Assembly: GCA_002350855.1 (NCBI GenBank)
Contig: DEFM01000001.1
Span: forward strand, 7,762 to 71,761
Reading direction: 5' to 3'
Source: Prevotellaceae bacterium UBA2852
Lineage (GTDB): Bacteria; Bacteroidota; Bacteroidia; Bacteroidales; Bacteroidaceae
DNA: 64,000 nucleotides
Below the pieces are notes generated by a model. The model had not been told where the DNA came from. It saw only the letters and a program-made list of their open reading frames with translations, and searched no databases. This document shows, piece after piece, positions 1 to 64,000 of the stretch. Both the position numbers and the translations under genes were made by a program. Position 1 is the first letter of the stretch. Every line of letters starts with the position of its first letter.

Positions 1-500
1 TTGCCACTATTATTATAATATGTAGGTGGGAGGTAGACTATGGCGTTGTTGGTAGCTCCGAGGCTTTGAGAGTAGTAGTGGATATACTCTATGGTGCCGT
101 GGGGAACGGATTTGATGTCGTGTGCCAGAGTTCCTGTCTTTGCCGGAATCTCGAGCAGACTGTTCTTGAATCCTTCGTTTGGATAATACTGTGGGCAGAG
201 AGGGTCCATGATGCTCACTCCGTCGACTTCGAAGTGGTAGGGATACATGTCGGCAGCTGCAGGTCCGAGGGTTGCTGTCCAGAGACCGTCGGAGGTTAGT
301 GTCATGGGGTGTTTGCCTGCAAATTGCACATCTACCTGCACTTCCTTGGCGGTGTTGTTGCGATAGAGAAAGGTGACGGTGCCGTCGGGGTTGAAAGTGA
401 CAGACTGATGCTCGGCGGCTGACTGTGCCAGGCTTGTGCTTGCAGCAATGAGTAGTGACAGGGACGCAACGGCCCTTGTCAGAAGTGGTTTTAAGGTCAT
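1..500 (-). CDS. Secreted esterase (feruloyl-esterase/enterochelin-esterase type), 3' part outside window
   Basis: The reading frame starts at the ATG complement of 498-500 and runs off the window edge without a stop, so only the first 166 residues are visible. It opens with a signal peptide ending near SLAQ (residue 26). Residues about 30-115 look like an immunoglobulin-like E-set/CBM48 domain (VTFNPDGTVTFLYRN, then DGLWTATLGP and YPYHFEVDG). The segment HGTIEYIHYYSQSLG followed by AIVYLPPTYY is the usual entry into an esterase D (PF00756) alpha/beta hydrolase domain. In Bacteroidales this architecture is common in xylan- and ferulate-processing enzymes. The catalytic Ser-Asp-His lie outside the window, so activity and substrate are inferred. 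Confidence 0.75.
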   Translation of the reverse strand, partial: MTLKPLLTRAVASLSLLIAASTSLAQSAAEHQSVTFNPDGTVTFLYRNNTAKEVQVDVQFAGKHPMTLTSDGLWTATLGPAAADMYPYHFEVDGVSIMDPLCPQYYPNEGFKNSLLEIPAKTGTLAHDIKSVPHGTIEYIHYYSQSLGATNNAIVYLPPTYYNNSG

Positions 501-530
501 AGTCGTGTTATTGTAAGTTAGACGGTTATA

Positions 531-562
531 AAAAAAAGAAAACCGCCTGTTCATGGCGGTTT
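531..562 (-). terminator. Intrinsic terminator after tRNA-Pro(GGG)
   Basis: Read on the minus strand, GAAACCGCC and GGCGGTTTTC form an 8-bp stem with a 7-nt loop (540-562), followed by a T-rich run (complement of 531-537). It lies directly downstream of the tRNA gene. Confidence 0.8.
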
Positions 563-573
563 CAGGGTGTTTG

Positions 574-647
574 TCGGGATGATCAGACTCGAACTGACGA
601 CCACACGCCCCCCAGACGTGTACGCTAACCAACTGCGCTACATCCCG
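574..647 (-). tRNA. tRNA-Pro (anticodon GGG)
   Basis: The minus strand gives an acceptor CGGGATG paired with CATCCCG plus discriminator A, a D-arm TAGCGCAGTTGGTTAGCG, an anticodon stem-loop CACGT-CTGGGGG-GCGTG with anticodon GGG, and a T-arm containing TTCGAGT. No CCA is encoded. It has its own promoter (658-688) and terminator (531-562), so it appears to be a single-gene unit. Confidence 0.95.
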
Positions 648-657
648 ATTGCGGATG

Positions 658-688
658 CAAAGGTACAAAAAAATCCTTGTGCTGCAAG
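658..688 (-). promoter_or_regulatory. Promoter of tRNA-Pro(GGG)
   Basis: On the minus strand the -7 element is TACCTTTG (658-665) and a -33 element CTTG lies at 685-688, with 19 bp between. This fits the Bacteroidetes consensus TTTG/19-21/TAnnTTTG. The start point should lie just before the tRNA 5' end. Confidence 0.75.
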
Positions 689-697
689 GATTTTTGT
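667..697 (-). terminator. Intrinsic terminator after the DUF4369 lipoprotein gene
   Basis: AAATCCTTG and CAAGGATTT form a 9-bp stem with a 5-nt loop; on the minus strand it is followed by a T run. It sits about 50 bp beyond the stop codon at 746 and overlaps the -33 region of the tRNA-Pro promoter, so transcription end and start are packed together. Confidence 0.7.
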
Positions 698-745
698 GAA
701 AATTATTTCAGCGGCAAAACCGCAGAACGCACTGGTCATGCACTC

Positions 746-1468
746 TTACCTCAAAAGCATGACGCAACGGCGAACATTCGGGTTGTTGCGGAATTCTGCC
801 GGTGCTTTCTTGTAAATCTTTTGAATGTTGGGGTTTGCAGGAACGTCGAAATTGAAAAGAGCACGTTCGCACATGTGGATGAACCAAGTGGTTCCGAGCA
901 CGTTGTCGTAGTTCTCCTCAACGAATTTAGTTTCAAGATTGTCGAGCGCATCAAAGTATTTCTTGTTGTTGCGCATGACTTCCTCCATTCGCTTATGGAT
1001 GATATCGGGAGAAAAACCGTCAATCATGAGTTCCATGCGAGTGAGGTTAGGGTCGATGAGCATCATGCCGATGGAGTCGCGCTTGGCGAGGAAATGATAT
1101 AACCGTTCGTTGAGTGGAGTGCCCTCAGCCTTTACTGATGAGTAACCGATATTGACCTTGACATTACCTTCCTCAAGAACAACGAGGATCGGGCGGTTGT
1201 TGATGTCGTAGGTGTCGCCCATGAACAGGGAAACGCACATGACGCTGTCGAGCGGTCCTGACATCTGGAAATTGCCATGAAGCACCGTGCAGGAGTCGAT
1301 GTCCCTGTAACTACCACCATCCATGAGCTTCATATACGCAGTGTTGCCGTCGAGGTATGCCTGCGACGACGTTCCCGTTACCGAATAGAGGTTGGTCTGC
1401 TCGGCACATGCGGCGCACATGAGTGCTAAGGCGATAATTAGGGTGGTTTGGGTAAATAACTGCTTCAT
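746..1468 (-). CDS. DUF4369 domain lipoprotein
   Basis: A 240-residue exported lipoprotein. The N-terminus MKQLFTQTTLIIALALMCAAC is a type II signal peptide with lipobox ending at Cys21. Residues about 25-110 match the DUF4369 pattern (a beta-sandwich often placed before thioredoxin domains in Bacteroidetes): AYLDGNTAYMKLMDGG, then GNFQMSGPLDS and VLEEGNVKVNI. The second half is helical and charged and carries no thioredoxin CxxC, so this looks like a DUF4369 protein without the redox domain. A start four codons upstream (1480) is possible; the chosen Met gives the cleaner signal peptide. A consensus promoter lies at 1511-1541. Function is unknown; cell-envelope location is well supported. 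Confidence 0.82.
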   Translation of the reverse strand: MKQLFTQTTLIIALALMCAACAEQTNLYSVTGTSSQAYLDGNTAYMKLMDGGSYRDIDSCTVLHGNFQMSGPLDSVMCVSLFMGDTYDINNRPILVVLEEGNVKVNIGYSSVKAEGTPLNERLYHFLAKRDSIGMMLIDPNLTRMELMIDGFSPDIIHKRMEEVMRNNKKYFDALDNLETKFVEENYDNVLGTTWFIHMCERALFNFDVPANPNIQKIYKKAPAEFRNNPNVRRCVMLLR

Positions 1469-1510
1469 AGGCAATCGCATGGTTCAATACTAAGTTGCTG
1501 ATTGTGATGG

Positions 1511-1541
1511 CAAAATTACAATATCCGTTGTGTTCGGCAAA
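1511..1541 (-). promoter_or_regulatory. Promoter of the DUF4369 lipoprotein gene
   Basis: The minus strand has TTTG (1538-1541), a 19-bp spacer and TAATTTTG (1511-1518), a perfect Bacteroidetes consensus. The leader to the ATG would be about 35-40 nt. Confidence 0.78.
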
Positions 1542-1678
1542 ATGTTTTAGATTTTCTTAAATGTTTATTAGAATTTCTTAATGATTTGTTGGCTGAGATA
1601 TGGCGGGTGTTAAACTTTTTTAAGTTTTTACCTTTAATAATATTCCCCATTCTTCGTTCATCTTTCTTCTTTTTTTCT

Positions 1679-1686
1679 TATCTTTG
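1679..1686 (+). promoter_or_regulatory. Probable -7 element of the divIC-like gene
   Basis: TATCTTTG fits TAnnTTTG about 30 bp before the GTG start at 1716. No clear TTTG lies at the right distance upstream; the region is pyrimidine-rich. Confidence 0.5.
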
Positions 1687-1715
1687 CAGCAGAATAATAA
1701 TAGGAGAACCGAACC

Positions 1716-2015
1716 GTGAAAATAGGGAAGATTTTATCTAAATTCAAATATCTCATCGCCGCAGGAATTTTTGTGCTGGTAACAGGATTCGTCGGTGAGA
1801 ATTGTATCGTGCGGCGTGTGGAACGCAAGCAGGATATTGCAGAGCTTGAACGCAAAATAGAGGAGCAGAGGGAACTGTTTGCCGCCGACCAGGCAAGGCT
1901 GGACGAGCTGAAGAACAACCGCTATGCCTTGAGACGTGTAGCTCGTGAGAAGTACTACATGCGTGAATATAACGAAGATGTCTTTATCATCGAAGACGAG
2001 GAGGGAAATGACTAA
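1716..2015 (+). CDS. Septum formation initiator family protein (DivIC/FtsB-like)
   Basis: A 99-residue bitopic protein. A short basic N-terminus is followed by one membrane helix (about residues 12-28) and a coiled coil (about 33-68, heptad-like ELERKIEEQRELFAADQ), ending with RRVAREKYYMREYNEDVFII, the conserved C-terminal block of FtsB/DivIC proteins. The family bridges FtsL and FtsQ in the divisome. The start is GTG, chosen because AGGAGAA lies 8 nt upstream (one of the few Shine-Dalgarno-like sites here) and no other Met precedes the membrane helix. It overlaps the next gene by 8 nt, which suggests translational coupling. Confidence 0.85.
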   Translation: MKIGKILSKFKYLIAAGIFVLVTGFVGENCIVRRVERKQDIAELERKIEEQRELFAADQARLDELKNNRYALRRVAREKYYMREYNEDVFIIEDEEGND

Positions 2016-2463
2016 GGAAAAGAAACAGCAACTGCTCAACTTCTGTGCTTTGGCAGGGGAGGTGATGGTTCTTTTGGGAGCAGTGGCGTGGATGTTCTGG
2101 CGTAGCCGCTCGATTGCGGGCGATGTTCTGATGGAATGGCTGAAGGCTAACGGAGCCGGAGTGCTGTTTGCAGCCGGAGCCATAATTATGAGCATTGGCC
2201 GACTGTTGGGTGAAAAGGGAGATATAGCAATGATGGGTGATGTTCAGGCAGATATCCGTGTGCGACGTCTCCATCGCCAGCGTGTGATAGCAATGGTGAT
2301 GCTTATGCTTGCCGCTGTGCTGGTGAATATGCGAGCTGGTTTCTATGCTTTCGACGTCTATGTACGTCCGTCGTTGTGGCTTCTGCCCTTTCTCTTTTTC
2401 GTGGTGATAGAGACCTACACGGTATTCCGCCTAAGTAGCCTGGAGAAGAAGAGTGAAGTGTGA
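2008..2463 (+). CDS. Small four-helix membrane protein of unknown function
   Basis: A 151-residue protein with four predicted membrane segments (about 11-31, 45-63, 91-109, 118-138). A basic stretch (DIRVRRLHRQRVI) lies between helices two and three. The ATG at 2008 overlaps the preceding divIC-like stop by 8 nt; an in-frame ATG at 1945 would lie deep inside that gene and is rejected. No family is recognised with certainty. Co-transcription with a divisome gene makes an envelope role plausible, but this is only context. Confidence 0.75.
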   Translation: MTKEKKQQLLNFCALAGEVMVLLGAVAWMFWRSRSIAGDVLMEWLKANGAGVLFAAGAIIMSIGRLLGEKGDIAMMGDVQADIRVRRLHRQRVIAMVMLMLAAVLVNMRAGFYAFDVYVRPSLWLLPFLFFVVIETYTVFRLSSLEKKSEV

Positions 2464-2517
2464 AGGTGGAAATTTGTTATTTTTAGGCAATACCTATTAT
2501 AATAAATGTGAAAAAGT

Positions 2518-2548
2518 TTTGTCAAGTAGAGAAACTAAACTAACTTTG
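2518..2548 (+). promoter_or_regulatory. purB promoter
   Basis: TTTG (2518-2521), 19-bp spacer, TAACTTTG (2541-2548): a perfect Bacteroidetes promoter. It predicts an untranslated leader of about 125 nt. That leader contains a weak 6-bp hairpin (GCTCTC 2562-2567 with GAGAGC 2585-2590) but no recognisable riboswitch. Confidence 0.82.
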
Positions 2549-2679
2549 CACAAAATTTAAGGCTCTCTGAATGATTTGACCTGCGAGAGCAAGGACAGAG
2601 AGGACTGAGAGAACACGATAGTAATAATAAAGCGCAATATAAATTAGGTAAAAAGACTCGTTTTTTCCTGAAAGACATT

Positions 2680-4029
2680 ATGATAGCACTTGATGCACTT
2701 ACAGCCGTTTCGCCTGTGGACGGGCGTTACCACGGTAAAACCGAGGTGTTGGCAAACTATTTCTCCGAATACGCATTGGTGAAGTACCGTGTGCGTGTGG
2801 AGATTGAGTATTTCATAGCACTCTGTGAACTGCCCCTGCCGCAACTTGCAGGATTCGATCATACGCAGTTTGAAACCCTCCGTAATATCTACCGCAATTT
2901 CACTGTGGAAGACGCACGCAGGGTGAAGGAGATAGAATCAGTCACAAATCACGACGTGAAGGCTGTGGAATACTTCATCAAAGAACGTATTGCCGGCATG
3001 GACAATGTGGAACAGTGGCAGGAATTCATCCACTTCGGACTGACAAGCCAGGATATCAACAACACCAGTGTGCCTCTGTCGCTGAAAGATGCTATTCAGG
3101 AGGTATATATTCCCCAGGTTGAGGAACTCATTGCCCAGCTTCAGGAATATGCCGACGAATGGGCCGAGATACCTATGCTCGCCAAGACTCACGGTCAGCC
3201 AGCCAGCCCTACAAGACTCGGCAAGGAGGTGATGGTGTATGTCTACCGCCTCACAGAACAGCTTCAGTTGCTGCGCAAATGCAAGTACACTGCGAAGTTC
3301 GGTGGTGCCACGGGCAACTACAATGCTCACCATGTGGCTTATCCGGAGTATGACTGGAAGGCATTCGGCAACCGCTTCGTTAGCGAGAAACTGGGTCTGG
3401 AGCGTGAGCAGTGGACTACTCAGATTTCCAACTATGACCATCTTGCATCTGTCTTTGATGCTCTCCGCAGAATCAACACCATCATTCTGGATCTCGACCG
3501 CGACTTCTGGATGTATGTATCGATGGAGTATTTCAAGCAGAAGATCAAAGCAGGAGAGGTCGGTTCGAGCGCAATGCCTCACAAGGTGAACCCTATCGAC
3601 TTCGAAAACTCTGAAGGCAACCTCGGCATGGCTAACGCCATACTGGCTCACTTGGCACAGAAACTGCCTGTAAGCCGACTGCAGCGTGACCTGACAGACT
3701 CAACAGTGCTGAGAAACATAGGTGTGCCCCTTGGACACATGCTCATATCTGTACAGAGCACTCTGAAGGGTCTGCGCAAGCTGCTGCTTAACCGCGATGC
3801 TATTGACCGCGACCTCAATGATACATGGGCAGTATGTGCAGAGGCAATCCAAACCATACTCCGCCGCGAAGCATATCCGCATCCTTACGAGGCACTCAAG
3901 GCTCTGACAAGAACCAATGCCACTATTGATGCCGACAGCATACATAACTTTGTGGAACAACTCGATGTGCCAGAAACTGTGAAAGAAGAGTTAAGGCGCA
4001 TTTCTCCTCAAACATACACAGGAATCTAA
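2680..4029 (+). CDS. purB: Adenylosuccinate lyase
   Basis: A 449-residue enzyme of the fumarase/aspartase superfamily. It cleaves SAICAR to AICAR and adenylosuccinate to AMP, both releasing fumarate, in purine synthesis. It is of the long PurB type known from E. coli (456 residues), seen from the start ALTAVSPVDGRYHGKT. The flexible signature loop GSSAMPHKVNPIDFENSEGN lies at about residues 295-314 and holds the catalytic serine pair; AKTHGQPASPTRLGKE near residue 170 carries a conserved His. It appears monocistronic with its own promoter; the next gene begins 65 bp later. Confidence 0.97.
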   Translation: MIALDALTAVSPVDGRYHGKTEVLANYFSEYALVKYRVRVEIEYFIALCELPLPQLAGFDHTQFETLRNIYRNFTVEDARRVKEIESVTNHDVKAVEYFIKERIAGMDNVEQWQEFIHFGLTSQDINNTSVPLSLKDAIQEVYIPQVEELIAQLQEYADEWAEIPMLAKTHGQPASPTRLGKEVMVYVYRLTEQLQLLRKCKYTAKFGGATGNYNAHHVAYPEYDWKAFGNRFVSEKLGLEREQWTTQISNYDHLASVFDALRRINTIILDLDRDFWMYVSMEYFKQKIKAGEVGSSAMPHKVNPIDFENSEGNLGMANAILAHLAQKLPVSRLQRDLTDSTVLRNIGVPLGHMLISVQSTLKGLRKLLLNRDAIDRDLNDTWAVCAEAIQTILRREAYPHPYEALKALTRTNATIDADSIHNFVEQLDVPETVKEELRRISPQTYTGI

Positions 4030-4094
4030 CTAGTGAATTCAAAAACGCTATCCGAGAGGACTGCAATTAATTATTAAAAAAATTACGAAAACAC

Positions 4095-5381
4095 ATGATT
4101 AACGAAAAAGAAAATTGGCAGAATGGCGAATCGGGCGAACGTCGTCGCCGTCCACGTTTCAACACCAGTGAACGTGCCTATTCAAGCAACCCAAACAGAG
4201 GTTACAGCCGTGAAGGATTTAACAATTACAGAGACGACAATATCAGACCCGCTTATGGAGCGCGTCCGTCGTATGGTTACAGAAACACGACACAAGGTTA
4301 CAACAATCAGGAACGTAATCAGTATCCACGTCCATATAACAACGGAGGCTATCACCAGAACCGTGATAACGGATTTGGTGATGAAGGATTCGGCCAGCAG
4401 CGTCAGGGCGGCTACGGACAGAACCGTGGCGGTTATGGTCAGCAGCGTCAGGGCGGCTACGGACAGAACCGTGGCGGCTATGGTCAGCAACGTCAGGGCG
4501 GTTACGGACAGAATCGTGGCGGCTATGGTCAGCAGCGTCAGGGCGGCTACGGACAGAACCGTGGCGGCTATGGTCAGCAGCGTCGTCAGGGAGGCTACAA
4601 TCCAGAAAACAAGTACTCTCTGAAGAAGCAGATTGATTACAAAGAATATATTGAAGATCCAGACGCACCAATCCGTCTTAACAAATACCTTGCCAACGCA
4701 GGTACTTGCTCTCGTCGTGAGGCAGACCAGTTTATCCAGGCTGGTGTTGTGAAGGTGAACGGACAAATCGTTACCGAACTCGGAACAAAGGTGCTTCGTA
4801 CAGATACAGTTCACTTCCACGACCAGCTCGTGTCGCCAGAGAAGAAAGTCTATGTGCTGCTTAACAAGCCAAAGGACTATGTTACCACAAGCGACGATCC
4901 TCAGCAGCGCAAGACTGTAATGGAACTCGTGAAGAACTGCTGCCGTGAGCGTATCTATCCAGTGGGACGTCTCGACAGAAACACTACTGGTGTGTTGCTC
5001 TTCACCAACGATGGTGATCTGGCATCAAAGCTTACACATCCTAAATTCCTGAAGAAGAAAATCTACCATGTGTTCCTCGACAAGAATGTTGCACACTCTG
5101 ATTTGCAGCAGATTCTTGACGGTGTGACTTTGGAGGATGGTGAGGTACGCGCAGATGCTATCTCCTATGCTTCAGACACAGACAAGAAGCAGGTTGGTAT
5201 TGAAATCCACTCAGGAAAGAACCGCATCGTACGCCGTATATTTGAATCACTCGGCTACAGAGTACTCAAGCTCGACCGCGTGATGTTCTGCGGACTTACC
5301 AAGAAAGGACTCAAGCGTGGTGACTGGCGTTTCCTCACTCAGCAGGAAGTTGCTATGCTCCACATGGGAAGTTTTGAATAA
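4095..5381 (+). CDS. RluB/RsuA-family rRNA pseudouridine synthase with a long Gly/Gln/Arg-rich N-terminal tail
   Basis: A 428-residue protein. Residues 1 to about 185 are low-complexity, rich in Arg, Gly, Tyr, Asn and Gln, and include four tandem 15-residue units of [15 protein letters not shown] (residues 105-164). An S4 RNA-binding domain follows (about 193-250, starting [20 protein letters not shown]), then the RsuA/RluB catalytic domain with [20 protein letters not shown]; the catalytic Asp is residue 294. By homology it isomerises a uridine of 23S rRNA (U2605 in E. coli RluB). RluB homologues of usual length lack such a tail at the N-terminus. The tail is positively charged and predicted disordered, so it may aid RNA binding or condensation (inference). 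asnS follows after 20 bp. Confidence 0.92.
4407..4586 (+). repeat. Four tandem 45-bp coding repeats in the pseudouridine synthase gene
   Basis: Units begin at 4407, 4452, 4497 and 4542, each 45 bp and in frame, encoding [15 protein letters not shown]. They differ only at a few third-codon positions; the last unit ends in an Arg codon and is followed by another QG. Near identity at DNA level suggests recent expansion by slippage or unequal exchange, so copy number may vary between strains. Confidence 0.95.
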
Positions 5382-5401
5382 ACTAAAAAACTCAACAATA
5401 C

Positions 5402-6796
5402 ATGAAACGTACAAAAATCATTGATATACTTCAAAGTACAGAGTACGGCAAAGAAGTGACCGTTTGCGGATGGGTGAGAACACACCGCAGCAGCAAGGCT
5501 GTTGACTTCATCGCGCTCAATGACGGTTCTACTATCAAAAACGTGCAAGTCGTGGTTGACCCAGAGACCGTTGACCCGGAAATACTGAAGCAGGCAACAA
5601 CAGGAGCATGCTTGAAAGTTGTGGGTAAACTGGTTGAAAGTCCTGCTCAGGGACAGGCATCGGAAGTGCAGTGCACAGAAATCGAACTCTTCGGAGCCTG
5701 TGGTGCTGACTATCCTATGCAGAAGAAAGGGCAGTCGTTCGAGTATATGCGTCAGCATGCACACATGCGTCTTCGTACCAATACATTCGGCGCAGTATTC
5801 CGTATCCGTCACAACATGGCAATCGCCATTCACCAGTTCTTCCACGACAAGGGATTCTTCTACTTCCACACACCTATTATCACAGCAAGTGACTGCGAGG
5901 GTGCCGGACAGATGTTCCAGGTGACTACCAAGAACCTCTATGACCTGAAGAAAGACGAGAACGGAAGCATTATCTACGATGACGACTTTTTCGGCAAGCA
6001 GACTTCACTCACAGTGAGCGGTCAGCTTGAGGGTGAACTCGGAGCTACAGCTCTCGGTCAGATCTATACTTTCGGACCTACTTTCCGTGCAGAGAACTCC
6101 AATACTCCACGCCACTTGGCTGAGTTCTGGATGATTGAGCCGGAAATGGCATTTTACGACAAGGACGACCTCATGGATCTTGAGGAGGAATTCATCAAGT
6201 ACTGTGTGAAATGGGCACTCGACAACTGTAAGGACGATCTGGAGTTCCTCAACAAAATGATTGACAAGACTCTCATTGAGCGTCTGCAGGGTGTGCTTAA
6301 GGATTCATTCGTACGTCTTACCTACACAGAGGGTATCAACATCCTTCAGGAGGCTATCGCCAAGGGCAAGAAATTCGAGTTCCCATGCAACTGGGGAGAC
6401 GACCTTGCCAGCGAACACGAGCGCTTCCTGGTTGAAGAGCACTTCAAGCGTCCTGTTATCATGACAGACTATCCTCGTGAAATCAAGGCTTTCTACATGA
6501 AGCTGAATGAAGATGGAAAGACTATGCAGGGTACTGACGTGCTGTTCCCACAGATCGGTGAAATCATTGGTGGTTCTGTCCGTGAGGAGAACTATGATAA
6601 GCTGATGTCGGAAATCACTGCCCGCAACATACCAATGAAGGATATGTGGTGGTATCTCGACACCCGTCGTTTCGGCTCATGCCCACACGCTGGATTCGGA
6701 CTCGGTTTCGAACGTCTCATCCTCTTCGTTACAGGCATGCAGAACATCCGCGATGTGATACCTTTCCCACGTACTCCAAAGACAGCTGAGTTCTAA
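5402..6796 (+). CDS. asnS: Asparaginyl-tRNA synthetase
   Basis: A 464-residue class II aminoacyl-tRNA synthetase, the usual length (466 in E. coli). The N-terminal OB-fold anticodon-binding domain (about 15-105) begins [20 protein letters not shown]. Motif 2 is [20 protein letters not shown] and motif 3 is [20 protein letters not shown] near the C-terminus. The first half of the catalytic domain contains [19 protein letters not shown]. It charges tRNA-Asn with asparagine in the cytosol. It follows the RluB-like gene by 20 bp, so both are probably one transcript ended by the hairpin at 6813-6860. Confidence 0.97.
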
Positions 6797-6812
6797 ACAG
6801 AATCAATGCAAT

Positions 6813-6860
6813 AAAAAAGAAGCTTCATTACCGCATAGGCAGTGAAGCTTCTCTTTTATT
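6813..6860. terminator. Bidirectional terminator between asnS and the Gfo/Idh/MocA gene
   Basis: AGAAGCTTCA (6818-6827) and TGAAGCTTCT (6843-6852) form a 10-bp stem flanked by A-rich and T-rich runs, so it can end transcription from both convergent genes. Confidence 0.85.
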
Positions 6861-6875
6861 TATTATCTCACTCTG

Positions 6876-7877
6876 TCAGCCGAGCCTGAAGACACCAAGG
6901 ATTTTATCCATAACCCAGTTGACAGATGTAGCAGTATTGTTGTCGCAGTCACAGGTGGAGATGCCGCGCAGATGGTCAACTACGAGTTGGATGAGGGGCT
7001 GTTGCACATGTGGCGGATTGGGAATGCTGAATTCCTGATGTCCTTTCTGGTTGTCAAGCGTTATTGGTTTATAGTCAAATACGGAAAAGGCAATGGTGCC
7101 GTTTTCACCTACAATCTCTATACGGTCCGTTCGTGCTGATTCATGTGCGACGAAGCACCATGATGCAGAGCCTGTGATTCCACAGTCGAACTTGAAGCAG
7201 GCATTGATAGTGTCCTCCACCTTGTACAGCCCAGCCATATTACTGCAGAATCCCTCTGCCTCGATGATATTGCCGAGCATGTCCTGAAGAAGGTCTATCT
7301 GGTGGGGTGCAAGGTCGTAGAAATAACCACCACGACCGGCGATGTCGGGTTGCAGACGCCAAGGAAGGTTGGTCTTGTTGTAGTCAAGTTCGCGTGGCGG
7401 GACAGCAAAGCGAATCTGAACTGAAAGGATGCGTCCCAGACTTCCGTTGCGCACCAGCTCCTTCACTTTCTCGAAGTAGGGCAGATGGCGGCGGTAGTAT
7501 GCTACAAAACAAGGAATGTTGAGGAGTCGTGAGATGCGGTTGATGCGAACGCAGTCTTCGTAAGTCGCTGCCATGGGCTTCTCAATGTAAGCTGGCTTAC
7601 CTGCCCTCAAAGCCATGATGGCGTAGGTGGCATGTGAAGAGGGTGGGGTGGCGATGTAAATGGCATTGACATCGGGATCGGAAATGAGCGACAGGGCATC
7701 TGTGTAGTAGCGTGCAATATTGTGACGCTGTGCATAGGACTTAGCCTTTTCTGCATTACGACTCATTACGGCAACGACTTCAGAACCTTCAATCTGTGCG
7801 AATGCCGGTCCACTCTTTTTCTCGGTGACTTCACCGCAACCGATGAATCCCCATTTTACAGTTTCCAAAGCGTACAT
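6876..7877 (-). CDS. Gfo/Idh/MocA family oxidoreductase
   Basis: A 333-residue NAD(P)-dependent sugar or polyol dehydrogenase-like protein. The Rossmann motif is WGFIGCGEVTEKKSG (residues about 9-23), and the EKP motif lies in YIEKPMAATYEDC (about residue 98), as in glucose-fructose oxidoreductase and inositol dehydrogenase. The C-terminal alpha/beta domain has DLAPHQIDLLQDMLG, which includes the conserved DxxxHxID-type catalytic pattern. No signal peptide is seen, so it should be cytosolic. Neighbours do not reveal its substrate. It is divergent from the next gene across a 138-bp region containing a repeat of family A (7883-7912). Confidence 0.9.
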   Translation of the reverse strand: MYALETVKWGFIGCGEVTEKKSGPAFAQIEGSEVVAVMSRNAEKAKSYAQRHNIARYYTDALSLISDPDVNAIYIATPPSSHATYAIMALRAGKPAYIEKPMAATYEDCVRINRISRLLNIPCFVAYYRRHLPYFEKVKELVRNGSLGRILSVQIRFAVPPRELDYNKTNLPWRLQPDIAGRGGYFYDLAPHQIDLLQDMLGNIIEAEGFCSNMAGLYKVEDTINACFKFDCGITGSASWCFVAHESARTDRIEIVGENGTIAFSVFDYKPITLDNQKGHQEFSIPNPPHVQQPLIQLVVDHLRGISTCDCDNNTATSVNWVMDKILGVFRLG

Positions 7878-7882
7878 GATAA

Positions 7883-7912
7883 GCGAAGAGTTAAGAGTGA
7901 AGAGTTAAGTGA
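7883..7912. repeat. Dispersed repeat family A copy (GAAGAGTTAAGAGTGAAG type)
   Basis: This short direct-repeat element begins 6 bp from the start codon of the oxidoreductase gene. Related copies lie at 36922, 38689, 61106 and, inverted, 62213. Confidence 0.7.
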
Positions 7913-7969
7913 CAACTGATAGCTGACACAATTTTTTAAGTTTTAAGTATTTTTGATATTTGGTTGATG

Positions 7970-7998
7970 CAAATGTACGTAAAAAATGTGTACTTTTG
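7970..7998. promoter_or_regulatory. Divergent -7 elements between the oxidoreductase and membrane-protein genes
   Basis: TACATTTG on the minus strand (7970-7977) and TACTTTTG on the plus strand (7991-7998) both fit TAnnTTTG. The plus element lies 17 bp before the ATG at 8016, predicting a nearly leaderless mRNA. No well-spaced TTTG is evident for either. Confidence 0.5.
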
Positions 7999-8015
7999 CA
8001 TGAAAACTGAAAAAT

Positions 8016-8921
8016 ATGGATAAAGAAATTGAAAAAACAGATATCTACAGAGGTATAGGACGCTGTTTGTCGGACGGAGTGAGTGTACTCACCGATTCCT
8101 TCTGGCGTATGATCCTATTGGTCTTGCCTGCTGTTTTACCACTGGCTGTGCTGGGTACAGCGACTCTTTTTGTGGTAAGTGATGTACGTTGTTTTGCAAA
8201 CAGTGTTATTGGACTGGATGTGTTTCAGATAATTATGGGTGTACTGATAGTCCTGAACAGTGCCGTCGTGCTTGCTGTCGTATATCGTCTGATAGACCTC
8301 CGCTTGCAAGGCATGGCAATGAAGAGCATACGTATGCACAATATCTATAATTCACAACTGGTGGTGAAATCTGCCGAATATTTGGTGGCTCAGCTGGTGT
8401 TTGCCGTTGTGGTAGGTGTCTTTATGGCAGGAGCATGGTTTGCCTATAATATGGAGATAACAGAATCTGATATTGAACTACAGGTGTTCCAAGTATCAGC
8501 CTATGTGATTTTGGCATTGCTGCTGATTGCTGTAGCCTCACCATTATTGCTGTGTTACCCCTCTGTTCAGTTTGTTAAGGGGAATGTGTTCAAGCGTTTA
8601 TGGTTTGGCTACCGTCACGGTTGGCGTCGCTGGGGTAAAGTCTTTTCATTAGGACTTCTTTCCTATATGATTGTTTATATCATTGGTATGTTGTTCGCGA
8701 TAGCAATGGTAATGATATATATGGAACGTGTGGTTGCGACTAATAGTATGATGAACGGGGAAGGCGATTCTCTTACACTTTGGGAACACATTGTAGCGGT
8801 AATGGTATTCCTCTTTGTGTTCTTTGTCACATCTGTTCTTGAGATGATTCCACACACCGCAGCAACCTACATGTATTTAAATTGTAAAAAAGACGTTTAT
8901 GAAGAAACTACCATTGATTGA
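8016..8921 (+). CDS. Polytopic membrane protein of unknown function
   Basis: A 301-residue protein with about six hydrophobic segments (near 31-53, 65-90, 118-142, 156-178, 207-234, 250-272) and short charged ends. The motif GYRHGWRRWGKVF precedes the fifth helix. No transport or enzyme motif is recognised. The 3' end overlaps the rlmD start by 23 nt, indicating tight coupling in one operon. Similar proteins occur upstream of RNA methyltransferase genes in Bacteroidales as far as I recall, but no function can be assigned. Confidence 0.75.
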   Translation: MDKEIEKTDIYRGIGRCLSDGVSVLTDSFWRMILLVLPAVLPLAVLGTATLFVVSDVRCFANSVIGLDVFQIIMGVLIVLNSAVVLAVVYRLIDLRLQGMAMKSIRMHNIYNSQLVVKSAEYLVAQLVFAVVVGVFMAGAWFAYNMEITESDIELQVFQVSAYVILALLLIAVASPLLLCYPSVQFVKGNVFKRLWFGYRHGWRRWGKVFSLGLLSYMIVYIIGMLFAIAMVMIYMERVVATNSMMNGEGDSLTLWEHIVAVMVFLFVFFVTSVLEMIPHTAATYMYLNCKKDVYEETTID

Positions 8922-10305
8922 GAATGTCCGGATAGAAGCTGTCGCAGCAGAAGGGAAAGCCCTTGCTCATGTTGACGAGAAAGTGGTTTTCGTGCCCTAT
9001 GTTGTACCTGGCGATGTGGTTGACCTTCAGGTGAAGAAGAAAAAGCACAGCTATATGGAAGCCGTGGCAGTGAAGATTCATGAATACTCTCCTCTAAGGG
9101 ATGAGCCATTCTGCCGCCATTTCGGGATTTGTGGAGGATGTAAGTGGCAGTGCCTGAAATATGAGGAACAACTGCGTGCGAAACAGCAACAAGTGGTTGA
9201 TAATTTGCAGCGTATTGGAAAAATTGAATTGCCGGAGATTTCCCCGATTCTTGGAAGTCGCCTCACTAAGGCTTACCGCAACAAACTGGAGTTCGGATTC
9301 AGTGACAAGCGTTGGCTAACCGAGGATGAAATCCGTAGCAATACTGAATACAGCAATAAAGATGCGGTGGGTTTCCACATTACAGGAGCGTTCGACAAGA
9401 TTCTTGACATTACCGAGTGTCATCTTATGGATGATATCAACAATAGAATCCGCAATGACATCCGTGAATACGCATTAGAGCATGAACTTACATTTTACGA
9501 CCTCCGTGAAAACAAGGGTTTGCTGCGAAGCCTGATGATTCGAACCAGCAATACAGGTGAACTTATGTTCCTTGTGCAGTTCCGTATTGAGAATAAGGAA
9601 GAGAAGCAACAGGCGATGGCACTTATGCAGCATCTGGCCGACACTTTCCCTGAAATCACGTCTTTGTTGTATGTAGATAACCATAAGTGTAACGATACTT
9701 TTGCAGACCAACCAGTTCATGTGTTCAAGGGACAGGATCATATCTTTGAGGAGATGGAGAGTCTCCGTTTCAAGGTAGGTCCAAAGTCCTTCTATCAGAC
9801 AAATACAGAACAGGCTTATGAACTCTATAAGGTTGCCCGTAGCTTTGCAGCCCTTACAGGCAACGAACTCGTCTATGACCTTTACACGGGAACAGGCACT
9901 ATCGCGAATTTTGTGGCACGTAGTGCAAGGCAAGTTATAGGAATAGAATATGTGCCTGAAGCCATAGAGGATGCCAAGGTTAACTCGCAGATAAACGGAA
10001 TTGAGAATACTCTCTTCTACGCAGGTGATATGAAGGATATCCTCAACAGAGAGTTTATTGAGAAGCATGGACGTCCGGATGTGATTATTACCGATCCTCC
10101 ACGTGCAGGAATGCATCAGGATGTAATCGACACGATTCTGTTCGCAGCCCCTCTCCGTATAGTATATGTAAGTTGTAACCCAGCGACCCAGGCGCGTGAC
10201 CTTAACTTGCTGGATGCGAACTACAAGGTTGTAAAAGTACAGCCAGTGGATATGTTCCCGCATACTCAGCATGTGGAAAATGTGGTTTTACTTGAAAAAA
10301 GATAA
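8899..10305 (+). CDS. rlmD: 23S rRNA (uracil-C5)-methyltransferase, RlmD/RumA type
   Basis: A 468-residue SAM-dependent methyltransferase forming 5-methyluridine in 23S rRNA. It has an N-terminal TRAM domain (about 1-62), then [4Fe-4S] ligands Cys72, Cys78 and Cys81 (spacing C-x5-C-x2-C) with the fourth at Cys174 (DITECHL), as in E. coli RumA. The SAM-binding loop is VYDLYTGTGTIANF, the DPPRAG motif follows, and VSCNPATQARDL holds the catalytic Cys. Bacteroidetes usually carry more than one paralogue of this family, so the exact target uridine (U1939 or U747) is not certain. RluA-family synthase starts 6 bp downstream. Confidence 0.92.
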   Translation: MKKLPLIENVRIEAVAAEGKALAHVDEKVVFVPYVVPGDVVDLQVKKKKHSYMEAVAVKIHEYSPLRDEPFCRHFGICGGCKWQCLKYEEQLRAKQQQVVDNLQRIGKIELPEISPILGSRLTKAYRNKLEFGFSDKRWLTEDEIRSNTEYSNKDAVGFHITGAFDKILDITECHLMDDINNRIRNDIREYALEHELTFYDLRENKGLLRSLMIRTSNTGELMFLVQFRIENKEEKQQAMALMQHLADTFPEITSLLYVDNHKCNDTFADQPVHVFKGQDHIFEEMESLRFKVGPKSFYQTNTEQAYELYKVARSFAALTGNELVYDLYTGTGTIANFVARSARQVIGIEYVPEAIEDAKVNSQINGIENTLFYAGDMKDILNREFIEKHGRPDVIITDPPRAGMHQDVIDTILFAAPLRIVYVSCNPATQARDLNLLDANYKVVKVQPVDMFPHTQHVENVVLLEKR

Positions 10306-10311
10306 TACACT

Positions 10312-11193
10312 ATGGCACAAATCTATACAGTACGTCAAAGTTCCGAGTTGATGACATTCCTAATGGAGAATGTTCCTGGAATGAACCGAACCAAGGCAAA
10401 GCAGTTGCTGAGTAAGCAGATGGTTTCTGTCGACAAAGTAATTAACACCAAGTTCAATGCGCCTTTGCGTGAGGGGCAGAGAGTTGAGATTGCCCGTCGC
10501 GGAAACGAACATTCACTGCGCAATCCATTTGTGAGAATAGTGTATGAAGACCCACATCTCGTGGTCGTGGACAAAGCGGAGGGTATACTTACCAATGCAC
10601 CGCTAGACGGTAGGGAGAATTCAGTGAAACGTATTCTGGATCAGTATTTCCAGCGTGAGAGCCGTAGGCTTAGTGCGCATACGGTTCACCGTCTTGACCG
10701 CTATACTTCGGGACTAATGATATTTGCTAAACGCCGGGATGTTCAGCAGATATTCATAGACCGCTGGCAGGAACTTATTGCAGACCGCCGCTATGTGGCT
10801 CTTGTGGAAGGTGTGATGGAGAAGAAGCAGGGAACAGTGGCTTCATGGCTTAAGGACAACAAGGTGTTTATGACATATAGCAGCCCATACGACAATGGTG
10901 GTAAATATGCTGTAACACACTATCGTACGCTAGAAACAGCGCCACACTGCACCCTCGTGGAATGTAAACTTGAAACGGGACGAAAGAACCAAATCCGTGT
11001 ACATATGCAACAGTTACAGCATTCTGTGGTTGGTGACCTGAAATACGGTGCAACAACTGATCCAATTGGCAGAGTCTGTCTGCATGCATATAAACTCCAG
11101 TTCTGGCATCCCGTTACGCATGAACTGCTGAATTTTGAAACTCCTGTTCCGCAGAAATTTCTCGATGTGCTATCAGGTCGCACTAATTTATAA
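10312..11193 (+). CDS. RluA-family pseudouridine synthase
   Basis: A 293-residue protein with an N-terminal S4-like domain (about 15-65, including RTKAKQLLSKQMVSVD) and an RluA catalytic domain. The motif HTVHRLDRYTSGLMIFAK contains the catalytic Asp of the HRLD signature; the later GRKNQIRVHMQQLQH and GDLKYG blocks are also typical. It isomerises uridine in rRNA or tRNA; the specific site cannot be decided from sequence. It follows rlmD by 6 bp, so two rRNA-modifying enzymes are co-expressed. Its 3' end runs into repeat family B and the prs promoter. Confidence 0.92.
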   Translation: MAQIYTVRQSSELMTFLMENVPGMNRTKAKQLLSKQMVSVDKVINTKFNAPLREGQRVEIARRGNEHSLRNPFVRIVYEDPHLVVVDKAEGILTNAPLDGRENSVKRILDQYFQRESRRLSAHTVHRLDRYTSGLMIFAKRRDVQQIFIDRWQELIADRRYVALVEGVMEKKQGTVASWLKDNKVFMTYSSPYDNGGKYAVTHYRTLETAPHCTLVECKLETGRKNQIRVHMQQLQHSVVGDLKYGATTDPIGRVCLHAYKLQFWHPVTHELLNFETPVPQKFLDVLSGRTNL

Positions 11194-11204
11194 TTTATAA
11201 TTTG
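11184..11204. repeat. Dispersed repeat family B copy (TATAATTTATAATTTG)
   Basis: A 21-nt AT-rich sequence that begins in the last codons of the RluA-family gene and ends in TTTG. It matches 36953-36973 exactly. Its terminal TTTG serves as the -33 element of the prs promoter. Confidence 0.75.
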
Positions 11205-11233
11205 TCATTTAAATTATTTTTTTCGTACCTTTG
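11201..11233 (+). promoter_or_regulatory. prs promoter
   Basis: TTTG (11201-11204), 21-bp spacer, TACCTTTG (11226-11233). The leader to the ATG at 11264 would be about 25 nt. The -33 element is supplied by repeat family B. Confidence 0.8.
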
Positions 11234-11263
11234 CATTGGATTTCATAACCTCTAATAATCCTC

Positions 11264-12202
11264 ATGAGCGAATTACGACCATTCAAGGTGTTTTCCGGCA
11301 CCAAATCCCGCTATCTTGCTGAACGTATCTGTCAGCATTTGGGATGTCCGCTTGGCAATATGATTATCACACACTTTGCCGACGGTGAGTTTGCAGTTAG
11401 TTTTGAAGAATCCATCCGTGGAAACGATGTGTTCTTAGTACAGTCAACCTTCCCAAATAGCGACAATCTGATGGAGCTGCTCCTCATGATTGATGCAGCA
11501 AAACGTGCAAGCGCCCGTAGTATAATTGCTGTTTGTCCGTATTTCGGCTGGGCACGTCAAGACCGCAAGGATAAACCACGTGTGAGCATCGGCGCAAAAC
11601 TGGTTGCTGACATGCTTGGAGTCGCAGGTATAAACCGACTCATAACCATGGACCTTCACGCAGACCAGATTCAGGGTTTCTTTGATGTACCGGTAGATCA
11701 CCTTTACGGTTCACTCGTCCTCATTGATTATATTGAATCCCTTCATCTTGATGATCTTGTAATTGCAACTCCTGATGCCGGTGGTTCGAAACGAGCAGCT
11801 CTCTACAGCAAAAAACTGGGTGTGCCTCTTGTTCTCTGCAATAAGGTTCGTGCACGTGCAAATGTGGTCAGCAGTATTCAGATTATCGGAGATGTTGAGG
11901 GAAAGAATGTAGTGCTTGTGGACGATATTGTCGACACTGCTGGCACTATAACAAAAGCCGCTGACGAAATGCTTCGTGCCGGTGCCAAGAGCGTGCGTGC
12001 AGTAGCAAGCCATTGTGTGATGAGCGACCCTGCAAGCGACAGGGTAGAGGCAAGTGCCCTGGAAGAAGTAATCTTTACGGATTCTATCCCATACGCTCAG
12101 AAAACAGCAAAGGTAAAGCAACTGTCTGTAGCAGAGATGTTCGCAAGAGCGATACGTTGCGTTGAAAGCGATAATTCCGTAAGCGAAGCGTTCGAATTTT
12201 AA
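11264..12202 (+). CDS. prs: Ribose-phosphate pyrophosphokinase (PRPP synthetase)
   Basis: A 312-residue class I PRPP synthetase, normal length. It transfers pyrophosphate from ATP to ribose 5-phosphate, giving PRPP for purine, pyrimidine, NAD and histidine synthesis (the his genes are 16 kb away). Visible motifs are FADGEFAVSFEESIRGNDVF near the N-terminus, the flexible-loop region WARQDRKDKPRVSIGAKLVA, DLHADQIQGFFDVPVDHL, and the PRPP-binding loop VVLVDDIVDTAGTITKAAD. It is transcribed from its own promoter and ends at a strong hairpin. Confidence 0.97.
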   Translation: MSELRPFKVFSGTKSRYLAERICQHLGCPLGNMIITHFADGEFAVSFEESIRGNDVFLVQSTFPNSDNLMELLLMIDAAKRASARSIIAVCPYFGWARQDRKDKPRVSIGAKLVADMLGVAGINRLITMDLHADQIQGFFDVPVDHLYGSLVLIDYIESLHLDDLVIATPDAGGSKRAALYSKKLGVPLVLCNKVRARANVVSSIQIIGDVEGKNVVLVDDIVDTAGTITKAADEMLRAGAKSVRAVASHCVMSDPASDRVEASALEEVIFTDSIPYAQKTAKVKQLSVAEMFARAIRCVESDNSVSEAFEF

Positions 12203-12225
12203 TTCAAATAATAACAAAATAGAAG

Positions 12226-12262
12226 AGTTAACTTTGAATATTATTCAGGGTTAACTTTTTTT
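12226..12262 (+). terminator. Intrinsic terminator after prs
   Basis: AGTTAAC (12226-12232) pairs with GTTAACT (12250-12256), with an inner TGAATA/TATTCA stem, followed by seven T. Confidence 0.85.
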
Positions 12263-12359
12263 ATATGAGATAATGTCGTATTTCTGTGCATTTTTACGTA
12301 ACTTCGCACGGAAATATATAATCTAAAAAAATATCATTACAACAGAAATAATCTTAGAA

Positions 12360-13796
12360 ATGAAAAAACTACTTTTATTGTTGCTTGTATCAGCAATGTC
12401 GTTTGAAATCAATGCTCAGACAAATGACGATCCTGTAATTATGCATATCAATGGCAACGCAATTACTCGTAGTGAGTTTGAATACTCTTTCAACAAGAAT
12501 AATTCGGACGGTGTACTTGATAAGAAGGGACTTGAAGAGTATGTTGATTTGTTTATTAATTTCAAACTGAAGGTTGAGGCTGCAAAAGCTGCCGGCATCG
12601 ATACAATGGCCTCTATCCGTAAGGAACTTGACGGATATCGTGAACAGATGGTGATGCAGGACCTTGTAGACAGCAACTATATTGAAGCTGAAGCTCGTAA
12701 GGTTTATGATGCTACTGCAAAACGTTTCGAAGGACAGGATTTGCTCCAGGGACGTCATATATTTGTATATCTCCCACAGAATGCAGATGCTACGGCACAG
12801 ACAAAGGCTAAGGCAAAGATTGACTCTTTGTATTCCGTTTTACTTGCAGGAGCAGATTTTGAGGAAATAGCACGCAACTACAGTGAAGATAAGCAGTCGG
12901 CAGTCAAAGGCGGTAGCCTTGGTGAATTTGCCAAAGGTATGATGATACCTGACTTTGAGAAAGCTGCTTATGCACTTAAGGTCGGTGAAGTGTCAAAGCC
13001 TGTTCAGACAACAGTTGGTTGGCATATTATCCGCATAGATGACCGCCATCCGTTCCGCCCTTATGAATATCACAGAGCTGACATCCTGAAATTTCTTGAC
13101 CAAAGAGGAGTTCGTGAAGCGTCAGCCAATGCTATGGTCGATTCCCTTGCCAAGAAAAATGGTGTTACCCGTTCTGAAGTGATTAAGCGTATGTATGCGG
13201 ATATTATATTAAAAGACGCTGATACCAGATATCTTGCACAGGAGTATTATGACGGTACATTGATGTATGAAATCAGCAAAACTCAGATATGGGACAAGGC
13301 TGCTGCCGACACACTTGGATTGCAGCGCTATTTCGAGCAGCATCGCAGCGATTATGCATGGACAGATCCTCATTTCAGAGGAATTGTAATACACGCTAAA
13401 GACAAGAAGACATTGGCTGCGGCTAAGAAACTTACCAAGAAGGTTAAGTATGAAGACTGGGCTACTACAATTGTCAAGGCTCTTAATAACGACAGTGTTA
13501 AGTTGGTCCGCATAGACCGCGGTATTTTCAAACCAGGTGACAGTAAGGCTGTGGACAAATTTGTATTCAAGACAACAAAGGAGTTTACACCAATGAAGGA
13601 TTATCCTTTCACTGATGTTCTTGGTAAAAGCCTGAAAGCACCAGAAACATATGCTGATGTCAAAGCTTTGGTTACAGCTGATTATCAGGCAGCATGTGAG
13701 CGTGAATGGGTTGAGGAACTGCGCAAGACTTATACCTTCAGCGTTGATGAAGATGTGCTTCGTACGGTGAATGCGCATGGTGATAAGGAAAAGTAA
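12360..13796 (+). CDS. Periplasmic parvulin-type peptidylprolyl isomerase (PpiC/SurA-like)
   Basis: A 478-residue exported protein with a signal peptide (MKKLLLLLLVSAMSFEINAQ). A SurA-N/PpiD-like chaperone region (about 25-120) precedes a parvulin domain at about 127-232, with LQGRHIFVYLP, then FEEIARNYSEDKQSAVKGG, LGEFAKGMMIPDFEKAAY and TTVGWHIIRIDDR. The rest is helical and ends in DKEK. It probably helps fold outer-membrane proteins. The next gene encodes a SurA homologue, 26 bp downstream, and an OstA-like protein follows, so this is an outer-membrane biogenesis operon. Confidence 0.9.
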   Translation: MKKLLLLLLVSAMSFEINAQTNDDPVIMHINGNAITRSEFEYSFNKNNSDGVLDKKGLEEYVDLFINFKLKVEAAKAAGIDTMASIRKELDGYREQMVMQDLVDSNYIEAEARKVYDATAKRFEGQDLLQGRHIFVYLPQNADATAQTKAKAKIDSLYSVLLAGADFEEIARNYSEDKQSAVKGGSLGEFAKGMMIPDFEKAAYALKVGEVSKPVQTTVGWHIIRIDDRHPFRPYEYHRADILKFLDQRGVREASANAMVDSLAKKNGVTRSEVIKRMYADIILKDADTRYLAQEYYDGTLMYEISKTQIWDKAAADTLGLQRYFEQHRSDYAWTDPHFRGIVIHAKDKKTLAAAKKLTKKVKYEDWATTIVKALNNDSVKLVRIDRGIFKPGDSKAVDKFVFKTTKEFTPMKDYPFTDVLGKSLKAPETYADVKALVTADYQAACEREWVEELRKTYTFSVDEDVLRTVNAHGDKEK

Positions 13797-13822
13797 GAAT
13801 TTTGACAAACACATTCTTTATT

Positions 13823-15199
13823 ATGAATTATAAGTTAAGCCTTAGATACATATTCTTCATTTTTGGTCTGTTGCTCTTTATGCCTGAAATGCAAGCGCAG
13901 AGCAATGTGATAGATGAGGTTATTTGGGTGGTAGGTGACGAGCCTATTCTCAAATCCGACGTGGAACAGATGCGTATTGAGGCTCAATCAATGGGACAGC
14001 GCATAGACGGTGATCCGTATTGTGTTATTCCAGAACAGCTTGCTGTGCAAAAACTGTTTCTCCACCAGGCTGCCATAGACAGTGTGGAGGTAACTGATGC
14101 ACAGGTGCTTCAGAGTGTGGAGAAACGACTCAATTTCTATATTCAGCAGTTGGGTTCAAAAGAGAAAATGGAAGAGTATTTTGGCAAAACATCATTGCAA
14201 ATACGAGAGCAGCTCTTCGAACTGGTGAAGAATGAAATGATAATTGATGAGGTTAGAGACAATCTCATGGAAAATGTGAAGGTGACCCCTGCTCAAGTGA
14301 GACGTTTCCTTGCAGAATTACCTGAAGACAGTATTCCTTTTGTCCCGACACAACTCGAAGTGCAGATACTTGTGCGTAAGCCGCAAATAGCCAAAGAGGA
14401 AATAGACAGAATAAAGAACCTCTTACGTGACATCACCGAACAGGTGAATACTGGTAAGGCTCAATTCTCTACTATGGCTCTGCGCTACAGTGAGGACCGT
14501 GCAAGTGCATCCCGAGGTGGTGAATTGGGATTCTCTTTACGTAGCGATTTCGTTCCTGAGTTCTCTGCCGTGGCATTTAACCTGACAGATCCCAAAACTG
14601 TGTCTAAAATTGTTGAGACAGAATTCGGTTTCCATATTATTCAAATGATAGAAAAACGCGGAGATCGTGTGAATTTCCGCCACATCCTGATGCGTCCGCG
14701 TGTAAGTGACGAGGCATTGACCAATACTCTTGCACAGATGGATTCAATAATGGATGGAGTGGATAAAAAAGAATATACTTTTGAGGAGGCTGTCGCCCAT
14801 GTTTCCGAAGACAAGGATACAAGAGCAAACTACGGAATCATGGTGAACAGAAATAGAGAGAGTGATCTCTATGGAACACCTTCTTTTGAGATGAAGGATC
14901 TTCCGTCTGAAGTTGCTAGAGAAGTGGCTAATCTTAAAGAAGGAGCGTACAGCAAGCCATTTATCATGGTGGATGAAAGTGGCAAGGAAGTGGTTGCGGT
15001 AGTCAAGCTGAAAAGTCGTGTGAATGGTCACAGAGCCACGATGCAGGATGACTATCAGACTTTGCAGAATGCTCTTGTCGCAAAACTCAAAGAGGAAAAA
15101 GTGGGAAAATGGATTCGCGAAATGCAGAAGAAGACTTATGTTAGAATCAATGAGGAATGGCGTGATTGCGAATTCAAATATCCTGGTTGGATAAAGTAG
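13823..15199 (+). CDS. surA: SurA-like periplasmic chaperone/peptidylprolyl isomerase
   Basis: A 458-residue exported protein. The signal peptide ends near FMPEMQAQ. SurA-N (about 30-170) starts NVIDEVIWVVGDEPILKSDV, very like E. coli SurA. A first parvulin domain (about 175-285) contains FSTMALRYSEDRASASRGGE and EFGFHIIQMIEKRG; a second, more divergent one begins VNFRHILMRPRV. The ATG at 13823 is chosen over a TTG at 13802 because the signal peptide fits better. It should chaperone outer-membrane beta-barrel precursors. Its stop is 19 bp before the OstA-like gene. Confidence 0.9.
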   Translation: MNYKLSLRYIFFIFGLLLFMPEMQAQSNVIDEVIWVVGDEPILKSDVEQMRIEAQSMGQRIDGDPYCVIPEQLAVQKLFLHQAAIDSVEVTDAQVLQSVEKRLNFYIQQLGSKEKMEEYFGKTSLQIREQLFELVKNEMIIDEVRDNLMENVKVTPAQVRRFLAELPEDSIPFVPTQLEVQILVRKPQIAKEEIDRIKNLLRDITEQVNTGKAQFSTMALRYSEDRASASRGGELGFSLRSDFVPEFSAVAFNLTDPKTVSKIVETEFGFHIIQMIEKRGDRVNFRHILMRPRVSDEALTNTLAQMDSIMDGVDKKEYTFEEAVAHVSEDKDTRANYGIMVNRNRESDLYGTPSFEMKDLPSEVAREVANLKEGAYSKPFIMVDESGKEVVAVVKLKSRVNGHRATMQDDYQTLQNALVAKLKEEKVGKWIREMQKKTYVRINEEWRDCEFKYPGWIK

Positions 15200-15218
15200 G
15201 CATCAGTTCATTATTTTT

Positions 15219-16868
15219 ATGGCTTCAAGCAGAAAAGCTACATATACAGGTTTGGGCAGAAAATGGATTTGTTTCATTGTCTGCCTGATTTCTGCATGTA
15301 TTGTAGTTGCAGCCATTCCTGACGATAAGCCTAAACGTAAGAAAAGTGATTCGCGTATTCACTTGATTCACTCCGATGTTTTATATAAGAACTGGCAAGA
15401 CCCACGTGCGGAAGTTCTCGTGGGGCACGTGAAGCTAAGTCATGAGGGAGTACTCCTTGACTGCGACAGCGCAAAATTCTATAGAGAGGACAACTCGTTT
15501 GATGCATTTGGTCATGTGGTAATGATTCAGGGAGATACGCTAAAACTGACATGTGACTCTTTGTACTACGATGGCTACGAAATGAAAGCTCGTGCACGCA
15601 GTAGGGTAAAGCTTTATCACAATAATTCTCTACTCGTTACGGAAAATCTTGATTACGACCGTATTTACGATGTGGGAATGTATGTGGATGGAGGAACTCT
15701 TTACGATGACGACAATGTGCTGGTTTCTGATTGGGGACAATACACACCGTCGCTCCATGAAGCGTTCTTTACAGATAATGTACAGCTTACGAATCCGAAA
15801 TTCACACTTGTCTCGGACACTCTTTACTATTACACGGATACCGAACGTGCAAGGATATTATCTCCTACAAATATTACTTCGAACGATGGTACATTTGTCT
15901 ATGGTGAACGTGGAGACTATGATACGAAGACAGGTAAAGCCAACTTGATGGATCGCTCATATATAATCAAAGATATGCGCAAAATAGTTGGCGACAGTCT
16001 TTACAGTGACAAGGAAGCAGGTATAGATGAAGCCTTCGGAAATGTAATCATTACTGATGATGAGAACCAAATGGCTCTGACTGGCAATTATTGTAAATAC
16101 TATGAATTAACAGGTGATGCAGTAGCCACAGACAGTGCTTTGGCAATGGAGTTCTCCTCCCCTGACACTCTCTATATCCATGCTGACACTTTGAAGATGT
16201 TTACATTTAATATGAACACGGATTCGGTTTATCGTAATCTTCATGCCTACAATCATGTGAGAATATATCGTACGGATGTGCAGGGCGTGTGTGACTCGTT
16301 GGTTTCGCTGGAACTGGATTCATGTACATATATGTATGGCCAGCCTATTCTTTGGAATGAGCAGCAGCAGGTTTTCGGAGAAGAGATAAGAATTTACAAT
16401 AACGACAGCACGATTGACTGGATACATGTCATCAATCAGGCTATGACAATAGAACGTTTGGACTCTGTGCGTTATAACCAGGTTGCGTCAAAGGAAATGT
16501 TCAGTTATTTTGTCAATGGTGAAATTGTCCGTAATGAAGCACATGGCAATGTTTATGTGACATATTATATAGATGAAGATAACGGTAATCCAATAGGAAT
16601 GAATTATACCGAAACCACCAAGATGAAGATGTACCTAAACAACCGGAAGGTGGAAAAGATCTGGATGGCAGCAGCAACAGGAACGACTTATCCTCCGCTG
16701 AAAATTCCGTTAGAGAAGAAATATCTGGCAAACTTTGCGTGGTTTGACTATATACGGCCACTTAACAAAGACGATGTTTTTGTATGGAGAGGAAAAGATT
16801 CAAAGAATATCTTGAAGAAAACAGAAACGAGAAAAGTTCCAATTCAAAGGCTGGGGGAAATCAAATAG
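15219..16868 (+). CDS. OstA/LptA-like lipopolysaccharide-export protein
   Basis: A 549-residue protein with one N-terminal hydrophobic segment (about 15-34, signal peptide or anchor) and then repeated short beta-strands typical of the OstA/LptD-N beta-jellyroll: EVLVGHVKLSHEGVLLDCDS, FDAFGHVVMIQGDTLKLTCD, and many DSLYY turns (e.g. CDSLYYDGYEMKARA, SDTLYYYTDTE). Bacteroidetes encode such OstA-like proteins, longer than E. coli LptA (185 residues). The role would be a periplasmic bridge for LPS transport. Its position after surA fits. The C-terminal 40 residues are basic and lack the fold. Confidence 0.85.
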   Translation: MASSRKATYTGLGRKWICFIVCLISACIVVAAIPDDKPKRKKSDSRIHLIHSDVLYKNWQDPRAEVLVGHVKLSHEGVLLDCDSAKFYREDNSFDAFGHVVMIQGDTLKLTCDSLYYDGYEMKARARSRVKLYHNNSLLVTENLDYDRIYDVGMYVDGGTLYDDDNVLVSDWGQYTPSLHEAFFTDNVQLTNPKFTLVSDTLYYYTDTERARILSPTNITSNDGTFVYGERGDYDTKTGKANLMDRSYIIKDMRKIVGDSLYSDKEAGIDEAFGNVIITDDENQMALTGNYCKYYELTGDAVATDSALAMEFSSPDTLYIHADTLKMFTFNMNTDSVYRNLHAYNHVRIYRTDVQGVCDSLVSLELDSCTYMYGQPILWNEQQQVFGEEIRIYNNDSTIDWIHVINQAMTIERLDSVRYNQVASKEMFSYFVNGEIVRNEAHGNVYVTYYIDEDNGNPIGMNYTETTKMKMYLNNRKVEKIWMAAATGTTYPPLKIPLEKKYLANFAWFDYIRPLNKDDVFVWRGKDSKNILKKTETRKVPIQRLGEIK

Positions 16869-16937
16869 CGAAATCACCAGTTGCGAAAGTTAATACTAAA
16901 CAGAATTAATAATACATTCTAAAATACACTTTTTACC

Positions 16938-17231
16938 ATGGGAATGTTTACTGTACGAAAGCCCAGAGGTTTTCAGCACAATTACATATATTACGACCCT
17001 CGCAAGGAAAAACTTGCAAAAATTGAGGAAAACGCCAAACGAGAGTTGGGATTGCTACCTCCTAAGGAATTTTCACCTGAAGATATCCGTGGAAAGTTCG
17101 TAGGTGCAACCAAACATCTGCGAAAACGCAAAGAAAGCAAGCGTAAACCACTGGCAAACGGAATTCTGGTGATGATAATCATTGCTTTGCTCTTATTGGC
17201 AAAGTATCTCTATACAGGCAAGGTTTTCTGA
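16938..17231 (+). CDS. Small C-terminally anchored membrane protein, conserved in Bacteroidetes
   Basis: A 97-residue protein. The N-terminal two-thirds are basic and soluble (PRGFQHNYIYYDPRKEKLAK; KRKESKRKP), followed by a single C-terminal membrane helix (about 74-91) and a short tail. That topology puts the bulk in the cytoplasm. I recall similar small genes beside mutL in other Bacteroidetes, but no function is known to me. It follows the OstA-like gene by 69 bp and precedes mutL by 63 bp. Confidence 0.75.
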   Translation: MGMFTVRKPRGFQHNYIYYDPRKEKLAKIEENAKRELGLLPPKEFSPEDIRGKFVGATKHLRKRKESKRKPLANGILVMIIIALLLLAKYLYTGKVF

Positions 17232-17294
17232 TTTTTTTCGTAATAAGTGTCGTTTAAATAGTATTAAGTTAGTTCATTCGTACATTAATTATAT

Positions 17295-19202
17295 ATGGAA
17301 GACATTATTCATCTTCTACCAGATTCGGTTGCCAATCAAATTGCAGCAGGTGAGGTGGTTCAGCGTCCAGCTTCTATTGTCAAGGAAATGATGGAGAATT
17401 CCATTGATGCCGATGCGACAGAGGTACAGGTGCTGATAACCGATGGGGGAAAGACCTGTGTGCAGATTATTGACAATGGTAAGGGTATGTCTGAAACTGA
17501 TGCAAGAATGTCTTTCGAACGTCATGCGACCAGTAAAATTAATAAGGCAACTGATTTGTATGATCTCCACACGATGGGATTCCGCGGAGAAGCACTCGCT
17601 TCAATTGCTGCTGTCGCACAAATTGACTTGAAAACACGAAGGGCTGAAGACGAACTGGGAACACATATAGAAATAGCAGGGTCGCGTGTTGAACGTCAGG
17701 AGCCTGTGGCGTGCGCTGTAGGTAGTAACTTCTCTGTCAGAAACCTTTTCTACAATATACCAGCACGTCGAAAGTTCCTCAAGACTAATCAAACGGAACT
17801 TAACAATATAGTTTCTGATTTTCAGCGTATAGCACTTGTCTATCCGTCAATATCTTTCACTCTTGTTCATAATGGAACAGAGGTGTTTAAGTTGAGGAGT
17901 ACAACTCTAAGACAGAGGATTGTAGATGTTTTTGGAAAGAAAATCAACGAATCGCTGCTTCCAGTTGAAGTTGATACGTCTTTAGTAAGAATCTCTGGTT
18001 ATGTTGCTACACCTGAAACTTCACGAAAGAAAGGATCAAATCAGTTCTTCTTTGTAAACGGACGCTATATGCGTCATCCGTACTTTCATAGTGCTGTGAT
18101 GCATGCCTATGAAAACCTGATCCCTGCAGGAGAGCAAGTTTCATATTTCCTCTATATCTCTGTCCCCACAGATACGATTGATGTTAATGTCCATCCAACA
18201 AAGACTGAGATAAAGTTCGATAATGAACAGCCTATATGGCAGGTGATTGCTGCTGCAGTGAAAGAGGCTTTGGGAAAATACAGCAGCGTGCCAACGATAG
18301 ATTTTGATACTGTGGATCGCCCTGATATTCCAGTTGCGGGAGTGGGGAATACTGTGGTAAAGTTGCCTGAAAGCAATGCATCTGCATACAATCCATTCCA
18401 TTCTCAGCGTCCTTCTTATAAACCCCAATCTACCGAATGGGAAAAACTGTATAAGGGATTAGAGACGTTTGAACGTGATAAGAACGAAAGCAAACCAAAA
18501 ATTGATAGCCTTGTCAGACCGGAAGAGGAATATGTTCTCGATAGTTTGCTGAACCGCTCGCAGGAATCGCAACAATCCTCTATCTGGAATACTGAAACAG
18601 ACAAACAGGAAGATTTTAAGAGTGAGTTTGCAGATGTGGCGCAATGTCCGCATTTCCAATATAAAGGCAAATATATTATCACTCCTTCCATACATGGTGT
18701 CCTTGTGGTTGACCAGCATCGTGCGCACGTGCGCGTGCTATACGATACATATTTAAATAAGATAGCTAATCATAGCCATGTGACGCAGGGATTACTCTTC
18801 CCGGAAATAGTCCAGTTTACTACCAAGGAGGCTCTATGTGTTGACAATATCTTCTCAACACTCGAAAGTCTAGGTTTCGATATCTCAAATCTGGGAGGAG
18901 GCTCTTATAGCATAAATGGAGTACCAAATGATATAGAAGGACTTAATCCCACTACATTGTTACATGATCTTGTCTATGCTGCTCTTGAACATGGCGAAGT
19001 CATCAGCGATGAGGTTAATCAGGCCGTTGCTCTTGCAATGGCACAATCTGCTGCGATTGTCTATGGACAAGTCTTAACAGATGAAGAAATTGTTAAATTA
19101 TTAGAACAATTATTCCAATTGTCTACTCCTTTAAGGACTCCAGACGGGAAAATAGTCTTCACAGTGATAGAACATAGGAACATAGAGAAGATGTTCAATT
19201 GA
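17295..19202 (+). CDS. mutL: DNA mismatch repair protein MutL
   Basis: A 635-residue MutL. The GHKL ATPase motifs are clear: KEMMENSIDADATEVQV, QIIDNGKGM, ATSKI and GFRGEALASIAAV, then the MutL transducer domain with FFFVNGRYMRHP and DVNVHPTKTEIKF. A linker (about 345-450) is variable. The C-terminal dimerisation/endonuclease region starts near residue 455. At the position of the metal-binding motif DQHA(x)2E(x)4E it reads DQHRAHVRVLYD (residues 473-484): the first Glu is Val and the last is Asp. The protein works with MutS in strand-specific repair; whether it nicks DNA itself is open. Confidence 0.95.
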   Translation: MEDIIHLLPDSVANQIAAGEVVQRPASIVKEMMENSIDADATEVQVLITDGGKTCVQIIDNGKGMSETDARMSFERHATSKINKATDLYDLHTMGFRGEALASIAAVAQIDLKTRRAEDELGTHIEIAGSRVERQEPVACAVGSNFSVRNLFYNIPARRKFLKTNQTELNNIVSDFQRIALVYPSISFTLVHNGTEVFKLRSTTLRQRIVDVFGKKINESLLPVEVDTSLVRISGYVATPETSRKKGSNQFFFVNGRYMRHPYFHSAVMHAYENLIPAGEQVSYFLYISVPTDTIDVNVHPTKTEIKFDNEQPIWQVIAAAVKEALGKYSSVPTIDFDTVDRPDIPVAGVGNTVVKLPESNASAYNPFHSQRPSYKPQSTEWEKLYKGLETFERDKNESKPKIDSLVRPEEEYVLDSLLNRSQESQQSSIWNTETDKQEDFKSEFADVAQCPHFQYKGKYIITPSIHGVLVVDQHRAHVRVLYDTYLNKIANHSHVTQGLLFPEIVQFTTKEALCVDNIFSTLESLGFDISNLGGGSYSINGVPNDIEGLNPTTLLHDLVYAALEHGEVISDEVNQAVALAMAQSAAIVYGQVLTDEEIVKLLEQLFQLSTPLRTPDGKIVFTVIEHRNIEKMFN

Positions 19203-19502
19203 CAAACTTTAGTAAATAATTCTTAAAAATGCAATAAAAATCATAATTATTGGCTTTTTTTATGGCAGAAAAGCGTAAATAACACAAAAAAATGCCTTGA
19301 AAATGTTAAAAATGTAATAATTTTTCAAAAAACCTTGCACTATATTCTAAGAAAACACTAATTTTGCAGCGGAAATAGGCGGATTGTGTCCCTATTTATG
19401 CAGATTTGAGCAAATAATAGATGTCATCAATTCCCCCTATACAATATTAATAATAGAAATAGATTAAGAATAATTTTATTGTTTTATTAAAAAAAAGTAT
19501 TT
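19203..19502. other. AT-rich intergenic region between mutL and the OmpA-family gene
   Basis: This 300-bp stretch carries no plausible reading frame. It contains the OmpA promoter (19335-19366) and a predicted leader of about 130 nt that is very A/T-rich and poorly structured apart from short runs of A and T. Confidence 0.6.
19335..19366 (+). promoter_or_regulatory. Promoter of the OmpA-family gene
   Basis: TTG (19335-19337) followed after 21 bp by TAATTTTG (19359-19366). The start point would lie near 19373, giving an unusually long leader of about 130 nt for this genome. Confidence 0.7.
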
Positions 19503-20675
19503 ATGAAAAAGTTAATGATTGCGCTGGCATTCGCTGGCTTTGGAACAGTAGCATCTAATGCTCAAGTTTCAATCGAAGCACCTTCTAAGTACACTGTTGC
19601 AACAAACTCTTTCTGGAGCAACTGGTATATTCAGCTTGGTGTTGACATGACTGTTCAGAACCCTTACGGTTCACGTTTCTTCGGTGACGGTGAAAACGAT
19701 TTCCACGCTGGTCGTACTTATGGTGTTGACCTTGCTATCGGTAAGTGGTTCACTCCTGGTCTCGGACTTCGTTTGAAGGGCAACTGGGAAAATGGTGCAT
19801 TCTATCGTGCATTCCGCAACTATGATCACGTAACACTTACTCCTGATGGAGCAAAGGGTGGTTATGCAGCTATCTACGGTGATGTTCAGTTCAACCTCAG
19901 CAACCTCTTCTGTGGTTACAACGAAAGCCGTGTATGGAACCTCATCGCTTATCCACGTGCTGGACTTGTACGCGACTTCTCTGTTCCTGCAAGTGAAACA
20001 TTCTCACCAGTTCTTGGTGTAGGTGTTGAAAATACTTGGCGTCTTGGCAAGCGTGTAGGTCTCTACTTGGACGTTGCTTACAACTTCTTAGCTAACGGTA
20101 GTGGTGGAAGCGCTCTTAGCACTGACGGTTACGTAGCAGTTGACTTCGGTGTTCAGTTCAACCTTGGCAAGGCTAACTTCGACAAGGCTGTTACTCTCGA
20201 CCAGTACAACGCTCTCGCAGCAGCTAGCGACGCAGCTCTTGCACGTCTCCGCGCTGACCTCGACCGCGAAAAGGCTATCAATGCTGACCTCCGTGCACAG
20301 CTCGCTAAGTGGGCTAACCACAAGTGCGAAGGCCGTAACATCGACGGTGGCTATGTAGCAAGCGCAGCAACTTCTGTATTCTTCGATATCAACTCTTCTA
20401 AGCTGAATTCTAAGAAGGACATCATCAACCTCGAAGCAATCGCTGCTACAGCTAAGGCTTCTGGTGCTAAGGTTGTCGTAACTGGTTATGCAGATAGCAA
20501 GACTGGTTCTGACGCTTACAACCAGCAGCTCTCTGAAGCTCGTGCACAGGCTGTTGCTGACGAACTCGTTGAACTCGGTGTAAACCGTGACAACATCGAA
20601 GTTGTTGGTAAGGGTGGTGTAGCTGACGTTGAGCCATACAACCTCAACCGTCGTGCAGTTGTTGAACTCAAGTAA
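19503..20675 (+). CDS. OmpA-family outer-membrane protein
   Basis: A 390-residue outer-membrane protein. Signal peptide MKKLMIALAFAGFGTVASNAQ (1-21); residues about 35-230 form an eight-strand OmpA-like barrel (YIQLGVDMTVQNPYGSRFFG; VGLYLDVAYNFLANGSG; VAVDFGVQFNLGKANF); a helical linker (about 240-275) follows; the C-terminal OmpA peptidoglycan-binding domain (about 285-390) contains TSVFFDINSSKLNSKKD and SEARAQAVADELVELGVNRD. Codon use is strongly biased to a small set, unlike neighbours, and there is a single strong promoter and terminator, so it is probably among the most abundant proteins. It anchors the outer membrane to peptidoglycan. Confidence 0.93.
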   Translation: MKKLMIALAFAGFGTVASNAQVSIEAPSKYTVATNSFWSNWYIQLGVDMTVQNPYGSRFFGDGENDFHAGRTYGVDLAIGKWFTPGLGLRLKGNWENGAFYRAFRNYDHVTLTPDGAKGGYAAIYGDVQFNLSNLFCGYNESRVWNLIAYPRAGLVRDFSVPASETFSPVLGVGVENTWRLGKRVGLYLDVAYNFLANGSGGSALSTDGYVAVDFGVQFNLGKANFDKAVTLDQYNALAAASDAALARLRADLDREKAINADLRAQLAKWANHKCEGRNIDGGYVASAATSVFFDINSSKLNSKKDIINLEAIAATAKASGAKVVVTGYADSKTGSDAYNQQLSEARAQAVADELVELGVNRDNIEVVGKGGVADVEPYNLNRRAVVELK

Positions 20676-20710
20676 TTTTGAGATCAGACAATATCACAAA
20701 TAATTAATAC

Positions 20711-20742
20711 AAGGTGCTACCGTTTGGTGGCACCTTTTTTTT
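20711..20742 (+). terminator. Intrinsic terminator after the OmpA-family gene
   Basis: AAGGTGCTACC (20711-20721) and GGTGGCACCTT (20726-20736) form an 11-bp stem with a GTTT loop, followed by a run of T. Confidence 0.92.
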
Positions 20743-20876
20743 ATGCCCATTTGTTCTTCGAGTTGTTTCTTTGTAAGCATTTGTTCTTAGGGTAGTGTGT
20801 TCCATGCCTGACTATGATAAATACAGTATTTTATCTCGTTTTTTTGTAAAATAGGTGTAAAAAATAGTCTTTATAA

Positions 20877-20907
20877 TTTGCCATATGGAAAAAAAGTTGT
20901 AACTTTG
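20877..20907 (+). promoter_or_regulatory. Promoter of the tRNA-Pro/tRNA-Val unit
   Basis: TTTG (20877-20880), 19-bp spacer, TAACTTTG (20900-20907), a perfect consensus, ending 28 bp before the tRNA-Pro 5' end. Confidence 0.88.
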
Positions 20908-20935
20908 CATCGCTTTTGAGAAACAGAGCACCATT

Positions 20936-21008
20936 CGGGGTATAGCGCAGTTGGTAGCGTTCCTGGTTTGGGACCAGGCGGTCGCGTGTTCGAGTCACGC
21001 TGCCCCGA
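20936..21008 (+). tRNA. tRNA-Pro (anticodon TGG)
   Basis: Acceptor CGGGGTA pairs with TGCCCCG plus discriminator A; anticodon stem-loop CCTGG-TTTGGGA-CCAGG gives anticodon TGG; the T-arm has GTTCGAGTC. No encoded CCA. Nine bp separate it from tRNA-Val. Confidence 0.96.
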
Positions 21009-21017
21009 CTTTTTTTA

Positions 21018-21092
21018 GGGCGTTTAGCTCAGCTGGTTCAGAGCATCTGCCTTACAAGCAGAGGGTCGGCGGTTCGAATCCGTCAACGCCCA
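21018..21092 (+). tRNA. tRNA-Val (anticodon TAC)
   Basis: Acceptor GGGCGTT pairs with AACGCCC plus A; anticodon stem-loop TCTGC-CTTACAA-GCAGA gives anticodon TAC; the T-arm has GGTTCGAATCC. No encoded CCA. Shares a transcript with tRNA-Pro(TGG). Confidence 0.96.
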
Positions 21093-21093
21093 C

Positions 21094-21140
21094 AAAGCAA
21101 AGAGGAATAGAAATCATTTTCTATTCCTCTTTGCTTTTAT
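21094..21140 (+). terminator. Terminator after the tRNA pair
   Basis: A long hairpin: AAAGCAAAGAGGAATAGAAA (21094-21113) pairs with its complement starting at 21117 around a TCA loop, ending in TTTT. It is unusually long (about 20 bp) and nearly perfect, and begins 1 nt after the tRNA discriminator region. Confidence 0.88.
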
Positions 21141-21226
21141 TGTTTATACTCTTTTATATGGTATTATCGTTATTATATAGTATTATTGTGAAAGGATTCA
21201 ATTCTATTTGTGAACGATATTGCTTT

Positions 21227-23269
21227 TTATTTACTAACGATATAGCGTTTGCCTTTCTTTCTTTCGATGATAATACGATGGTTGTTTCCTGATTCCTGTG
21301 ATACCATACGTCCGCTTAGGTCGTAAAAAATATCCATCTTATTGTTATGGTTGTTAATACTTTCAATTCCTGTATAGTAATCTTTTGGCAAAACTGTTAT
21401 TATATGATCTTTGTCTTCATATATTACCACTGTAGAATCCGTAAACAGGTCAATATCATTGATTATTCGCAGATGGTATTTCCCCGCTTTTACACCTTTT
21501 AAAGGTGTGCGGCTAAAAGAACGGTTAACAGTCATTCTTGATTCAATAAACAGACCTTGCTGATTGATTATTATTGCCTGTTGCGATTCATCTGATGTGA
21601 TATCGATATCGTTTGGATGTGGTACCAGACAAACGTAGAAACGTCCGCTGTATTCGTCTCCTGTATTAGAAATGTCAAAACTGTATTCAACAGGTTGGTA
21701 CAGGACAATACTGTCAGGAAAGCTAACATTGCTAACGTTGAGGTTGGCTTGTGCGCTTCCAGGTATGGACAAAAATACGTTTTCTTGGGTTATATTACAA
21801 TCCAAATAATTGGGCGTCCCAACCATTGTACGTGCTTCAACCCATTTGCTCTCGCTGTCAAATACAGGAATGATACGGTATTTCCCTTCTGTAATTGATT
21901 TTGGGATACTAATGGATAATGTGTCTGTGTATGATGTATCTGTTAGTTCTTCGATTTCAAAATGACGATTATATGTATAAAGTAATGCCGTTGGAGAATT
22001 AGAGTTGTATGGCATTAAAGCAATGGCGACTTTGCCATTGTGTTCTTTCCAGTCCAGATTGGCGAGGTTGTGAACTACAATGTCGTATGTGGCATTGCGT
22101 TGACCAGAAGATTGTTTTTGATTGCCATCTATAAATCCGATGTGCGAAAAGCCATAGAATGCTTTGTCGCTTATATCTATATCTGAAGATTCTGCAAGAT
22201 AGGAAGGTCTTATTCCGATATGAAGAGCTTGTAGTACGTTCATTCCACGTTCTGGATTGTTTTTGTCAAACCATTCTGGCATATCAGGGGAGAGATAGTC
22301 AAAGTTCAGGTAGCAGTCCCCTTCACCGTATCTGTTGCCGAGGTTCACGTGGAAAAGTCCTTGTGAATCATAGCCGTCACAAGTGAATGTATGTGCCAGA
22401 GTAGCAGACCAGCCACCAACAATCATAGGACGTCCGTCGCTAAGCTCGGTGTACATGATGGAATCCCATTCAGCTGTGCGGTAAAAGTTGCGGAATACCA
22501 TCTGAACACTAGGGTCGTAGTCAAAATATTTAGTTAAAGCAATGGGTTGGCGCACGATACTTGATGCGCTGGAAGATATTCCGTAGCGGGTGTTTACTGC
22601 GATTCCGCAATCAGAGAGTAACAACGCTACTGCATCTGCTTGTTTTTTGGTATATTCTCCGTCGTAATTATTGAGAATGTTGTCCCAGTCGTATGTATGG
22701 TCAGAGAAATTGGCGGTTAAGGTTTGTCTGCAACCTAGGGAGTCTGTGTAAGTGTTTGTTCCGTAGCCTTTTACTGGCCAATTCCAATAGTTCATGACTT
22801 CCGCCATAGCGTTAGCCACACAGCCTGAAACGCAGTGTTTCCCATTCAATAATGGACATTGATTGTTGAATGGCTCTTCTTGATGGTATAAAGTGCCCAG
22901 CAGCGGTTCAACAGCTTCTTTAACTCCAGCTGGTCGTACGGATTGAAAACTACTATGGCTGTTTACTTGTTTTTGAAGATTCCTGTCCATTATTTCCAGG
23001 AGAGCACAAAATACCGGTAATTTTTGAGCTTCGGCAAATGAACCGCCATTGCTGTATCCTAACAATGCAGGTTGGCTGGCGTTGGCTGGCGTAAGGATAA
23101 AGCCAGCAGGCGAATCGAAAGCGTAAAGATTGTTCGATTCGTATGCCAGATTGAGTTTGGTTATGTGTAAACGCTGCCTCGCTTCACGCACACTTAGGCG
23201 TTGTGCTTGCATAGTATAATATGAAAGCATAAATAGTAGTGTGAGAATTAAGCGGGGGTGTGTCTTCAT
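21227..23269 (-). CDS. Secreted cysteine protease, streptopain family C10
   Basis: A 680-residue exported protease of the streptopain/interpain A/PrtT family. Signal peptide 1-22; a Spi-like inhibitory propeptide (about 25-115, with GFILTPANASQPALLGYSNG); mature catalytic domain about 120-335. The catalytic Cys is residue 150 (HCVSGCVANAMAEVMNYW) and the His is residue 293 (SATLAHTFTCDGYD). The usual HVNWGW block reads HVNLGNRYGEGDCYLNFD, so the conserved Trp residues are absent. The long C-terminal part (about 340-680) has beta-sandwich repeats and ends DLSGRMVSQES...YIVSK, like the secretion/sorting tails of Bacteroidetes. It overlaps the upstream ThiE-like gene by 4 nt (ATGA). Confidence 0.9.
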   Translation of the reverse strand: MKTHPRLILTLLFMLSYYTMQAQRLSVREARQRLHITKLNLAYESNNLYAFDSPAGFILTPANASQPALLGYSNGGSFAEAQKLPVFCALLEIMDRNLQKQVNSHSSFQSVRPAGVKEAVEPLLGTLYHQEEPFNNQCPLLNGKHCVSGCVANAMAEVMNYWNWPVKGYGTNTYTDSLGCRQTLTANFSDHTYDWDNILNNYDGEYTKKQADAVALLLSDCGIAVNTRYGISSSASSIVRQPIALTKYFDYDPSVQMVFRNFYRTAEWDSIMYTELSDGRPMIVGGWSATLAHTFTCDGYDSQGLFHVNLGNRYGEGDCYLNFDYLSPDMPEWFDKNNPERGMNVLQALHIGIRPSYLAESSDIDISDKAFYGFSHIGFIDGNQKQSSGQRNATYDIVVHNLANLDWKEHNGKVAIALMPYNSNSPTALLYTYNRHFEIEELTDTSYTDTLSISIPKSITEGKYRIIPVFDSESKWVEARTMVGTPNYLDCNITQENVFLSIPGSAQANLNVSNVSFPDSIVLYQPVEYSFDISNTGDEYSGRFYVCLVPHPNDIDITSDESQQAIIINQQGLFIESRMTVNRSFSRTPLKGVKAGKYHLRIINDIDLFTDSTVVIYEDKDHIITVLPKDYYTGIESINNHNNKMDIFYDLSGRMVSQESGNNHRIIIERKKGKRYIVSK

Positions 23270-23874
23270 TCACTTAATGAACGTAAAATGCGGAAATGTG
23301 ATATGAGTTCATCAAAAGATGAAGAACTGTGGTAGTTGAATCTTGTCCAAATGTCACCAAGTACTGCAGCTCCTCCAAATCCTAATTTTTGTGCTAAACC
23401 TATATTGTTGGCTGTTATACCTCCAACAGCAATGACTTTTTTGTCAATCACGCCCTTGGCGTTTGCTTCTTCCAGTTCTGTGGGGGTAAAAGGAGACTGG
23501 TGACTTTCCTTTGATATGCTGTCAAAGACAGGGCTGAGAAACAAGTAGTTGTATTTCTTTTTCGATTCGGCGACTTCTTCAAGGCTATGGCAAGTGCGTG
23601 ACAAATGTCCTTTGTAGTTCTTAGGCGCAACAGGATTACGCTGATTGAGGTGAATTCCCATCAGACCAAATTCCTGCTTGAGATAGAAATGGTCATGTGT
23701 TACGATACGTTTGTGCCACTTCTTGTCAATAAGCTTTAGCAGGCGCTCGCAGAATATAGGTTCACTGTTGGGCTTGCGAATATGTAAGATGTCCAAGCCT
23801 TCCTCAAACAGTGTGTTAACAATAATATGTTCCTCCACGAAGAAAGTAGGAGGTGTTAGCAAAATCAATTTCAT
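23266..23874 (-). CDS. Thiamine-phosphate synthase/TenI-like TIM-barrel protein
   Basis: A 202-residue protein of the ThiE/TenI superfamily. The start MKLILLTPPTFFVEEHIIVN is placed at 23874; the longer open frame upstream runs through the divergent lepA promoter and is rejected. Recognisable blocks are LDILHIRKPNSEP near 30, RIVTHDHFYLKQEFGLMGIHLNQ (the ThiE region binding the pyrimidine), YLFLSPVFDSISKESHQSPF (near 120) and VIAVGGITANNIGLAQKLGFGGAAVLGDIW. ThiE joins HMP-pyrophosphate and thiazole phosphate; TenI homologues act as aromatases. No thi genes are nearby, so the true reaction is uncertain. It is translationally coupled to a secreted protease. Confidence 0.83.
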   Translation of the reverse strand: MKLILLTPPTFFVEEHIIVNTLFEEGLDILHIRKPNSEPIFCERLLKLIDKKWHKRIVTHDHFYLKQEFGLMGIHLNQRNPVAPKNYKGHLSRTCHSLEEVAESKKKYNYLFLSPVFDSISKESHQSPFTPTELEEANAKGVIDKKVIAVGGITANNIGLAQKLGFGGAAVLGDIWTRFNYHSSSSFDELISHFRILRSLSE

Positions 23875-23890
23875 TTCTATTGAATTTTCG

Positions 23891-23898
23891 CAAAGGTA
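23891..23898 (-). promoter_or_regulatory. -7 element of the ThiE-like/C10 protease operon
   Basis: The minus strand reads TACCTTTG 17 bp before the ATG at 23874, giving a very short leader. It faces away from the lepA promoter, and the two overlap within 50 bp. Confidence 0.6.
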
Positions 23899-23907
23899 AA
23901 GAGTTTT

Positions 23908-23939
23908 TTTGAGAATATGAAATAAAATACGTAACTTTG
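23908..23939 (+). promoter_or_regulatory. lepA promoter
   Basis: TTTG (23908-23911), 20-bp spacer, TAACTTTG (23932-23939), ending 19 bp before the ATG at 23959. Confidence 0.83.
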
Positions 23940-23958
23940 ACCCGAAAAAGTGAAAATA

Positions 23959-25746
23959 ATGAACAATATACGCAATTTTTGCATAATAGCACATATAGAC
24001 CATGGTAAATCCACTCTTGCAGACCGTTTGCTTGAGCGCACCAATACAATCAAGGTGACAGAGGGGCAGATGCTGGATGATATGGATCTGGAGAAAGAAC
24101 GTGGTATTACCATTAAGAGTCATGCTATTCAGATGGAATATGAATATAAGGGAGAAACTTATATTCTGAATCTTATAGATACTCCGGGACACGTAGACTT
24201 CTCGTATGAGGTTTCGCGTTCTATTGCTGCATGTGAAGGTGCTCTTCTTGTGGTTGATGCTACACAGGGCGTACAAGCCCAGACAATCAGTAACTTGTAC
24301 ATGGCAATTGATCATGATCTTGAGATAATCCCTGTTATCAATAAGTGTGATATGCCTAATGCTATGCCCGAGGAAGTGGCAGATGAAATTGTTGATCTCA
24401 TAGGTTGTGATGTCAACGATATTATTCTGGCTTCAGGTAAGACAGGGCAGGGAGTTGATGACATCCTCAGTGCTGTGGTAGAAAGAATTCCCGCACCTAA
24501 GGGTGATCCGGATGCTCCTTTGCAGGCACTTATTTTTGATTCTGTGTTCAATAGCTTCCGCGGAATAATCGCCTATTTCAAGATTGTGAACGGTGAGATG
24601 CGTCCAGGTCAGAAGGTACGATTCATCAATACCAAGAAAGAATATCAGGCAGAAGAGATTGGTGTCTTGAAAATGGATATGCATCCACGTAATATGTTGG
24701 GTACCGGAGATGTTGGCTATATTATCACGGGTATCAAGAATGCGGTGGAAGTAAAGGTGGGCGATACCATCACCACTGTTGCCAATCCTGCAGACAAGGC
24801 CATTGAGGGTTTTCAGGAAGTGAAGCCAATGGTGTTCGCTGGTGTGTATCCCATTGAGACAGAGGACTATGAAAACCTTCGTGCATCGCTTGAGAAACTC
24901 CGTCTTAATGATGCGTCTTTGTCGTTCCAGCATGAATCATCTGCTGCTCTTGGATTTGGATTCCGTTGTGGTTTCTTGGGACTCCTCCACATGGAGATTG
25001 TTCAGGAACGTCTTGACCGCGAATTCGATATGGATGTGATAACCACTGTGCCCAATGTTTCATATATGGTATATGATAAACATGGTGAGGCTCAGGAGGT
25101 GCATAATCCCAGTGGCATGCCAGATCCTACATTGATAGAACATGTGGAGGAACCATATATACGCGCAACAATCATAACCACATCCAGTTATATAGGTCCG
25201 ATTATGACCTTGTGCCTGAGTAAGCGTGGTGAGTTGGTTAAACAAGAGTTTATTGCGGGAAACAGAGTTGAAATCCAGTTCCTTATGCCACTTGGTGAGA
25301 TTGTCATTGATTTCTACGATAAACTTAAGAGTATAAGCCGTGGCTATGCTTCTTTTGATTATCACCCTGCGGGATTCCGTCCCTCAAAGCTCGTAAAACT
25401 CGATATTCTGCTTAACGGTGAAAGCGTGGATGCTTTGTCCACTTTAACTCATGTGGATAATGCCGTGACTTTGGGACGCAGGATGTGTGAGCGCCTTAAG
25501 GAACTTCTTCCCCGCCAGCAGTTCGACATTGCCATACAGGCTGCGATAGGAGGAAAGATTATTGCCCGTGAGACAGTTAAGCAGGTGCGTAAGGATGTAA
25601 CTGCGAAATGCTATGGTGGTGACGTGAGTCGTAAGCGTAAATTGCTTGAGAAGCAGAAGCGAGGAAAGAAACGCATGAAGCAGATCGGAAATGTTCAGGT
25701 GCCTCAAAAGGCCTTCCTTGCCGTTCTTAAACTTGATGGAGACTGA
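23959..25746 (+). CDS. lepA: Elongation factor 4 (LepA)
   Basis: A 595-residue translational GTPase of normal length. G1 is [10 protein letters not shown]3 DTPGHVDF, G4 NKCD; domains II and III follow, and the LepA-specific C-terminal domain has [19 protein letters not shown] and ends [20 protein letters not shown]. The ATG at 23959 gives [19 protein letters not shown], the family's usual start; the GTG three codons earlier is less likely. LepA acts on ribosomes during elongation or assembly. recR follows after 48 bp. Confidence 0.97.
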
Positions 25747-25794
25747 TCCCCTTCTTGATAGATATATTGTTAAAGGAAAGATTGTAATAGTAAA

Positions 25795-26409
25795 ATGACA
25801 CAGCAGTATTCTTCCGTCTTGCTCTCAAGGGCAGTAGACGAGTTCGCTAAACTCCCAGGCATTGGACGTAAAACCGCCTTGCGGCTGGTGTTGCATCTGC
25901 TGAAGATGGAAGAAGGCTCGGTTGATGTGTTTGCCCAGAGTATTACGACTCTTCGGCACGAAGTGAAACATTGCAAAGTGTGTCACAATATCAGTGATGA
26001 CGAAGTCTGCAGCATCTGTTCCAACTCCATGCGTGACGCGTCAACGATATGTGTTGTTGAGAATTTTCAGGATGTTCTTGCAATAGAGTCCACAACTCAG
26101 TTTCATGGACTTTACCATGTGTTGGGAGGGGTGATTTCTCCCATGGATGGAATTGCGCCATCAGACTTGGAAATACAGTCGCTTGTGGATAGAGTCCAGG
26201 AAGGAGGAGTGAAAGAAGTTATATTGGCATTGAATTCCACCATGGAGGGCGATACCACAAACTTCTTTATATACAGGAAACTGCAAGACTTTCCGTCTCT
26301 GAAGATATCTACTCTGGCACGTGGCATTTCAGTGAATGACGAGCTTCAATATACAGATGAGGTCACTTTGGGACGTTCGATTATAGGACGTGTCCCCTTT
26401 ACAGTATAA
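25795..26409 (+). CDS. recR: Recombination mediator protein RecR
   Basis: A 204-residue RecR, close to the usual 200. It has the helix-hairpin-helix start ([20 protein letters not shown]), a zinc finger [16 protein letters not shown] (four Cys, about residues 58-73), a Toprim domain with [13 protein letters not shown] and the C-terminal Walker-B-like [19 protein letters not shown]. It loads RecA on SSB-coated gaps with RecO and RecF. Downstream are a membrane protein and a glycosyltransferase in the same direction. Confidence 0.97.
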
Positions 26410-26463
26410 TACGCAAAAACGATTGTTAGAATACACACATTTGAATTTATTTAGTTTTAGTCA

Positions 26464-26919
26464 ATGCAAAATACAATAATACGACAACTAAGGATAGCAT
26501 TTTACATATCAATAGCATGTATAGTTGCTACTTTCTGCTTAGGAGAGTTGGATGTGATTCCCAACGGACTTTATACCAGTTCCGATAATCAGGAGATGGA
26601 ATATACCTACAGTGTCATTTGTACATTACTGCTGTTGTTGTCTGTCCCTGTGACGGTGCAGTGGGTGGGCAAGCGTTTGCAAAGCAGACAGGCAAATATG
26701 TCTGATGAGGATGCGCTGTCTCTTTTCCGTCGTTATTGTCTGATAAGACTTGCCGTTTGGACAATTGTGTCGATATTCTGTGTAGTTACATATTTCCTGA
26801 CAATGTCGACTACAGGTACTTTATGTGCTGCCATCACTTTGTTGTTTATTGTCATTTATTGTTGGCCGACGGAGAAAAAAGTTGAAGATTACTTAACGGT
26901 AACTGATTCAGAGGAATGA
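26464..26919 (+). CDS. Small membrane protein of unknown function
   Basis: A 151-residue protein with four membrane helices (about 11-28, 44-64, 91-112, 118-134) and an acidic C-terminus. Between helices two and three lies a soluble loop with SDEDALSLFRRYC. The stop codon overlaps the glycosyltransferase start (ATGA), so the two are translationally coupled. No family function is known to me. Confidence 0.78.
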   Translation: MQNTIIRQLRIAFYISIACIVATFCLGELDVIPNGLYTSSDNQEMEYTYSVICTLLLLLSVPVTVQWVGKRLQSRQANMSDEDALSLFRRYCLIRLAVWTIVSIFCVVTYFLTMSTTGTLCAAITLLFIVIYCWPTEKKVEDYLTVTDSEE

Positions 26920-28151
26920 AACTGTCAATAGTCATAGTTAATTATAACGTAAAGTATTATCTCCATCAGTGTCTTATGTCTGTGGAGAAGGCTATGCGTA
27001 ACTTTACCTGTGATGTGATTGTTGTTGACAATTGCAGTAGTGACGGTTCGGTGGAATTTCTTCGCAAAATGCATCCCTGCGTCCGTTTCATAGAGAATAG
27101 TGAGAATCAAGGCTATGCTTGTGCAAACAATATCGCGATAAGGGAATCTAACAGTGATTATGTCCTTTTGCTCAATCCCGATACAATAATCACGGAAGAG
27201 ACTCTAGCTTCGTGTCTCGCCTTCATGGATGAGCATCCTAAGGCAGGAGTCTTGGGCCTGAAGATGTTGAAGGAAAATGGCACCTTTGCTCTTGAGTCGA
27301 GACGTGGAGTACCTACTCCTTCAACGGCATTTTACAAGATGTGCGGCTTGACTTCTCTTTTTCCAAAGAGCCGCATGTTCGGCAAATACTATATGCAATA
27401 TCTTGACAAGGAAGAAGTCAATCGTATAGAAATTGTCAGCGGGGCATTTGCTTTCCTACGTCGCCAGTGTCTCAATGAGACAGGCTATCTCGATGAGGAC
27501 TTCTTTATGTATGGTGAAGATATTGACCTTTCGTATAGAATCCTTAAAAGAGGGTGGGAGAATTATTATCTGCCAACACCGATCCTGCATTATAAGGGTG
27601 AAAGCACACAGAAGAGCAGCTATCGTTATGTGTATCGTTTCTACAATGCTATGCTTATATTCTTCAATAAGCACTATGGTCATTACAGCATTCTGTTCTC
27701 TCTTCCGGTTAAAGGGGCTATTCTTGCAAAGGGATGCATGGAATACATCCACATGAAGCTGCACAAATGCAAATCCATTAAGAACGAACAAGACAAATAT
27801 CTGCGAAAACATCAATGTGTGTATGTTGGCAATGCAACCGATTACGAAGCTGTTTCCGGCATTATGACCAATAAGGTCGCAGACATCCGGCATATTGAGT
27901 ATTCCGATCAAGACTCCGTCGAAGTTCAGGCAAACCGCATAATGACTCTTTTGAGTTCTTCATGCCTTTCGTATGTTGTCGTAAATATCGAGGATTGCAA
28001 TATAGGGCAGACATTGGTGCTGATGCAGCAAATGGCAAATTATGTGGAAGCTCTTCCACGCAAGCAGCGCAAGCATGTCTCAATTCCCAAATTGGCAACT
28101 TATATGCCTTCTTTACAGAAAGTTATTACGTCTAAACATATATTTGAATAG
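26916..28151 (+). CDS. Glycosyltransferase family 2
   Basis: A 411-residue GT-A fold enzyme. The N-terminus MKLSIVIVNYNVKYYLHQCL and VIVVDNCSSDGSVEFLR are classic GT2 motifs; LLLNPDTIITEETLA carries the DxD-like metal site (NPD), and GYLDEDFFMYGEDIDLSYRI is the acceptor/catalytic region seen in rhamnosyltransferase-like enzymes. The C-terminal 130 residues (from about 290) form an extra domain, possibly nucleotide-binding (YVGNATDYEAVSGIM). It should add a sugar to a lipid-linked or cell-surface glycan on the cytoplasmic side. Donor and acceptor cannot be told; no other glycan genes adjoin. Confidence 0.9.
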   Translation: MKLSIVIVNYNVKYYLHQCLMSVEKAMRNFTCDVIVVDNCSSDGSVEFLRKMHPCVRFIENSENQGYACANNIAIRESNSDYVLLLNPDTIITEETLASCLAFMDEHPKAGVLGLKMLKENGTFALESRRGVPTPSTAFYKMCGLTSLFPKSRMFGKYYMQYLDKEEVNRIEIVSGAFAFLRRQCLNETGYLDEDFFMYGEDIDLSYRILKRGWENYYLPTPILHYKGESTQKSSYRYVYRFYNAMLIFFNKHYGHYSILFSLPVKGAILAKGCMEYIHMKLHKCKSIKNEQDKYLRKHQCVYVGNATDYEAVSGIMTNKVADIRHIEYSDQDSVEVQANRIMTLLSSSCLSYVVVNIEDCNIGQTLVLMQQMANYVEALPRKQRKHVSIPKLATYMPSLQKVITSKHIFE

Positions 28152-28191
28152 TAATTATTAATCCAACGAAACTTAAACTTTTTATATAACT

Positions 28192-29061
28192 ATGACACAA
28201 GAATCTACAGTTTTACGCATAGCCGTACAGTCGAAAGGCCGTCTGTACGAGGATACAATGGCTCTGCTTCAGGAAGCAGGAGTAAAGGTTGGTGCGGGCA
28301 AGCGAACTTTGCTCGTCCAGGCAACAAACTTTCCTCTTGAAGTGCTTTATCTGCGTGATGACGATATTCCTCAGACGGTAGCTAACGGTGTTGCTGATGT
28401 CGGTATCGTCGGTGAGAACGAATTTGCCGAACGAGGCGAGGATGCAGCCATTGTGCGTCGTCTCGGTTTCAGCCGTTGCCGTCTTTCGCTCGCCATTCCC
28501 AAGGCTTTGGAATATACAGGAGTGGAGTGGCTCGAAGGCAAGAAAATTGCCACCTCCTATCCTAATATCCTCAGTCGTTTCCTTAAAGAGAAGGGAGTGC
28601 ATACACATGTTCATGTGATTCAGGGTTCTGTGGAGATTGCCCCTGGTATAGGTTTGGCAGACGGTATTTTCGATATTGTCAGCAGTGGCGGCACACTTGT
28701 AAGCAATAACCTTAAGGAGGTTGAGACTGTGATGAAGAGTGAGGCATTGCTTATCGGCTATAAGGATCTGTCGGCAGACAAGCAGGCAATTCTCGACGAG
28801 CTGCTTTTCCGTATCGAAGCTGTAAAGGCTGCAGAGGACAAGAAATACGTACTGATGAATGCGCCTACAGAGCGTGTCAAGGAAATTATCGGTGTGCTTC
28901 CTGGTATTAAGAGTCCTACTGTCATGCCTCTGGCTACAGAGGGGTGGAGTAGCATCCATACCGTTCTCGATGAAAAGCGATTCTGGGAAATAATCGGTCA
29001 GCTCAAAGCCTTAGGTGCTGAGGGCATTCTTGTATTACCTATAGAGAAGATGATTCTATGA
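28192..29061 (+). CDS. hisG: ATP phosphoribosyltransferase, long form
   Basis: A 289-residue HisG of the long, hexameric, self-regulated type. The N-terminus has VLRIAVQSKGRLYEDTM; the PRPP-binding loop is GLADGIFDIVSSGGTL (about 157-172); the C-terminal ACT-like domain (about 215-289, with PTVMPLATEGWSSIHTV) binds histidine for feedback inhibition, so no HisZ is needed. It catalyses the first step of histidine synthesis from PRPP and ATP. It overlaps hisD by 4 nt. No histidine leader peptide or T-box is evident in the short gap before it. Confidence 0.96.
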   Translation: MTQESTVLRIAVQSKGRLYEDTMALLQEAGVKVGAGKRTLLVQATNFPLEVLYLRDDDIPQTVANGVADVGIVGENEFAERGEDAAIVRRLGFSRCRLSLAIPKALEYTGVEWLEGKKIATSYPNILSRFLKEKGVHTHVHVIQGSVEIAPGIGLADGIFDIVSSGGTLVSNNLKEVETVMKSEALLIGYKDLSADKQAILDELLFRIEAVKAAEDKKYVLMNAPTERVKEIIGVLPGIKSPTVMPLATEGWSSIHTVLDEKRFWEIIGQLKALGAEGILVLPIEKMIL

Positions 29062-30353
29062 AAATAATTGAATATCCGGCACAATCCGTCTGGGAGGAAA
29101 TCGCAGAACGTCCGCATCGCTCCCAGCAGGAATTGCAGGCTACAGTTCAGACTGTGCTCGACGATATCCGTGCCAATGGCGATGAGGCGGTTCGCAGATA
29201 CGAGTTTAAGTTCGACCATGTGCAGCTCTCAGATTTGCAGGTTTCTGAGGTAGAGATGGATGAAGCAGAACGCATGGTTTCTCCTCAGCTGAAAGAAGCT
29301 ATAGAGCTGGCACATCAGAATATCGAGCGCTTTCATGCAGCCCAGCGTTTTGAAGGCAAGCCTGTCGAAACACAGAAAGGTGTAGTATGCTGGCAGAAGG
29401 CTGTGGCTATAGAGCGTGTGGGACTGTATATCCCTGGTGGAACAGCACCGCTTTTCTCCACCGTTCTTATGCTCGCTACTCCTGCCCGCATTGCCGGCTG
29501 TCGCGACATAGTTCTTTGCTCTCCTCCTAACAGCGAAGGAAGACTCAATCCTGCCATCCTTGTTGCTGCTCGTGTGGCTGGGGTTAGCAGGATCTTCAAG
29601 ATTGGTGGTGTTCAGGCCATAGGCGCCATGGCTTATGGTACTGAGAGCGTTCCTCGAGTATATAAGATTTTTGGTCCTGGAAATCAGTTTGTTATGGCTG
29701 CCAAACAGGCTGTGTCGCTTCACGATGCTGCAATAGACATGCCTGCAGGTCCGTCCGAAGTTGCTGTAATTGCAGACGATAAATCCAATCCTCAGTTTGT
29801 AGCGGCAGATTTGCTCTCGCAGGCTGAGCATGGCATAGACAGCCAGGTGATACTTATCAGCACAAGCCGCTCTTTGTTGGCTCGGGTGGAGCAGGAACTG
29901 GACATCCAGCTCTCACAGCTGCCTCGTGCCGAAATGGCTCGGAAGGCACTTGATAACAGCCGATTTGTACTTGTTCACGATACTGATGAGGCCATTGCCC
30001 TCTCCAATGCATACGCTCCCGAGCATCTTATCATCGCGACAGAAGACTACGAACGTCTTGCCTCAAAGGTGGTAAATGCAGGTAGTGTGTTCCTCGGTCC
30101 TTACTCCTGCGAGAGTGCCGGCGATTATGCTTCGGGCACCAACCACACCCTTCCTACCAGCGGCTATGCCCGTGCCTACAGCGGAGTGTCGCTCGATAGC
30201 TTCATTCGCAAGATCACATTCCAGAATCTCTCAGCCGACGGCATTCGCTCCATAGGCTCAGCCGTTGAGACTATGGCTTCTGCGGAGATGCTCGATGCCC
30301 ACGCCCGTGCAATGACTTACCGACTTACTCGCATAAATGCGAAAAATCTTTAG
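29058..30353 (+). CDS. hisD: Histidinol dehydrogenase
   Basis: A 431-residue enzyme, near the usual 430. It oxidises histidinol to histidine in two NAD-dependent steps. Motifs include VERVGLYIPGGTAPLFSTVL (nucleotide region), FGPGNQFVMAAK, DMPAGPSEVAVIAD, and the zinc and catalytic residues in LLSQAEHGIDSQVIL and NAYAPEHLII; SAGDYASGTNHTLPTSGYAR is the conserved end of the active site. Starts inside the hisG stop (ATGA). Confidence 0.96.
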   Translation: MKIIEYPAQSVWEEIAERPHRSQQELQATVQTVLDDIRANGDEAVRRYEFKFDHVQLSDLQVSEVEMDEAERMVSPQLKEAIELAHQNIERFHAAQRFEGKPVETQKGVVCWQKAVAIERVGLYIPGGTAPLFSTVLMLATPARIAGCRDIVLCSPPNSEGRLNPAILVAARVAGVSRIFKIGGVQAIGAMAYGTESVPRVYKIFGPGNQFVMAAKQAVSLHDAAIDMPAGPSEVAVIADDKSNPQFVAADLLSQAEHGIDSQVILISTSRSLLARVEQELDIQLSQLPRAEMARKALDNSRFVLVHDTDEAIALSNAYAPEHLIIATEDYERLASKVVNAGSVFLGPYSCESAGDYASGTNHTLPTSGYARAYSGVSLDSFIRKITFQNLSADGIRSIGSAVETMASAEMLDAHARAMTYRLTRINAKNL

Positions 30354-30397
30354 AAAATCTTAAGGAAAATCTCAGAAAATCCTTATAAATCCTAAAA

Positions 30398-30429
30398 ATC
30401 CAGCGCTTCAGCGCGATGATAGAGCTCAA
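30398..30429. repeat. Dispersed repeat family D copy (CAGCGCTTCAGCGCG core)
   Basis: A 32-bp element with a GCGC-TTCA-GCGC hairpin core, repeated at 38756-38787 with two mismatches. It ends in ATGAT-GA-CTCAA, so its internal ATG (30416) only looks like a hisC start. Confidence 0.75.
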
Positions 30430-30433
30430 TACA

Positions 30434-31471
30434 ATGAAACCACTTGAATCTCTGGTTCGCCCCAATATCTGGGCTTTGAAACCCTATAGCAGTGCTCGTG
30501 ACGAATATGCAGGTCATGATGCACATGTGTTCCTCGATGCAAACGAGAGTCCCTATAATCAACCCTACAACCGCTATCCCGATCCGCTGCAGCGTGAGCT
30601 TAAGGCTGCGCTTGCTCCGCTCAAGGGAGTAACGCCTGAGCAGATGTTCTTCGGAAACGGTAGCGATGAGGCCATCGACCTCATGTATCGTGTGTTCTGT
30701 GAACCCGGCAGGGACAATGTCGTCAGCATCGACCCTACTTACGGCATGTATAAGGTGTGTGCCGATATCAATGGGGTGGAGTATCGCAGTGTGATGCTTG
30801 CAGATAATTTCCAGTTGCCTGTAGATGCATTGCTTAAGGCTTGTGACAACCGCACCAAACTGATTTTCCTTTGCTCTCCCAACAATCCCACCGGCAACAG
30901 TTTTGTGCGTGCCGATATCGAACGTGTCATTCGTGAGTTCAGCGGAATAGTGATAGTTGACGAGGCTTACAGCGAGTTCAGTCAGCAGCGTCCGTTCCGG
31001 CTCGACTTGGCACACTATCCCAATCTTGTGGTTCTCAACACCTTCTCCAAGGCTTGGGGCTGTGCAGCCATACGTTTGGGTATGGCATTCGCAAGTCCTG
31101 AAATCATATCCATCATGAATAAGGTGAAATATCCTTACAATGTGAACAAACTCACTCAGGAGAAAGCACTTGAGATGCTCTCCGATGTCACCATTCAGCA
31201 TCAGCGGCTGATACTTGTGCTCGAAGCACGTGAAGCATTGATGCAGGCATTTTCAGAGCTACCTATATGCGAGAAGGTCTTCCCCAGCGATGCCAATTTC
31301 TTCCTTGCCCGAGTCAAGGATGCCAATCGAGTGTACAACTATCTGGTCGAACGTGGCATCATAGTTCGCAATCGCAGCAAGGTCACACTTTGCAACGACT
31401 GTCTTCGCATCACCATCGGTACTCGTGACGAGGACGAACAATTACTTAAAGCATTGAGAAACTATGAATAA
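30434..31471 (+). CDS. hisC: Histidinol-phosphate aminotransferase
   Basis: A 345-residue fold-type I PLP enzyme converting imidazole acetol phosphate to histidinol phosphate with glutamate. Motifs are [61 protein letters not shown] and the PLP lysine in [15 protein letters not shown]. The start [20 protein letters not shown] at 30434 is chosen over 30416, because the earlier ATG is part of a dispersed repeat that also occurs away from any gene start. It overlaps hisB by 8 nt. Confidence 0.94.
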
Positions 31472-32558
31472 CGAACAGTCTAATCAAACTATTCCCCATC
31501 CTCTTCTCTTCATCGACCGCGACGGCACCATCCTTCGCGAACCCGCTGATGAGCAGATAGACAGTTACGAGAAATTCCGTTTCCTGCCCGGCGTCATCCG
31601 TAATCTCCATTTCCTTCGCACCCATACTGACTTCAAGTTCATCATGGTGAGCAATCAGGACGGACTGGGCACCGACAGCTATCCAGAGGCAGATTTCTGG
31701 TCTACTCACAATCTCATGCTTCAGACCCTTCACGACGAAGGCATAGATTTCGACGCCATCCACATCGACCGTTCCTTCCCCGAAGATAATCTGCCTACCC
31801 GCAAGCCAGGCACAGCCATGCTGACCGAGTATATGCAGGGAGACTATGATCTTGCCAATTCCTATGTCATCGGTGACCGCCCCACGGATGCCAAGCTGGC
31901 AGAGAACCTCGGCTGCAAGTCGCTTATCCTAAGCGAGACAATGGATTGGGACAGAATCACCCAGATACTCTTTGCCGGTGAACGCACAGCCAGTGTGCGC
32001 CGCACCACTCGGGAGACCGACATAGACATCTGGCTCAATCTCGACGGCACAGGGCAGTGCGACATCAGCACCGGTCTGGGCTTCTTCGACCACATGCTTG
32101 AGCAGATTGCCCATCATGGAGGTGCAGATCTCCGCGTCAAGGTAAAGGGAGATCTCCATGTCGACGAGCACCACACCATTGAGGACACAGGCATTGCCCT
32201 TGGAGAATGTTTGCTCAAGGCGCTTGGCGACAAGCGCGGCATAGAGCGCTATGGGTTCTGCCTGCCTATGGACGACTGTCTCGCCTCCGTGGCACTCGAT
32301 TTCGGAGGACGCTCATGGCTGGTATGGGATGCCCAGTTCTGCCGTGAACGCATAGGCGATGTACCCACGGAGATGTTCCTTCATTTCTTTAAGAGTCTCA
32401 GTGATGCCGCCCGCATGAACCTCAACATCAAGGCTGAGGGCAGCAACGAGCACCACAAGATAGAAGGCATCTTCAAAGCCTTCGCCCGCAGCCTCCGTGC
32501 TGCCGTCCGTCGTGACATCTACAAATACCAACTCCCTTCCAGCAAAGGAATGTTGTAA
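31464..32558 (+). CDS. hisB: Bifunctional histidinol-phosphatase/imidazoleglycerol-phosphate dehydratase
   Basis: A 364-residue fusion. The N-terminal HAD phosphatase (about 1-170) has [14 protein letters not shown] (nucleophile DxD) and [16 protein letters not shown]; no zinc-loop Cys cluster of the E. coli type is obvious. The C-terminal IGPD domain (about 175-364) has [28 protein letters not shown] and [17 protein letters not shown], the manganese-binding His/Glu sets. It performs two steps of histidine synthesis. It completes a compact hisGDCB operon; hisH/A/F/I are not in the window. Confidence 0.96.
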
Positions 32559-32586
32559 ACCTCTTCACTTGATTTCCTCACCCTAT

Positions 32587-34359
32587 ATGGAAGTGATGGG
32601 GTTGACCAAGAGGATTGGCGACCGCATCCTATTTCACGATATCTCGTTCACTATAAATGAACGGGAACATGTTGGTTTGATTGCCAAGAACGGAACAGGA
32701 AAGTCAACGTTGTTGAGTATTATTGCAGGGCGAGAAGGCTATGATGGTGGTAAGATAGTTTTTCGTCGTGACCTAAAAATAGGTTATCTTGAACAGACTC
32801 CGGAATACGATGGCGACTTGACAGTAGGCCAGCTATGCAATAATGATGAAATAACAGGGACTGACGATGACCGAAAGCTTAGAATTAGGCAGATTCTCAC
32901 TCAACTGAATATCACTGATTTTGAGCAGCAGATTAAGCATCTGTCTGGTGGAATGGTAAAGCGTATTGCGTTGGCTCAAGTACTTGAAGGCGATCCGGAT
33001 TTACTGATTCTCGATGAACCAACCAACCATCTCGATGTTGAGATGATAGAATGGCTGGAGAAATATCTTGCAAAATCTTCCAAGAGTATTCTTATGGTTA
33101 CACACGATCGCTATTTCCTTGATCGTGTATGCAACAATATCATCGAGATGGACGACTCCACCATCTATTCCTATCAAGGTAATTACGCCTATTACCTGCA
33201 ACGCCGTGAGGAACGTATGGCTCAACTCTCTCAAACAATAGAACGTGCTAACAATCTCTATCGTACGGAGTTGGAGTGGATGCGGAGAATGCCACAGGCT
33301 CGCAGTCATAAAGCTCGTTATCGTGAGGAGGCTTTCTATGAATTGGAGAAAGTGGCTAAGCAACGCATCAACGAACAGCGTGTGCGTCTCGAACAGAATA
33401 AAACCTATATCGGCTCAAAAATCTTCGAAGCGCATAATGTGTCGATGGCGTTTGGAGATCATATAATTCTAAATGACTTCAATTATACATTCTCACGCTA
33501 TGAGAAAATGGGTATTGTCGGTGGCAATGGAGTGGGGAAGACAACCTTCATCCGTCTGCTGCTTGGTGAGCTCCAACCTGACAGCGGGAGGTTTGATATT
33601 GGGCAGACAGTACGCTTTGGCTATTATTCGCAATCGGGCTTCTCGTTCCGTGAGGATGAGAAGGTGATTGACGTAGTGCGCGACATTGCAGAATATGTGG
33701 ATATGGGTGGAGGACAGAGATTGACAGCATCGCAATTTCTGCAGTTTTTTCTTTTCGATCCCGAACAGCAATACACCTATGTGAGGAAGTTGAGCGGAGG
33801 AGAACGTCGTCGTCTATATCTCTGTACGGTGCTGATGAGGTCTCCGAATTTCCTTATTCTTGATGAGCCTACTAACGATCTCGATATTATCACTCTTCAG
33901 ATCCTTGAAGAATATCTTCGTGATTTCTGCGGATGCCTTATCGTTGTAAGTCATGACCGCTACTTTATGGATAAGGTGGTGGATCATCTGCTTGTGTTCA
34001 ATGGCAACGGAGAGATAAAGGATTTTCCTGGCAATTACACTCAATATCGTGAATGGAAGCAGCTCCAGCCCAAACCAACCGATGACAGTGATGCCAAGAA
34101 AGCAGAACAGGCTGAAGAGAAGAAAGCCCAGCGCAATGCTAATCGCCAGCGACGTCTTTCATTCAAGGAAAAGCGAGAAATGGAGCAGCTCGAAGTTGAA
34201 ATAGAGCAACTTGAGGCTGAGAAAAAGCAGATAGAAGATGCTCTTAGCAGCGGCACTATTTCCGTGGAAGCTATCACAGAGATGTCGAAACGTCTGCCCG
34301 TCCTTATTGCAGAACTTGACGAGAAATCCATGCGCTGGCTCGAACTCAGCGATGTGTAA
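32587..34359 (+). CDS. ABC-F family ATPase (Uup-like)
   Basis: A 590-residue protein with two ABC domains and no membrane segments. Domain 1 has Walker A KNGTGKST, signature LSGGMVKR and Walker B LLILDEPTNHLDVE; domain 2 has GGNGVGKTT, LSGGERRR and FLILDEPTNDLD. An interdomain linker (about 230-300) with YRTELEWMRRMPQARSHKA is the ribosome-contact arm. The C-terminal 90 residues are a charged coiled coil (EMEQLEVEIEQLEAEKKQIE), as in Uup. ABC-F proteins act on ribosomes; Uup affects ribosome maturation and DNA. The ATG at 32587 is 28 bp after hisB; an earlier in-frame ATG lies inside hisB and is rejected. Confidence 0.92.
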   Translation: MEVMGLTKRIGDRILFHDISFTINEREHVGLIAKNGTGKSTLLSIIAGREGYDGGKIVFRRDLKIGYLEQTPEYDGDLTVGQLCNNDEITGTDDDRKLRIRQILTQLNITDFEQQIKHLSGGMVKRIALAQVLEGDPDLLILDEPTNHLDVEMIEWLEKYLAKSSKSILMVTHDRYFLDRVCNNIIEMDDSTIYSYQGNYAYYLQRREERMAQLSQTIERANNLYRTELEWMRRMPQARSHKARYREEAFYELEKVAKQRINEQRVRLEQNKTYIGSKIFEAHNVSMAFGDHIILNDFNYTFSRYEKMGIVGGNGVGKTTFIRLLLGELQPDSGRFDIGQTVRFGYYSQSGFSFREDEKVIDVVRDIAEYVDMGGGQRLTASQFLQFFLFDPEQQYTYVRKLSGGERRRLYLCTVLMRSPNFLILDEPTNDLDIITLQILEEYLRDFCGCLIVVSHDRYFMDKVVDHLLVFNGNGEIKDFPGNYTQYREWKQLQPKPTDDSDAKKAEQAEEKKAQRNANRQRRLSFKEKREMEQLEVEIEQLEAEKKQIEDALSSGTISVEAITEMSKRLPVLIAELDEKSMRWLELSDV

Positions 34360-34544
34360 TCCTTCCCATTCCGCAGTACGCTATCAAGGTTTTGATGAAA
34401 TATAAAGTTTTTTCATCAAAATTTCTCGCTGACAATCAAAGGTTTATAAAAACGCAAATAATGGTTCTTCGCAAACCTAAATACAGTTTTCGCTCCGAAC
34501 TCGCTCTTTTCTGAAGGCTTGGAATCAATTTTCGCAGATGTTTT

Positions 34545-34576
34545 TTTGCTGTTTTTGCAAGGAAAGTGTATATTTG
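34545..34576 (+). promoter_or_regulatory. Promoter of the tandem FGE-like gene
   Basis: TTTG (34545-34548), 20-bp spacer, TATATTTG (34569-34576). It predicts a leader of about 70 nt. The remaining 34360-34544 shows no gene. Confidence 0.8.
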
Positions 34577-34654
34577 CAAATTAAACATCTTAATGACCTT
34601 AAACATCGCACTTGGTGAATGATTAAGGTGATCAACGTTTAACAACATTGTAGA

Positions 34655-36256
34655 ATGAAAAGAAGCATTATTACCATGATTGCCTTTTTGTGCTTCGCTA
34701 TTGGAGCACAGGCGCAGTATGATGATTACTACAGCATTATCAATGGTACCAAATACCGCCCCGGTGTGAAGAAGATGGTGGAGAAGGGTGCTTATGTCGA
34801 TGCCTACTACATGCTCCAGATCATCAAGTCAGAGGGTTACTCCATGCCAAATCCTCCTACTGACTACAACAAGTATCTCAAACTCACTACCGAGAAAGTT
34901 ACCGACCAGGTAGTGGAAGACCTGATTCCTTACGACAAGGATACCAAGCCTATTGTGGAGATGGCAGCGTCGATGGGATATAAACCCGCTAAAGATTACC
35001 TCAATCCTTCAGGATACAATATCGGCGGAGGCTCAACATCATCACGTGAGACTTTTACTGTCAAAGGCGTGTCGTTTACAATGATAAGAGTTGAAGGAAA
35101 TGGCGACCCCTATTATATCGGCGAGACAGAAGTTACTCAGGGATTATGGCAGGCTGTAATGGGAAATACAATTAGCGATCAGCGTGATAAGGCTAATACA
35201 AGTTGGAACTTAGGAGCGGTAGGCCAGAATTATCCTATATATTATGTTAATTATGACGACTGTGAACAATTTGTCCGCAGGTTGAGTTCCCTAACTGGTA
35301 AAAACTTCCGCATGCCTTCTGCTGACGAGTGGAAATATGCAGCAAAAGGCGGTAGGTATACTCATAATTATGAACATAGCGGCAGTAACACTGTTGAAGA
35401 AGTCGGTTGGGTGTCAACTAATGGTAATAGTACACAACATGTTGTTAAGATGAAGAAAGCCAATGAACTAGGCTTCTATGATATGAGCGGTAATGTGTGC
35501 GAGTGGACAACTTCGATGCAGAATTCTTACCGCATAGCTCTTGGCGGCAGTTATTATTCCTCAATGAAGATTCAGTCTTTATCTCACAACTACACCTTCA
35601 ATTCTACAGACAGATATGCCAACCTCGGTTTCCGCCTAGCCTTTTCCGACGATAACGGAATCTTCACAGTCAATGGAGTTTCGTTCAGAATGATTAAGGT
35701 TGAAGGAAATGGCAATCCATATTATATCGGTGAGACAGAAGTAACTCAAGGATTATGGCAGGCTGTGATGGGTAACACAATTAGTGATCAGCGTGATAAA
35801 GCTAATACAAGTTGGAGCTTAGGAGCTGTAGGTTCAGATTATCCTATGTATTTTGTTAATTATGACGACTGTGAACAATTCGTCCGCAGGTTGAATTCCC
35901 TTACTGGTAGAAACTTCCGTGTTCCTTCAGAGAGTGAATGGAAATATGCGGCAAAAGGCGGTAGTTATACTCATAATTACGAACATAGCGGCAGTAACAA
36001 TGTAGAAGAGGTTGGTTGGGTGTCTACTAATGGCAATAATACACAACATCTTGTTAAGATGAAGAAGGCCAATGAATTAGGTATTTATGATATGAGCGGT
36101 AATGTGTGTGAGTGGACAAACTCGATGCAGAATTCTTACCGCATAGGTCTTGGCGGAAGTTTTTCTTCCAAAATGGTGATAAATCCTATATCTCATAACT
36201 ACACCTTCGAATCTATAGGTCGCTATAGTAACCTCGGTTTCCGCCTCGCTCTTTAG
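34655..36256 (+). CDS. Secreted protein with two tandem FGE-sulfatase (SUMF1-like) domains
   Basis: A 533-residue exported protein. Signal peptide 1-21 (ending IGAQAQ); residues about 22-130 are a helical region; two FGE/C-type-lectin-like domains follow (about 134-330 and 337-533), each with YYIGETEVTQGLWQAVMGNT, FVRRL.SLTG, EWKYAAKGG, YDMSGNVCEWT and NLGFRLA. Catalytic Cys residues of true formylglycine-generating enzymes (in the GGSYxC region) are missing: here GGSYYSSMKI and GGSFSSKMVI. So it is probably a non-catalytic binding protein, in the periplasm or outside. The two domains are offset by 203 residues and almost identical. Confidence 0.88.
   Translation: MKRSIITMIAFLCFAIGAQAQYDDYYSIINGTKYRPGVKKMVEKGAYVDAYYMLQIIKSEGYSMPNPPTDYNKYLKLTTEKVTDQVVEDLIPYDKDTKPIVEMAASMGYKPAKDYLNPSGYNIGGGSTSSRETFTVKGVSFTMIRVEGNGDPYYIGETEVTQGLWQAVMGNTISDQRDKANTSWNLGAVGQNYPIYYVNYDDCEQFVRRLSSLTGKNFRMPSADEWKYAAKGGRYTHNYEHSGSNTVEEVGWVSTNGNSTQHVVKMKKANELGFYDMSGNVCEWTTSMQNSYRIALGGSYYSSMKIQSLSHNYTFNSTDRYANLGFRLAFSDDNGIFTVNGVSFRMIKVEGNGNPYYIGETEVTQGLWQAVMGNTISDQRDKANTSWSLGAVGSDYPMYFVNYDDCEQFVRRLNSLTGRNFRVPSESEWKYAAKGGSYTHNYEHSGSNNVEEVGWVSTNGNNTQHLVKMKKANELGIYDMSGNVCEWTNSMQNSYRIGLGGSFSSKMVINPISHNYTFESIGRYSNLGFRLAL
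35051..36256 (+). repeat. Internal 609-bp tandem duplication in the FGE-like gene
   Basis: The DNA of domain 1 (from about 35051) recurs from about 35660 with many identical stretches and scattered, mostly silent or conservative changes. This indicates a duplication within one gene that has diverged only moderately, or is kept similar by conversion. Confidence 0.85.
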
Positions 36257-36384
36257 CCCCATAAATTCCTAATAATCCTTTAGATTATTGTTGAGGAGAT
36301 TGGAAGAAACCGACTTATGAATAAAAAGTGAATAAAAATTGAGAAAAAGGGGGATTTAGATTTCGTGGGGTGAGATATAATGTG

Positions 36385-36435
36385 TAAATTTGCATGCTAA
36401 TCGCCGTTTGGGTGATTGGCATGCTTTTCTATTTT
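36385..36435 (+). promoter_or_regulatory. -7 element fused to a long hairpin before mce
   Basis: TAAATTTG (36385-36392; TTTC 20 bp upstream as weak -33) runs straight into a 14-bp inverted repeat, GCATGCTAATCGCC (36392-36405) with GGTGATTGGCATGC (36411-36424), followed by TTTTCTATTTT. The hairpin could be the terminator of the FGE-like gene or the 5' end of the mce transcript. The rest of 36257-36510 shows no gene. Confidence 0.6.
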
Positions 36436-36510
36436 ACTCGCCTGCGGCGAAAAATCTCAGAAAAAATCTCAAACATAATATATCAACAATCTTAAACAAA
36501 CAAATTCAGT

Positions 36511-36921
36511 ATGAAAATTTCTCGTATTGACCATCTGGGCATCGCTGTCCAGAGCATCGAGGAGGTTCTCCCTTATTTTGAGAATACTCTCGGACTCAAG
36601 TGCTACGCTATTGAAGAAGTAGCTGATCAGAAAGTTAAGACTGCCTTCCTTAAAGTGGGCGAAGTTAAACTCGAACTCCTGGAGCCAACAAGTCCTGAGA
36701 GTGCTGTCGCTAAATTCCTTGAGAAGGGCGGCAAGGGTGTGCACCACGTGGCTTTCGCTATTGAAGACGGTGTGGCTAACGCTCTCGCTGAATGTGATGC
36801 CCAGGGCATCCGACTCATTGACCAGAAGCCTCGTCCAGGTGCAGAACAGATGAACATCGCTTTCCTGCATCCGAAGTCAACAGCTGGTATCCTCACCGAA
36901 CTGTGTGAACCACAGAAATAA
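36511..36921 (+). CDS. mce: Methylmalonyl-CoA epimerase
   Basis: A 136-residue glyoxalase/VOC-fold enzyme. MKISRIDHLGIAVQSIEEVL and LKVGEVKLELLEPTSPESAV are family hallmarks, with HHVAFAIEDGVANAL and the final ILTELCEP supplying metal ligands (His8, Glu and His of the VOC fold). It interconverts (R)- and (S)-methylmalonyl-CoA between methylmalonyl-CoA mutase and decarboxylase in the succinate-propionate pathway. mmdA follows 63 bp later, the gap filled by dispersed repeats. Confidence 0.95.
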   Translation: MKISRIDHLGIAVQSIEEVLPYFENTLGLKCYAIEEVADQKVKTAFLKVGEVKLELLEPTSPESAVAKFLEKGGKGVHHVAFAIEDGVANALAECDAQGIRLIDQKPRPGAEQMNIAFLHPKSTAGILTELCEPQK

Positions 36922-36973
36922 GTGAAGAATGAAGAATATCCATCCGGTTTTATAATTTATAATTTATAATTTG
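36922..36973. repeat. Dispersed repeats, family A then family B, between mce and mmdA
   Basis: GTGAAGAATGAAGAAT (family A, 36922-36937) begins directly after the mce stop, and TATAATTTATAATTTG (family B, ending 36973) follows. Together they make up nearly the whole intergenic spacer. Confidence 0.7.
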
Positions 36974-36984
36974 CGAAGCGAAAT

Positions 36985-38550
36985 ATGTCAAAGCAAACAG
37001 AACGTATACAGGAGTTGATAGAACTCCGTCAGAAAGCGCGTCTTGGCGGTGGCGAAAAAGCTATCGACAAGCAACATGCTCGTGGTAAGTTCACTGCACG
37101 TGAACGCATCCAAATGCTTCTCGACGAGGGAAGTTTCGAAGAATTTGATATGTTTAAGCTCCACCGTTGCTACAACTTCGGTATGGAGAAGAAACAATAT
37201 CTGGGCGATGGTGTGGTAGTAGGTTCAGGTACTATCAACGGTCGCCTTGTTTATGTTTTTGCACAGGACTTCACCGTGAACGGTGGTTCTCTGTCGGAAA
37301 CTATGGCTCAGAAAATCTGCAAGGTCATGGATATGGCAATGAAGATGGGTGCTCCAGTAATAGGTATCAACGACTCGGGTGGTGCTCGTATTCAGGAAGG
37401 TATCAACGCCCTCGCGGGTTATGCAGAGATTTTCCAGCGCAACATCCTCGCAAGCGGTGTGATTCCACAGATTTCAGGAATCTTCGGTCCTTGCGCAGGT
37501 GGTGCCGTTTATTCTCCTGCACTCACAGACTTCACTCTCATGATGGAAAACACCAGCTACATGTTCCTTACAGGTCCTGCAGTGGTGAAGACGGTTACTG
37601 GTGAGGATGTGGATCAGGAAAGCCTCGGTGGTGCAAGTGTTCACAGCACTAAGTCTGGTGTAACTCACTTCACTGCAGCTACTGAGGAAGAGGCAATCGC
37701 AATGATTCAACAGCTTCTCTCTTACATTCCTCAGAACAACCAGGAGGAGACTCCTATCGTGGAATGTACTGACCCAATTGACCGTATGGAGGATCGTCTG
37801 AACGAGATTATCCCAGACAATCCTAACCAGGCTTACGATATGTATGAAGTGATCTCTGCTATCACAGACAACGGAGAGTTCTTCGAAGTTCAGCCTCGCT
37901 ATGCTCAGAACATCATCGTAGGTTTCGCTCGTTTCAACGGACGCAGCGTAGGTATCGTAGCCAACCAGCCAAGCAAGTTCGCCGGTGTGCTCGACTGCAA
38001 CGCAAGCCGCAAGGGTGCCCGTTTCGTCCGCTTCTGTGACGCATTCAACATTCCTATCGTCAGCCTCGTTGATGTTCCTGGATTCCTTCCAGGCACAGGT
38101 CAGGAATACAATGCAGTCATCCTGCACGGCGCAAAACTGCTCTACGCTTACGGAGAAGCTACAGTGCCTAAGGTAACTATCACTCTGCGTAAGAGCTACG
38201 GTGGTAGCCACATCGTGATGAGCTGTAAGCAGCTCCGTGGTGACCTCAACTACGCTTGGCCATCTGCAGAAATCGCAGTTATGGGTGGTAGCGGTGCGGT
38301 GGCAGTGCTCTACGCCAAGGAAGCCAAGGCAAAGAAGGAAGCAGGCGAAGACGCTGCTGCATTTATCGCAGAGAAGGAAGAGGAATACACAAAACTCTTC
38401 GCAAATCCTTACAATGCAGCGAAGTATGGTTACATCGACGATGTCATCGAGCCTCGCAACACTCGTTTCCGCGTAATCCGCGCCCTCGAGCAGCTTGCTA
38501 CCAAGTCGCTGACTAACCCTGCAAAGAAACACGGTAACATTCCACTTTAA
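36985..38550 (+). CDS. mmdA: Methylmalonyl-CoA decarboxylase alpha subunit (carboxyltransferase)
   Basis: A 521-residue carboxyltransferase of the biotin-dependent PCC-beta/MmdA family. Motifs are [88 protein letters not shown], and in the second half [20 protein letters not shown] and [15 protein letters not shown], plus [16 protein letters not shown]. With the membrane subunits encoded next it should decarboxylate methylmalonyl-CoA to propionyl-CoA and drive Na+ export. Propionyl-CoA carboxylase activity cannot be excluded from this subunit alone; the context decides for decarboxylase. Confidence 0.94.
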
Positions 38551-38688
38551 AGTGAATTCTTGGAGCAGTGAAGGCAGAGCTGAACTTGTTCAGGCTATGC
38601 TGAGTCGTGACAAGTTATCGACGATACCTCTGAAATAACTCAAAGAGTCGCTTGCGAAGCAAGAATCACAGAACGAAGTGATGTAATA

Positions 38689-38713
38689 GTGAAGAGTTAA
38701 GAGTGAAGAATTA
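38689..38713. repeat. Dispersed repeat family A copy upstream of the OadG fusion gene
   Basis: GTGAAGAGTTAAGAGTGAAG plus AATTA. It is embedded in a 252-bp spacer (38551-38802) that also holds a CTTGC-GAA-GCAAG hairpin (about 38651-38663), an ACTTAA-type run and a family D copy. No gene is seen in this spacer. Confidence 0.75.
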
Positions 38714-38755
38714 AAAACTCAAGAACTTAAAAAATAAATCCTTTTAATCCTTCAG

Positions 38756-38787
38756 ATCCAGCGCTTCAGCGCGATGATTGAACTCAA
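38756..38787. repeat. Dispersed repeat family D copy
   Basis: 32 bp matching 30398-30429 with two mismatches, carrying the GCGC-TTCA-GCGC hairpin core. Here its ATGATTGA is not a gene start; the gene begins 16 bp later. Confidence 0.75.
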
Positions 38788-38802
38788 AATCTTAAGAACT
38801 AA

Positions 38803-39780
38803 ATGAAAAAAATATCAATATTTATCGTAGGTCTGATTTCCTATGCAGCAGCGATGGCACAGGGAGCGCACGACTTCAAAATCAATGAAGTCTATATCGC
38901 TAATCCTGCAGAACCGGAACTGGCAGGTTATCAGGACGAATACGGGGAAGTTGGTAGCTGGATAGAGATTATGAATTCGTCGTACACCACACACGATATT
39001 CGTAGTTGCTTCCTCACCAATAACCTTGCTACGCTTGACGAAAGTCTGTCGGCACCAGACCGTATCGCACTCATGTCGCTGATTCCGAAAGGCGACGTGC
39101 GCACAAATCTTGCCGGAAAGCAGTTTGTGACTTTCTTTGCCGACGGAAAAACCAACCGTAGCAGCCTGCATCTCAACTTCACCCTCGAAGCAGGCAAGGA
39201 TAACTTCATTGCCCTCTTCGACGGTAATGGTGTAACTCTCCTCGACACAGTGACCGTGCCTGCAAATCTGCAGCCGGGTTGCAGCTATGCTCGAGTTTAC
39301 GACGAAGCAAAGAAAGAATATGTGTGGGTTCAGCAGGAAAATACCAAAGTGACTCCGAACAATGCTAACGACGGACGTCAGGTTTCTGACAAAGTCGGTG
39401 AATGGAAGGAGAAAGACCCTCATGGCATAGCAATGGCAATACTCTCTATGGGTATAGTCTTCAGCTGTCTTATCCTGCTCTTCGCATTCTTCTTCACATT
39501 CGGCTGGATTATCAACCGTATGGCTAAGCTCAACCGCGTGAAGGCAATCCGTAAGATTCACGAGAGTGCTGAACGCCTCGTTGTCATTGCCAAGGAAGGT
39601 ACTGAGACCAAAGGTATTGAAATGGAGAACTACGCAGCTGCAATCAGTCTTGCACTTCATGAGTACATGGGCAATATGCACGATGTGGAAAGCGGCGTAC
39701 TCACCATCAATCACCATCACAGCGACTGGGAAAACAAGGAGCATCTGTTGCGCCACACTCCAGAGTTACATCATAAATAA
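38803..39780 (+). CDS. Lamin-tail-domain/OadG fusion, decarboxylase gamma subunit
   Basis: A 325-residue membrane protein. Signal peptide (1-20); residues about 22-165 resemble a lamin-tail (LTD) beta-sandwich: FKINEVYIANP, SWIEIMNSSYTTHDIRSCFL, LDTVTVPANLQPGCSYARV. A membrane helix follows (about 206-232, AMAILSMGIVFSCLILLFAF) and a cytoplasmic tail (about 233-325) with His-rich ending NHHHSDW. The helix plus tail correspond to OadG/MmdD-like gamma subunits, which are normally about 80-100 residues without a periplasmic domain. Its place between mmdA and the biotin carrier supports a structural role in the Na+ pump. The function of the periplasmic domain is unknown. Confidence 0.82.
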   Translation: MKKISIFIVGLISYAAAMAQGAHDFKINEVYIANPAEPELAGYQDEYGEVGSWIEIMNSSYTTHDIRSCFLTNNLATLDESLSAPDRIALMSLIPKGDVRTNLAGKQFVTFFADGKTNRSSLHLNFTLEAGKDNFIALFDGNGVTLLDTVTVPANLQPGCSYARVYDEAKKEYVWVQQENTKVTPNNANDGRQVSDKVGEWKEKDPHGIAMAILSMGIVFSCLILLFAFFFTFGWIINRMAKLNRVKAIRKIHESAERLVVIAKEGTETKGIEMENYAAAISLALHEYMGNMHDVESGVLTINHHHSDWENKEHLLRHTPELHHK

Positions 39781-39797
39781 TAAATGCAGAATAGATT

Positions 39798-40226
39798 ATG
39801 AAAGAATACAATTATAAAATCAAGGGTGTAGACTACAATGTGAAAATCAACGGCATTGAGGAAAACATCGCAAAGGTTGAGGTAAACGGCATCGAATTCG
39901 ATGTTGAAATGGAAAAGCCAATCGCTCAGCCAAAACCAGTGGTACGTGCAGTTGCAGCACCTGTTAAGACAATCGAAGCTCCGAAGGCAGCACAGGAAAC
40001 TGTGGCTCAGGGCGTGACAGCAGTCAAGGCTCCACTGCCAGGAACAGTAAAGGACATTAAGGTGACTGTAGGTCAGGCTGTGAAGAAGGGTCAGACCGTC
40101 ATCGTGCTCGAAGCAATGAAGATGGAAAACAACATCGACGCAGAGCGTGACGGAAAGATTGCAGAAATCCGCGTAGCCAAGGAAGACACCGTAATGGAAG
40201 GTGCAGTTTTGGTAACAATTGAATAA
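39798..40226 (+). CDS. Biotin carboxyl carrier subunit of methylmalonyl-CoA decarboxylase
   Basis: A 142-residue protein. The N-terminal 45 residues are a short beta-domain, followed by a Pro/Ala/Lys-rich flexible linker (about 45-75) and a biotinyl domain with the biotinylated Lys in VLEAMKMENNIDAE. It shuttles carboxyl groups between MmdA and the membrane beta subunit. Its gene is 17 bp from the OadG fusion and 63 bp before oadB. Confidence 0.94.
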   Translation: MKEYNYKIKGVDYNVKINGIEENIAKVEVNGIEFDVEMEKPIAQPKPVVRAVAAPVKTIEAPKAAQETVAQGVTAVKAPLPGTVKDIKVTVGQAVKKGQTVIVLEAMKMENNIDAERDGKIAEIRVAKEDTVMEGAVLVTIE

Positions 40227-40244
40227 GTTATTGAGATCGAACTC

Positions 40245-40286
40245 AAAAACTTAAGAACTTAAGAACTTAAAAACTTAAAAACTTAA
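40245..40286. repeat. Short tandem repeats of ACTTAAGA/ACTTAAAA before oadB
   Basis: Five to six copies of an 8-10-nt A-rich unit (AACTTAAGA, AACTTAAAA) end 3 nt before the ATG at 40290. A weaker run of the same type is at 38720-38730. Confidence 0.7.
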
Positions 40287-40289
40287 TTT

Positions 40290-41459
40290 ATGTTTTTAGA
40301 ATCAATATCAACAATGGACTTCATCGGTCAGAAGTTTACCGACTTCCTCACCTACACTGGTTTTGCCAATGTGGCGTGGGCGAATATCATTATGATTTGC
40401 GTCGGTGCTTTCTTTATCTGGCTTGCCATCAAGAAAGACTTCGAACCGCTGTTGCTCATCCCAATCGGTCTTGGTATCATTTTGGGAAATATCCCGTTCA
40501 AGGCTGCAGGACTTGAAATAGGTCTCTACGAGGACAATTCCGTCCTCAATATATTCTATCAGGGAGTGCGACAAGGGTGGTATCCGCCTCTCGTATTCCT
40601 CGGTATCGGAGCATTGACAGACTTCAGCTCATTGATTGCTAATCCGAAACTCATGCTGATCGGTGCTGCAGCACAGTTCGGTATTTTCGGTGCGTATATC
40701 ATTGCGCTTGCTATGGGATTCGAACCCAACCAGGCAGCTGGTATCGCAATTATCGGTGGTGCTGACGGACCAACCGCCATCTTCTTGTCATCCAAGCTTT
40801 CACCAAACCTCATGGGTGCAATCGCGGTGTGTGCATACTCTTACATGGCACTTGTACCGGTTATTCAGCCGTTCATCATGCGTGCTCTTACTACTAAGAA
40901 GGAGAAGCTTATCAAGATGCAGAAGAGCCGTGAGGTGAGCCAGACAGAACGTATGATTTTCCCAATCGTGGGTCTCCTCATCACTACATTCATTGTGCCT
41001 TCAGGTCTTCCACTGCTCGGTATGCTCTTCTTCGGTAACCTGCTTAAGGAAAGCACTAAGACTACTCGTCTGGCAAAGACAGCTGGTGCAGCCCTCAACG
41101 ACATCGTTGTGATGCTACTCGGACTCACAGTCGGTTGCTCTACTCAGGCAAGTGAATTCCTCACAATGGACACTATCCTCATCTTCGTTCTTGGTGCATG
41201 CGCATTCATGATTGCAAGTGCGAGCGGTGTTCTCTTCGTGAAGTTCATGAACCTTTTCCTGCCTCAGGGTAAGAAGATCAATCCTCTGATTGGTAATGCC
41301 GGAGTAAGTGCTGTGCCTATGGCTGCACGAATCTCCAACCAGGAAGGTCTCAAAGCTGATCCGCACAACTTCCTGCTCATGCATGCTATGGGTCCAAATG
41401 TAGCAGGTGTTATCGGTTCTGCAGTTGCAGCCGGTGTACTCCTCGGATTCCTCTCATAG
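40290..41459 (+). CDS. Na+-translocating decarboxylase beta subunit
   Basis: A 389-residue polytopic membrane protein of the OadB/MmdB/GcdB family, with about ten membrane helices. Conserved region GGADGPTAIFLSSKLSP (about 150-166) carries the key Asp for Na+; NAGVSAVPMAARISNQEG near residue 335 is the second conserved segment, with AHxxG-like residues. It decarboxylates carboxybiotin and exports two Na+. The start MFLESISTMDFIGQK is preceded by A-rich repeats rather than an SD. Ends at a strong terminator, closing the mce-mmdA-oadG-bccP-oadB cluster. Confidence 0.95.
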   Translation: MFLESISTMDFIGQKFTDFLTYTGFANVAWANIIMICVGAFFIWLAIKKDFEPLLLIPIGLGIILGNIPFKAAGLEIGLYEDNSVLNIFYQGVRQGWYPPLVFLGIGALTDFSSLIANPKLMLIGAAAQFGIFGAYIIALAMGFEPNQAAGIAIIGGADGPTAIFLSSKLSPNLMGAIAVCAYSYMALVPVIQPFIMRALTTKKEKLIKMQKSREVSQTERMIFPIVGLLITTFIVPSGLPLLGMLFFGNLLKESTKTTRLAKTAGAALNDIVVMLLGLTVGCSTQASEFLTMDTILIFVLGACAFMIASASGVLFVKFMNLFLPQGKKINPLIGNAGVSAVPMAARISNQEGLKADPHNFLLMHAMGPNVAGVIGSAVAAGVLLGFLS

Positions 41460-41482
41460 TAGCATACTAATTTGCAAAATCA

Positions 41483-41533
41483 AAATCATCCGCCGGGTTC
41501 GCCCTATGAACCTGACGGATGATTTTTTTTATT
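41483..41533 (+). terminator. Intrinsic terminator after oadB
   Basis: AAAATCATCCG (from 41483) pairs with CGGATGATTTT, with an inner GGGTTCG/TGAACCT stem, followed by eight T. Confidence 0.9.
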
Positions 41534-41740
41534 CCAGTTACTTGATGAAATCACAAGTATAAATTATAACCACTGTTAAAACACCTGGTTTTTTTGTTAA
41601 ACAAATGCAAATAGAGTAGGGTTGTTGAAATAATTATTTTGTGGTGATTAAACTTTGGTATAATTTTACAATCGAAAAGTTAAAATAGCTCTCTGTTTTA
41701 ACTAAAAGAGATAGAAATGTATTAAAAACAAATAATTATT

Positions 41741-43294
41741 ATGAAGATGAAAGTAGCAAAGAAGAAAATGTATCAGTTTGTAGCTGTTGCAATTCTGATG
41801 TCAAGCGCATTTAGTGCGTTCGCAACTTCGTATGTGATGAAAAGCAGCAATGACAATCCGTCGGAATTGGCTGCTGTAACAGAAACCCAGCCGGAGAATG
41901 AGGCTTTTATGACAAAGACTGCTCTTGCCGACGTCACTCCTCCTCAACCGGTGGATCTGACAGAAGCTGCAGAGAAAGCATGCAACGCAGTGGTATATAT
42001 TAAGGTAACGCTGGGTGGTGAAACCCGTGAGGTGGAATACTATGATCCGTTTGAGGATTTCTTCGGTGATTTCTTCGGTCGTGGAAACCGTGGCGGTTCA
42101 CAGCGTCGTCAGATTCAGACCCCAAAACAGGAGGCTGCAGGAAGCGGTGTAATCATTTCTGCCGACGGCTACATCGTGACCAACAATCATGTTGTGGAGA
42201 AAGCAAACGAAATTACAATCACTCTTAATGACAACCGAGAATTCACAGCACGTGTTATTGGTCTTGACGCAACCACAGATTTGGCTCTCCTTAAGATTGA
42301 TGCTACAGACCTTCCTGCTATCACCATTGGTGACAGTGATGCTCTGAAGGTTGGCGAATGGGTGCTGGCTGTAGGTAATCCGTTTAATCTCACTTCAACA
42401 GTGACTGCAGGTATCGTAAGTGCCAAAGCGCGTCACGTGGGCGGTAGCCAGAACGGAATAGAATCGTTTATCCAGACAGATGCAGCCATCAACAAGGGTA
42501 ATTCAGGCGGTGCACTCGTCAACGCTCGTGGAGAACTTGTCGGCATCAATGCCATGCTTTATAGTCAGACTGGTTCGTTCACCGGATATGGCTTTGCTAT
42601 TCCTGTAAGTATAATGAAGAAGGTTGTTGGCGACCTGCGAGCTTACGGCACAGTTCAACGTGCACTCCTTGGCATCAGCGGAACCGACTTGCATAACTAT
42701 ATAGAAAGCAAGCGCCACGAAGATGAGAAGTTTGTTGCTGATTTCGGTACAAACGACGGTGTATATGTGGCAGAAGTTATGGAAGACGGCGGTGCAGCTG
42801 ATGCTGGTTTGAAGGAAGGCGATGTGATAATTTCTATGGACGGAAAGAAAATCACAAAGATGTCCGAACTTCAGGAGGCAACTACAAAGTACAGCCCTGG
42901 TGACAAGGCTATCGTTGGATTTATCCGCGACAAGAAGCAGAAGACCGCAACTATTACATTCCGTAACTCTCGTGGAACAACTAAGGTTGTGACCTCGCAG
43001 AAAATGGATGTACTCGGTGCTGAATTCAAAGAACTCTCCGATTCTCAGAAGAAAACTCTCAATTTGAGCTATGGAGTTCAGGTCACAAAGCTTGGCGATG
43101 GACGTCTGCAACAGGCCGGTGTGCCACAGAATTTCATCATACTCAAGGTTAACAATCAGAACATCAAGACTGTAAGCGACCTCGAGAGCGCATTCAAGTC
43201 AGCACAGTCTTCACCAGAACAGACTCTTTGGATGTGGGGTAAGACTCCTGCCGGCAATCCACGCAGTTTCGCTATTTATCTTGGCGACGAGTAA
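41741..43294 (+). CDS. HtrA/DegP-family periplasmic serine protease
   Basis: A 517-residue Do-type protease. One N-terminal hydrophobic segment (about 10-30) is a signal peptide or anchor. The catalytic triad is His150 (VTNNHVVEKA), Asp180 (TTDLALLKID) and Ser255 (NKGNSGGALV). A glycine-rich loop (residues 108-120: GDFFGRGNRGG) is the LA-loop region. PDZ1 (about 320-405) and a more divergent PDZ2 (about 420-517) follow. It degrades or refolds misfolded envelope proteins and complements the SurA/PpiC chaperones. The preceding 280 bp (41460-41740) shows no confident promoter beyond an imperfect TTAAACTTTG at about 41648. Confidence 0.95.
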   Translation: MKMKVAKKKMYQFVAVAILMSSAFSAFATSYVMKSSNDNPSELAAVTETQPENEAFMTKTALADVTPPQPVDLTEAAEKACNAVVYIKVTLGGETREVEYYDPFEDFFGDFFGRGNRGGSQRRQIQTPKQEAAGSGVIISADGYIVTNNHVVEKANEITITLNDNREFTARVIGLDATTDLALLKIDATDLPAITIGDSDALKVGEWVLAVGNPFNLTSTVTAGIVSAKARHVGGSQNGIESFIQTDAAINKGNSGGALVNARGELVGINAMLYSQTGSFTGYGFAIPVSIMKKVVGDLRAYGTVQRALLGISGTDLHNYIESKRHEDEKFVADFGTNDGVYVAEVMEDGGAADAGLKEGDVIISMDGKKITKMSELQEATTKYSPGDKAIVGFIRDKKQKTATITFRNSRGTTKVVTSQKMDVLGAEFKELSDSQKKTLNLSYGVQVTKLGDGRLQQAGVPQNFIILKVNNQNIKTVSDLESAFKSAQSSPEQTLWMWGKTPAGNPRSFAIYLGDE

Positions 43295-43319
43295 TCTGAT
43301 TGTCAGATAATCATTAAAT

Positions 43320-43376
43320 GGGAAACCGAAATATAGTGCATGTTTGCATATTTTCTGGTTTTCCATTTTCTTGTTT
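43320..43376 (+). terminator. Possible terminator after the HtrA gene
   Basis: GGGAAACCGAAATAT and its imperfect complement ATATTTTCTGGTTTTCC enclose TGCA-TGTT-TGCA, followed by ATTTTCTTGTTT. Bulges make it weaker than other hairpins here. Confidence 0.5.
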
Positions 43377-43389
43377 AAATAATATGTAT

Positions 43390-43397
43390 TAACTTTG
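43390..43397 (+). promoter_or_regulatory. -7 element of the Wza-like lipoprotein gene
   Basis: TAACTTTG about 40 bp before the ATG at 43439, with TTTC 19 bp upstream as a one-mismatch -33. Confidence 0.65.
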
Positions 43398-43438
43398 CAT
43401 CTGTTTAAGTATAAAGAAAAAACTGAATTAGAAAAATC

Positions 43439-44248
43439 ATGAAGAAATTTTCCTCAATACTTGCAGTCGCACTTCTTTTCGGTGCAGTAGTGTTTAACAA
43501 TAGTTGTACTTCATATAAGAACGTACCTTATATCCAGAATAGCATGGATGTGGATCTTACAGCTACTCGCAACACTTTGTATGATGCACGTATCATGCCT
43601 AAGGACATTCTTACCATTACAGTGAACTGCCCAGAAGACGAAAAAGCCGCTCAGCGTTTTAACCTTACTACTCAGATTGATAGAAATTCATCATTTGGTT
43701 CAATAAGTTCTTCAGGTCAGTTGCAGCAATATATTGTTTCCAATGACGGTAAAATCAATTTTCCATTGGTAGGTGAAATAACAGTAGTTGGTAAGACTAA
43801 GACTGAACTCGAACGCTATCTCGAAAGCCTTATCTGCCCTCGTTTCATCACAGCACAGACTGTGGTTGTCGTAAATATGGCAAACTACAAGGTGGCTGTT
43901 CTTGGTGAAGTAAACCGTTCAGGTATGTTTACTGCAACTAATGGTAAGATGAACATTTTCGAGGCTTTGGCTCAGGCTGGTGACATGACAATCTGGGGAC
44001 GTCGCGACAGCGTGAAAGTGATTCGTGAGAATGAATTCGGTGAACGCAGTATTGCAGTTCTCAATCTCAATGATGCAAATGTTATTGCTTCGCCATACTA
44101 TCAGTTGCAGCAGAACGACATCGTGATTGTCACTCCAAACAAGACTAAGGCAAAGAACTCAGGAATCGGTAGTGAAACTTCTTTGTGGTTCAGCGCAACC
44201 AGTATCTTGGTTTCACTCGCTTCATTGCTCTACAACATCTTGAAGTAA
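43439..44248 (+). CDS. Wza-type polysaccharide export lipoprotein
   Basis: A 269-residue outer-membrane lipoprotein. Signal peptide with lipobox FNNSC (Cys near residue 23); Poly_export domain (about 50-150) with RIMPKDILTITV and DGKINFPLVGEITVVGKTKTELERYLE; SLBB domain (about 155-235) with YKVAVLGEVNRSGMF. A C-terminal hydrophobic segment (about 247-266) may be the helix that forms the outer-membrane pore. The family exports capsule or exopolysaccharide, normally with a Wzc tyrosine kinase encoded next to it. Here no wzc or glycan cluster adjoins; only a LacI-type regulator follows, convergently. Confidence 0.9.
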   Translation: MKKFSSILAVALLFGAVVFNNSCTSYKNVPYIQNSMDVDLTATRNTLYDARIMPKDILTITVNCPEDEKAAQRFNLTTQIDRNSSFGSISSSGQLQQYIVSNDGKINFPLVGEITVVGKTKTELERYLESLICPRFITAQTVVVVNMANYKVAVLGEVNRSGMFTATNGKMNIFEALAQAGDMTIWGRRDSVKVIRENEFGERSIAVLNLNDANVIASPYYQLQQNDIVIVTPNKTKAKNSGIGSETSLWFSATSILVSLASLLYNILK

Positions 44249-44270
44249 TACACATATTTAAATATATTAA

Positions 44271-44312
44271 TAGCCCTCCAAATTCTCGGTTTGAAGGGCT
44301 ATTATTATTGTT
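44271..44312. terminator. Terminator between the convergent Wza-like and LacI-type genes
   Basis: TAGCCCTCCAAA (44271-44282) and TTTGAAGGGCTA (44290-44301) pair with one mismatch; a T/A-rich tail follows. Confidence 0.75.
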
Positions 44313-44332
44313 TGTTTCAATAGGGAAGCGAG

Positions 44333-45400
44333 TTAGTCTTTGTAGAAATCGATGTTCTCGCGGGTAAGAAGTTCAATGGATACGTAGTGATCTACTTTCT
44401 GCTTCATACGCAGCACACAGGCATTAACCATTGAACGCATGCAGTTGAGACCTTGTTTCTGCGGGTGCTGGGCAATAAGGAAATCCACGCTTCCGTCCTT
44501 TATGCAAGACACATTAGGAAGAATGGCATCATAACCGAGAAGAGTGACATGCTTGTGCTTAGGCATTTCTTCCTTGAGGAAATCAGCGATTTTGTATACC
44601 GACGAGTTGAATGTCACTCCATAGAGCACGTCTGGATTGTTTGTGAAGAACTCTGTGAGACGTTCCTTCATCCCTTTCTTGTCGTAGACATATAAATCCA
44701 AGTCAACAATGGTAGTCTTAGGACTATGCTCCTTGATGTACTTACGGAAACCTCCCTCACGGTCAAGCTGCTGACGGCTGGCCACACGTCCTTCTCCAAG
44801 AATTTTGAAGATGGCAACTTTCTTTGTTCCTGCAGCGGCCATAAGAATGATGCGGGCTGCAAATTCTCCGCTTCGAATAGAATCCTGTCCGTAGAAAGTG
44901 ACTGGATGGAAATCAGCCCATGTGGAGTCAATTAGTGCATAAGGAATGTTGTTCTCCGTTAGTTTGTCCACAAACTTGGACATTATGTTGAAGTTGAAGA
45001 TAGGACCGATGATTACCGCAAAAGGTTTGCTGTCAACCAACAGCTGAGCCTGTGTGTCAAACGAACTGTCGTTGAACGGGTCATAGCGGAAAATCTTGAA
45101 GGATATCTTAAAGTCGCTATATCTTCGCAGACCTTCCACAAGTCCTTTCTCTACTCGTGCCCAATAGCTGTCGTCCTCATGCATAGGCAGAATCGCAGCG
45201 AAATAATATGTCTTGTTTGTTGCAAGAGCACTTGCATAGTGGTTGGGGACATAGTTAATTTCGTCAAGTATCTTCTGAACTTTTGCAAGGCTGGATTTGG
45301 AGACGTTCATGCGTCCGTGAATCACTCTGTCCACGGTTCCGACTGATACTCCTGCACGTTCAGCTATATCTTTTATTCGTATTTTTGATTGAATTTCCAT
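44333..45400 (-). CDS. LacI-family transcriptional regulator
   Basis: A 355-residue regulator. Helix-turn-helix IRIKDIAERAGVSVGTVDRVIHGR and hinge helix region VPNHYASALATNKT are typical of LacI/PurR proteins. Residues 65-355 form a periplasmic-binding-like sensor (FAAILPMHEDDSYWARVEKGL; SKPFAVIIGPIFNFNIMSKF; YGVTFNSSVYKIADFL). The effector should be a sugar, but no sugar genes adjoin. It is preceded 15 bp upstream by a LuxR-type regulator on the same strand, so it may be transcribed with recA. The Met at 45400 is chosen over one four codons earlier. Confidence 0.88.
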   Translation of the reverse strand: MEIQSKIRIKDIAERAGVSVGTVDRVIHGRMNVSKSSLAKVQKILDEINYVPNHYASALATNKTYYFAAILPMHEDDSYWARVEKGLVEGLRRYSDFKISFKIFRYDPFNDSSFDTQAQLLVDSKPFAVIIGPIFNFNIMSKFVDKLTENNIPYALIDSTWADFHPVTFYGQDSIRSGEFAARIILMAAAGTKKVAIFKILGEGRVASRQQLDREGGFRKYIKEHSPKTTIVDLDLYVYDKKGMKERLTEFFTNNPDVLYGVTFNSSVYKIADFLKEEMPKHKHVTLLGYDAILPNVSCIKDGSVDFLIAQHPQKQGLNCMRSMVNACVLRMKQKVDHYVSIELLTRENIDFYKD

Positions 45401-45415
45401 GATAGAAATCAATAA

Positions 45416-46030
45416 TTAGATGTCGTCAATATTTACAAGCCCGTGGGTGACAGCATAGATTGTAAGTGCGGAAACAGAACGCATGTTCAGCTTTTCGCAG
45501 ATATTTTTTCTATGCGAGATGACTGTGGGGAGTGAAATACACAAATGGTCTGCTATTTCCTTGTTGATGTAGCCTTTGACAACAAGCGCCAAGACTTCCG
45601 CCTCACGTTTGCTGATAGGTATACTGGGTTTCATCACATCCTGCTCTTCCAAGTTGCCATGATGATAACCGTGCCCTTGTGGGTTGGCATGTCCATGGTC
45701 ATGGAGTGTGAGTAGGGATTTCACAAGGTCTGGTTCCAAAAGGGAAGGGTTGAGCGTGTGGAAATTAGCAAACTGAGTGCTTGCCATAGGTTGGGCTGTG
45801 AGCACAATGGTCTTGTTCGGTTCCTTTAGGAAAAAGGACGCATGCTCAAGCAGAATCTGTGACGACACAAAGTAATGAAAGAATGGTGCTTCGTCTATCT
45901 CCTGTTTCAATTCCTGAACAGATGTGAACACACTGATATCAGCACGTGGGATGATGTCGGATATTATCGACATCAGTCCCATGGCTTCAAGTGTATTCTT
46001 ATCAATAATTGCTATTCGTGGAATCATCAC
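45416..46030 (-). CDS. LuxR-type response-regulator-like protein with a degenerate receiver
   Basis: A 204-residue protein. The first 120 residues follow receiver-domain topology (RIAIIDKNTLEAMGLMSII) but at the phosphoacceptor position no Asp is found (FFHYFVSSQILLEHASFF), so phosphorylation is unlikely. A His/Gly-rich linker (HDHGHANPQGHGYHHG, about 108-124) could bind metal. The C-terminal LuxR/FixJ HTH (about 138-200) has ISKREAEVLALVVKGYINKE and HRKNICEKLNMRSVSALTIY. It is 18 bp downstream of recA and 15 bp before the LacI-type gene. Targets unknown. Confidence 0.85.
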   Translation of the reverse strand: MMIPRIAIIDKNTLEAMGLMSIISDIIPRADISVFTSVQELKQEIDEAPFFHYFVSSQILLEHASFFLKEPNKTIVLTAQPMASTQFANFHTLNPSLLEPDLVKSLLTLHDHGHANPQGHGYHHGNLEEQDVMKPSIPISKREAEVLALVVKGYINKEIADHLCISLPTVISHRKNICEKLNMRSVSALTIYAVTHGLVNIDDI

Positions 46031-46048
46031 AGAAACAAATACAGGCTT

Positions 46049-47095
46049 TTATTCTTCTTTTTTGTTGGTAGCTTTCTTTGCTCCATTCTGGATTTTCTCC
46101 ATGATAGCTGCCTCAAGTTCTTCAGACAGTTCTGGATTGTCCTCAATCAAACTCTTTGTAGCGTCGCGTCCCTGAGCGAGTTTCTGATCGTTGTAAGAGA
46201 ACCAGCTGCCGCTTTTCTTGATGATACCGTATTCAACACCAAGGTCTACAATCTCACCCGAACGTGAGATACCTGTGCCGAACATGATGTCGAACTCGCA
46301 TTTGCGGAATGGAGGCGCAACTTTGTTTTTGACAACCTTAACTTTAGTCAGACTTCCGATTATGTTATCTCCGTCTTTGATTGTTGAAGCTTTACGAATG
46401 TCCAGACGTACTGACGCATAGAATTTAAGAGCGTTTCCTCCAGTTGTTGTTTCTGGATTGCCGAACATTACACCGATTTTTTCACGCAGCTGGTTGATAA
46501 AGATGCATGTAGTCTTGGTTTTGCTGATGTTTGCGGTGAGCTTGCGGAGAGCCTGGCTCATCAGTCGGGCATGCAGACCAACCTTGCTGTCACCCATATC
46601 ACCTTCAATTTCGGATTTTGGAGTGAGGGCTGCGACAGAGTCAATGATGATGATGTCGATGGCAGAAGAGCGAATGAGCTGATCTGCTATTTCGAGAGCT
46701 TGCTCACCGTTGTCCGGTTGAGATATAAGGAGGTTGTCGGTGTCTACACCAAGATTCTCTGCATAGAAACGGTCAAAAGCATGTTCTGCATCGATGAATG
46801 CTGCAATGCCGCCTGCTTTCTGTGCTTCTGCAATAGCATGAATAGCGAGGGTTGTCTTACCGGAAGATTCCGGTCCATAGATTTCAATGATGCGACCTTT
46901 AGGGTAACCGCCTACTCCGAGAGCTGCATTGAGTCCGATGGAACCAGTAGGGATGACTTCTACATCCTCAACTTTGTCGTCGCCCATCTTCATGATTGAA
47001 CCATGACCGTAGCTCTTCTCTATTTTTTCCATTGCTGCTTGCAATGCTTTCAGTTTCTCATTGCTTTCAGCTGGTTTGTTAGTGTCTTTAGCCAT
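46049..47095 (-). CDS. recA: Recombinase RecA
   Basis: A 348-residue RecA, normal length. Walker A is [12 protein letters not shown], Walker [13 protein letters not shown], and loop regions are intact ([39 protein letters not shown]). The C-terminus ([19 protein letters not shown]) is basic instead of strongly acidic. It catalyses strand exchange and SOS co-protease function. No LexA box is evident upstream, in keeping with many Bacteroidetes. The gene is 47 bp after the carboxynorspermidine dehydrogenase-like gene and is followed by two regulator genes on the same strand. Confidence 0.98.
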
Positions 47096-47142
47096 TATGA
47101 ATTTGTATTTAAGATTATTAGATGTTTGCTGTTGAAAAAAAA

Positions 47143-48390
47143 TTACAATTCTAGATTCTCGTCGTGTACCTCATGCCAAGGCAGACCCTGAATGTTGAGC
47201 TGCTCCATAAATGGATCTGGATCGAAGTCTTCTACATTCCATACTCCAGGTTTCTTCCAGATGCCTTTGAGGAACATCATCGCTCCAATCATAGCTGGTA
47301 CACCAGTGGTGTAGCTTACTCCCTGCATACCTGTTTCTTTGTATGCAGCCTCGTGTGAACAGTTGTTGTAGACGTAGTATGTGTGTTCCTTTCCGTCTTT
47401 GATACCACGGATACGGCAACCGATACTGGTTTCACCTTCGTAGTTCTCACCAAGGTCTTGTGGATTTGGAAGAACTGCCTTCAGGAATTGCAGAGGCACG
47501 ATTTTAACTTTGACGTTTTTGTTGCTGCCGTCTGCAAGAGGAGCTTCATATTCGATTTCGTCAATGCGGCTCATTCCCAAGTTCTGAATCACATCGAGGT
47601 AAGTAAGGTACTGCTGTCCGAATGTCATCCAGAAACGTGCACGCTTAATGGTTGGATAGTTCTTTACGAGTGATTCCAACTCTTCGTGATGCAAAAGATA
47701 GGATTCACGAGGACCGATGTTAGGGTAGGTGAGTGGCTGGTGGAATTCCAAAGGTTCGGTTTCAATCCATTTCCCGTCTTCATAGTAAAGTCCTTTTTGT
47801 GTTATCTCACGAATGTTGATTTCCGGATTGAAATTTGTGGCAAAAGCCTTGTGGTGATTGCCGGCATTGCAATCCACTATGTCGAGATACTGAATTTCAT
47901 CGAAATGGTGCTTTGCCGCATAGGCGGTGTAAACACCGCTTACTCCCGGGTCAAAACCGCATCCGAGAATAGCAGTGAGACCAGCTTGTTCAAAACGCTC
48001 CTTGTAAGCCCATTGCCATGAGTATTCGAAATGAGCTTCGTCACGAGGTTCGTAGTTGGCTGTGTCAAGATAGTTGACACCTGTCTGTAAACAAGCCTCC
48101 ATGATGGTCAGATCTTGATATGGCAACGCAAGGTTAATTACAAGTTCTGGTTTATAGCTGTTCAGAAGAGCTACCAGTTCTTCTACGCTGTCAGCGTCAA
48201 CACGTGCCGAACTCAGTTCAGGTATGTTCTTACCCTTATATGTAGCTTTAAGGGTTTCAACTAATTTGTCACATTTAGCCTTTGTGCGGCTTGCAATCAT
48301 GACTTCTGTGAAAACGTCAGGGTTTTGCACAACCTTGTGTGCAGCTACGGTTGCAACACCTCCTGCACCAATAATTATTACTCTGCTCAT
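47143..48390 (-). CDS. Saccharopine dehydrogenase family protein (probable carboxynorspermidine/carboxyspermidine dehydrogenase)
   Basis: A 415-residue NAD(P)-binding enzyme. The Rossmann start [20 protein letters not shown] and blocks [41 protein letters not shown] and [21 protein letters not shown] match the carboxynorspermidine dehydrogenase (CANSDH/LYS9-like) group. Many gut Bacteroidales make spermidine by this alternative route from aspartate semialdehyde and putrescine, with a CANSDC decarboxylase as partner; the partner is not in the window. A -7 element TACATTTG (48421-48428, minus) precedes it by about 30 bp. Confidence 0.85.
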
Positions 48391-48513
48391 AGTGTTTTTG
48401 TCTTTTTATTTTTTTCCACACAAATGTAGCACAATTATTTTAGACATACAATAAGATAGTGATATTTTCTGTACTTTTTTGTGTTTTCACTTTTCTGATT
48501 GTGCTTTTATTCT

Positions 48514-48521
48514 TACCTTTG
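48514..48521 (+). promoter_or_regulatory. -7 element of tRNA-Arg(CCG)
   Basis: TACCTTTG ends 11 bp before the tRNA 5' end. TTTC at 48492-48495 gives an 18-bp spacer, so the -33 is weak. Confidence 0.65.
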
Positions 48522-48532
48522 CATTAGATAAA

Positions 48533-48606
48533 GGCTCCGTAGCTTAGCTGTATAGAGCGTCAGATTCCGGTTCTGAAGGTCGAGGGTTAGAATCCCTCCG
48601 GAGTCA
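48533..48606 (+). tRNA. tRNA-Arg (anticodon CCG)
   Basis: Acceptor GGCTCCG pairs with CGGAGTC (one G-T) plus A; anticodon stem-loop TCAGA-TTCCGGT-TCTGA gives anticodon CCG; T-arm GAGGGTTAGAATCCCTC contains TTAGAAT instead of the usual TTCGAAT. No encoded CCA. Confidence 0.92.
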
Positions 48607-48676
48607 CAAAGAAAAAGCCACTTATAATTATGTGAAAATTCATTTTTGACATAAAAATAAGTGGCTTTTCTTTGTA
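48607..48676 (+). terminator. Long hairpin terminator after tRNA-Arg
   Basis: CAAAGAAAAAGCCACTTAT (48607-48625) pairs with ATAAGTGGCTTTTCTTTG (48657-48674), with one bulged A, enclosing an A/T-rich loop of about 31 nt. The stem begins directly after the tRNA, so processing and termination are closely linked. Confidence 0.75.
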
Positions 48677-48680
48677 AGAC

Positions 48681-48766
48681 GTGCCCGTGGCAGGGTTAGG
48701 GATATCCAATCCCTTCGGAATCCGTGCCCGTGGCAGGGTTAGGGATATCCAATCCCTTCGGAATCC
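48681..48766. repeat. Two exact tandem copies of a 43-bp element
   Basis: Units at 48681-48723 and 48724-48766 are identical and start GTGCCCGTGGCAGGGTTAGG. Each contains the inverted repeat AGGGAT-ATCCA-ATCCCT. They fill the gap between the tRNA-Arg terminator and the stop codon of the Cys-rich gene at 48773. Confidence 0.95.
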
Positions 48767-48772
48767 TAAAAA

Positions 48773-49204
48773 TTATTTAACTCCTTTCCCGGAACATTCA
48801 GGGCAAGTCCAATACTTGTTTCCGTTGCCGTCACACTGGGTGCATTTTGATCCGCCTGCACCATCGCAACTAGTGCATACAACTTCTCCGTCACCATGAC
48901 ATTTATCGCATGTGGGAGTGCCTTTGCCACCACAGCGTTGACATTCACGATGGTCTCCATTTCTGTCAACCCAGTAACCTCTTCCGTTACAGTTGTAACA
49001 GGAGAATTTTCCTGCTCCCATGCACATTGTACATCTAATGTATCTTTTACCATTGCAAAGGCTGCATGATCGCCAACCTTTATCACAGAATGCACAATTG
49101 TCAGGAATCTGACCTGTTCCATCGCAGCGGTCGCATTTGTCTTGTGCTGATACATTTGCTGCAAATAATAGCATTATTGCTAAAGAAAAGAATAATCGTT
49201 TCAT
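48773..49204 (-). CDS. Exported protein made of ten DnaJ-type CxxCxGxG-like motifs
   Basis: A 143-residue protein with a signal peptide (MKRLFFSLAIMLLFAANVSAQ) and then an almost uninterrupted series of CxxC motifs: CDRC, CAFC, CSLC, CTMC, CYNC, CQRC, CDKC, CTSC, CTQC and CPEC, most followed by xGxG. DnaJ has four such motifs in its zinc-binding domain, along with a J domain; here there is no J domain and no substrate-binding domain. The zinc fold would be exported to the periplasm or surface, which is unusual because thiols are oxidised there. Function unknown. Confidence 0.85.
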   Translation of the reverse strand: MKRLFFSLAIMLLFAANVSAQDKCDRCDGTGQIPDNCAFCDKGWRSCSLCNGKRYIRCTMCMGAGKFSCYNCNGRGYWVDRNGDHRECQRCGGKGTPTCDKCHGDGEVVCTSCDGAGGSKCTQCDGNGNKYWTCPECSGKGVK

Positions 49205-49265
49205 AGTTGTGTTTTGGATTTGAATTTAATGATATGTTGATTATGGTTAAGCTAAAAGGATTAAC

Positions 49266-49718
49266 TTACTTCTTCTTCTTATAGATAATTTTAGGTTTCT
49301 CGCCTTTCCAGTAGCCTGTTTTTATTTCAGGCTTGCACCCCTTCCTTAAGATAATTACAGAAAGCTTGCGGCAGTCCGATGCATCGATTTCTTCCAGCAG
49401 GGGGTTGTTCGATAGGTCAAGTGTGTCGGCATACGACAGACCTGCATGCAGATATTGCAGGTTTGGGAAAAATGCCAAGTCCCTATAGTCTTTGATGGGT
49501 TGCATGAATGATTTGTAAACCATCAAACTGAGTCGGGTTGATGCAGCTGCTTCACCAAGGGATATCTCTTGGTCTTTATTTGTGTCGATTTTGTTGAATT
49601 TAATGCAAAATGTCTTTAAGCCTTCGTCTGCAAATGAAATCAGTGAGTCTGACTCCGTCTGTGCACTGCTTGTTATTACTGTGAGGGCTAATGCCAGTGT
49701 TGTGAATATCTTTTTCAT
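49266..49718 (-). CDS. Small exported protein with an EF-hand-like loop and leucine-rich segment
   Basis: A 150-residue protein with a signal peptide (MKKIFTTLALALTVITSSAQ). Residues about 44-58 (DTNKDQEISLGEAA) match a calcium-binding EF-hand/dockerin loop (D-x-N-x-D-x-x-I-x-x-x-E). Residues about 85-125 (FFPNLQYLHAGLSYADTLDL; LSNNPLLEEIDASDCRKL) form one or two degenerate leucine-rich repeats. The C-terminus is very basic (GEKPKIIYKKKK). The Met at 49718 is chosen because a signal peptide follows. A -7 element TATCTTTG (49743-49750, minus) lies about 25 bp upstream. Confidence 0.78.
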   Translation of the reverse strand: MKKIFTTLALALTVITSSAQTESDSLISFADEGLKTFCIKFNKIDTNKDQEISLGEAAASTRLSLMVYKSFMQPIKDYRDLAFFPNLQYLHAGLSYADTLDLSNNPLLEEIDASDCRKLSVIILRKGCKPEIKTGYWKGEKPKIIYKKKK

Positions 49719-49871
49719 AATCGTCTGTTGTTTTGTGATATGCAAAGATACGTATTATTCACAAACTCGAAGTAATAATAATTCGGATAATTGACCAATT
49801 GCAGGGTTTATTGGATGAATAGAATGAGTTTGCGGTATTAATCCAATACACATTATTATATATAAGGGAAC

Positions 49872-49912
49872 AAAAAAAGAGTGTGCCAAATCAATTGGCA
49901 CACTCTTTTTTG
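49872..49912. terminator. Terminator after the large surface lipoprotein gene
   Basis: GAGTGTGCCAA and TTGGCACACTC form an 11-bp stem with A and T runs on both sides. It lies 14 bp beyond the stop of the minus-strand gene at 49926. Confidence 0.9.
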
Positions 49913-49925
49913 TATTGGAACTGAA

Positions 49926-52241
49926 TTAGTTGTTGTCAACAAGTTTGAATACCTGGAAACGATCACGTCCGTAAGCTACATAGATGTAACCGTTGGAGAG
50001 ATTGATGTAGTTTGCAGATTGAGTGCACTTGTATGAAGCAACTTCCTTCAATGTCTCTTTGTCAAGGATGATAAGACCTCTTGTTCCGTAAGCTACATAG
50101 AGGTATTTGCTGTCGAATGCAACACCGTTGCAGAAACCATCATACTTGCCTTTGTCGTTGATGATGTTTGCAGGCTGATATACTTTCTCTACGCCATTGT
50201 CGATAACCTTGAGACCATCGCGACCGAGGCAGATGTAGATTCTGTTTCCGTCAACCATTACAACGTTCTTACCATTGTTTGGCTGAATGAATCCTGCGTC
50301 GATTGTTGACAGAGGGTTAGACAATGTGAAGTCTGTTGCAGCAAATGTCTGAACCTGAACTGGAATTTCAGCTTCTTCGTCAGTTGTACGCTCAGTGAGG
50401 TATGATGCTGCAATAGTTGTGCCGTCGCTGTTGATGTGCTTAGCTTTACCAGGCTTTGCTTCGAAGCTTTCTCTTGCGAGAGTGTTGGCGTTGTAAACTT
50501 CATAACCTGCTGTTGTCATAACCTGCAGATAGTTGCCTGTACGGATGAGACAGTTGCCGTCACCACCGGAACCAGCTCTCAGCTTGATGTATCTCATAGG
50601 AGCAGCTTGTCCTTTCTGCCCATGTGCAATTGTAGTGTCTGCAGGACCTGAAACTTCGAACAAACCTTCATTGGTAAGGTTGATGTATGCGAGGATACCT
50701 CCGTGCTTTGAAGAGTTTCCTGCAACGAAGAGACGGTGAGGAGTGCTCTGGTCGTCTATCAAGAGGTGGTTGAAGTCCCATTCCTCGTTGTGGTCGCAGA
50801 GGAACTGGAGAAGCTGTGTCTGATTGTTCTTTGTCTGAGCAATTTCAATACATCCGCTTTGCTTTACACCGCGCTGGTGATAAGAGATGTAGTTGAGGTC
50901 GCCCAATGACTGTACGCATGTAGCGGAGATATCGTGAGTGTGGTCTGGTTCAATCACACTGATAAGTTCGATAACAGGTTTGTTAGGCTCTGTACCGCCG
51001 TTGTAATTGTAACCAGGGGAACAGCAGTTTGGTGCCATTGAGAAGGTTGCGAGTTTGTCGGAAGTATAGTATACGTTTGGCATTACATCGAGATTCTCGT
51101 CTGCGATGCGATTTGCATAATTGTTGCCTCCGTCAATAAACCATATACCTTCTGTGGCGTCAAGGGCTAACTGTGCTCCCTCGCTGTCAGATGCAGTGCG
51201 GAAAGAGTAGAGGACTTGGCTTGAACCGTTACCGGCATTGTTACCGATGCGGTTTGCTTTGATAACGCCCTTTGCGTTATCGCCAAGAAGAATACATGAT
51301 GCTGAGTTGCCGTTGTTAAGATTGGTATAGTCTCCTGCAACCTCGACAAATGCACCATCTTCAAGGAAGATTGAGCTGTTGGCACAAACAAAAATGCTTC
51401 CTGCTATTACATGGTTAAGCCATGCTGTATCTCCATTGGAATTGATCGTGAACTGCCCAGGAGTGATAACTGTGCAGTCTGCAATCAAATGTGCTGTATT
51501 GATGAGTGATATGTTTGGAGCTTGCAATTTTCCGCGAATGGCAAGATTGTTCTGGATTGTAAGGTCGGTGTCAAGTGTCATGTCGCCTGCTATGTAGCAA
51601 ACAGCATTCCATTCTATGTTGAAATTCTTACAAATCACGTCACCGCCAATATAAGCTTTGGAATTGTTAAGGCGGAATGAAACGTCATTGCCGAGGTTCA
51701 TGTCGCCGTAGCAATAGAATCCACCAGTTTGTCCCTGTACATAGAATTCCTTATTGCTGGCTGTGTAGTTGAAAGTACCCCAGTTGTAGATTTTCAGCTG
51801 AACGGCATTGGTGTTATTCCAGTTTACTGTACCTCCAGGTAGGATGTAAATGTTTCCATTTCCCCAGCCACCGGAATAGTTAAGTGTACCTGCAACGTAA
51901 AGATCCACATTCGACATGTTAAGATCTCCGGAGAATGTCTCCTCTGCTGCAATGACATAAGAACCTGCGCTCATCTGCCATGACTGCAATCCTTTAAGAA
52001 CACGGGCTTCTGCAGGTACGGATGGAGCTTCAGGCATGTCTGTCACGAATCCCAAAGCTGTAATTACATCAGCTGTTACGGTTCGTGTACCTTGTGTCTT
52101 GTAGTTGGTAACCCGTGATGCATCAGGAACTGTTACTTCCAATCCGTTTTTCTGGATTTTTACATTGCTGCTTAAGTCGTCGTCTGATGAGCAGGCTGTA
52201 AACAATGCCAGAGCTAATCCTAAATAGAAGACTTTTTTCAT
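49926..52241 (-). CDS. Large surface lipoprotein with beta-helix-like and beta-propeller-like regions
   Basis: A 771-residue lipoprotein. Signal peptide with lipobox ending at Cys17 (LALFTAC), followed by SSDDD; acidic residues directly after the Cys are the lipoprotein export signal known in Bacteroidetes, so surface exposure is likely. Residues about 95-350 are rich in short regular strands (FYCYGDMNLGNDVSFRLNNS; CYIAGDMTLDTDLTIQNNL), like a beta-helix. Residues about 450-771 look like an irregular propeller with repeats such as RIYICLGRDGLKVIDNG, YLYVAYGTRGLIILDKE and YIYVAYGRDRFQVFKL. No enzyme motif is recognised. It is probably adhesive or a scaffold (inference). Confidence 0.8.
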   Translation of the reverse strand: MKKVFYLGLALALFTACSSDDDLSSNVKIQKNGLEVTVPDASRVTNYKTQGTRTVTADVITALGFVTDMPEAPSVPAEARVLKGLQSWQMSAGSYVIAAEETFSGDLNMSNVDLYVAGTLNYSGGWGNGNIYILPGGTVNWNNTNAVQLKIYNWGTFNYTASNKEFYVQGQTGGFYCYGDMNLGNDVSFRLNNSKAYIGGDVICKNFNIEWNAVCYIAGDMTLDTDLTIQNNLAIRGKLQAPNISLINTAHLIADCTVITPGQFTINSNGDTAWLNHVIAGSIFVCANSSIFLEDGAFVEVAGDYTNLNNGNSASCILLGDNAKGVIKANRIGNNAGNGSSQVLYSFRTASDSEGAQLALDATEGIWFIDGGNNYANRIADENLDVMPNVYYTSDKLATFSMAPNCCSPGYNYNGGTEPNKPVIELISVIEPDHTHDISATCVQSLGDLNYISYHQRGVKQSGCIEIAQTKNNQTQLLQFLCDHNEEWDFNHLLIDDQSTPHRLFVAGNSSKHGGILAYINLTNEGLFEVSGPADTTIAHGQKGQAAPMRYIKLRAGSGGDGNCLIRTGNYLQVMTTAGYEVYNANTLARESFEAKPGKAKHINSDGTTIAASYLTERTTDEEAEIPVQVQTFAATDFTLSNPLSTIDAGFIQPNNGKNVVMVDGNRIYICLGRDGLKVIDNGVEKVYQPANIINDKGKYDGFCNGVAFDSKYLYVAYGTRGLIILDKETLKEVASYKCTQSANYINLSNGYIYVAYGRDRFQVFKLVDNN

Positions 52242-52662
52242 CTTTGTGTTAATTTGGTAAATATATTTGAAGTTTTTATACGTCATAACATTGTTAATTT
52301 TTTTGTTTTTTTCTACTATTAGATAAGTTAGTTTGTGCGTTTATGTTCTTTGGCCTATTTAAATTGCAAAAATAGGCATTTATTTTTTAATAATGTGCAC
52401 TTGGTGCGGACAAATTTGGCATTTGGATATGTATTTTAACACTTCGCTCATGGAATTAGTGTTTTATTCCTGTTTTATGCATGTTAAATGCCTGTTTTGT
52501 TGTTTTTGGTGCTCTTAGTACCGAATATGGAAATAGGGATGCTAATGCCTTCTGAGGGGGAAAAAGTGAAATGAAAATTTTGTAAATCCAAAGAAATACA
52601 ATAACTTTGCAAGTTGTTAGATGCTGAAAAACAAACATATTAAATATTCAATTAAATAATTT
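52242..52662. other. Divergent regulatory region between the lipoprotein gene and nqrA
   Basis: This 421-bp gene-free stretch is A/T-rich. It holds the nqrA promoter (52579-52609) and a minus-strand TATTTTTG (52367-52374) that could be the -7 element of the lipoprotein gene, giving it a leader of about 120 nt; no well-spaced -33 is seen for the latter. No ORF or structured RNA stands out. Confidence 0.6.
52579..52609 (+). promoter_or_regulatory. nqr operon promoter
   Basis: TTTG (52579-52582), 19-bp spacer, TAACTTTG (52602-52609). The leader to nqrA is about 45-50 nt. Confidence 0.83.
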
Positions 52663-54012
52663 ATGGCGAATGTAATTAAACTGAAGAAAGGCTTGACCAT
52701 CAATCTTGCTGGCAAAGCTGCTCCAGAGATTTCGCAATCAGAGGCAGGTAAGTTGTTCGGACTTGTACCTGATTCCTTTGTGGGTGTGAAGCCGAAGGTA
52801 GTAGTTAAGGAAGGTGATGCAGTCAAAGCCGGTGATGCACTGTTCGTTGACAAGTTGCATCCTGAAGTGAAGTTCGTTTCTCCTGTCAGCGGTACTGTTA
52901 AAGCCGTTGAACGTGGTGAACGTCGCAAGGTATTGAGTATCCAGGTGGAAGCCGATGGAAAGCAGGCATGCGTTGATTTCGGCAAGAAGCAAGTAGAGAA
53001 ACTCAATGCAGATGAGGTGAAACAGGTTATGCTTGATGCTGGTCTGTTCGCATTCTTCCTTCAGCGTCCTTATGCTGTAACCGCTAATCCTGAGGAGCAG
53101 CCTAAGGCGATTTTTATTTCTGCAATCAGTGACATGCCTCTTGCAGCAGACTTTGAAGTAGCTCTCAAAGGACATGAGGCTGAGTTCCAGACTGGTCTTG
53201 ACGCTTTGTCCAAACTTGCCAAGGTGTATCTTGGCGTAAGTCCTAAGGCAAGCAGTGCATTGAAGGATGCCAAGAATGTCACAGTTAATGTGTTTAACGG
53301 CAAGTGCCCTGCAGGTAATGTGGGTGTTCAGATCAACCATGTTGCCCCAGTGAATAAGGGCGAAGTGGTTTGGACAATTGGCGCAGAGGAAGTAATCTTC
53401 ATCGGACGTGTGTTCACTACAGGTAAGGTTGACTTCACTCGTACACTGGCTGTTGCAGGAAGTGAGATTGTTAAGCCACAGTATGTTAAGGCAGTTGTAG
53501 GTCAGCAGATTGGTACAATCGTTGCCGGTAACGTTAAGACAGACCAGAAGGTACGTCTGATTGACGGCAATCCTCTCACAGGTCTGAAAGTTGAGGACAA
53601 CGATTTCCTTGGTGCTCATTCTACTGAGGTAACAGCGATTCCTGAAGGTGATACTGCAGACGAGGCATTCGGATGGATGATGCCACGTTTCAAGGAGTTC
53701 TCTACCAGCCGTAGCTACTTCTCTTGGCTGCGTGGCAAAAAGACAGAATATGTTATTGACGCACGAATCAAGGGTGGACTTCGCCACATGATTATGTCTG
53801 GCGAATACGACTCTGTTTTCCCAATGGACATTTTCCCAGAGCAGCTTGTCAAGGCTATCATCGCAGGCGACATCGACCGCATGGAAGCTCTTGGTATCTA
53901 TGAGGTTGCTCCTGAGGACTTTGCACTTTGCGAGTTCGTTGACAGCTCTAAGCTGGAAGTTCAGCGCATCGTTCGCGAAGGACTGGATATGCTCAGAAAA
54001 GAAAACGCGTAA
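52663..54012 (+). CDS. nqrA: Na+-translocating NADH:quinone reductase subunit A
   Basis: A 449-residue peripheral subunit of Na+-NQR, usual length. The N-terminus VIKLKKGLTINLAGKAAPEI and DSFVGVKPKVVVKEGDAVKA (barrel-sandwich-like domain), then PVSGTVKAVERGERRKVLSI, match NqrA. The C-terminal part has DFALCEFVDSSKLEVQRIVR. NqrA contacts the quinone site on the cytoplasmic side. First gene of nqrABCDEF, from its own promoter. It is split from nqrB by a 135-bp spacer with a repeat pair. Confidence 0.96.
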   Translation: MANVIKLKKGLTINLAGKAAPEISQSEAGKLFGLVPDSFVGVKPKVVVKEGDAVKAGDALFVDKLHPEVKFVSPVSGTVKAVERGERRKVLSIQVEADGKQACVDFGKKQVEKLNADEVKQVMLDAGLFAFFLQRPYAVTANPEEQPKAIFISAISDMPLAADFEVALKGHEAEFQTGLDALSKLAKVYLGVSPKASSALKDAKNVTVNVFNGKCPAGNVGVQINHVAPVNKGEVVWTIGAEEVIFIGRVFTTGKVDFTRTLAVAGSEIVKPQYVKAVVGQQIGTIVAGNVKTDQKVRLIDGNPLTGLKVEDNDFLGAHSTEVTAIPEGDTADEAFGWMMPRFKEFSTSRSYFSWLRGKKTEYVIDARIKGGLRHMIMSGEYDSVFPMDIFPEQLVKAIIAGDIDRMEALGIYEVAPEDFALCEFVDSSKLEVQRIVREGLDMLRKENA

Positions 54013-54016
54013 GGAG

Positions 54017-54055
54017 ACCCACCCCCTTACCCCTCCCAAGGGAGGGGCGTGGTAA
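54017..54055 (+). repeat. Dispersed repeat family C, first arm (CCCCTCCCAAGGGAGGGG)
   Basis: A C-rich element starting 5 bp after the nqrA stop, containing its own short palindrome CCTCCCAAGGGAGG. The second copy at 54108-54141 is in inverted orientation. Confidence 0.85.
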
Positions 54056-54107
54056 CTTTTAATTCTTTAAAATACTATTGTAGAATATCTCTCCCATAAA
54101 TCATTCT

Positions 54108-54141
54108 ACGCCCTCCCCTTGGGGAGGGATGGGGAGGGGTC
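54108..54141 (-). repeat. Dispersed repeat family C, second arm, inverted
   Basis: Its reverse complement (GACCCCTCCCCATCCCTCCC onward) aligns with the 54017 copy. The two arms could pair in the mRNA across about 52 nt. A further copy lies at 62263-62294. Confidence 0.85.
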
Positions 54142-54147
54142 TTTATT

Positions 54148-55314
54148 ATGAAAGCATTAAGAAAATTTTTAGATAAAATCAAGCCATCTTTCCAGGAAGG
54201 TGGTAAGCTGCATGCTTTCCGTTCTGTCTTTGACGGTTTCGAAACTTTCATGTTCGTGCCCAATGAGACAGCAAAAGCACGTGGTGCCCACATCCATGAT
54301 GCCATCGACTCGAAGCGCATCATGTCGATAGTGGTATTGGCTCTGGTGCCTGCCATGTTGTTCGGTATGTACAACGTGGGTTATCAGCACTATCTGTTTA
54401 CAGGAACAGCTGCTCCTGCATTCTGGGCAAGTTTCTGGTACGGATTCCTGGCAGTTCTTCCAAAAATTGTAGTCAGCTACGTGGTAGGTCTTGGCATCGA
54501 GTTCACGGTGGCTCAATGGAAGGGTGAGGAAATCCACGAAGGTTTCCTTGTGAGCGGTATTCTCATTCCTCTCATCGTTCCTATCAACTGTCCGCTTTGG
54601 ATGATTGCAGTTGCAACAGCATTTGCTGTAATCTTCGCTAAGGAAGTGTTCGGTGGAACAGGTATGAATATCTTCAATGTCGCACTTGTTACTCGTGCGT
54701 TCCTGTTCTTCTCTTATCCTTCTACCATGTCAGGTGACAAGGTTTGGGTAAACGGCAACTACATGGATTGTATCACTGGTGTGGCAGGCAATGCTGCCGA
54801 TGCTGTTACTGCAGCTACTCCTCTGGGTCAGCTGGCAGCAAATGAAACAGTTACTGCTTCATTCAATGACACTATTCTTGGATTCATCCCTGGTTCAATC
54901 GGTGAGACCAGCGTCATCGCCATTGCTCTCGGTGCAATCCTGCTCCTCTGGACAGGCGTAGCAAGTTGGAAGACCATGTTGAGTGTATTCGTAGGTGGAA
55001 TCCTCACTGCATTCCTGTTCCGCGACAAGATTGTTGACAACTTCGAGTGGTATGAGCATATCACAGTCGGCGGTTTCTGCTTCGGTGCTGTATTCATGGC
55101 AACCGATCCTGTTACCAGTGCACGTACTGAGTGCGGTAAGTGGATTTACGGATTCCTCATCGGTGTGGTTGCAATCATCATCCGTGTGCTTAACCCGGGT
55201 TATCCAGAAGGTATGATGCTTGCCATCCTGCTCATGAACGTATTTGCTCCGCTTATCGACTACTTTGTAGTTCAATCTAATATAAACAAGCGTGCTAAGC
55301 GTGCTGCAAAATAA
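54148..55314 (+). CDS. nqrB: Na+-translocating NADH:quinone reductase subunit B
   Basis: A 388-residue membrane subunit with about ten helices, of the NqrB/RnfD family. The covalent FMN site is the Thr in DAVTAATPLGQL (Thr224), where most family members have (S/T)GATPL. Other conserved blocks are SGILIPLIVPINCPLWMIAV, AKEVFGGTGMNIFNVALVTR and MATDPVTSARTECGKWIYG. It contains the Na+ pathway and quinone site together with NqrA. Confidence 0.96.
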   Translation: MKALRKFLDKIKPSFQEGGKLHAFRSVFDGFETFMFVPNETAKARGAHIHDAIDSKRIMSIVVLALVPAMLFGMYNVGYQHYLFTGTAAPAFWASFWYGFLAVLPKIVVSYVVGLGIEFTVAQWKGEEIHEGFLVSGILIPLIVPINCPLWMIAVATAFAVIFAKEVFGGTGMNIFNVALVTRAFLFFSYPSTMSGDKVWVNGNYMDCITGVAGNAADAVTAATPLGQLAANETVTASFNDTILGFIPGSIGETSVIAIALGAILLLWTGVASWKTMLSVFVGGILTAFLFRDKIVDNFEWYEHITVGGFCFGAVFMATDPVTSARTECGKWIYGFLIGVVAIIIRVLNPGYPEGMMLAILLMNVFAPLIDYFVVQSNINKRAKRAAK

Positions 55315-55329
55315 AGAGGACACAGAACT

Positions 55330-56055
55330 ATGGCAAAATTCAATACAAATGGAAACGTATATACAATAGTATATGCTTCCGTAATAGTTATTATCGTAGC
55401 GTTCCTCCTCGCATTTGTGTCTTCTTCTCTGAAACCGACACAGGATGCAAACGTTGCGATTGACAAGAAACAGCAGATTCTCGCATCGCTCAATATCCGC
55501 GGTGTGGAGAAGGCTGATGTTCAGGCTCGTTTCGCAGAAGCAATCCAGCAGGATATGATTTACGACATCGCTTCTACAGATGTGATCGACGAAGGTAAGT
55601 CTGAAACTAAGGATCAGGCTGGTTTCAAAGTTGCTTCCAAGGAAATGAAGGAAAAGCGTCCGTTCTATGTAGCAAATATAGACGGTGCGACAAAATATGT
55701 CATTCCTGTAACCGGTGCAGGTCTCTGGGGTGGTATCTGGGGCTATATTGCTCTTGATGATGACTGCGAGACCGTTTTCGGCACATATTTCTCTCATGAA
55801 AGTGAAACTGCAGGTCTTGGTGCCCGCATCACTGAGGACTGGTTCCAGGAGAGCTTTATTGGCAAGAAACTTCATGCTGACGGTAATGAAGGCATCGCCC
55901 TCGGCGTAGTAAAGAAAGGAAAGGAAGGAAACATGTCACCTGAAAACTATGTAAATGGTGTGACTGGTGCAACACTGACTTCCAATGGTGTTAACGACAT
56001 GATTCAGAAAGGTCTTGGTGCATATCAGGATATTCTGGATACATATAAAAAGTAA
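55330..56055 (+). CDS. nqrC: Na+-translocating NADH:quinone reductase subunit C
   Basis: A 241-residue subunit with one N-terminal membrane helix (about 10-31) and a periplasmic FMN-binding domain. FMN attaches to Thr215 in NGVTGATLTSNGVND, matching the S/TGATLTS motif. GLWGGIWGYIAL and ETAGLGARITEDWFQ are further family blocks. The stop overlaps an ATG of nqrD by one base (TAATG). Confidence 0.96.
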   Translation: MAKFNTNGNVYTIVYASVIVIIVAFLLAFVSSSLKPTQDANVAIDKKQQILASLNIRGVEKADVQARFAEAIQQDMIYDIASTDVIDEGKSETKDQAGFKVASKEMKEKRPFYVANIDGATKYVIPVTGAGLWGGIWGYIALDDDCETVFGTYFSHESETAGLGARITEDWFQESFIGKKLHADGNEGIALGVVKKGKEGNMSPENYVNGVTGATLTSNGVNDMIQKGLGAYQDILDTYKK

Positions 56056-56069
56056 TGGAGGAAAAGAAT

Positions 56070-56705
56070 ATGGGTAAGTTATTTTCAAAGGAAAATCGCC
56101 AGGCTTTCACCAATCCGCTGAATCTGGAGAATCCAATAGCGGTTCAGGTTCTTGGCATCTGTTCGGCTCTTGCCGTTACTTCTCAGCTTAAGCCTGCAAT
56201 TGTCATGGGTCTTTCTGTGACAGTTATTACAGCTTTCTCAAATGTGATTATCTCGCTCATCCGCAAGACAATTCCAAACCGCATCCGTATCATCGTTCAG
56301 CTTGTAGTTGTTGCTGCTCTCGTAACTATCGTCAGCAACATCCTTAAAGCTTACGTCTATGATGTGAGTGTGCAGCTCTCGGTATATGTCGGACTTATCA
56401 TCACCAACTGTATTCTGATGGGACGTCTCGAGGCTTTTGCCATGCAGAACGGTCCATGGGAGTCTTTCCTCGATGGTGTAGGCAACGGTCTGGGCTATGC
56501 TTTGATTCTTGTGATTGTCGGTTTCTTCCGTGAATTCCTCGGTTTCGGTTCCCTTCTCGGATTCCAGATTATTCCGGATACATGGTTGCTCGACAATGGC
56601 GGTGGTTATCTGCACAACGGTATGATGACAATGCCGGCTATGGCACTCATCCTGGTTGCTTGTGTAATTTGGGCACACCGTGCATATAATAAGGATATTA
56701 AATAA
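56070..56705 (+). CDS. nqrD: Na+-translocating NADH:quinone reductase subunit D
   Basis: A 211-residue membrane protein with six helices, homologous to NqrE in inverted topology. Conserved blocks include [20 protein letters not shown] and [20 protein letters not shown], the latter with a Cys that is a ligand of the intramembrane iron centre shared with NqrE. The start at 56070 is chosen because GGAGG lies 8 nt before it; the ATG at 56055 would add five residues and overlap nqrC by one base. Confidence 0.95.
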
Positions 56706-56731
56706 TTCACATACTAAAAAAGAAAACAATT

Positions 56732-57358
56732 ATGGAACATTTCTTTAGTTTGTTCGTCCGCTCCATTTTTGTGGACAATATGATTTTCGCTTTCTTCTTG
56801 GGTATGTGCTCTTATCTTGCAGTATCCAAGACAGTAAAGACATCTCTCGGACTTGGTATAGCAGTTACATTCGTGCTGCTCATCACAGTTCCTGTAGACT
56901 ATTTGCTTCAGACAAAAGTGCTGGCTGAGGATGCCCTGCTCCCAGGAGTAGACCTCACCTTCCTTGCATTTATACTCTTCATCGCAGTCATTGCCGGTAT
57001 GGTGCAACTCGTAGAGATGGTTGTAGAACGCTTCTCTCCGTCTCTCTATGCCGCACTCGGAATTTTCCTTCCGCTTATTGCTGTGAACTGTGCCATCATG
57101 GGTGCATCTCTGTTCATGCAGCAGCGCATCAACATGGAACCTGAATCAACTCAGTTCATCGGAGGCATCGGTGACTCTATCGCTTATGCTCTCGGTTCCG
57201 GTATCGGTTGGACACTTGCCATTGTAGGTCTTGCAGCTATCCGTGAGAAAATGGCGTACAGTGACGTTCCAAAGCCTCTTCAGGGACTTGGCATCACCTT
57301 CATCACCGTAGGTCTCATGGCAATGGCGTTTATGTGTTTCTCTGGTCTTAAAATCTAA
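56732..57358 (+). CDS. nqrE: Na+-translocating NADH:quinone reductase subunit E
   Basis: A 208-residue six-helix membrane protein, paralogue of NqrD. It begins [20 protein letters not shown]; conserved [20 protein letters not shown] and [18 protein letters not shown] carry Cys residues of the intramembrane iron centre. The stop abuts the downstream start region with no gap. Confidence 0.95.
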
Positions 57359-57376
57359 ATGAAAGGAGAATCAGAA

Positions 57377-58672
57377 ATGGAAAATATGACACAATTTATA
57401 TTAGCTAGCATAGGAGTATTCTTGGTTGTAATACTCGTTGTGGTAGTTATTCTGCTCGTAGCAAAGAAATATCTTTCTCCAAGTGGAAACGTCACACTCA
57501 CCATCAACGGAAAGGACACTCTTTCTGTAGAGCAGGGTAGTAGTGTGCTCGCAACACTTGCTGCCAACAACATCTACCTCAGCTCTGCCTGCGGAGGTAA
57601 AGGTTCTTGCGGACAGTGCAAGTGCCAGGTTGTAGAAGGTGGCGGTGAAATCCTCGACTCAGAGAAAGGACACTTCACACGTAAGCAAATCAAGGAGCAC
57701 TACCGTCTTGGCTGCCAGTGCAAGGTTAAGGGCGACCTCTCTATCAAGGTGCCTGAATCAGTCATGGGTGTTAAGGAATGGGAGTGCACAGTTATTGGAA
57801 ACAAGAACGTTGCCACCTTCATCAAGGAGTACAAAGTGGCTCTGCCTCCAGGCGAGCACATGGACTTCGAACCAGGTTCTTACGCTCAGATCCGTATTCC
57901 GCAGTTCGACTGCATCGACTACGACAAGGACTTCGACAAGTCTCTCATCGGCGACACTTATCTGCCTGCTTGGGAGAAGTTCGGTCTCTTCCCACTCAAG
58001 TGTACCAACCCTGAAGCCACAGTTCGTGCTTACTCTATGGCCAACTATCCTGACGAAGGCGATATCATCACACTCAACGTCCGTATCGCTACACCTCCGT
58101 TCAAGCCAAAGGATCAGGGTCCAGGCTTCATGGATGTAAATCCAGGTATCGCTTCAAGTTACATCTTCAGTCTGAAACCAGGCGACAAGGTAACTATGAG
58201 TGGTCCTTACGGAGAGTTCCGTCCAGTCTATGGCAGCGGACGCGAGATGATTTGGGTCGGCGGTGGTGCCGGTATGGCTCCTCTCCGTGCACAGATCATG
58301 CACATGCTCAAGGGTCATGGAGTCAGCGATGAAGACCGTAAGCGTCCTATGCACTATTTCTATGGTGCACGTGCGCTGGAGGAAATTCCTTTCCTCGACG
58401 ACTTCCTGCAGTTGGAGAAGGACTTCCCCAACTTCCACTTCCACCTTGCTCTCGACCGTCCGGATCCAAAGGCAGACGCAGCTGGTATCAAGTACACTCC
58501 TGGCTTCGTTGCTCCTGTTATGGGTGATACCTATCTCAAGGCTCACGAGGCTCCAGAAGACTGTGAATACTACCTCTGCGGACCTCCAATGATGGCGAAG
58601 ACAGTTCTCGACCTTCTCCACTCACTCGGTGTAGAAGACGACATGATCCGCTTCGACAACTTCGGTGGCTGA
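57377..58672 (+). CDS. nqrF: Na+-translocating NADH:quinone reductase subunit F
   Basis: A 431-residue NADH-oxidising subunit. An N-terminal membrane helix (about 7-29) is followed by a [2Fe-2S] ferredoxin domain with Cys72, Cys78, Cys81 and Cys113 (ACGGKGSCGQC...GCQC), an FAD domain (VRAYSMANYPDEG) and an NADH-binding domain (GGGAGMAPLRAQIM; YYLCGPPMMAKTVLDLL). The start at 57377 follows AAAGGAGAA, an SD-like site, and gives the usual short N-terminus; 57359 would add six residues. Its last codons are part of a 37-bp sequence repeated 110 bp downstream. Confidence 0.96.
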   Translation: MENMTQFILASIGVFLVVILVVVVILLVAKKYLSPSGNVTLTINGKDTLSVEQGSSVLATLAANNIYLSSACGGKGSCGQCKCQVVEGGGEILDSEKGHFTRKQIKEHYRLGCQCKVKGDLSIKVPESVMGVKEWECTVIGNKNVATFIKEYKVALPPGEHMDFEPGSYAQIRIPQFDCIDYDKDFDKSLIGDTYLPAWEKFGLFPLKCTNPEATVRAYSMANYPDEGDIITLNVRIATPPFKPKDQGPGFMDVNPGIASSYIFSLKPGDKVTMSGPYGEFRPVYGSGREMIWVGGGAGMAPLRAQIMHMLKGHGVSDEDRKRPMHYFYGARALEEIPFLDDFLQLEKDFPNFHFHLALDRPDPKADAAGIKYTPGFVAPVMGDTYLKAHEAPEDCEYYLCGPPMMAKTVLDLLHSLGVEDDMIRFDNFGG

Positions 58673-58808
58673 CGGTCTGGAAAAGATTGAGTATCTTTTC
58701 CAAACCGGCGTGGGATGGTAGTAGCTTCTCGCGAGGCAAGGAACGAAGCCGAAGCGAAAAGCGAACGTACATCGGTGGCTGACGGTCTGGAAAAGATTGA
58801 GTATCTTT
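58662..58808 (+). repeat. 37-bp direct repeat flanking a 73-bp segment at the nqrF 3' end
   Basis: Positions 58662-58698 and 58772-58808 are identical (starting TCGGTGGCTGACGGTCTGG). The first copy contains the last three codons and stop of nqrF. The segment between holds TCTCGCGAGGCAAGG and a run of CGAAGC-type words. The terminator at 58811 follows only the second copy. Confidence 0.93.
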
Positions 58809-58810
58809 AT

Positions 58811-58847
58811 AAAAAAAGGGTTCCCAAATCGGGAGCCCTTTTTTTTA
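58811..58847. terminator. Bidirectional terminator between nqrF and the DUF5107 gene
   Basis: AAGGGTTCCC and GGGAGCCCTT form a 10-bp stem with an AAATC loop and A/T runs on both sides; it serves both convergent operons. Confidence 0.92.
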
Positions 58848-61800
58848 TATACCTTGTTTACCTAACTCTATCATCTTTTTGCAGTGGATTTCGTTCGCTT
58901 CCTGCAAGTCGCCTTCCCAGATAAGGAGGTCGGGTAGCGACACAGCGAAGTAGTCCATCCGAACCGTATCGAAGAGGTGGTTCTTGCCGTAGTTGATGAG
59001 TTTGTAGAACAGACCTCTGGCTTTGTCTTCCTGCCCCAGGGCGCGGTAACACAGAGCTGCGAAGTAGATTTTCTCAGGCTTTGCATCGTTGTAGTACATC
59101 GCTGCGGCTGGTTCGGTAGGACCTGCTGTGCCGAGAGTCCACATCTCCTTTGCCTTTTCCATGTCGCCCTTCTTCTCGTATGCCTTGCCAAGATAATAGT
59201 AGAAATCGTTGTCCTGCGCTCCGTAGAGTTTGCCCTCTCCCAGATTATGCGGAAAATACAGACATTCCTCCAACAGGGTGATAGCCTGGTCTGGATCTTT
59301 TTCTATGAGTTTCTTGGCCATTTCCAGACGGCAGAGCTGGTATTGTCCGCTGACCTTTCCTTCACCGCCTTCCCAAGGATGGAATATGTGGCTGTCGATA
59401 AGTTCTTTGGCTTCTTCGTGTCGTCCGAGGCTGTTGAGCAGAGTTGCACGTTCCAGTATAAGATCGTCACGCTGGGCTACCAGCTGCGGATACTCCTCGA
59501 AATATGAGAATCGTTCTTCTGGCGATTGCTTCAGACGTTTACGCAGCTGATCCAGTTCCATAAAGATACGGCTGTCACTCTCGTCCAGGGCAAAGGCACG
59601 TTCCATGTATTCCAAAGCCTTTGCCGACTCTTTGCGCTTGTTAAACAGACCCAGGGCGAGGTTGCGCCATACGGTTGGATATTGCGGGTCGAGCTTGGCA
59701 GCCATTTCCCAGTTCTCCATAGCCACGTCATACTGCCGTTTGTCGTAGTAGAGGCAACCCAGATAGTAGGGAGCACGCGCACCTTGAGGATTCAAAGCCT
59801 TGGCGCAGTTCAGGGCAATCACATCCTCCAGACGGTTTGGCAGACAGCCGTTTGAATCCATCGTCTCTGCTTTCTTGAACCACAGGGTAGCTTCGTCTGT
59901 GTCGCTCTCCATTGCGGCAAACCATCCTAAGTAATATGCCGTCAGCGGATGTTTTGCAGGAACATCCTTCAGACACATTGCCGCCTCGTCCCACAATCCA
60001 GCTTGGGCATAGTCCAGAGCCAGCTCGTGGTAGTTGTATATATTGCCGTGCATCAGGCTGTGGATGCGCTGCAGCGGTTCGTCGCTGTCGGTCAATAGGT
60101 GCTCTTCCATCATGCAACCATAGTTGAACGCATCAATTTCGTATGACGACTTTATCCATACGAGAGCCTCTTCCTTGCGTCCCAATTTGCGAAGCACGGC
60201 AGCCTTCAGGGCACGAGCCTTGTGGTTGTGGGTGTTGCTGATGAGACATCGTTCCACTTCGTCGAGAGCGTCTTCGTAGCGTTGCTCAGCCATACTGATA
60301 CAAGCAGCTTCATAATAGCCAGCATCAGCCCAGGCTTTGTTCCACGTCGATTTCCAGAACCAGTTGTAAGCCTCTTCATTCTTTCCTTGCAGTTTCAGAC
60401 AAAGTGCGAGGTAGAAGAGAGGCTCGCCGTCGTAGGGGTTCGGATTGCGTTTCTGCAGCACCTTTACCGCTGTGCGGAGATATGTCTCTGCTTTGTCGAA
60501 ACGTCCGCGGCGCAGATACCACAGACCCATCTGGCTGTTGCAGCGGTAGTCGCGTGGATCTCTTCGTAGAGCTTCTTCGTAGTAGTCGAGGGCCGACCAT
60601 GTGGCGTGTCGGTACTGTTCCAGGTGCAGACCGGTCAGATAGAGCTGGTCAACGGTCTTTGTGTCCTCAGGGGGCAGAGCTGCTTCGGCAGGGTCGGGGA
60701 TAGGACGGATGTCGTCGGGTTCGGCTTCCCAAGTCAGATTGCCGACTGTCAGAATCAGGTCGCTCAGAGCCGCTCCTTTCACATCGACAGTCTCGTCAAG
60801 GATATTCTCCGGCGACAATGTCAGCACATTATTATAATATATTTCACCGTTTCGGTTGCGAAGCACAATCCGCACTTCTTTCTTCGAGGTGGCTTGAACC
60901 ATGAAGCGGACACCCTTGCCGGCTGCGCTTTCTATGTTCAGGAAAAAGTCCTTCGAAGCCTGTTTCACCACACCCAGTTCGCGGTAAGGCATGAAGTACT
61001 GGGTAAACTGCTTTTCCTCGTAAGGCATGAGCCATGTGAAGTCAGGCTGGTTCTCCGTGTACACTCCAGCCATCAGTTCGATGTAGGGGCGGAAACCTTT
61101 ATTAAGTGAAGAGTTAAGAGTTAAGAGTGAAGAATCATCAGCTTCATCAGTCAGATTTCTGTCCCATGCGCGTCCGAAGTCGCCGTTGCCCCATGTCCAT
61201 TGCTTCTTGCCAGGACTGAGATGATGGCTTGCCACGTGGAGCATACCTCCGTGGGTGTCGTTCTCGTAGCCGCCTTCGAAGTTGTATTTGGAGTTTACCG
61301 CCATGTAGCTGGTCGGCACTTTGATGTTCTTGTAGTTCGAGATGTCCACTCCAGCCGAGTAGTCCATCTTGTAGTATGTGCCTGTGGCAATAGGGAAAGA
61401 CGAAACGGCACGCTTACCGTGGTCAAACACTGCATTTACATCGGGTGGAAACACACTCTGGTATGCGTCGTTCACCTCAACTGCGGGGTTTGCCCACCAC
61501 AGGAAAGTCTGAGGCAGATTGGTGCGGTTCGACACACGCCCTTTGATTTCCAGATAGGCACAGCCTGGACGCAGCGTAAATCCCGCCATTCCCTTCTGGT
61601 GGAACATCCTTTCCATCTCGTTCACCCATACAGTCACGCTGCCGTCCTCATTCTCCTCAATAGTGCTGTCCACAGTCATGTAGGTAGACGGACGGTGGTG
61701 CTGAGGCCAGTTGAATTCAATACCTCCGCTGATCCACGGACCGAGCAAACCTACGAGGGCAGGTTTGATTACATGGTTGTAGTAGACGAAATGGCGCTGC

Positions 61801-62057
61801 TTCACCTTGTCGTAGGCCATCTGCACTCGTCCTCCCAGTTCCGGGAGAATCATCACCTTGATATATTCGTTTTCCAGATAAACAGCCTGCCATTCCTTAT
61901 CGACCTTCTCGTCGGCCATGCTTTCTATCACCTGATAGGGATAGACCACTCCACTGGAACCCTGATACACTCTTTTCTCAAGAAAAATTGGATTCTTTTC
62001 CGGTGCTCCCACCTCGTATGTGGGAATAACCACCGTCTCTTTCCATGCTTTTACCAT
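58845..62057 (-). CDS. DUF5107/TPR protein
   Basis: A 1070-residue protein without a clear signal peptide. Residues about 20-370 form the DUF5107 region, likely a mutarotase-like beta-sandwich: ILPELGGRVQMAYDKVKQRH, PWISGGIEFNWPQHHRPSTY, YLEIKGRVSNRTNLPQTFLW. From about residue 520 there are at least ten TPR-like helical pairs (HATWSALDYYEEALRRDPRD; AETYLRTAVKVLQKRNPN; NALGRHEEAKEL-type). Residues about 303-320 (TDEADDSSLLTLNSSLNK) interrupt a stretch that would otherwise read NLTDE-PYIELMAGVYTENQ, and derive from a dispersed repeat. The divergent MFS sugar transporter suggests a carbohydrate role. The start at 62057 omits 15 residues of a longer frame. Confidence 0.88.
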   Translation of the reverse strand: MVKAWKETVVIPTYEVGAPEKNPIFLEKRVYQGSSGVVYPYQVIESMADEKVDKEWQAVYLENEYIKVMILPELGGRVQMAYDKVKQRHFVYYNHVIKPALVGLLGPWISGGIEFNWPQHHRPSTYMTVDSTIEENEDGSVTVWVNEMERMFHQKGMAGFTLRPGCAYLEIKGRVSNRTNLPQTFLWWANPAVEVNDAYQSVFPPDVNAVFDHGKRAVSSFPIATGTYYKMDYSAGVDISNYKNIKVPTSYMAVNSKYNFEGGYENDTHGGMLHVASHHLSPGKKQWTWGNGDFGRAWDRNLTDEADDSSLLTLNSSLNKGFRPYIELMAGVYTENQPDFTWLMPYEEKQFTQYFMPYRELGVVKQASKDFFLNIESAAGKGVRFMVQATSKKEVRIVLRNRNGEIYYNNVLTLSPENILDETVDVKGAALSDLILTVGNLTWEAEPDDIRPIPDPAEAALPPEDTKTVDQLYLTGLHLEQYRHATWSALDYYEEALRRDPRDYRCNSQMGLWYLRRGRFDKAETYLRTAVKVLQKRNPNPYDGEPLFYLALCLKLQGKNEEAYNWFWKSTWNKAWADAGYYEAACISMAEQRYEDALDEVERCLISNTHNHKARALKAAVLRKLGRKEEALVWIKSSYEIDAFNYGCMMEEHLLTDSDEPLQRIHSLMHGNIYNYHELALDYAQAGLWDEAAMCLKDVPAKHPLTAYYLGWFAAMESDTDEATLWFKKAETMDSNGCLPNRLEDVIALNCAKALNPQGARAPYYLGCLYYDKRQYDVAMENWEMAAKLDPQYPTVWRNLALGLFNKRKESAKALEYMERAFALDESDSRIFMELDQLRKRLKQSPEERFSYFEEYPQLVAQRDDLILERATLLNSLGRHEEAKELIDSHIFHPWEGGEGKVSGQYQLCRLEMAKKLIEKDPDQAITLLEECLYFPHNLGEGKLYGAQDNDFYYYLGKAYEKKGDMEKAKEMWTLGTAGPTEPAAAMYYNDAKPEKIYFAALCYRALGQEDKARGLFYKLINYGKNHLFDTVRMDYFAVSLPDLLIWEGDLQEANEIHCKKMIELGKQGI
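61106..61134. repeat. Dispersed repeat family A copy inside the DUF5107 reading frame
   Basis: GTGAAGAGTTAAGAGTTAAG plus AGTGAAGAA on the plus strand, the same words as the intergenic copies at 7883 and 38689. On the coding (minus) strand it is read SSLLTLNSSL without a stop. Confidence 0.85.
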
Positions 62058-62089
62058 TGTTTTGATAGATATAATGATAGTTTCTGTGG

Positions 62090-62097
62090 CAAAGTTA
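62090..62097 (-). promoter_or_regulatory. -7 element of the DUF5107 gene
   Basis: TAACTTTG on the minus strand, about 33 bp before the chosen start; no clear TTTG at the proper distance. Confidence 0.55.
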
Positions 62098-62140
62098 GTC
62101 ATTTATGGTGATTTATGGTGAATTATTACAACAATTTATA

Positions 62141-62148
62141 TACCTTTG
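62141..62148 (+). promoter_or_regulatory. -7 element of the sugar transporter gene
   Basis: TACCTTTG on the plus strand. It predicts a leader of about 185 nt composed mostly of repeat families A and C. Confidence 0.5.
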
Positions 62149-62212
62149 CACATAACAATTTTTTTAATTCATAATTGATAAGTCATAAGTCATAATTGAA
62201 AGTTGTCAATCG

Positions 62213-62329
62213 TCTTAACTTCTTAACTTCATAACTTCTTAACTCCTAATTAGGTAACTACTCCTCCCCATTACGGGGGAGGTTGGGAGGGGGTCTTCCC
62301 CTCCATTACGTGATGGGTAAGGGGTGTGT
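62213..62329. repeat. Inverted family A copy followed by two family C copies
   Basis: 62213-62245 (CTTAACTTCTTAACTTC type) is the reverse complement of family A. 62263-62294 (CCTCCCCATTACGGGGGAGG and on) matches family C, and 62295-62329 is a more diverged C-like unit with CATTACGTGATGG. These fill nearly all of the leader before the MFS gene. Confidence 0.75.
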
Positions 62330-62338
62330 CTTTTTAAT

Positions 62339-63730
62339 ATGAACAAAGGATTTATATTTTTTATTTGCATAGTCAGCGCGATGGGAGGACTCCTCTTCGG
62401 CTATGACTGGGTGGTGATTGGCGGTGCAAAACCATTCTATGAAGTCTATTTCGGCATAACCGACGATGCTGTGATGTCGGGACTTGCCATGACCACGGCT
62501 TTGATAGGATGCCTCTTCGGAGCAATGACGGCTGGAGCTATGGCCGACAAGTACGGACGCAAACGCCTGCTGACTCTTTCTGCCGTGCTGTTCACAGTCT
62601 CTGCCATTGCCACCGGACTGTTCAACGATTTCTGGATGTTCAATGTCGCTCGTTTTGTGGGCGGCATAGGCATAGGTGTCGCTTCAGCCCTCTCACCTAT
62701 GTACATTGCCGAGATTGCACCAACCCGGATGCGTGGCAAACTCGTCACACTCAATCAGATGACCATCGTGCTCGGAATACTTGCCGCTCAGTTCGTCAAT
62801 TTCCTGCTGGCAGAGGAAGTGCCGCATGACTTCACCAATGCCGATATACTCGCTTCGTGGAACGGACAGATGGGCTGGCGCTGGATGTTCTGGGCAGAGA
62901 CCGTTCCGGCAGCTCTCTTCCTTGTTCTCTCGTCTGTGATTCCTGAGAGTCCCCGTTGGCAGATGATGAAAGGCATGAAGTATCAGGCAGAGCAGAACCT
63001 GCGGCTCGTGGGCGGTCTTGAGTATGCAAAAGAGGAAATAAGCATTATCGAAAAGAGTCTGAAGACAGAATCCAAGCATCGTCACTACGGATTGAAAGAA
63101 CTCTTCTCCCACCGTTACTCCAAAGTGCTGCTCCTGGGACTCTTCATCGCAGTCTTCCAGCAGTGGTGCGGCACCAACGGCATTTTCAACTATGCAGAGG
63201 AAGTGTTCAAGTCGGCTGGCTTCGATGTCAACAACATGTTCTTCAATATCGTGCTCACAGGCATAGTCAATGTCGTCTTCACCTTCGTTGCCATCTTCAG
63301 CGTCGACCGACTCGGACGCCGTTCGCTCATGCTCATCGGTTCCTGCGGACTGGCATGCATCTACCTCGTTCTCGGTTTCTGCTACCATTTCGCACTCCCT
63401 GGAGCCGTGATAGTGGCACTCGTCCTGTCAGCCATAGCCTGCTACGCCATGTCGCTCGCACCCATCACCTGGGTACTCCTCTCAGAGATATTCCCCAACC
63501 ACATCCGTGGTGTGGCAATGGCGACCTGCACCTTCGCCCTGTGGGTAGGCAGCAGCACCTTCACATTCCTTTTCCCCATCATCCACTCATGGCTGGGAGC
63601 AAGCGGACAGTTCTGGCTCTACGCCCTCATCTGCCTTGGCGGATTCATCTACTTCCGCCGCCGCTGCCCCGAAACCAAAGGCAAAAGCCTCGAACAACTC
63701 GAGAAAGAATTAGTAAATATAAACTCATAA
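62339..63730 (+). CDS. Sugar-porter family MFS transporter
   Basis: A 463-residue, 12-helix transporter of the XylE/GalP/AraE group. It shows the family signatures GGLLFGYDWVVIGGA (helix 1), DKYGRKRLLTLSAV (the RxGRR-like loop 2-3), GIGVASALSPMYIAEIAPTRMRGKL, VIPESPRWQMMKG after helix 6, QQWCGTNGIFNYAEEVF in helix 7, DRLGRRSLMLIG in loop 8-9 and PITWVLLSEIFPNHIRG, ending RRRCPETKGKSLEQLEKEL. It imports a sugar by H+ symport. The ATG at 62339 is chosen over a GTG at 62324. Codon use here is richer in C/G third positions than in most neighbours. Confidence 0.93.
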   Translation: MNKGFIFFICIVSAMGGLLFGYDWVVIGGAKPFYEVYFGITDDAVMSGLAMTTALIGCLFGAMTAGAMADKYGRKRLLTLSAVLFTVSAIATGLFNDFWMFNVARFVGGIGIGVASALSPMYIAEIAPTRMRGKLVTLNQMTIVLGILAAQFVNFLLAEEVPHDFTNADILASWNGQMGWRWMFWAETVPAALFLVLSSVIPESPRWQMMKGMKYQAEQNLRLVGGLEYAKEEISIIEKSLKTESKHRHYGLKELFSHRYSKVLLLGLFIAVFQQWCGTNGIFNYAEEVFKSAGFDVNNMFFNIVLTGIVNVVFTFVAIFSVDRLGRRSLMLIGSCGLACIYLVLGFCYHFALPGAVIVALVLSAIACYAMSLAPITWVLLSEIFPNHIRGVAMATCTFALWVGSSTFTFLFPIIHSWLGASGQFWLYALICLGGFIYFRRRCPETKGKSLEQLEKELVNINS

Positions 63731-63736
63731 ACCACA

Positions 63737-63811
63737 ATGAAAAAAATCTCGGCACTGATGGCCTTGACCATCTTGGCATTGACATTCAATGCGTGTGCTG
63801 ACCGACGATAA
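63737..63811 (+). pseudogene. Truncated lipoprotein remnant (signal peptide only)
   Basis: The frame encodes MKKISALMALTILALTFNAC followed by ADRR and a stop. It is a complete lipoprotein signal peptide with a lipobox (FNAC) but nothing after it. It starts 6 bp after the MFS stop. It looks like the 5' end of a lipoprotein gene whose body was lost, or has been fused to the fragment that follows. Confidence 0.65.
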
Positions 63812-63935
63812 GCCGACGATAATTTTGGCTTGTCTTAAAGAAAAAGGATACTGTCGGACAGCTGAGTTGGCAGCCTTAATAGGTTTGAAGCCTACACAAA
63901 CCAAGGCCTACCTTTACCAATTGCAGCAAAAGTAA
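63789..63935 (+). pseudogene. C-terminal helix-turn-helix fragment
   Basis: An open frame of 48 residues (MRVLTDDKPTIILACLKEKG then YCRTAELAALIGLKPTQTKA and YLYQLQQK). The pattern RTAELAALIGLKPTQTKAYL is a classic winged-helix/HTH unit as found at the C-terminus of Bacteroidetes ATP-binding or Fic-like regulators. It overlaps the lipoprotein remnant in another frame and has no own upstream sequence, so it is most likely a 3' gene remnant, though a small free HTH protein is not excluded. A hairpin terminator follows. Confidence 0.5.
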
Positions 63936-63974
63936 CAAAGGCGTTGCTAATCATAGCAGCGCCTTTGTTGTATT
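63935..63974 (+). terminator. Terminator after the HTH fragment
   Basis: ACAAAGGCGTTGCTA (63935-63949) pairs with TAGCAGCGCCTTTGT (63954-63968) over 15 bp with one G-T pair, followed by TGTATTT. Confidence 0.8.
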
Positions 63975-64000
63975 TAAGTTTACAGTGGTCCGTGTCCCAT

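Follow-up and report, generated by a model that had tools for sequence, protein, structure and literature searches.

The 29 bp at positions 61106–61134 of the window, that is, of the whole 64,000-nucleotide stretch of DNA analysed, probably represent one arm of a repeat family that is scattered over genomes of Prevotellaceae type, enters genes and persists there only where translation remains possible. Copies of the family are dispersed over unrelated genes and intergenic DNA in many species, and in both the loop that holds the window copy and a loop of arginyl-tRNA synthetase the repeat differs from species to species. Since the window copy carries neither the core nor the left arm of the full palindrome, its tie to that element is one we infer from the arm sequence, the reading and the common loop.

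The array and its relatives in the window

The array lies inside a gene with a DUF5107 domain and TPR repeats, and consists of four 7-bp units and one A with a period of 7 (Table 1). Read on the minus strand, which is that of the host gene, it gives TTCTTCACTCTTAACTCTTAACTCTTCAC, and the coding-strand reading DDSSLLTLNSSLNKGF given in the original prediction is correct. The claimed match to intergenic copies was likewise confirmed: GTGAAGAGTTAAGAG is found exactly at 38689 and 61106 and with one mismatch at 7883, and the copies at 7883 and 38689 are outside every ORF of at least 120 aa in the window. The array 29-mer has a single occurrence in the window at up to three mismatches. When up to six mismatches are allowed, the first 28 bases fall into three clusters (7876–7883, 38682–38689 and 61106–61113), with none in 100 dinucleotide shuffles. 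A profile made from the right halves of the element in other genomes ranks the same three window arrays at the top (E values of 1.6e-6, 4.5e-5 and 8.5e-5), the next window match having an E value of 0.73.

Table 1. Coordinates of the host gene, its loop and the arrays in the window
Feature	Position	Strand	Remark
Host gene, 1085 aa, DUF5107 domain then TPR repeats	58845..62102	-	Frame open through the insert
Variable loop, host residues 320–338 (EADDSSLLTLNSSLNKGFR)	61089..61145	-	Various repeats here in related genomes
Heptamer array GTGAAGA GTTAAGA GTTAAGA GTGAAGA + A	61106..61134	+	nhmmer E 1.6e-6 to the right half of the element
Intergenic array relative	7880..7909	+	E 8.5e-5; directly upstream of ORF 6876–7877 (-)
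Intergenic array relative	38685..38712	+	E 4.5e-5
Weak short array relative	36921..36936	+	E 0.73; alone not significant
More short-period arrays	62165..62244	.	Period 7 TAATTCA, period 8 TCTTAACT; immediately upstream of the host gene

With up to three mismatches the core of the element gives 21 matches in the window against 17.9 expected, so the window copy is without the core; its left arm is absent as well. An RNA-family search with the window and three loci matched solely four window tRNAs, and a known RNA family was rejected as the identity of the repeat.

Several other repeats were seen in the window. A G-rich intergenic stretch at 62252–62330, upstream of the host gene, resembles the G/C-rich loop palindromes of relatives described below. 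An exact 37-bp repeat covers 58662–58698 (the end of ORF 57359–58672 and the following bases) and again 58772–58808, a perfect 43-bp tandem duplication is located at 48680–48766, and 4395–4584 holds 4.2 tandem copies of a 45-bp unit.

Structure and distribution of the palindromic element

In related genomes the full element is a palindrome of about 100–115 bp, in which about four AGTGAAG-like heptamers are followed by the TTTGCTNCCGC core, a variable centre, GCGGNAGCAAA and CTTCACT-like inverted heptamers. This core family was found by searching with the element of locus L127. Within one Prevotellaceae genus, 56 of 299 genomes contain the exact DNA core (reversed control, 2), and none of 295 genomes drawn from the order does (reversed control, 4); of 150 genomes of the genus searched with the 36-residue reading of the element, 48 gave a match. 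The arms and the core are conserved and the centres are distinct in 72 of 74 copies, with the 22-nt centres being on average 35% identical compared with 80% for the arms. The two arms of one copy are 86% complementary, against 78% for arms taken from random other copies. The heptamer type varies from genome to genome. In genome G185 (L488–L490) an additional inverted word, GACGTGTTGATGAGCGTAGCGAGTAA, is situated between the core and the heptamers, and none of the nine copies examined there is in an ORF.

A search for a mover, in which the transposases sought were of the Y1 type only, found none. Y1 transposases were found in 12 genomes out of 14, with 10 of them above the cut-off, and not in G148 or G113, both of which carry copies and may be incomplete; on these weak grounds a Y1 transposase as the general mover was rejected. 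In alignments of genes with and without the insert, loop codons are replaced, and no target-site duplication was found, the array ends being too fuzzy for one to be seen.

The footprint of translation

The relation of the copies to reading frames was assessed on a DNA-only sample of 75 copies, made up of 60 from the DNA-pattern matches listed, a list confined to the first places in each genome, and 15 added later (nine of them from G185), and leaving out five listed places (one in G145, one in G106 and three in G130). Of these copies, 35 are in ORFs of at least 200 aa, and these agree without exception in phase and in a centre length of 1 mod 3; the other 40 copies are distributed 16/14/10. 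A set of 74 copies, which also holds 11 of the first 60, was mostly fetched via a protein query, so that its coding share of 51/74 is biased; here the centre is 1 mod 3 in 51/51 copies in ORFs and in 19/23 outside. The absence of stops from in-ORF copies is true by definition, whereas the mod-3 rule is not. The frame of the centre is a footprint of translation, open to test in culturable strains.

If the left arm simply mirrored the right, in-frame stops would be present in 43 of the 51 in-ORF copies, giving 54 stops in total. All 54 of these would-be stop codons differ from the mirror, compared with 149 of 456 other codons, and they are altered by varied substitutions (TGA to TTA, GGA or CGA; TAG to GAG, AAG or CAG). 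Of the TTCAC subfamily, 18 of 28 in-ORF copies have a palindrome interrupted at the stop base, compared with none of the 20 copies elsewhere (Fisher p 2e-6, for one chosen position). The TACAC subfamily shows the same break in 14 of its 15 in-ORF copies, but all 3 of its other copies show it too; as these breaks extend outside ORFs, the palindrome-break contrast comes from the TTCAC subfamily only.

In-frame copies in other genes

Seventeen of 20 in-ORF hosts of the core family (19 further hosts and L304; 10/10 and 7/10 in two sets) have a Pfam domain at the cut-offs applied. Arginyl-tRNA synthetase, RecG, threonine synthase, CarB and cobyric acid synthase are above the NCBIfam cut-offs, a CCA-adding-type enzyme, below the cut-off, is a host in two genes and at two sites, and the other hosts include an RsmF-like methyltransferase, glycosidases and an ABC transporter.

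A search of ten genomes with the insert of L056 gave a further family, named AATTGAC. Its full in-frame copies are located in arginyl-tRNA synthetase, the glutamate synthase small subunit, an NRPS and a PssA-like gene of G001, in a GH2 beta-galactosidase of G004 and in UvrB of G010, and the family is also present at two loops of the same DUF5107 gene. The PssA and beta-galactosidase host matches are below the NCBIfam cut-offs, with the Pfam domains present. Solved homologues are shorter at the insert, by 12 residues for arginyl-tRNA synthetase (2zue), 22 for UvrB (2fdc) and 14 for the glutamate synthase subunit (7mfm), according to manual gap counts.

Arginyl-tRNA synthetase is a second hot spot, with repeats in 4 of 30 fetched loci (L389, L391, L396 and L409) in addition to L155 of the AATTGAC family. 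L389 is the same gene as L304, L391 has the right half alone with a core remnant, and L396 and L409 have plain arrays. An M24 peptidase hosts the element in L300 (G007) and L436 (G145), apparently at the same site, and may be a third hot-spot gene.

The host gene and its variable loop

The nearest relatives of the host protein are from Prevotellaceae, Bacteroidaceae and Xylanibacter ruminicola, among others. P0001, which is 99% identical and represents a cluster of 19 members, has the same insert with one residue changed. It had been proposed that the repeat breaks an otherwise smooth run and amounts to an insertion of 15–18 residues, neither of which agrees with the homologues. In 121 rows (the window protein and the 120 homologues listed, from 7996 proteins scored) the segment from NLTD to PYIELM has 11–47 residues, with 22 in 45 of these rows and 23 in the window; in 80 genome loci it has 7 residues in 34, 11–28 in most others and 34–77 in seven. 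The window loop is longer by only 3, 12 and 1 residues than those of P0002–P0004, the closest listed relatives beyond its own species cluster. The original prediction was to fail if most homologues carried a segment of similar length with Ser, Leu and Asn residues: a similar length is indeed found in many, and most of those segments are neither rich in these residues nor made of the repeat. No clean pair of an empty and a filled site was found for the window copy, the closest listed proteins beyond the species cluster being 75–80% identical and variable in the loop. In a heptad-periodic insert, P0006 and P0022 are exactly 7 residues (21 bp, three heptamers) apart in length.

The comparison was extended to 125 distinct DUF5107 genes (80 loci, 50 from further genomes of the genus and the window, minus 6 duplicates). 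Heptamer arrays are present in this loop in 10 of them and at any insert of the gene in 23 (manual count), and the reading frame is open in 123, with L128 and L130 broken. On a quick tree made with FastTree only, on which gain and loss are indistinguishable, the 10 tips with the heptamer state at the loop require no fewer than 9 changes, or 14 with the G-rich class included. This second class, consisting of G/C-rich palindromes, is in frame in the loop of six genes (L033, L091, L094, L119, L123 and L124). These palindromes read PLTPPEGGWKG...LSPSGEQ or PTPMPLP.... The loops of L006, L012 and L083 (SDGSxxGI) have a short palindrome, TCCGACGG...CCGTCGGA, perfect or almost so, which is a possible third class.

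The DUF5107 loop of L127 contains a two-armed full element, whose right arm reads GDSSLFTLHSSLKPGF where the window reads DDSSLLTLNSSLNKGF, and its junction is nearly that of the window. L021 and L127 are near neighbours with a common core at the same site and different arm heptamers; judging from the sequences, it looks as if the arms had been replaced or homogenised to the current unit of each genome.

In the AlphaFold model of the host the pLDDT is about 20–40 across residues 188–379, so the conformation of the loop is not readable from the model. In better-modelled parts, the inserts near residues 396, 455, 573, 640, 770, 824 and 935–937 would be placed between predicted helices or strands, and those at 390, 646–648 and 675 would touch a predicted strand or helix. 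The best 50 matches of a fold search include eukaryotic and designed TPR-type proteins and other superhelical proteins; 5cd6 matches the host domain, in an alignment that stops short of the loop.

Heptamer arrays across genomes

The 81 sequences examined (1.6 Mb) contain 96 arrays of period 7, 45 of them in ORFs, compared with 1–26 for periods 5, 6, 8–13 and 15 (period 14 is a multiple of 7). Likewise, 399 kb of G001 contain 55 such arrays (20 in ORFs) against 0–7 for seven other periods, and 400 kb of G126, which has a 3.45-Mb contig, contain 7 (2 in ORFs) against 0–1 for the other periods. Tandem units of 7 nt are thus in excess over other periods, as is typical of a long simple sequence repeat of heptamers. 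A partner array within 200 bp is inverted rather than direct in 14 versus 2 of 70, 4 versus 0 of 11 and 28 versus 2 of 115 cases.

The like of a coding array is found 7.6 times as often on the contig of that array, beyond the host gene, as on other contigs, and 11 of 41 coding arrays have an own-contig like against 2.1 expected. With up to three mismatches, the window 28-mer has 167 matches in G148, the genome of L127, and 0–33 in 13 other genomes, whereas the reversed 28-mer, which also forms a heptamer array, gives 1 in G148 and up to 25 in one other genome. For the AATTGAC family, a 20-base spacer word has five occurrences in G001 against none for the reversed control; over 14 genomes the numbers are 11 and 4.

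For 62 in-ORF arrays, on average 2.24 of the three sense-strand frames are open, compared with 0.84 on the opposite strand and 0.91 for intergenic strands (ORFs, here as in the other counts, were taken from a longest-ORF script, not a gene finder); this is what is expected if insertion is blind and selection acts afterwards. Because a heptamer array passes through the same seven codons in each frame of a strand, a stop-free heptamer encodes one peptide in any frame. Such a frame-independent peptide would be a simple route from a repeat to a protein linker.

Origin of the window copy

We propose that copies arise by insertion, and that selection would then strip all but the stop-free, frame-keeping copies in tolerant loops. 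The window copy would be a one-armed derivative, either a remnant that has lost the stop-bearing arm or an arm alone; half elements do occur, one being that of L391. After arrival, slippage may well tune the length of the array, and the product would be a linker without a demonstrated function. The repeat is best regarded as selfish DNA that the host tolerates, and the family would account for the odd Ser/Leu/Asn-rich loops in these proteins. The part of the original prediction that a dispersed repeat enters coding DNA and is tolerated as protein is upheld by the 35 of 75 copies in frame and by the conserved enzymes among the hosts; the direct proof of movement that it saw at this site is not borne out, as no empty site was found, the core and left arm are absent and movement was not observed.

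In a quite different history, nothing moved: replication slippage would have expanded the array where it stands, in a length-tolerant loop, and the mutational bias of the genome would have yielded similar units elsewhere. The nearly perfect period of the window array, the difference of exactly three units between P0006 and P0022 and the existence of plain arrays without a core, both here and in L396 and L409, are all what slippage would produce, and the heptamer is a favoured slippage unit, PMC4679880 giving the idea that 7 nt fits polymerase slippage. We nevertheless consider this history unlikely, for the units match the dispersed family of the same genome, full copies in unrelated genes have a common non-repeated core and phase, and the AATTGAC spacer word recurs above its controls. 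It is far less probable still that a Ser/Leu/Asn-rich loop has come to use repeat-like codons by chance. Although the loop is variable and of similar length in many homologues, the shuffles and the E value of 1.6e-6 to a profile from other genomes led us to reject a chance similarity, and related arrays are present in the same loop elsewhere.

It could also be imagined that the element is never represented in the protein, through ribosome bypass or through removal from the RNA or the protein. Palindromes that are bypassed in yeast (Magnusiomyces) mitochondria are mentioned in PMC6649704, and such a process would explain palindromes within genes with no linker tolerance needed in the hosts. However, a bypassed or excised element need not keep its centre at 1 mod 3 in 35 of 35 in-ORF copies or the host frame open throughout, which makes this idea highly improbable.

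Returning to the proposed entry of a dispersed repeat under selection for translation, a more specific form of it can be put forward only tentatively, and we doubt it more than we believe it. The Prevotellaceae might possess genus-restricted coding palindromes whose stop-free, gene-adapted forms copy themselves from gene to gene in frame, each with a new centre, which would point to an undescribed copying mechanism (e.g. hairpin-primed template switching) and not to ordinary transposition. If true, this would be a mobile unit with a spread shaped by translation.

Comparison with known systems

Heptamer direct repeats are known as TAACTGA sets in Beggiatoaceae, cyanobacteria and five Bacteroidetes, where they form short, mostly intergenic arrays, and the authors point out that stop codons restrict the entry of heptamers into genes (PMC4679880). 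The present element shares with them 7-nt units in short arrays. In contrast to those repeats, which have one direct heptamer and are rarely genic, it has inverted arms, a core and many in-frame copies. BrickBuilt, a MITE of Porphyromonas gingivalis, is described in PMC4596501 as having 23-nt units and IS5-type terminal repeats and as being always intergenic; it is like our element in having tandem repeats within an inverted-repeat element, and in belonging to the same phylum. The arms of the element are inverted; a link of these arms to the terminal repeats of an autonomous IS, as in a MITE, would be conjectural, the transposases sought being of the Y1 type. The intragenic small elements ERIC, NEMIS (107-bp form) and QMITE1 and the REP/RAYT systems are small repeats, some with gene-fused ORFs (PMC2229807 and PMC10969869). 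They are likened here by description and not by sequence, and Y1 enzymes were found in 12 of the 14 genomes, G148 and G113 being the exceptions. The 188-bp intergenic repeat of P. intermedia (PMC4755523) is different from the element. No description of the element in Prevotella was found in the open-access full text searched, subscription papers being beyond the scope of the search.

The closest parallel is provided by the Rickettsia palindromic elements (RPE) and the Wolbachia repeats. According to PMC2229807 and PMC10969869, these are about 105–150 bp long and dispersed, both intergenic and in frame in conserved genes with a conserved peptide; nearly half of the palindromic elements of R. 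conorii are in ORFs, and Rickettsia and Wolbachia are the main groups for which the translation of palindromic repeats within conserved genes is known. The share of 35/75 in ORFs is similar in our element, which in related genomes is likewise a palindrome within the range of about 100–150 bp dispersed in one genus (the window copy being one arm), and whose core and AATTGAC families both have in-frame copies in conserved genes with a similar peptide. Unlike RPE, it comes from a different phylum, has arms of tandem heptamers, of a type that varies between genomes, and has centres that differ in 72 of 74 copies. By analogy of behaviour, and not of sequence, the element thus appears to work like an RPE and is not classed as one, and the behaviour of the Rickettsia and Wolbachia palindromes would now extend to gut and rumen Bacteroidales.
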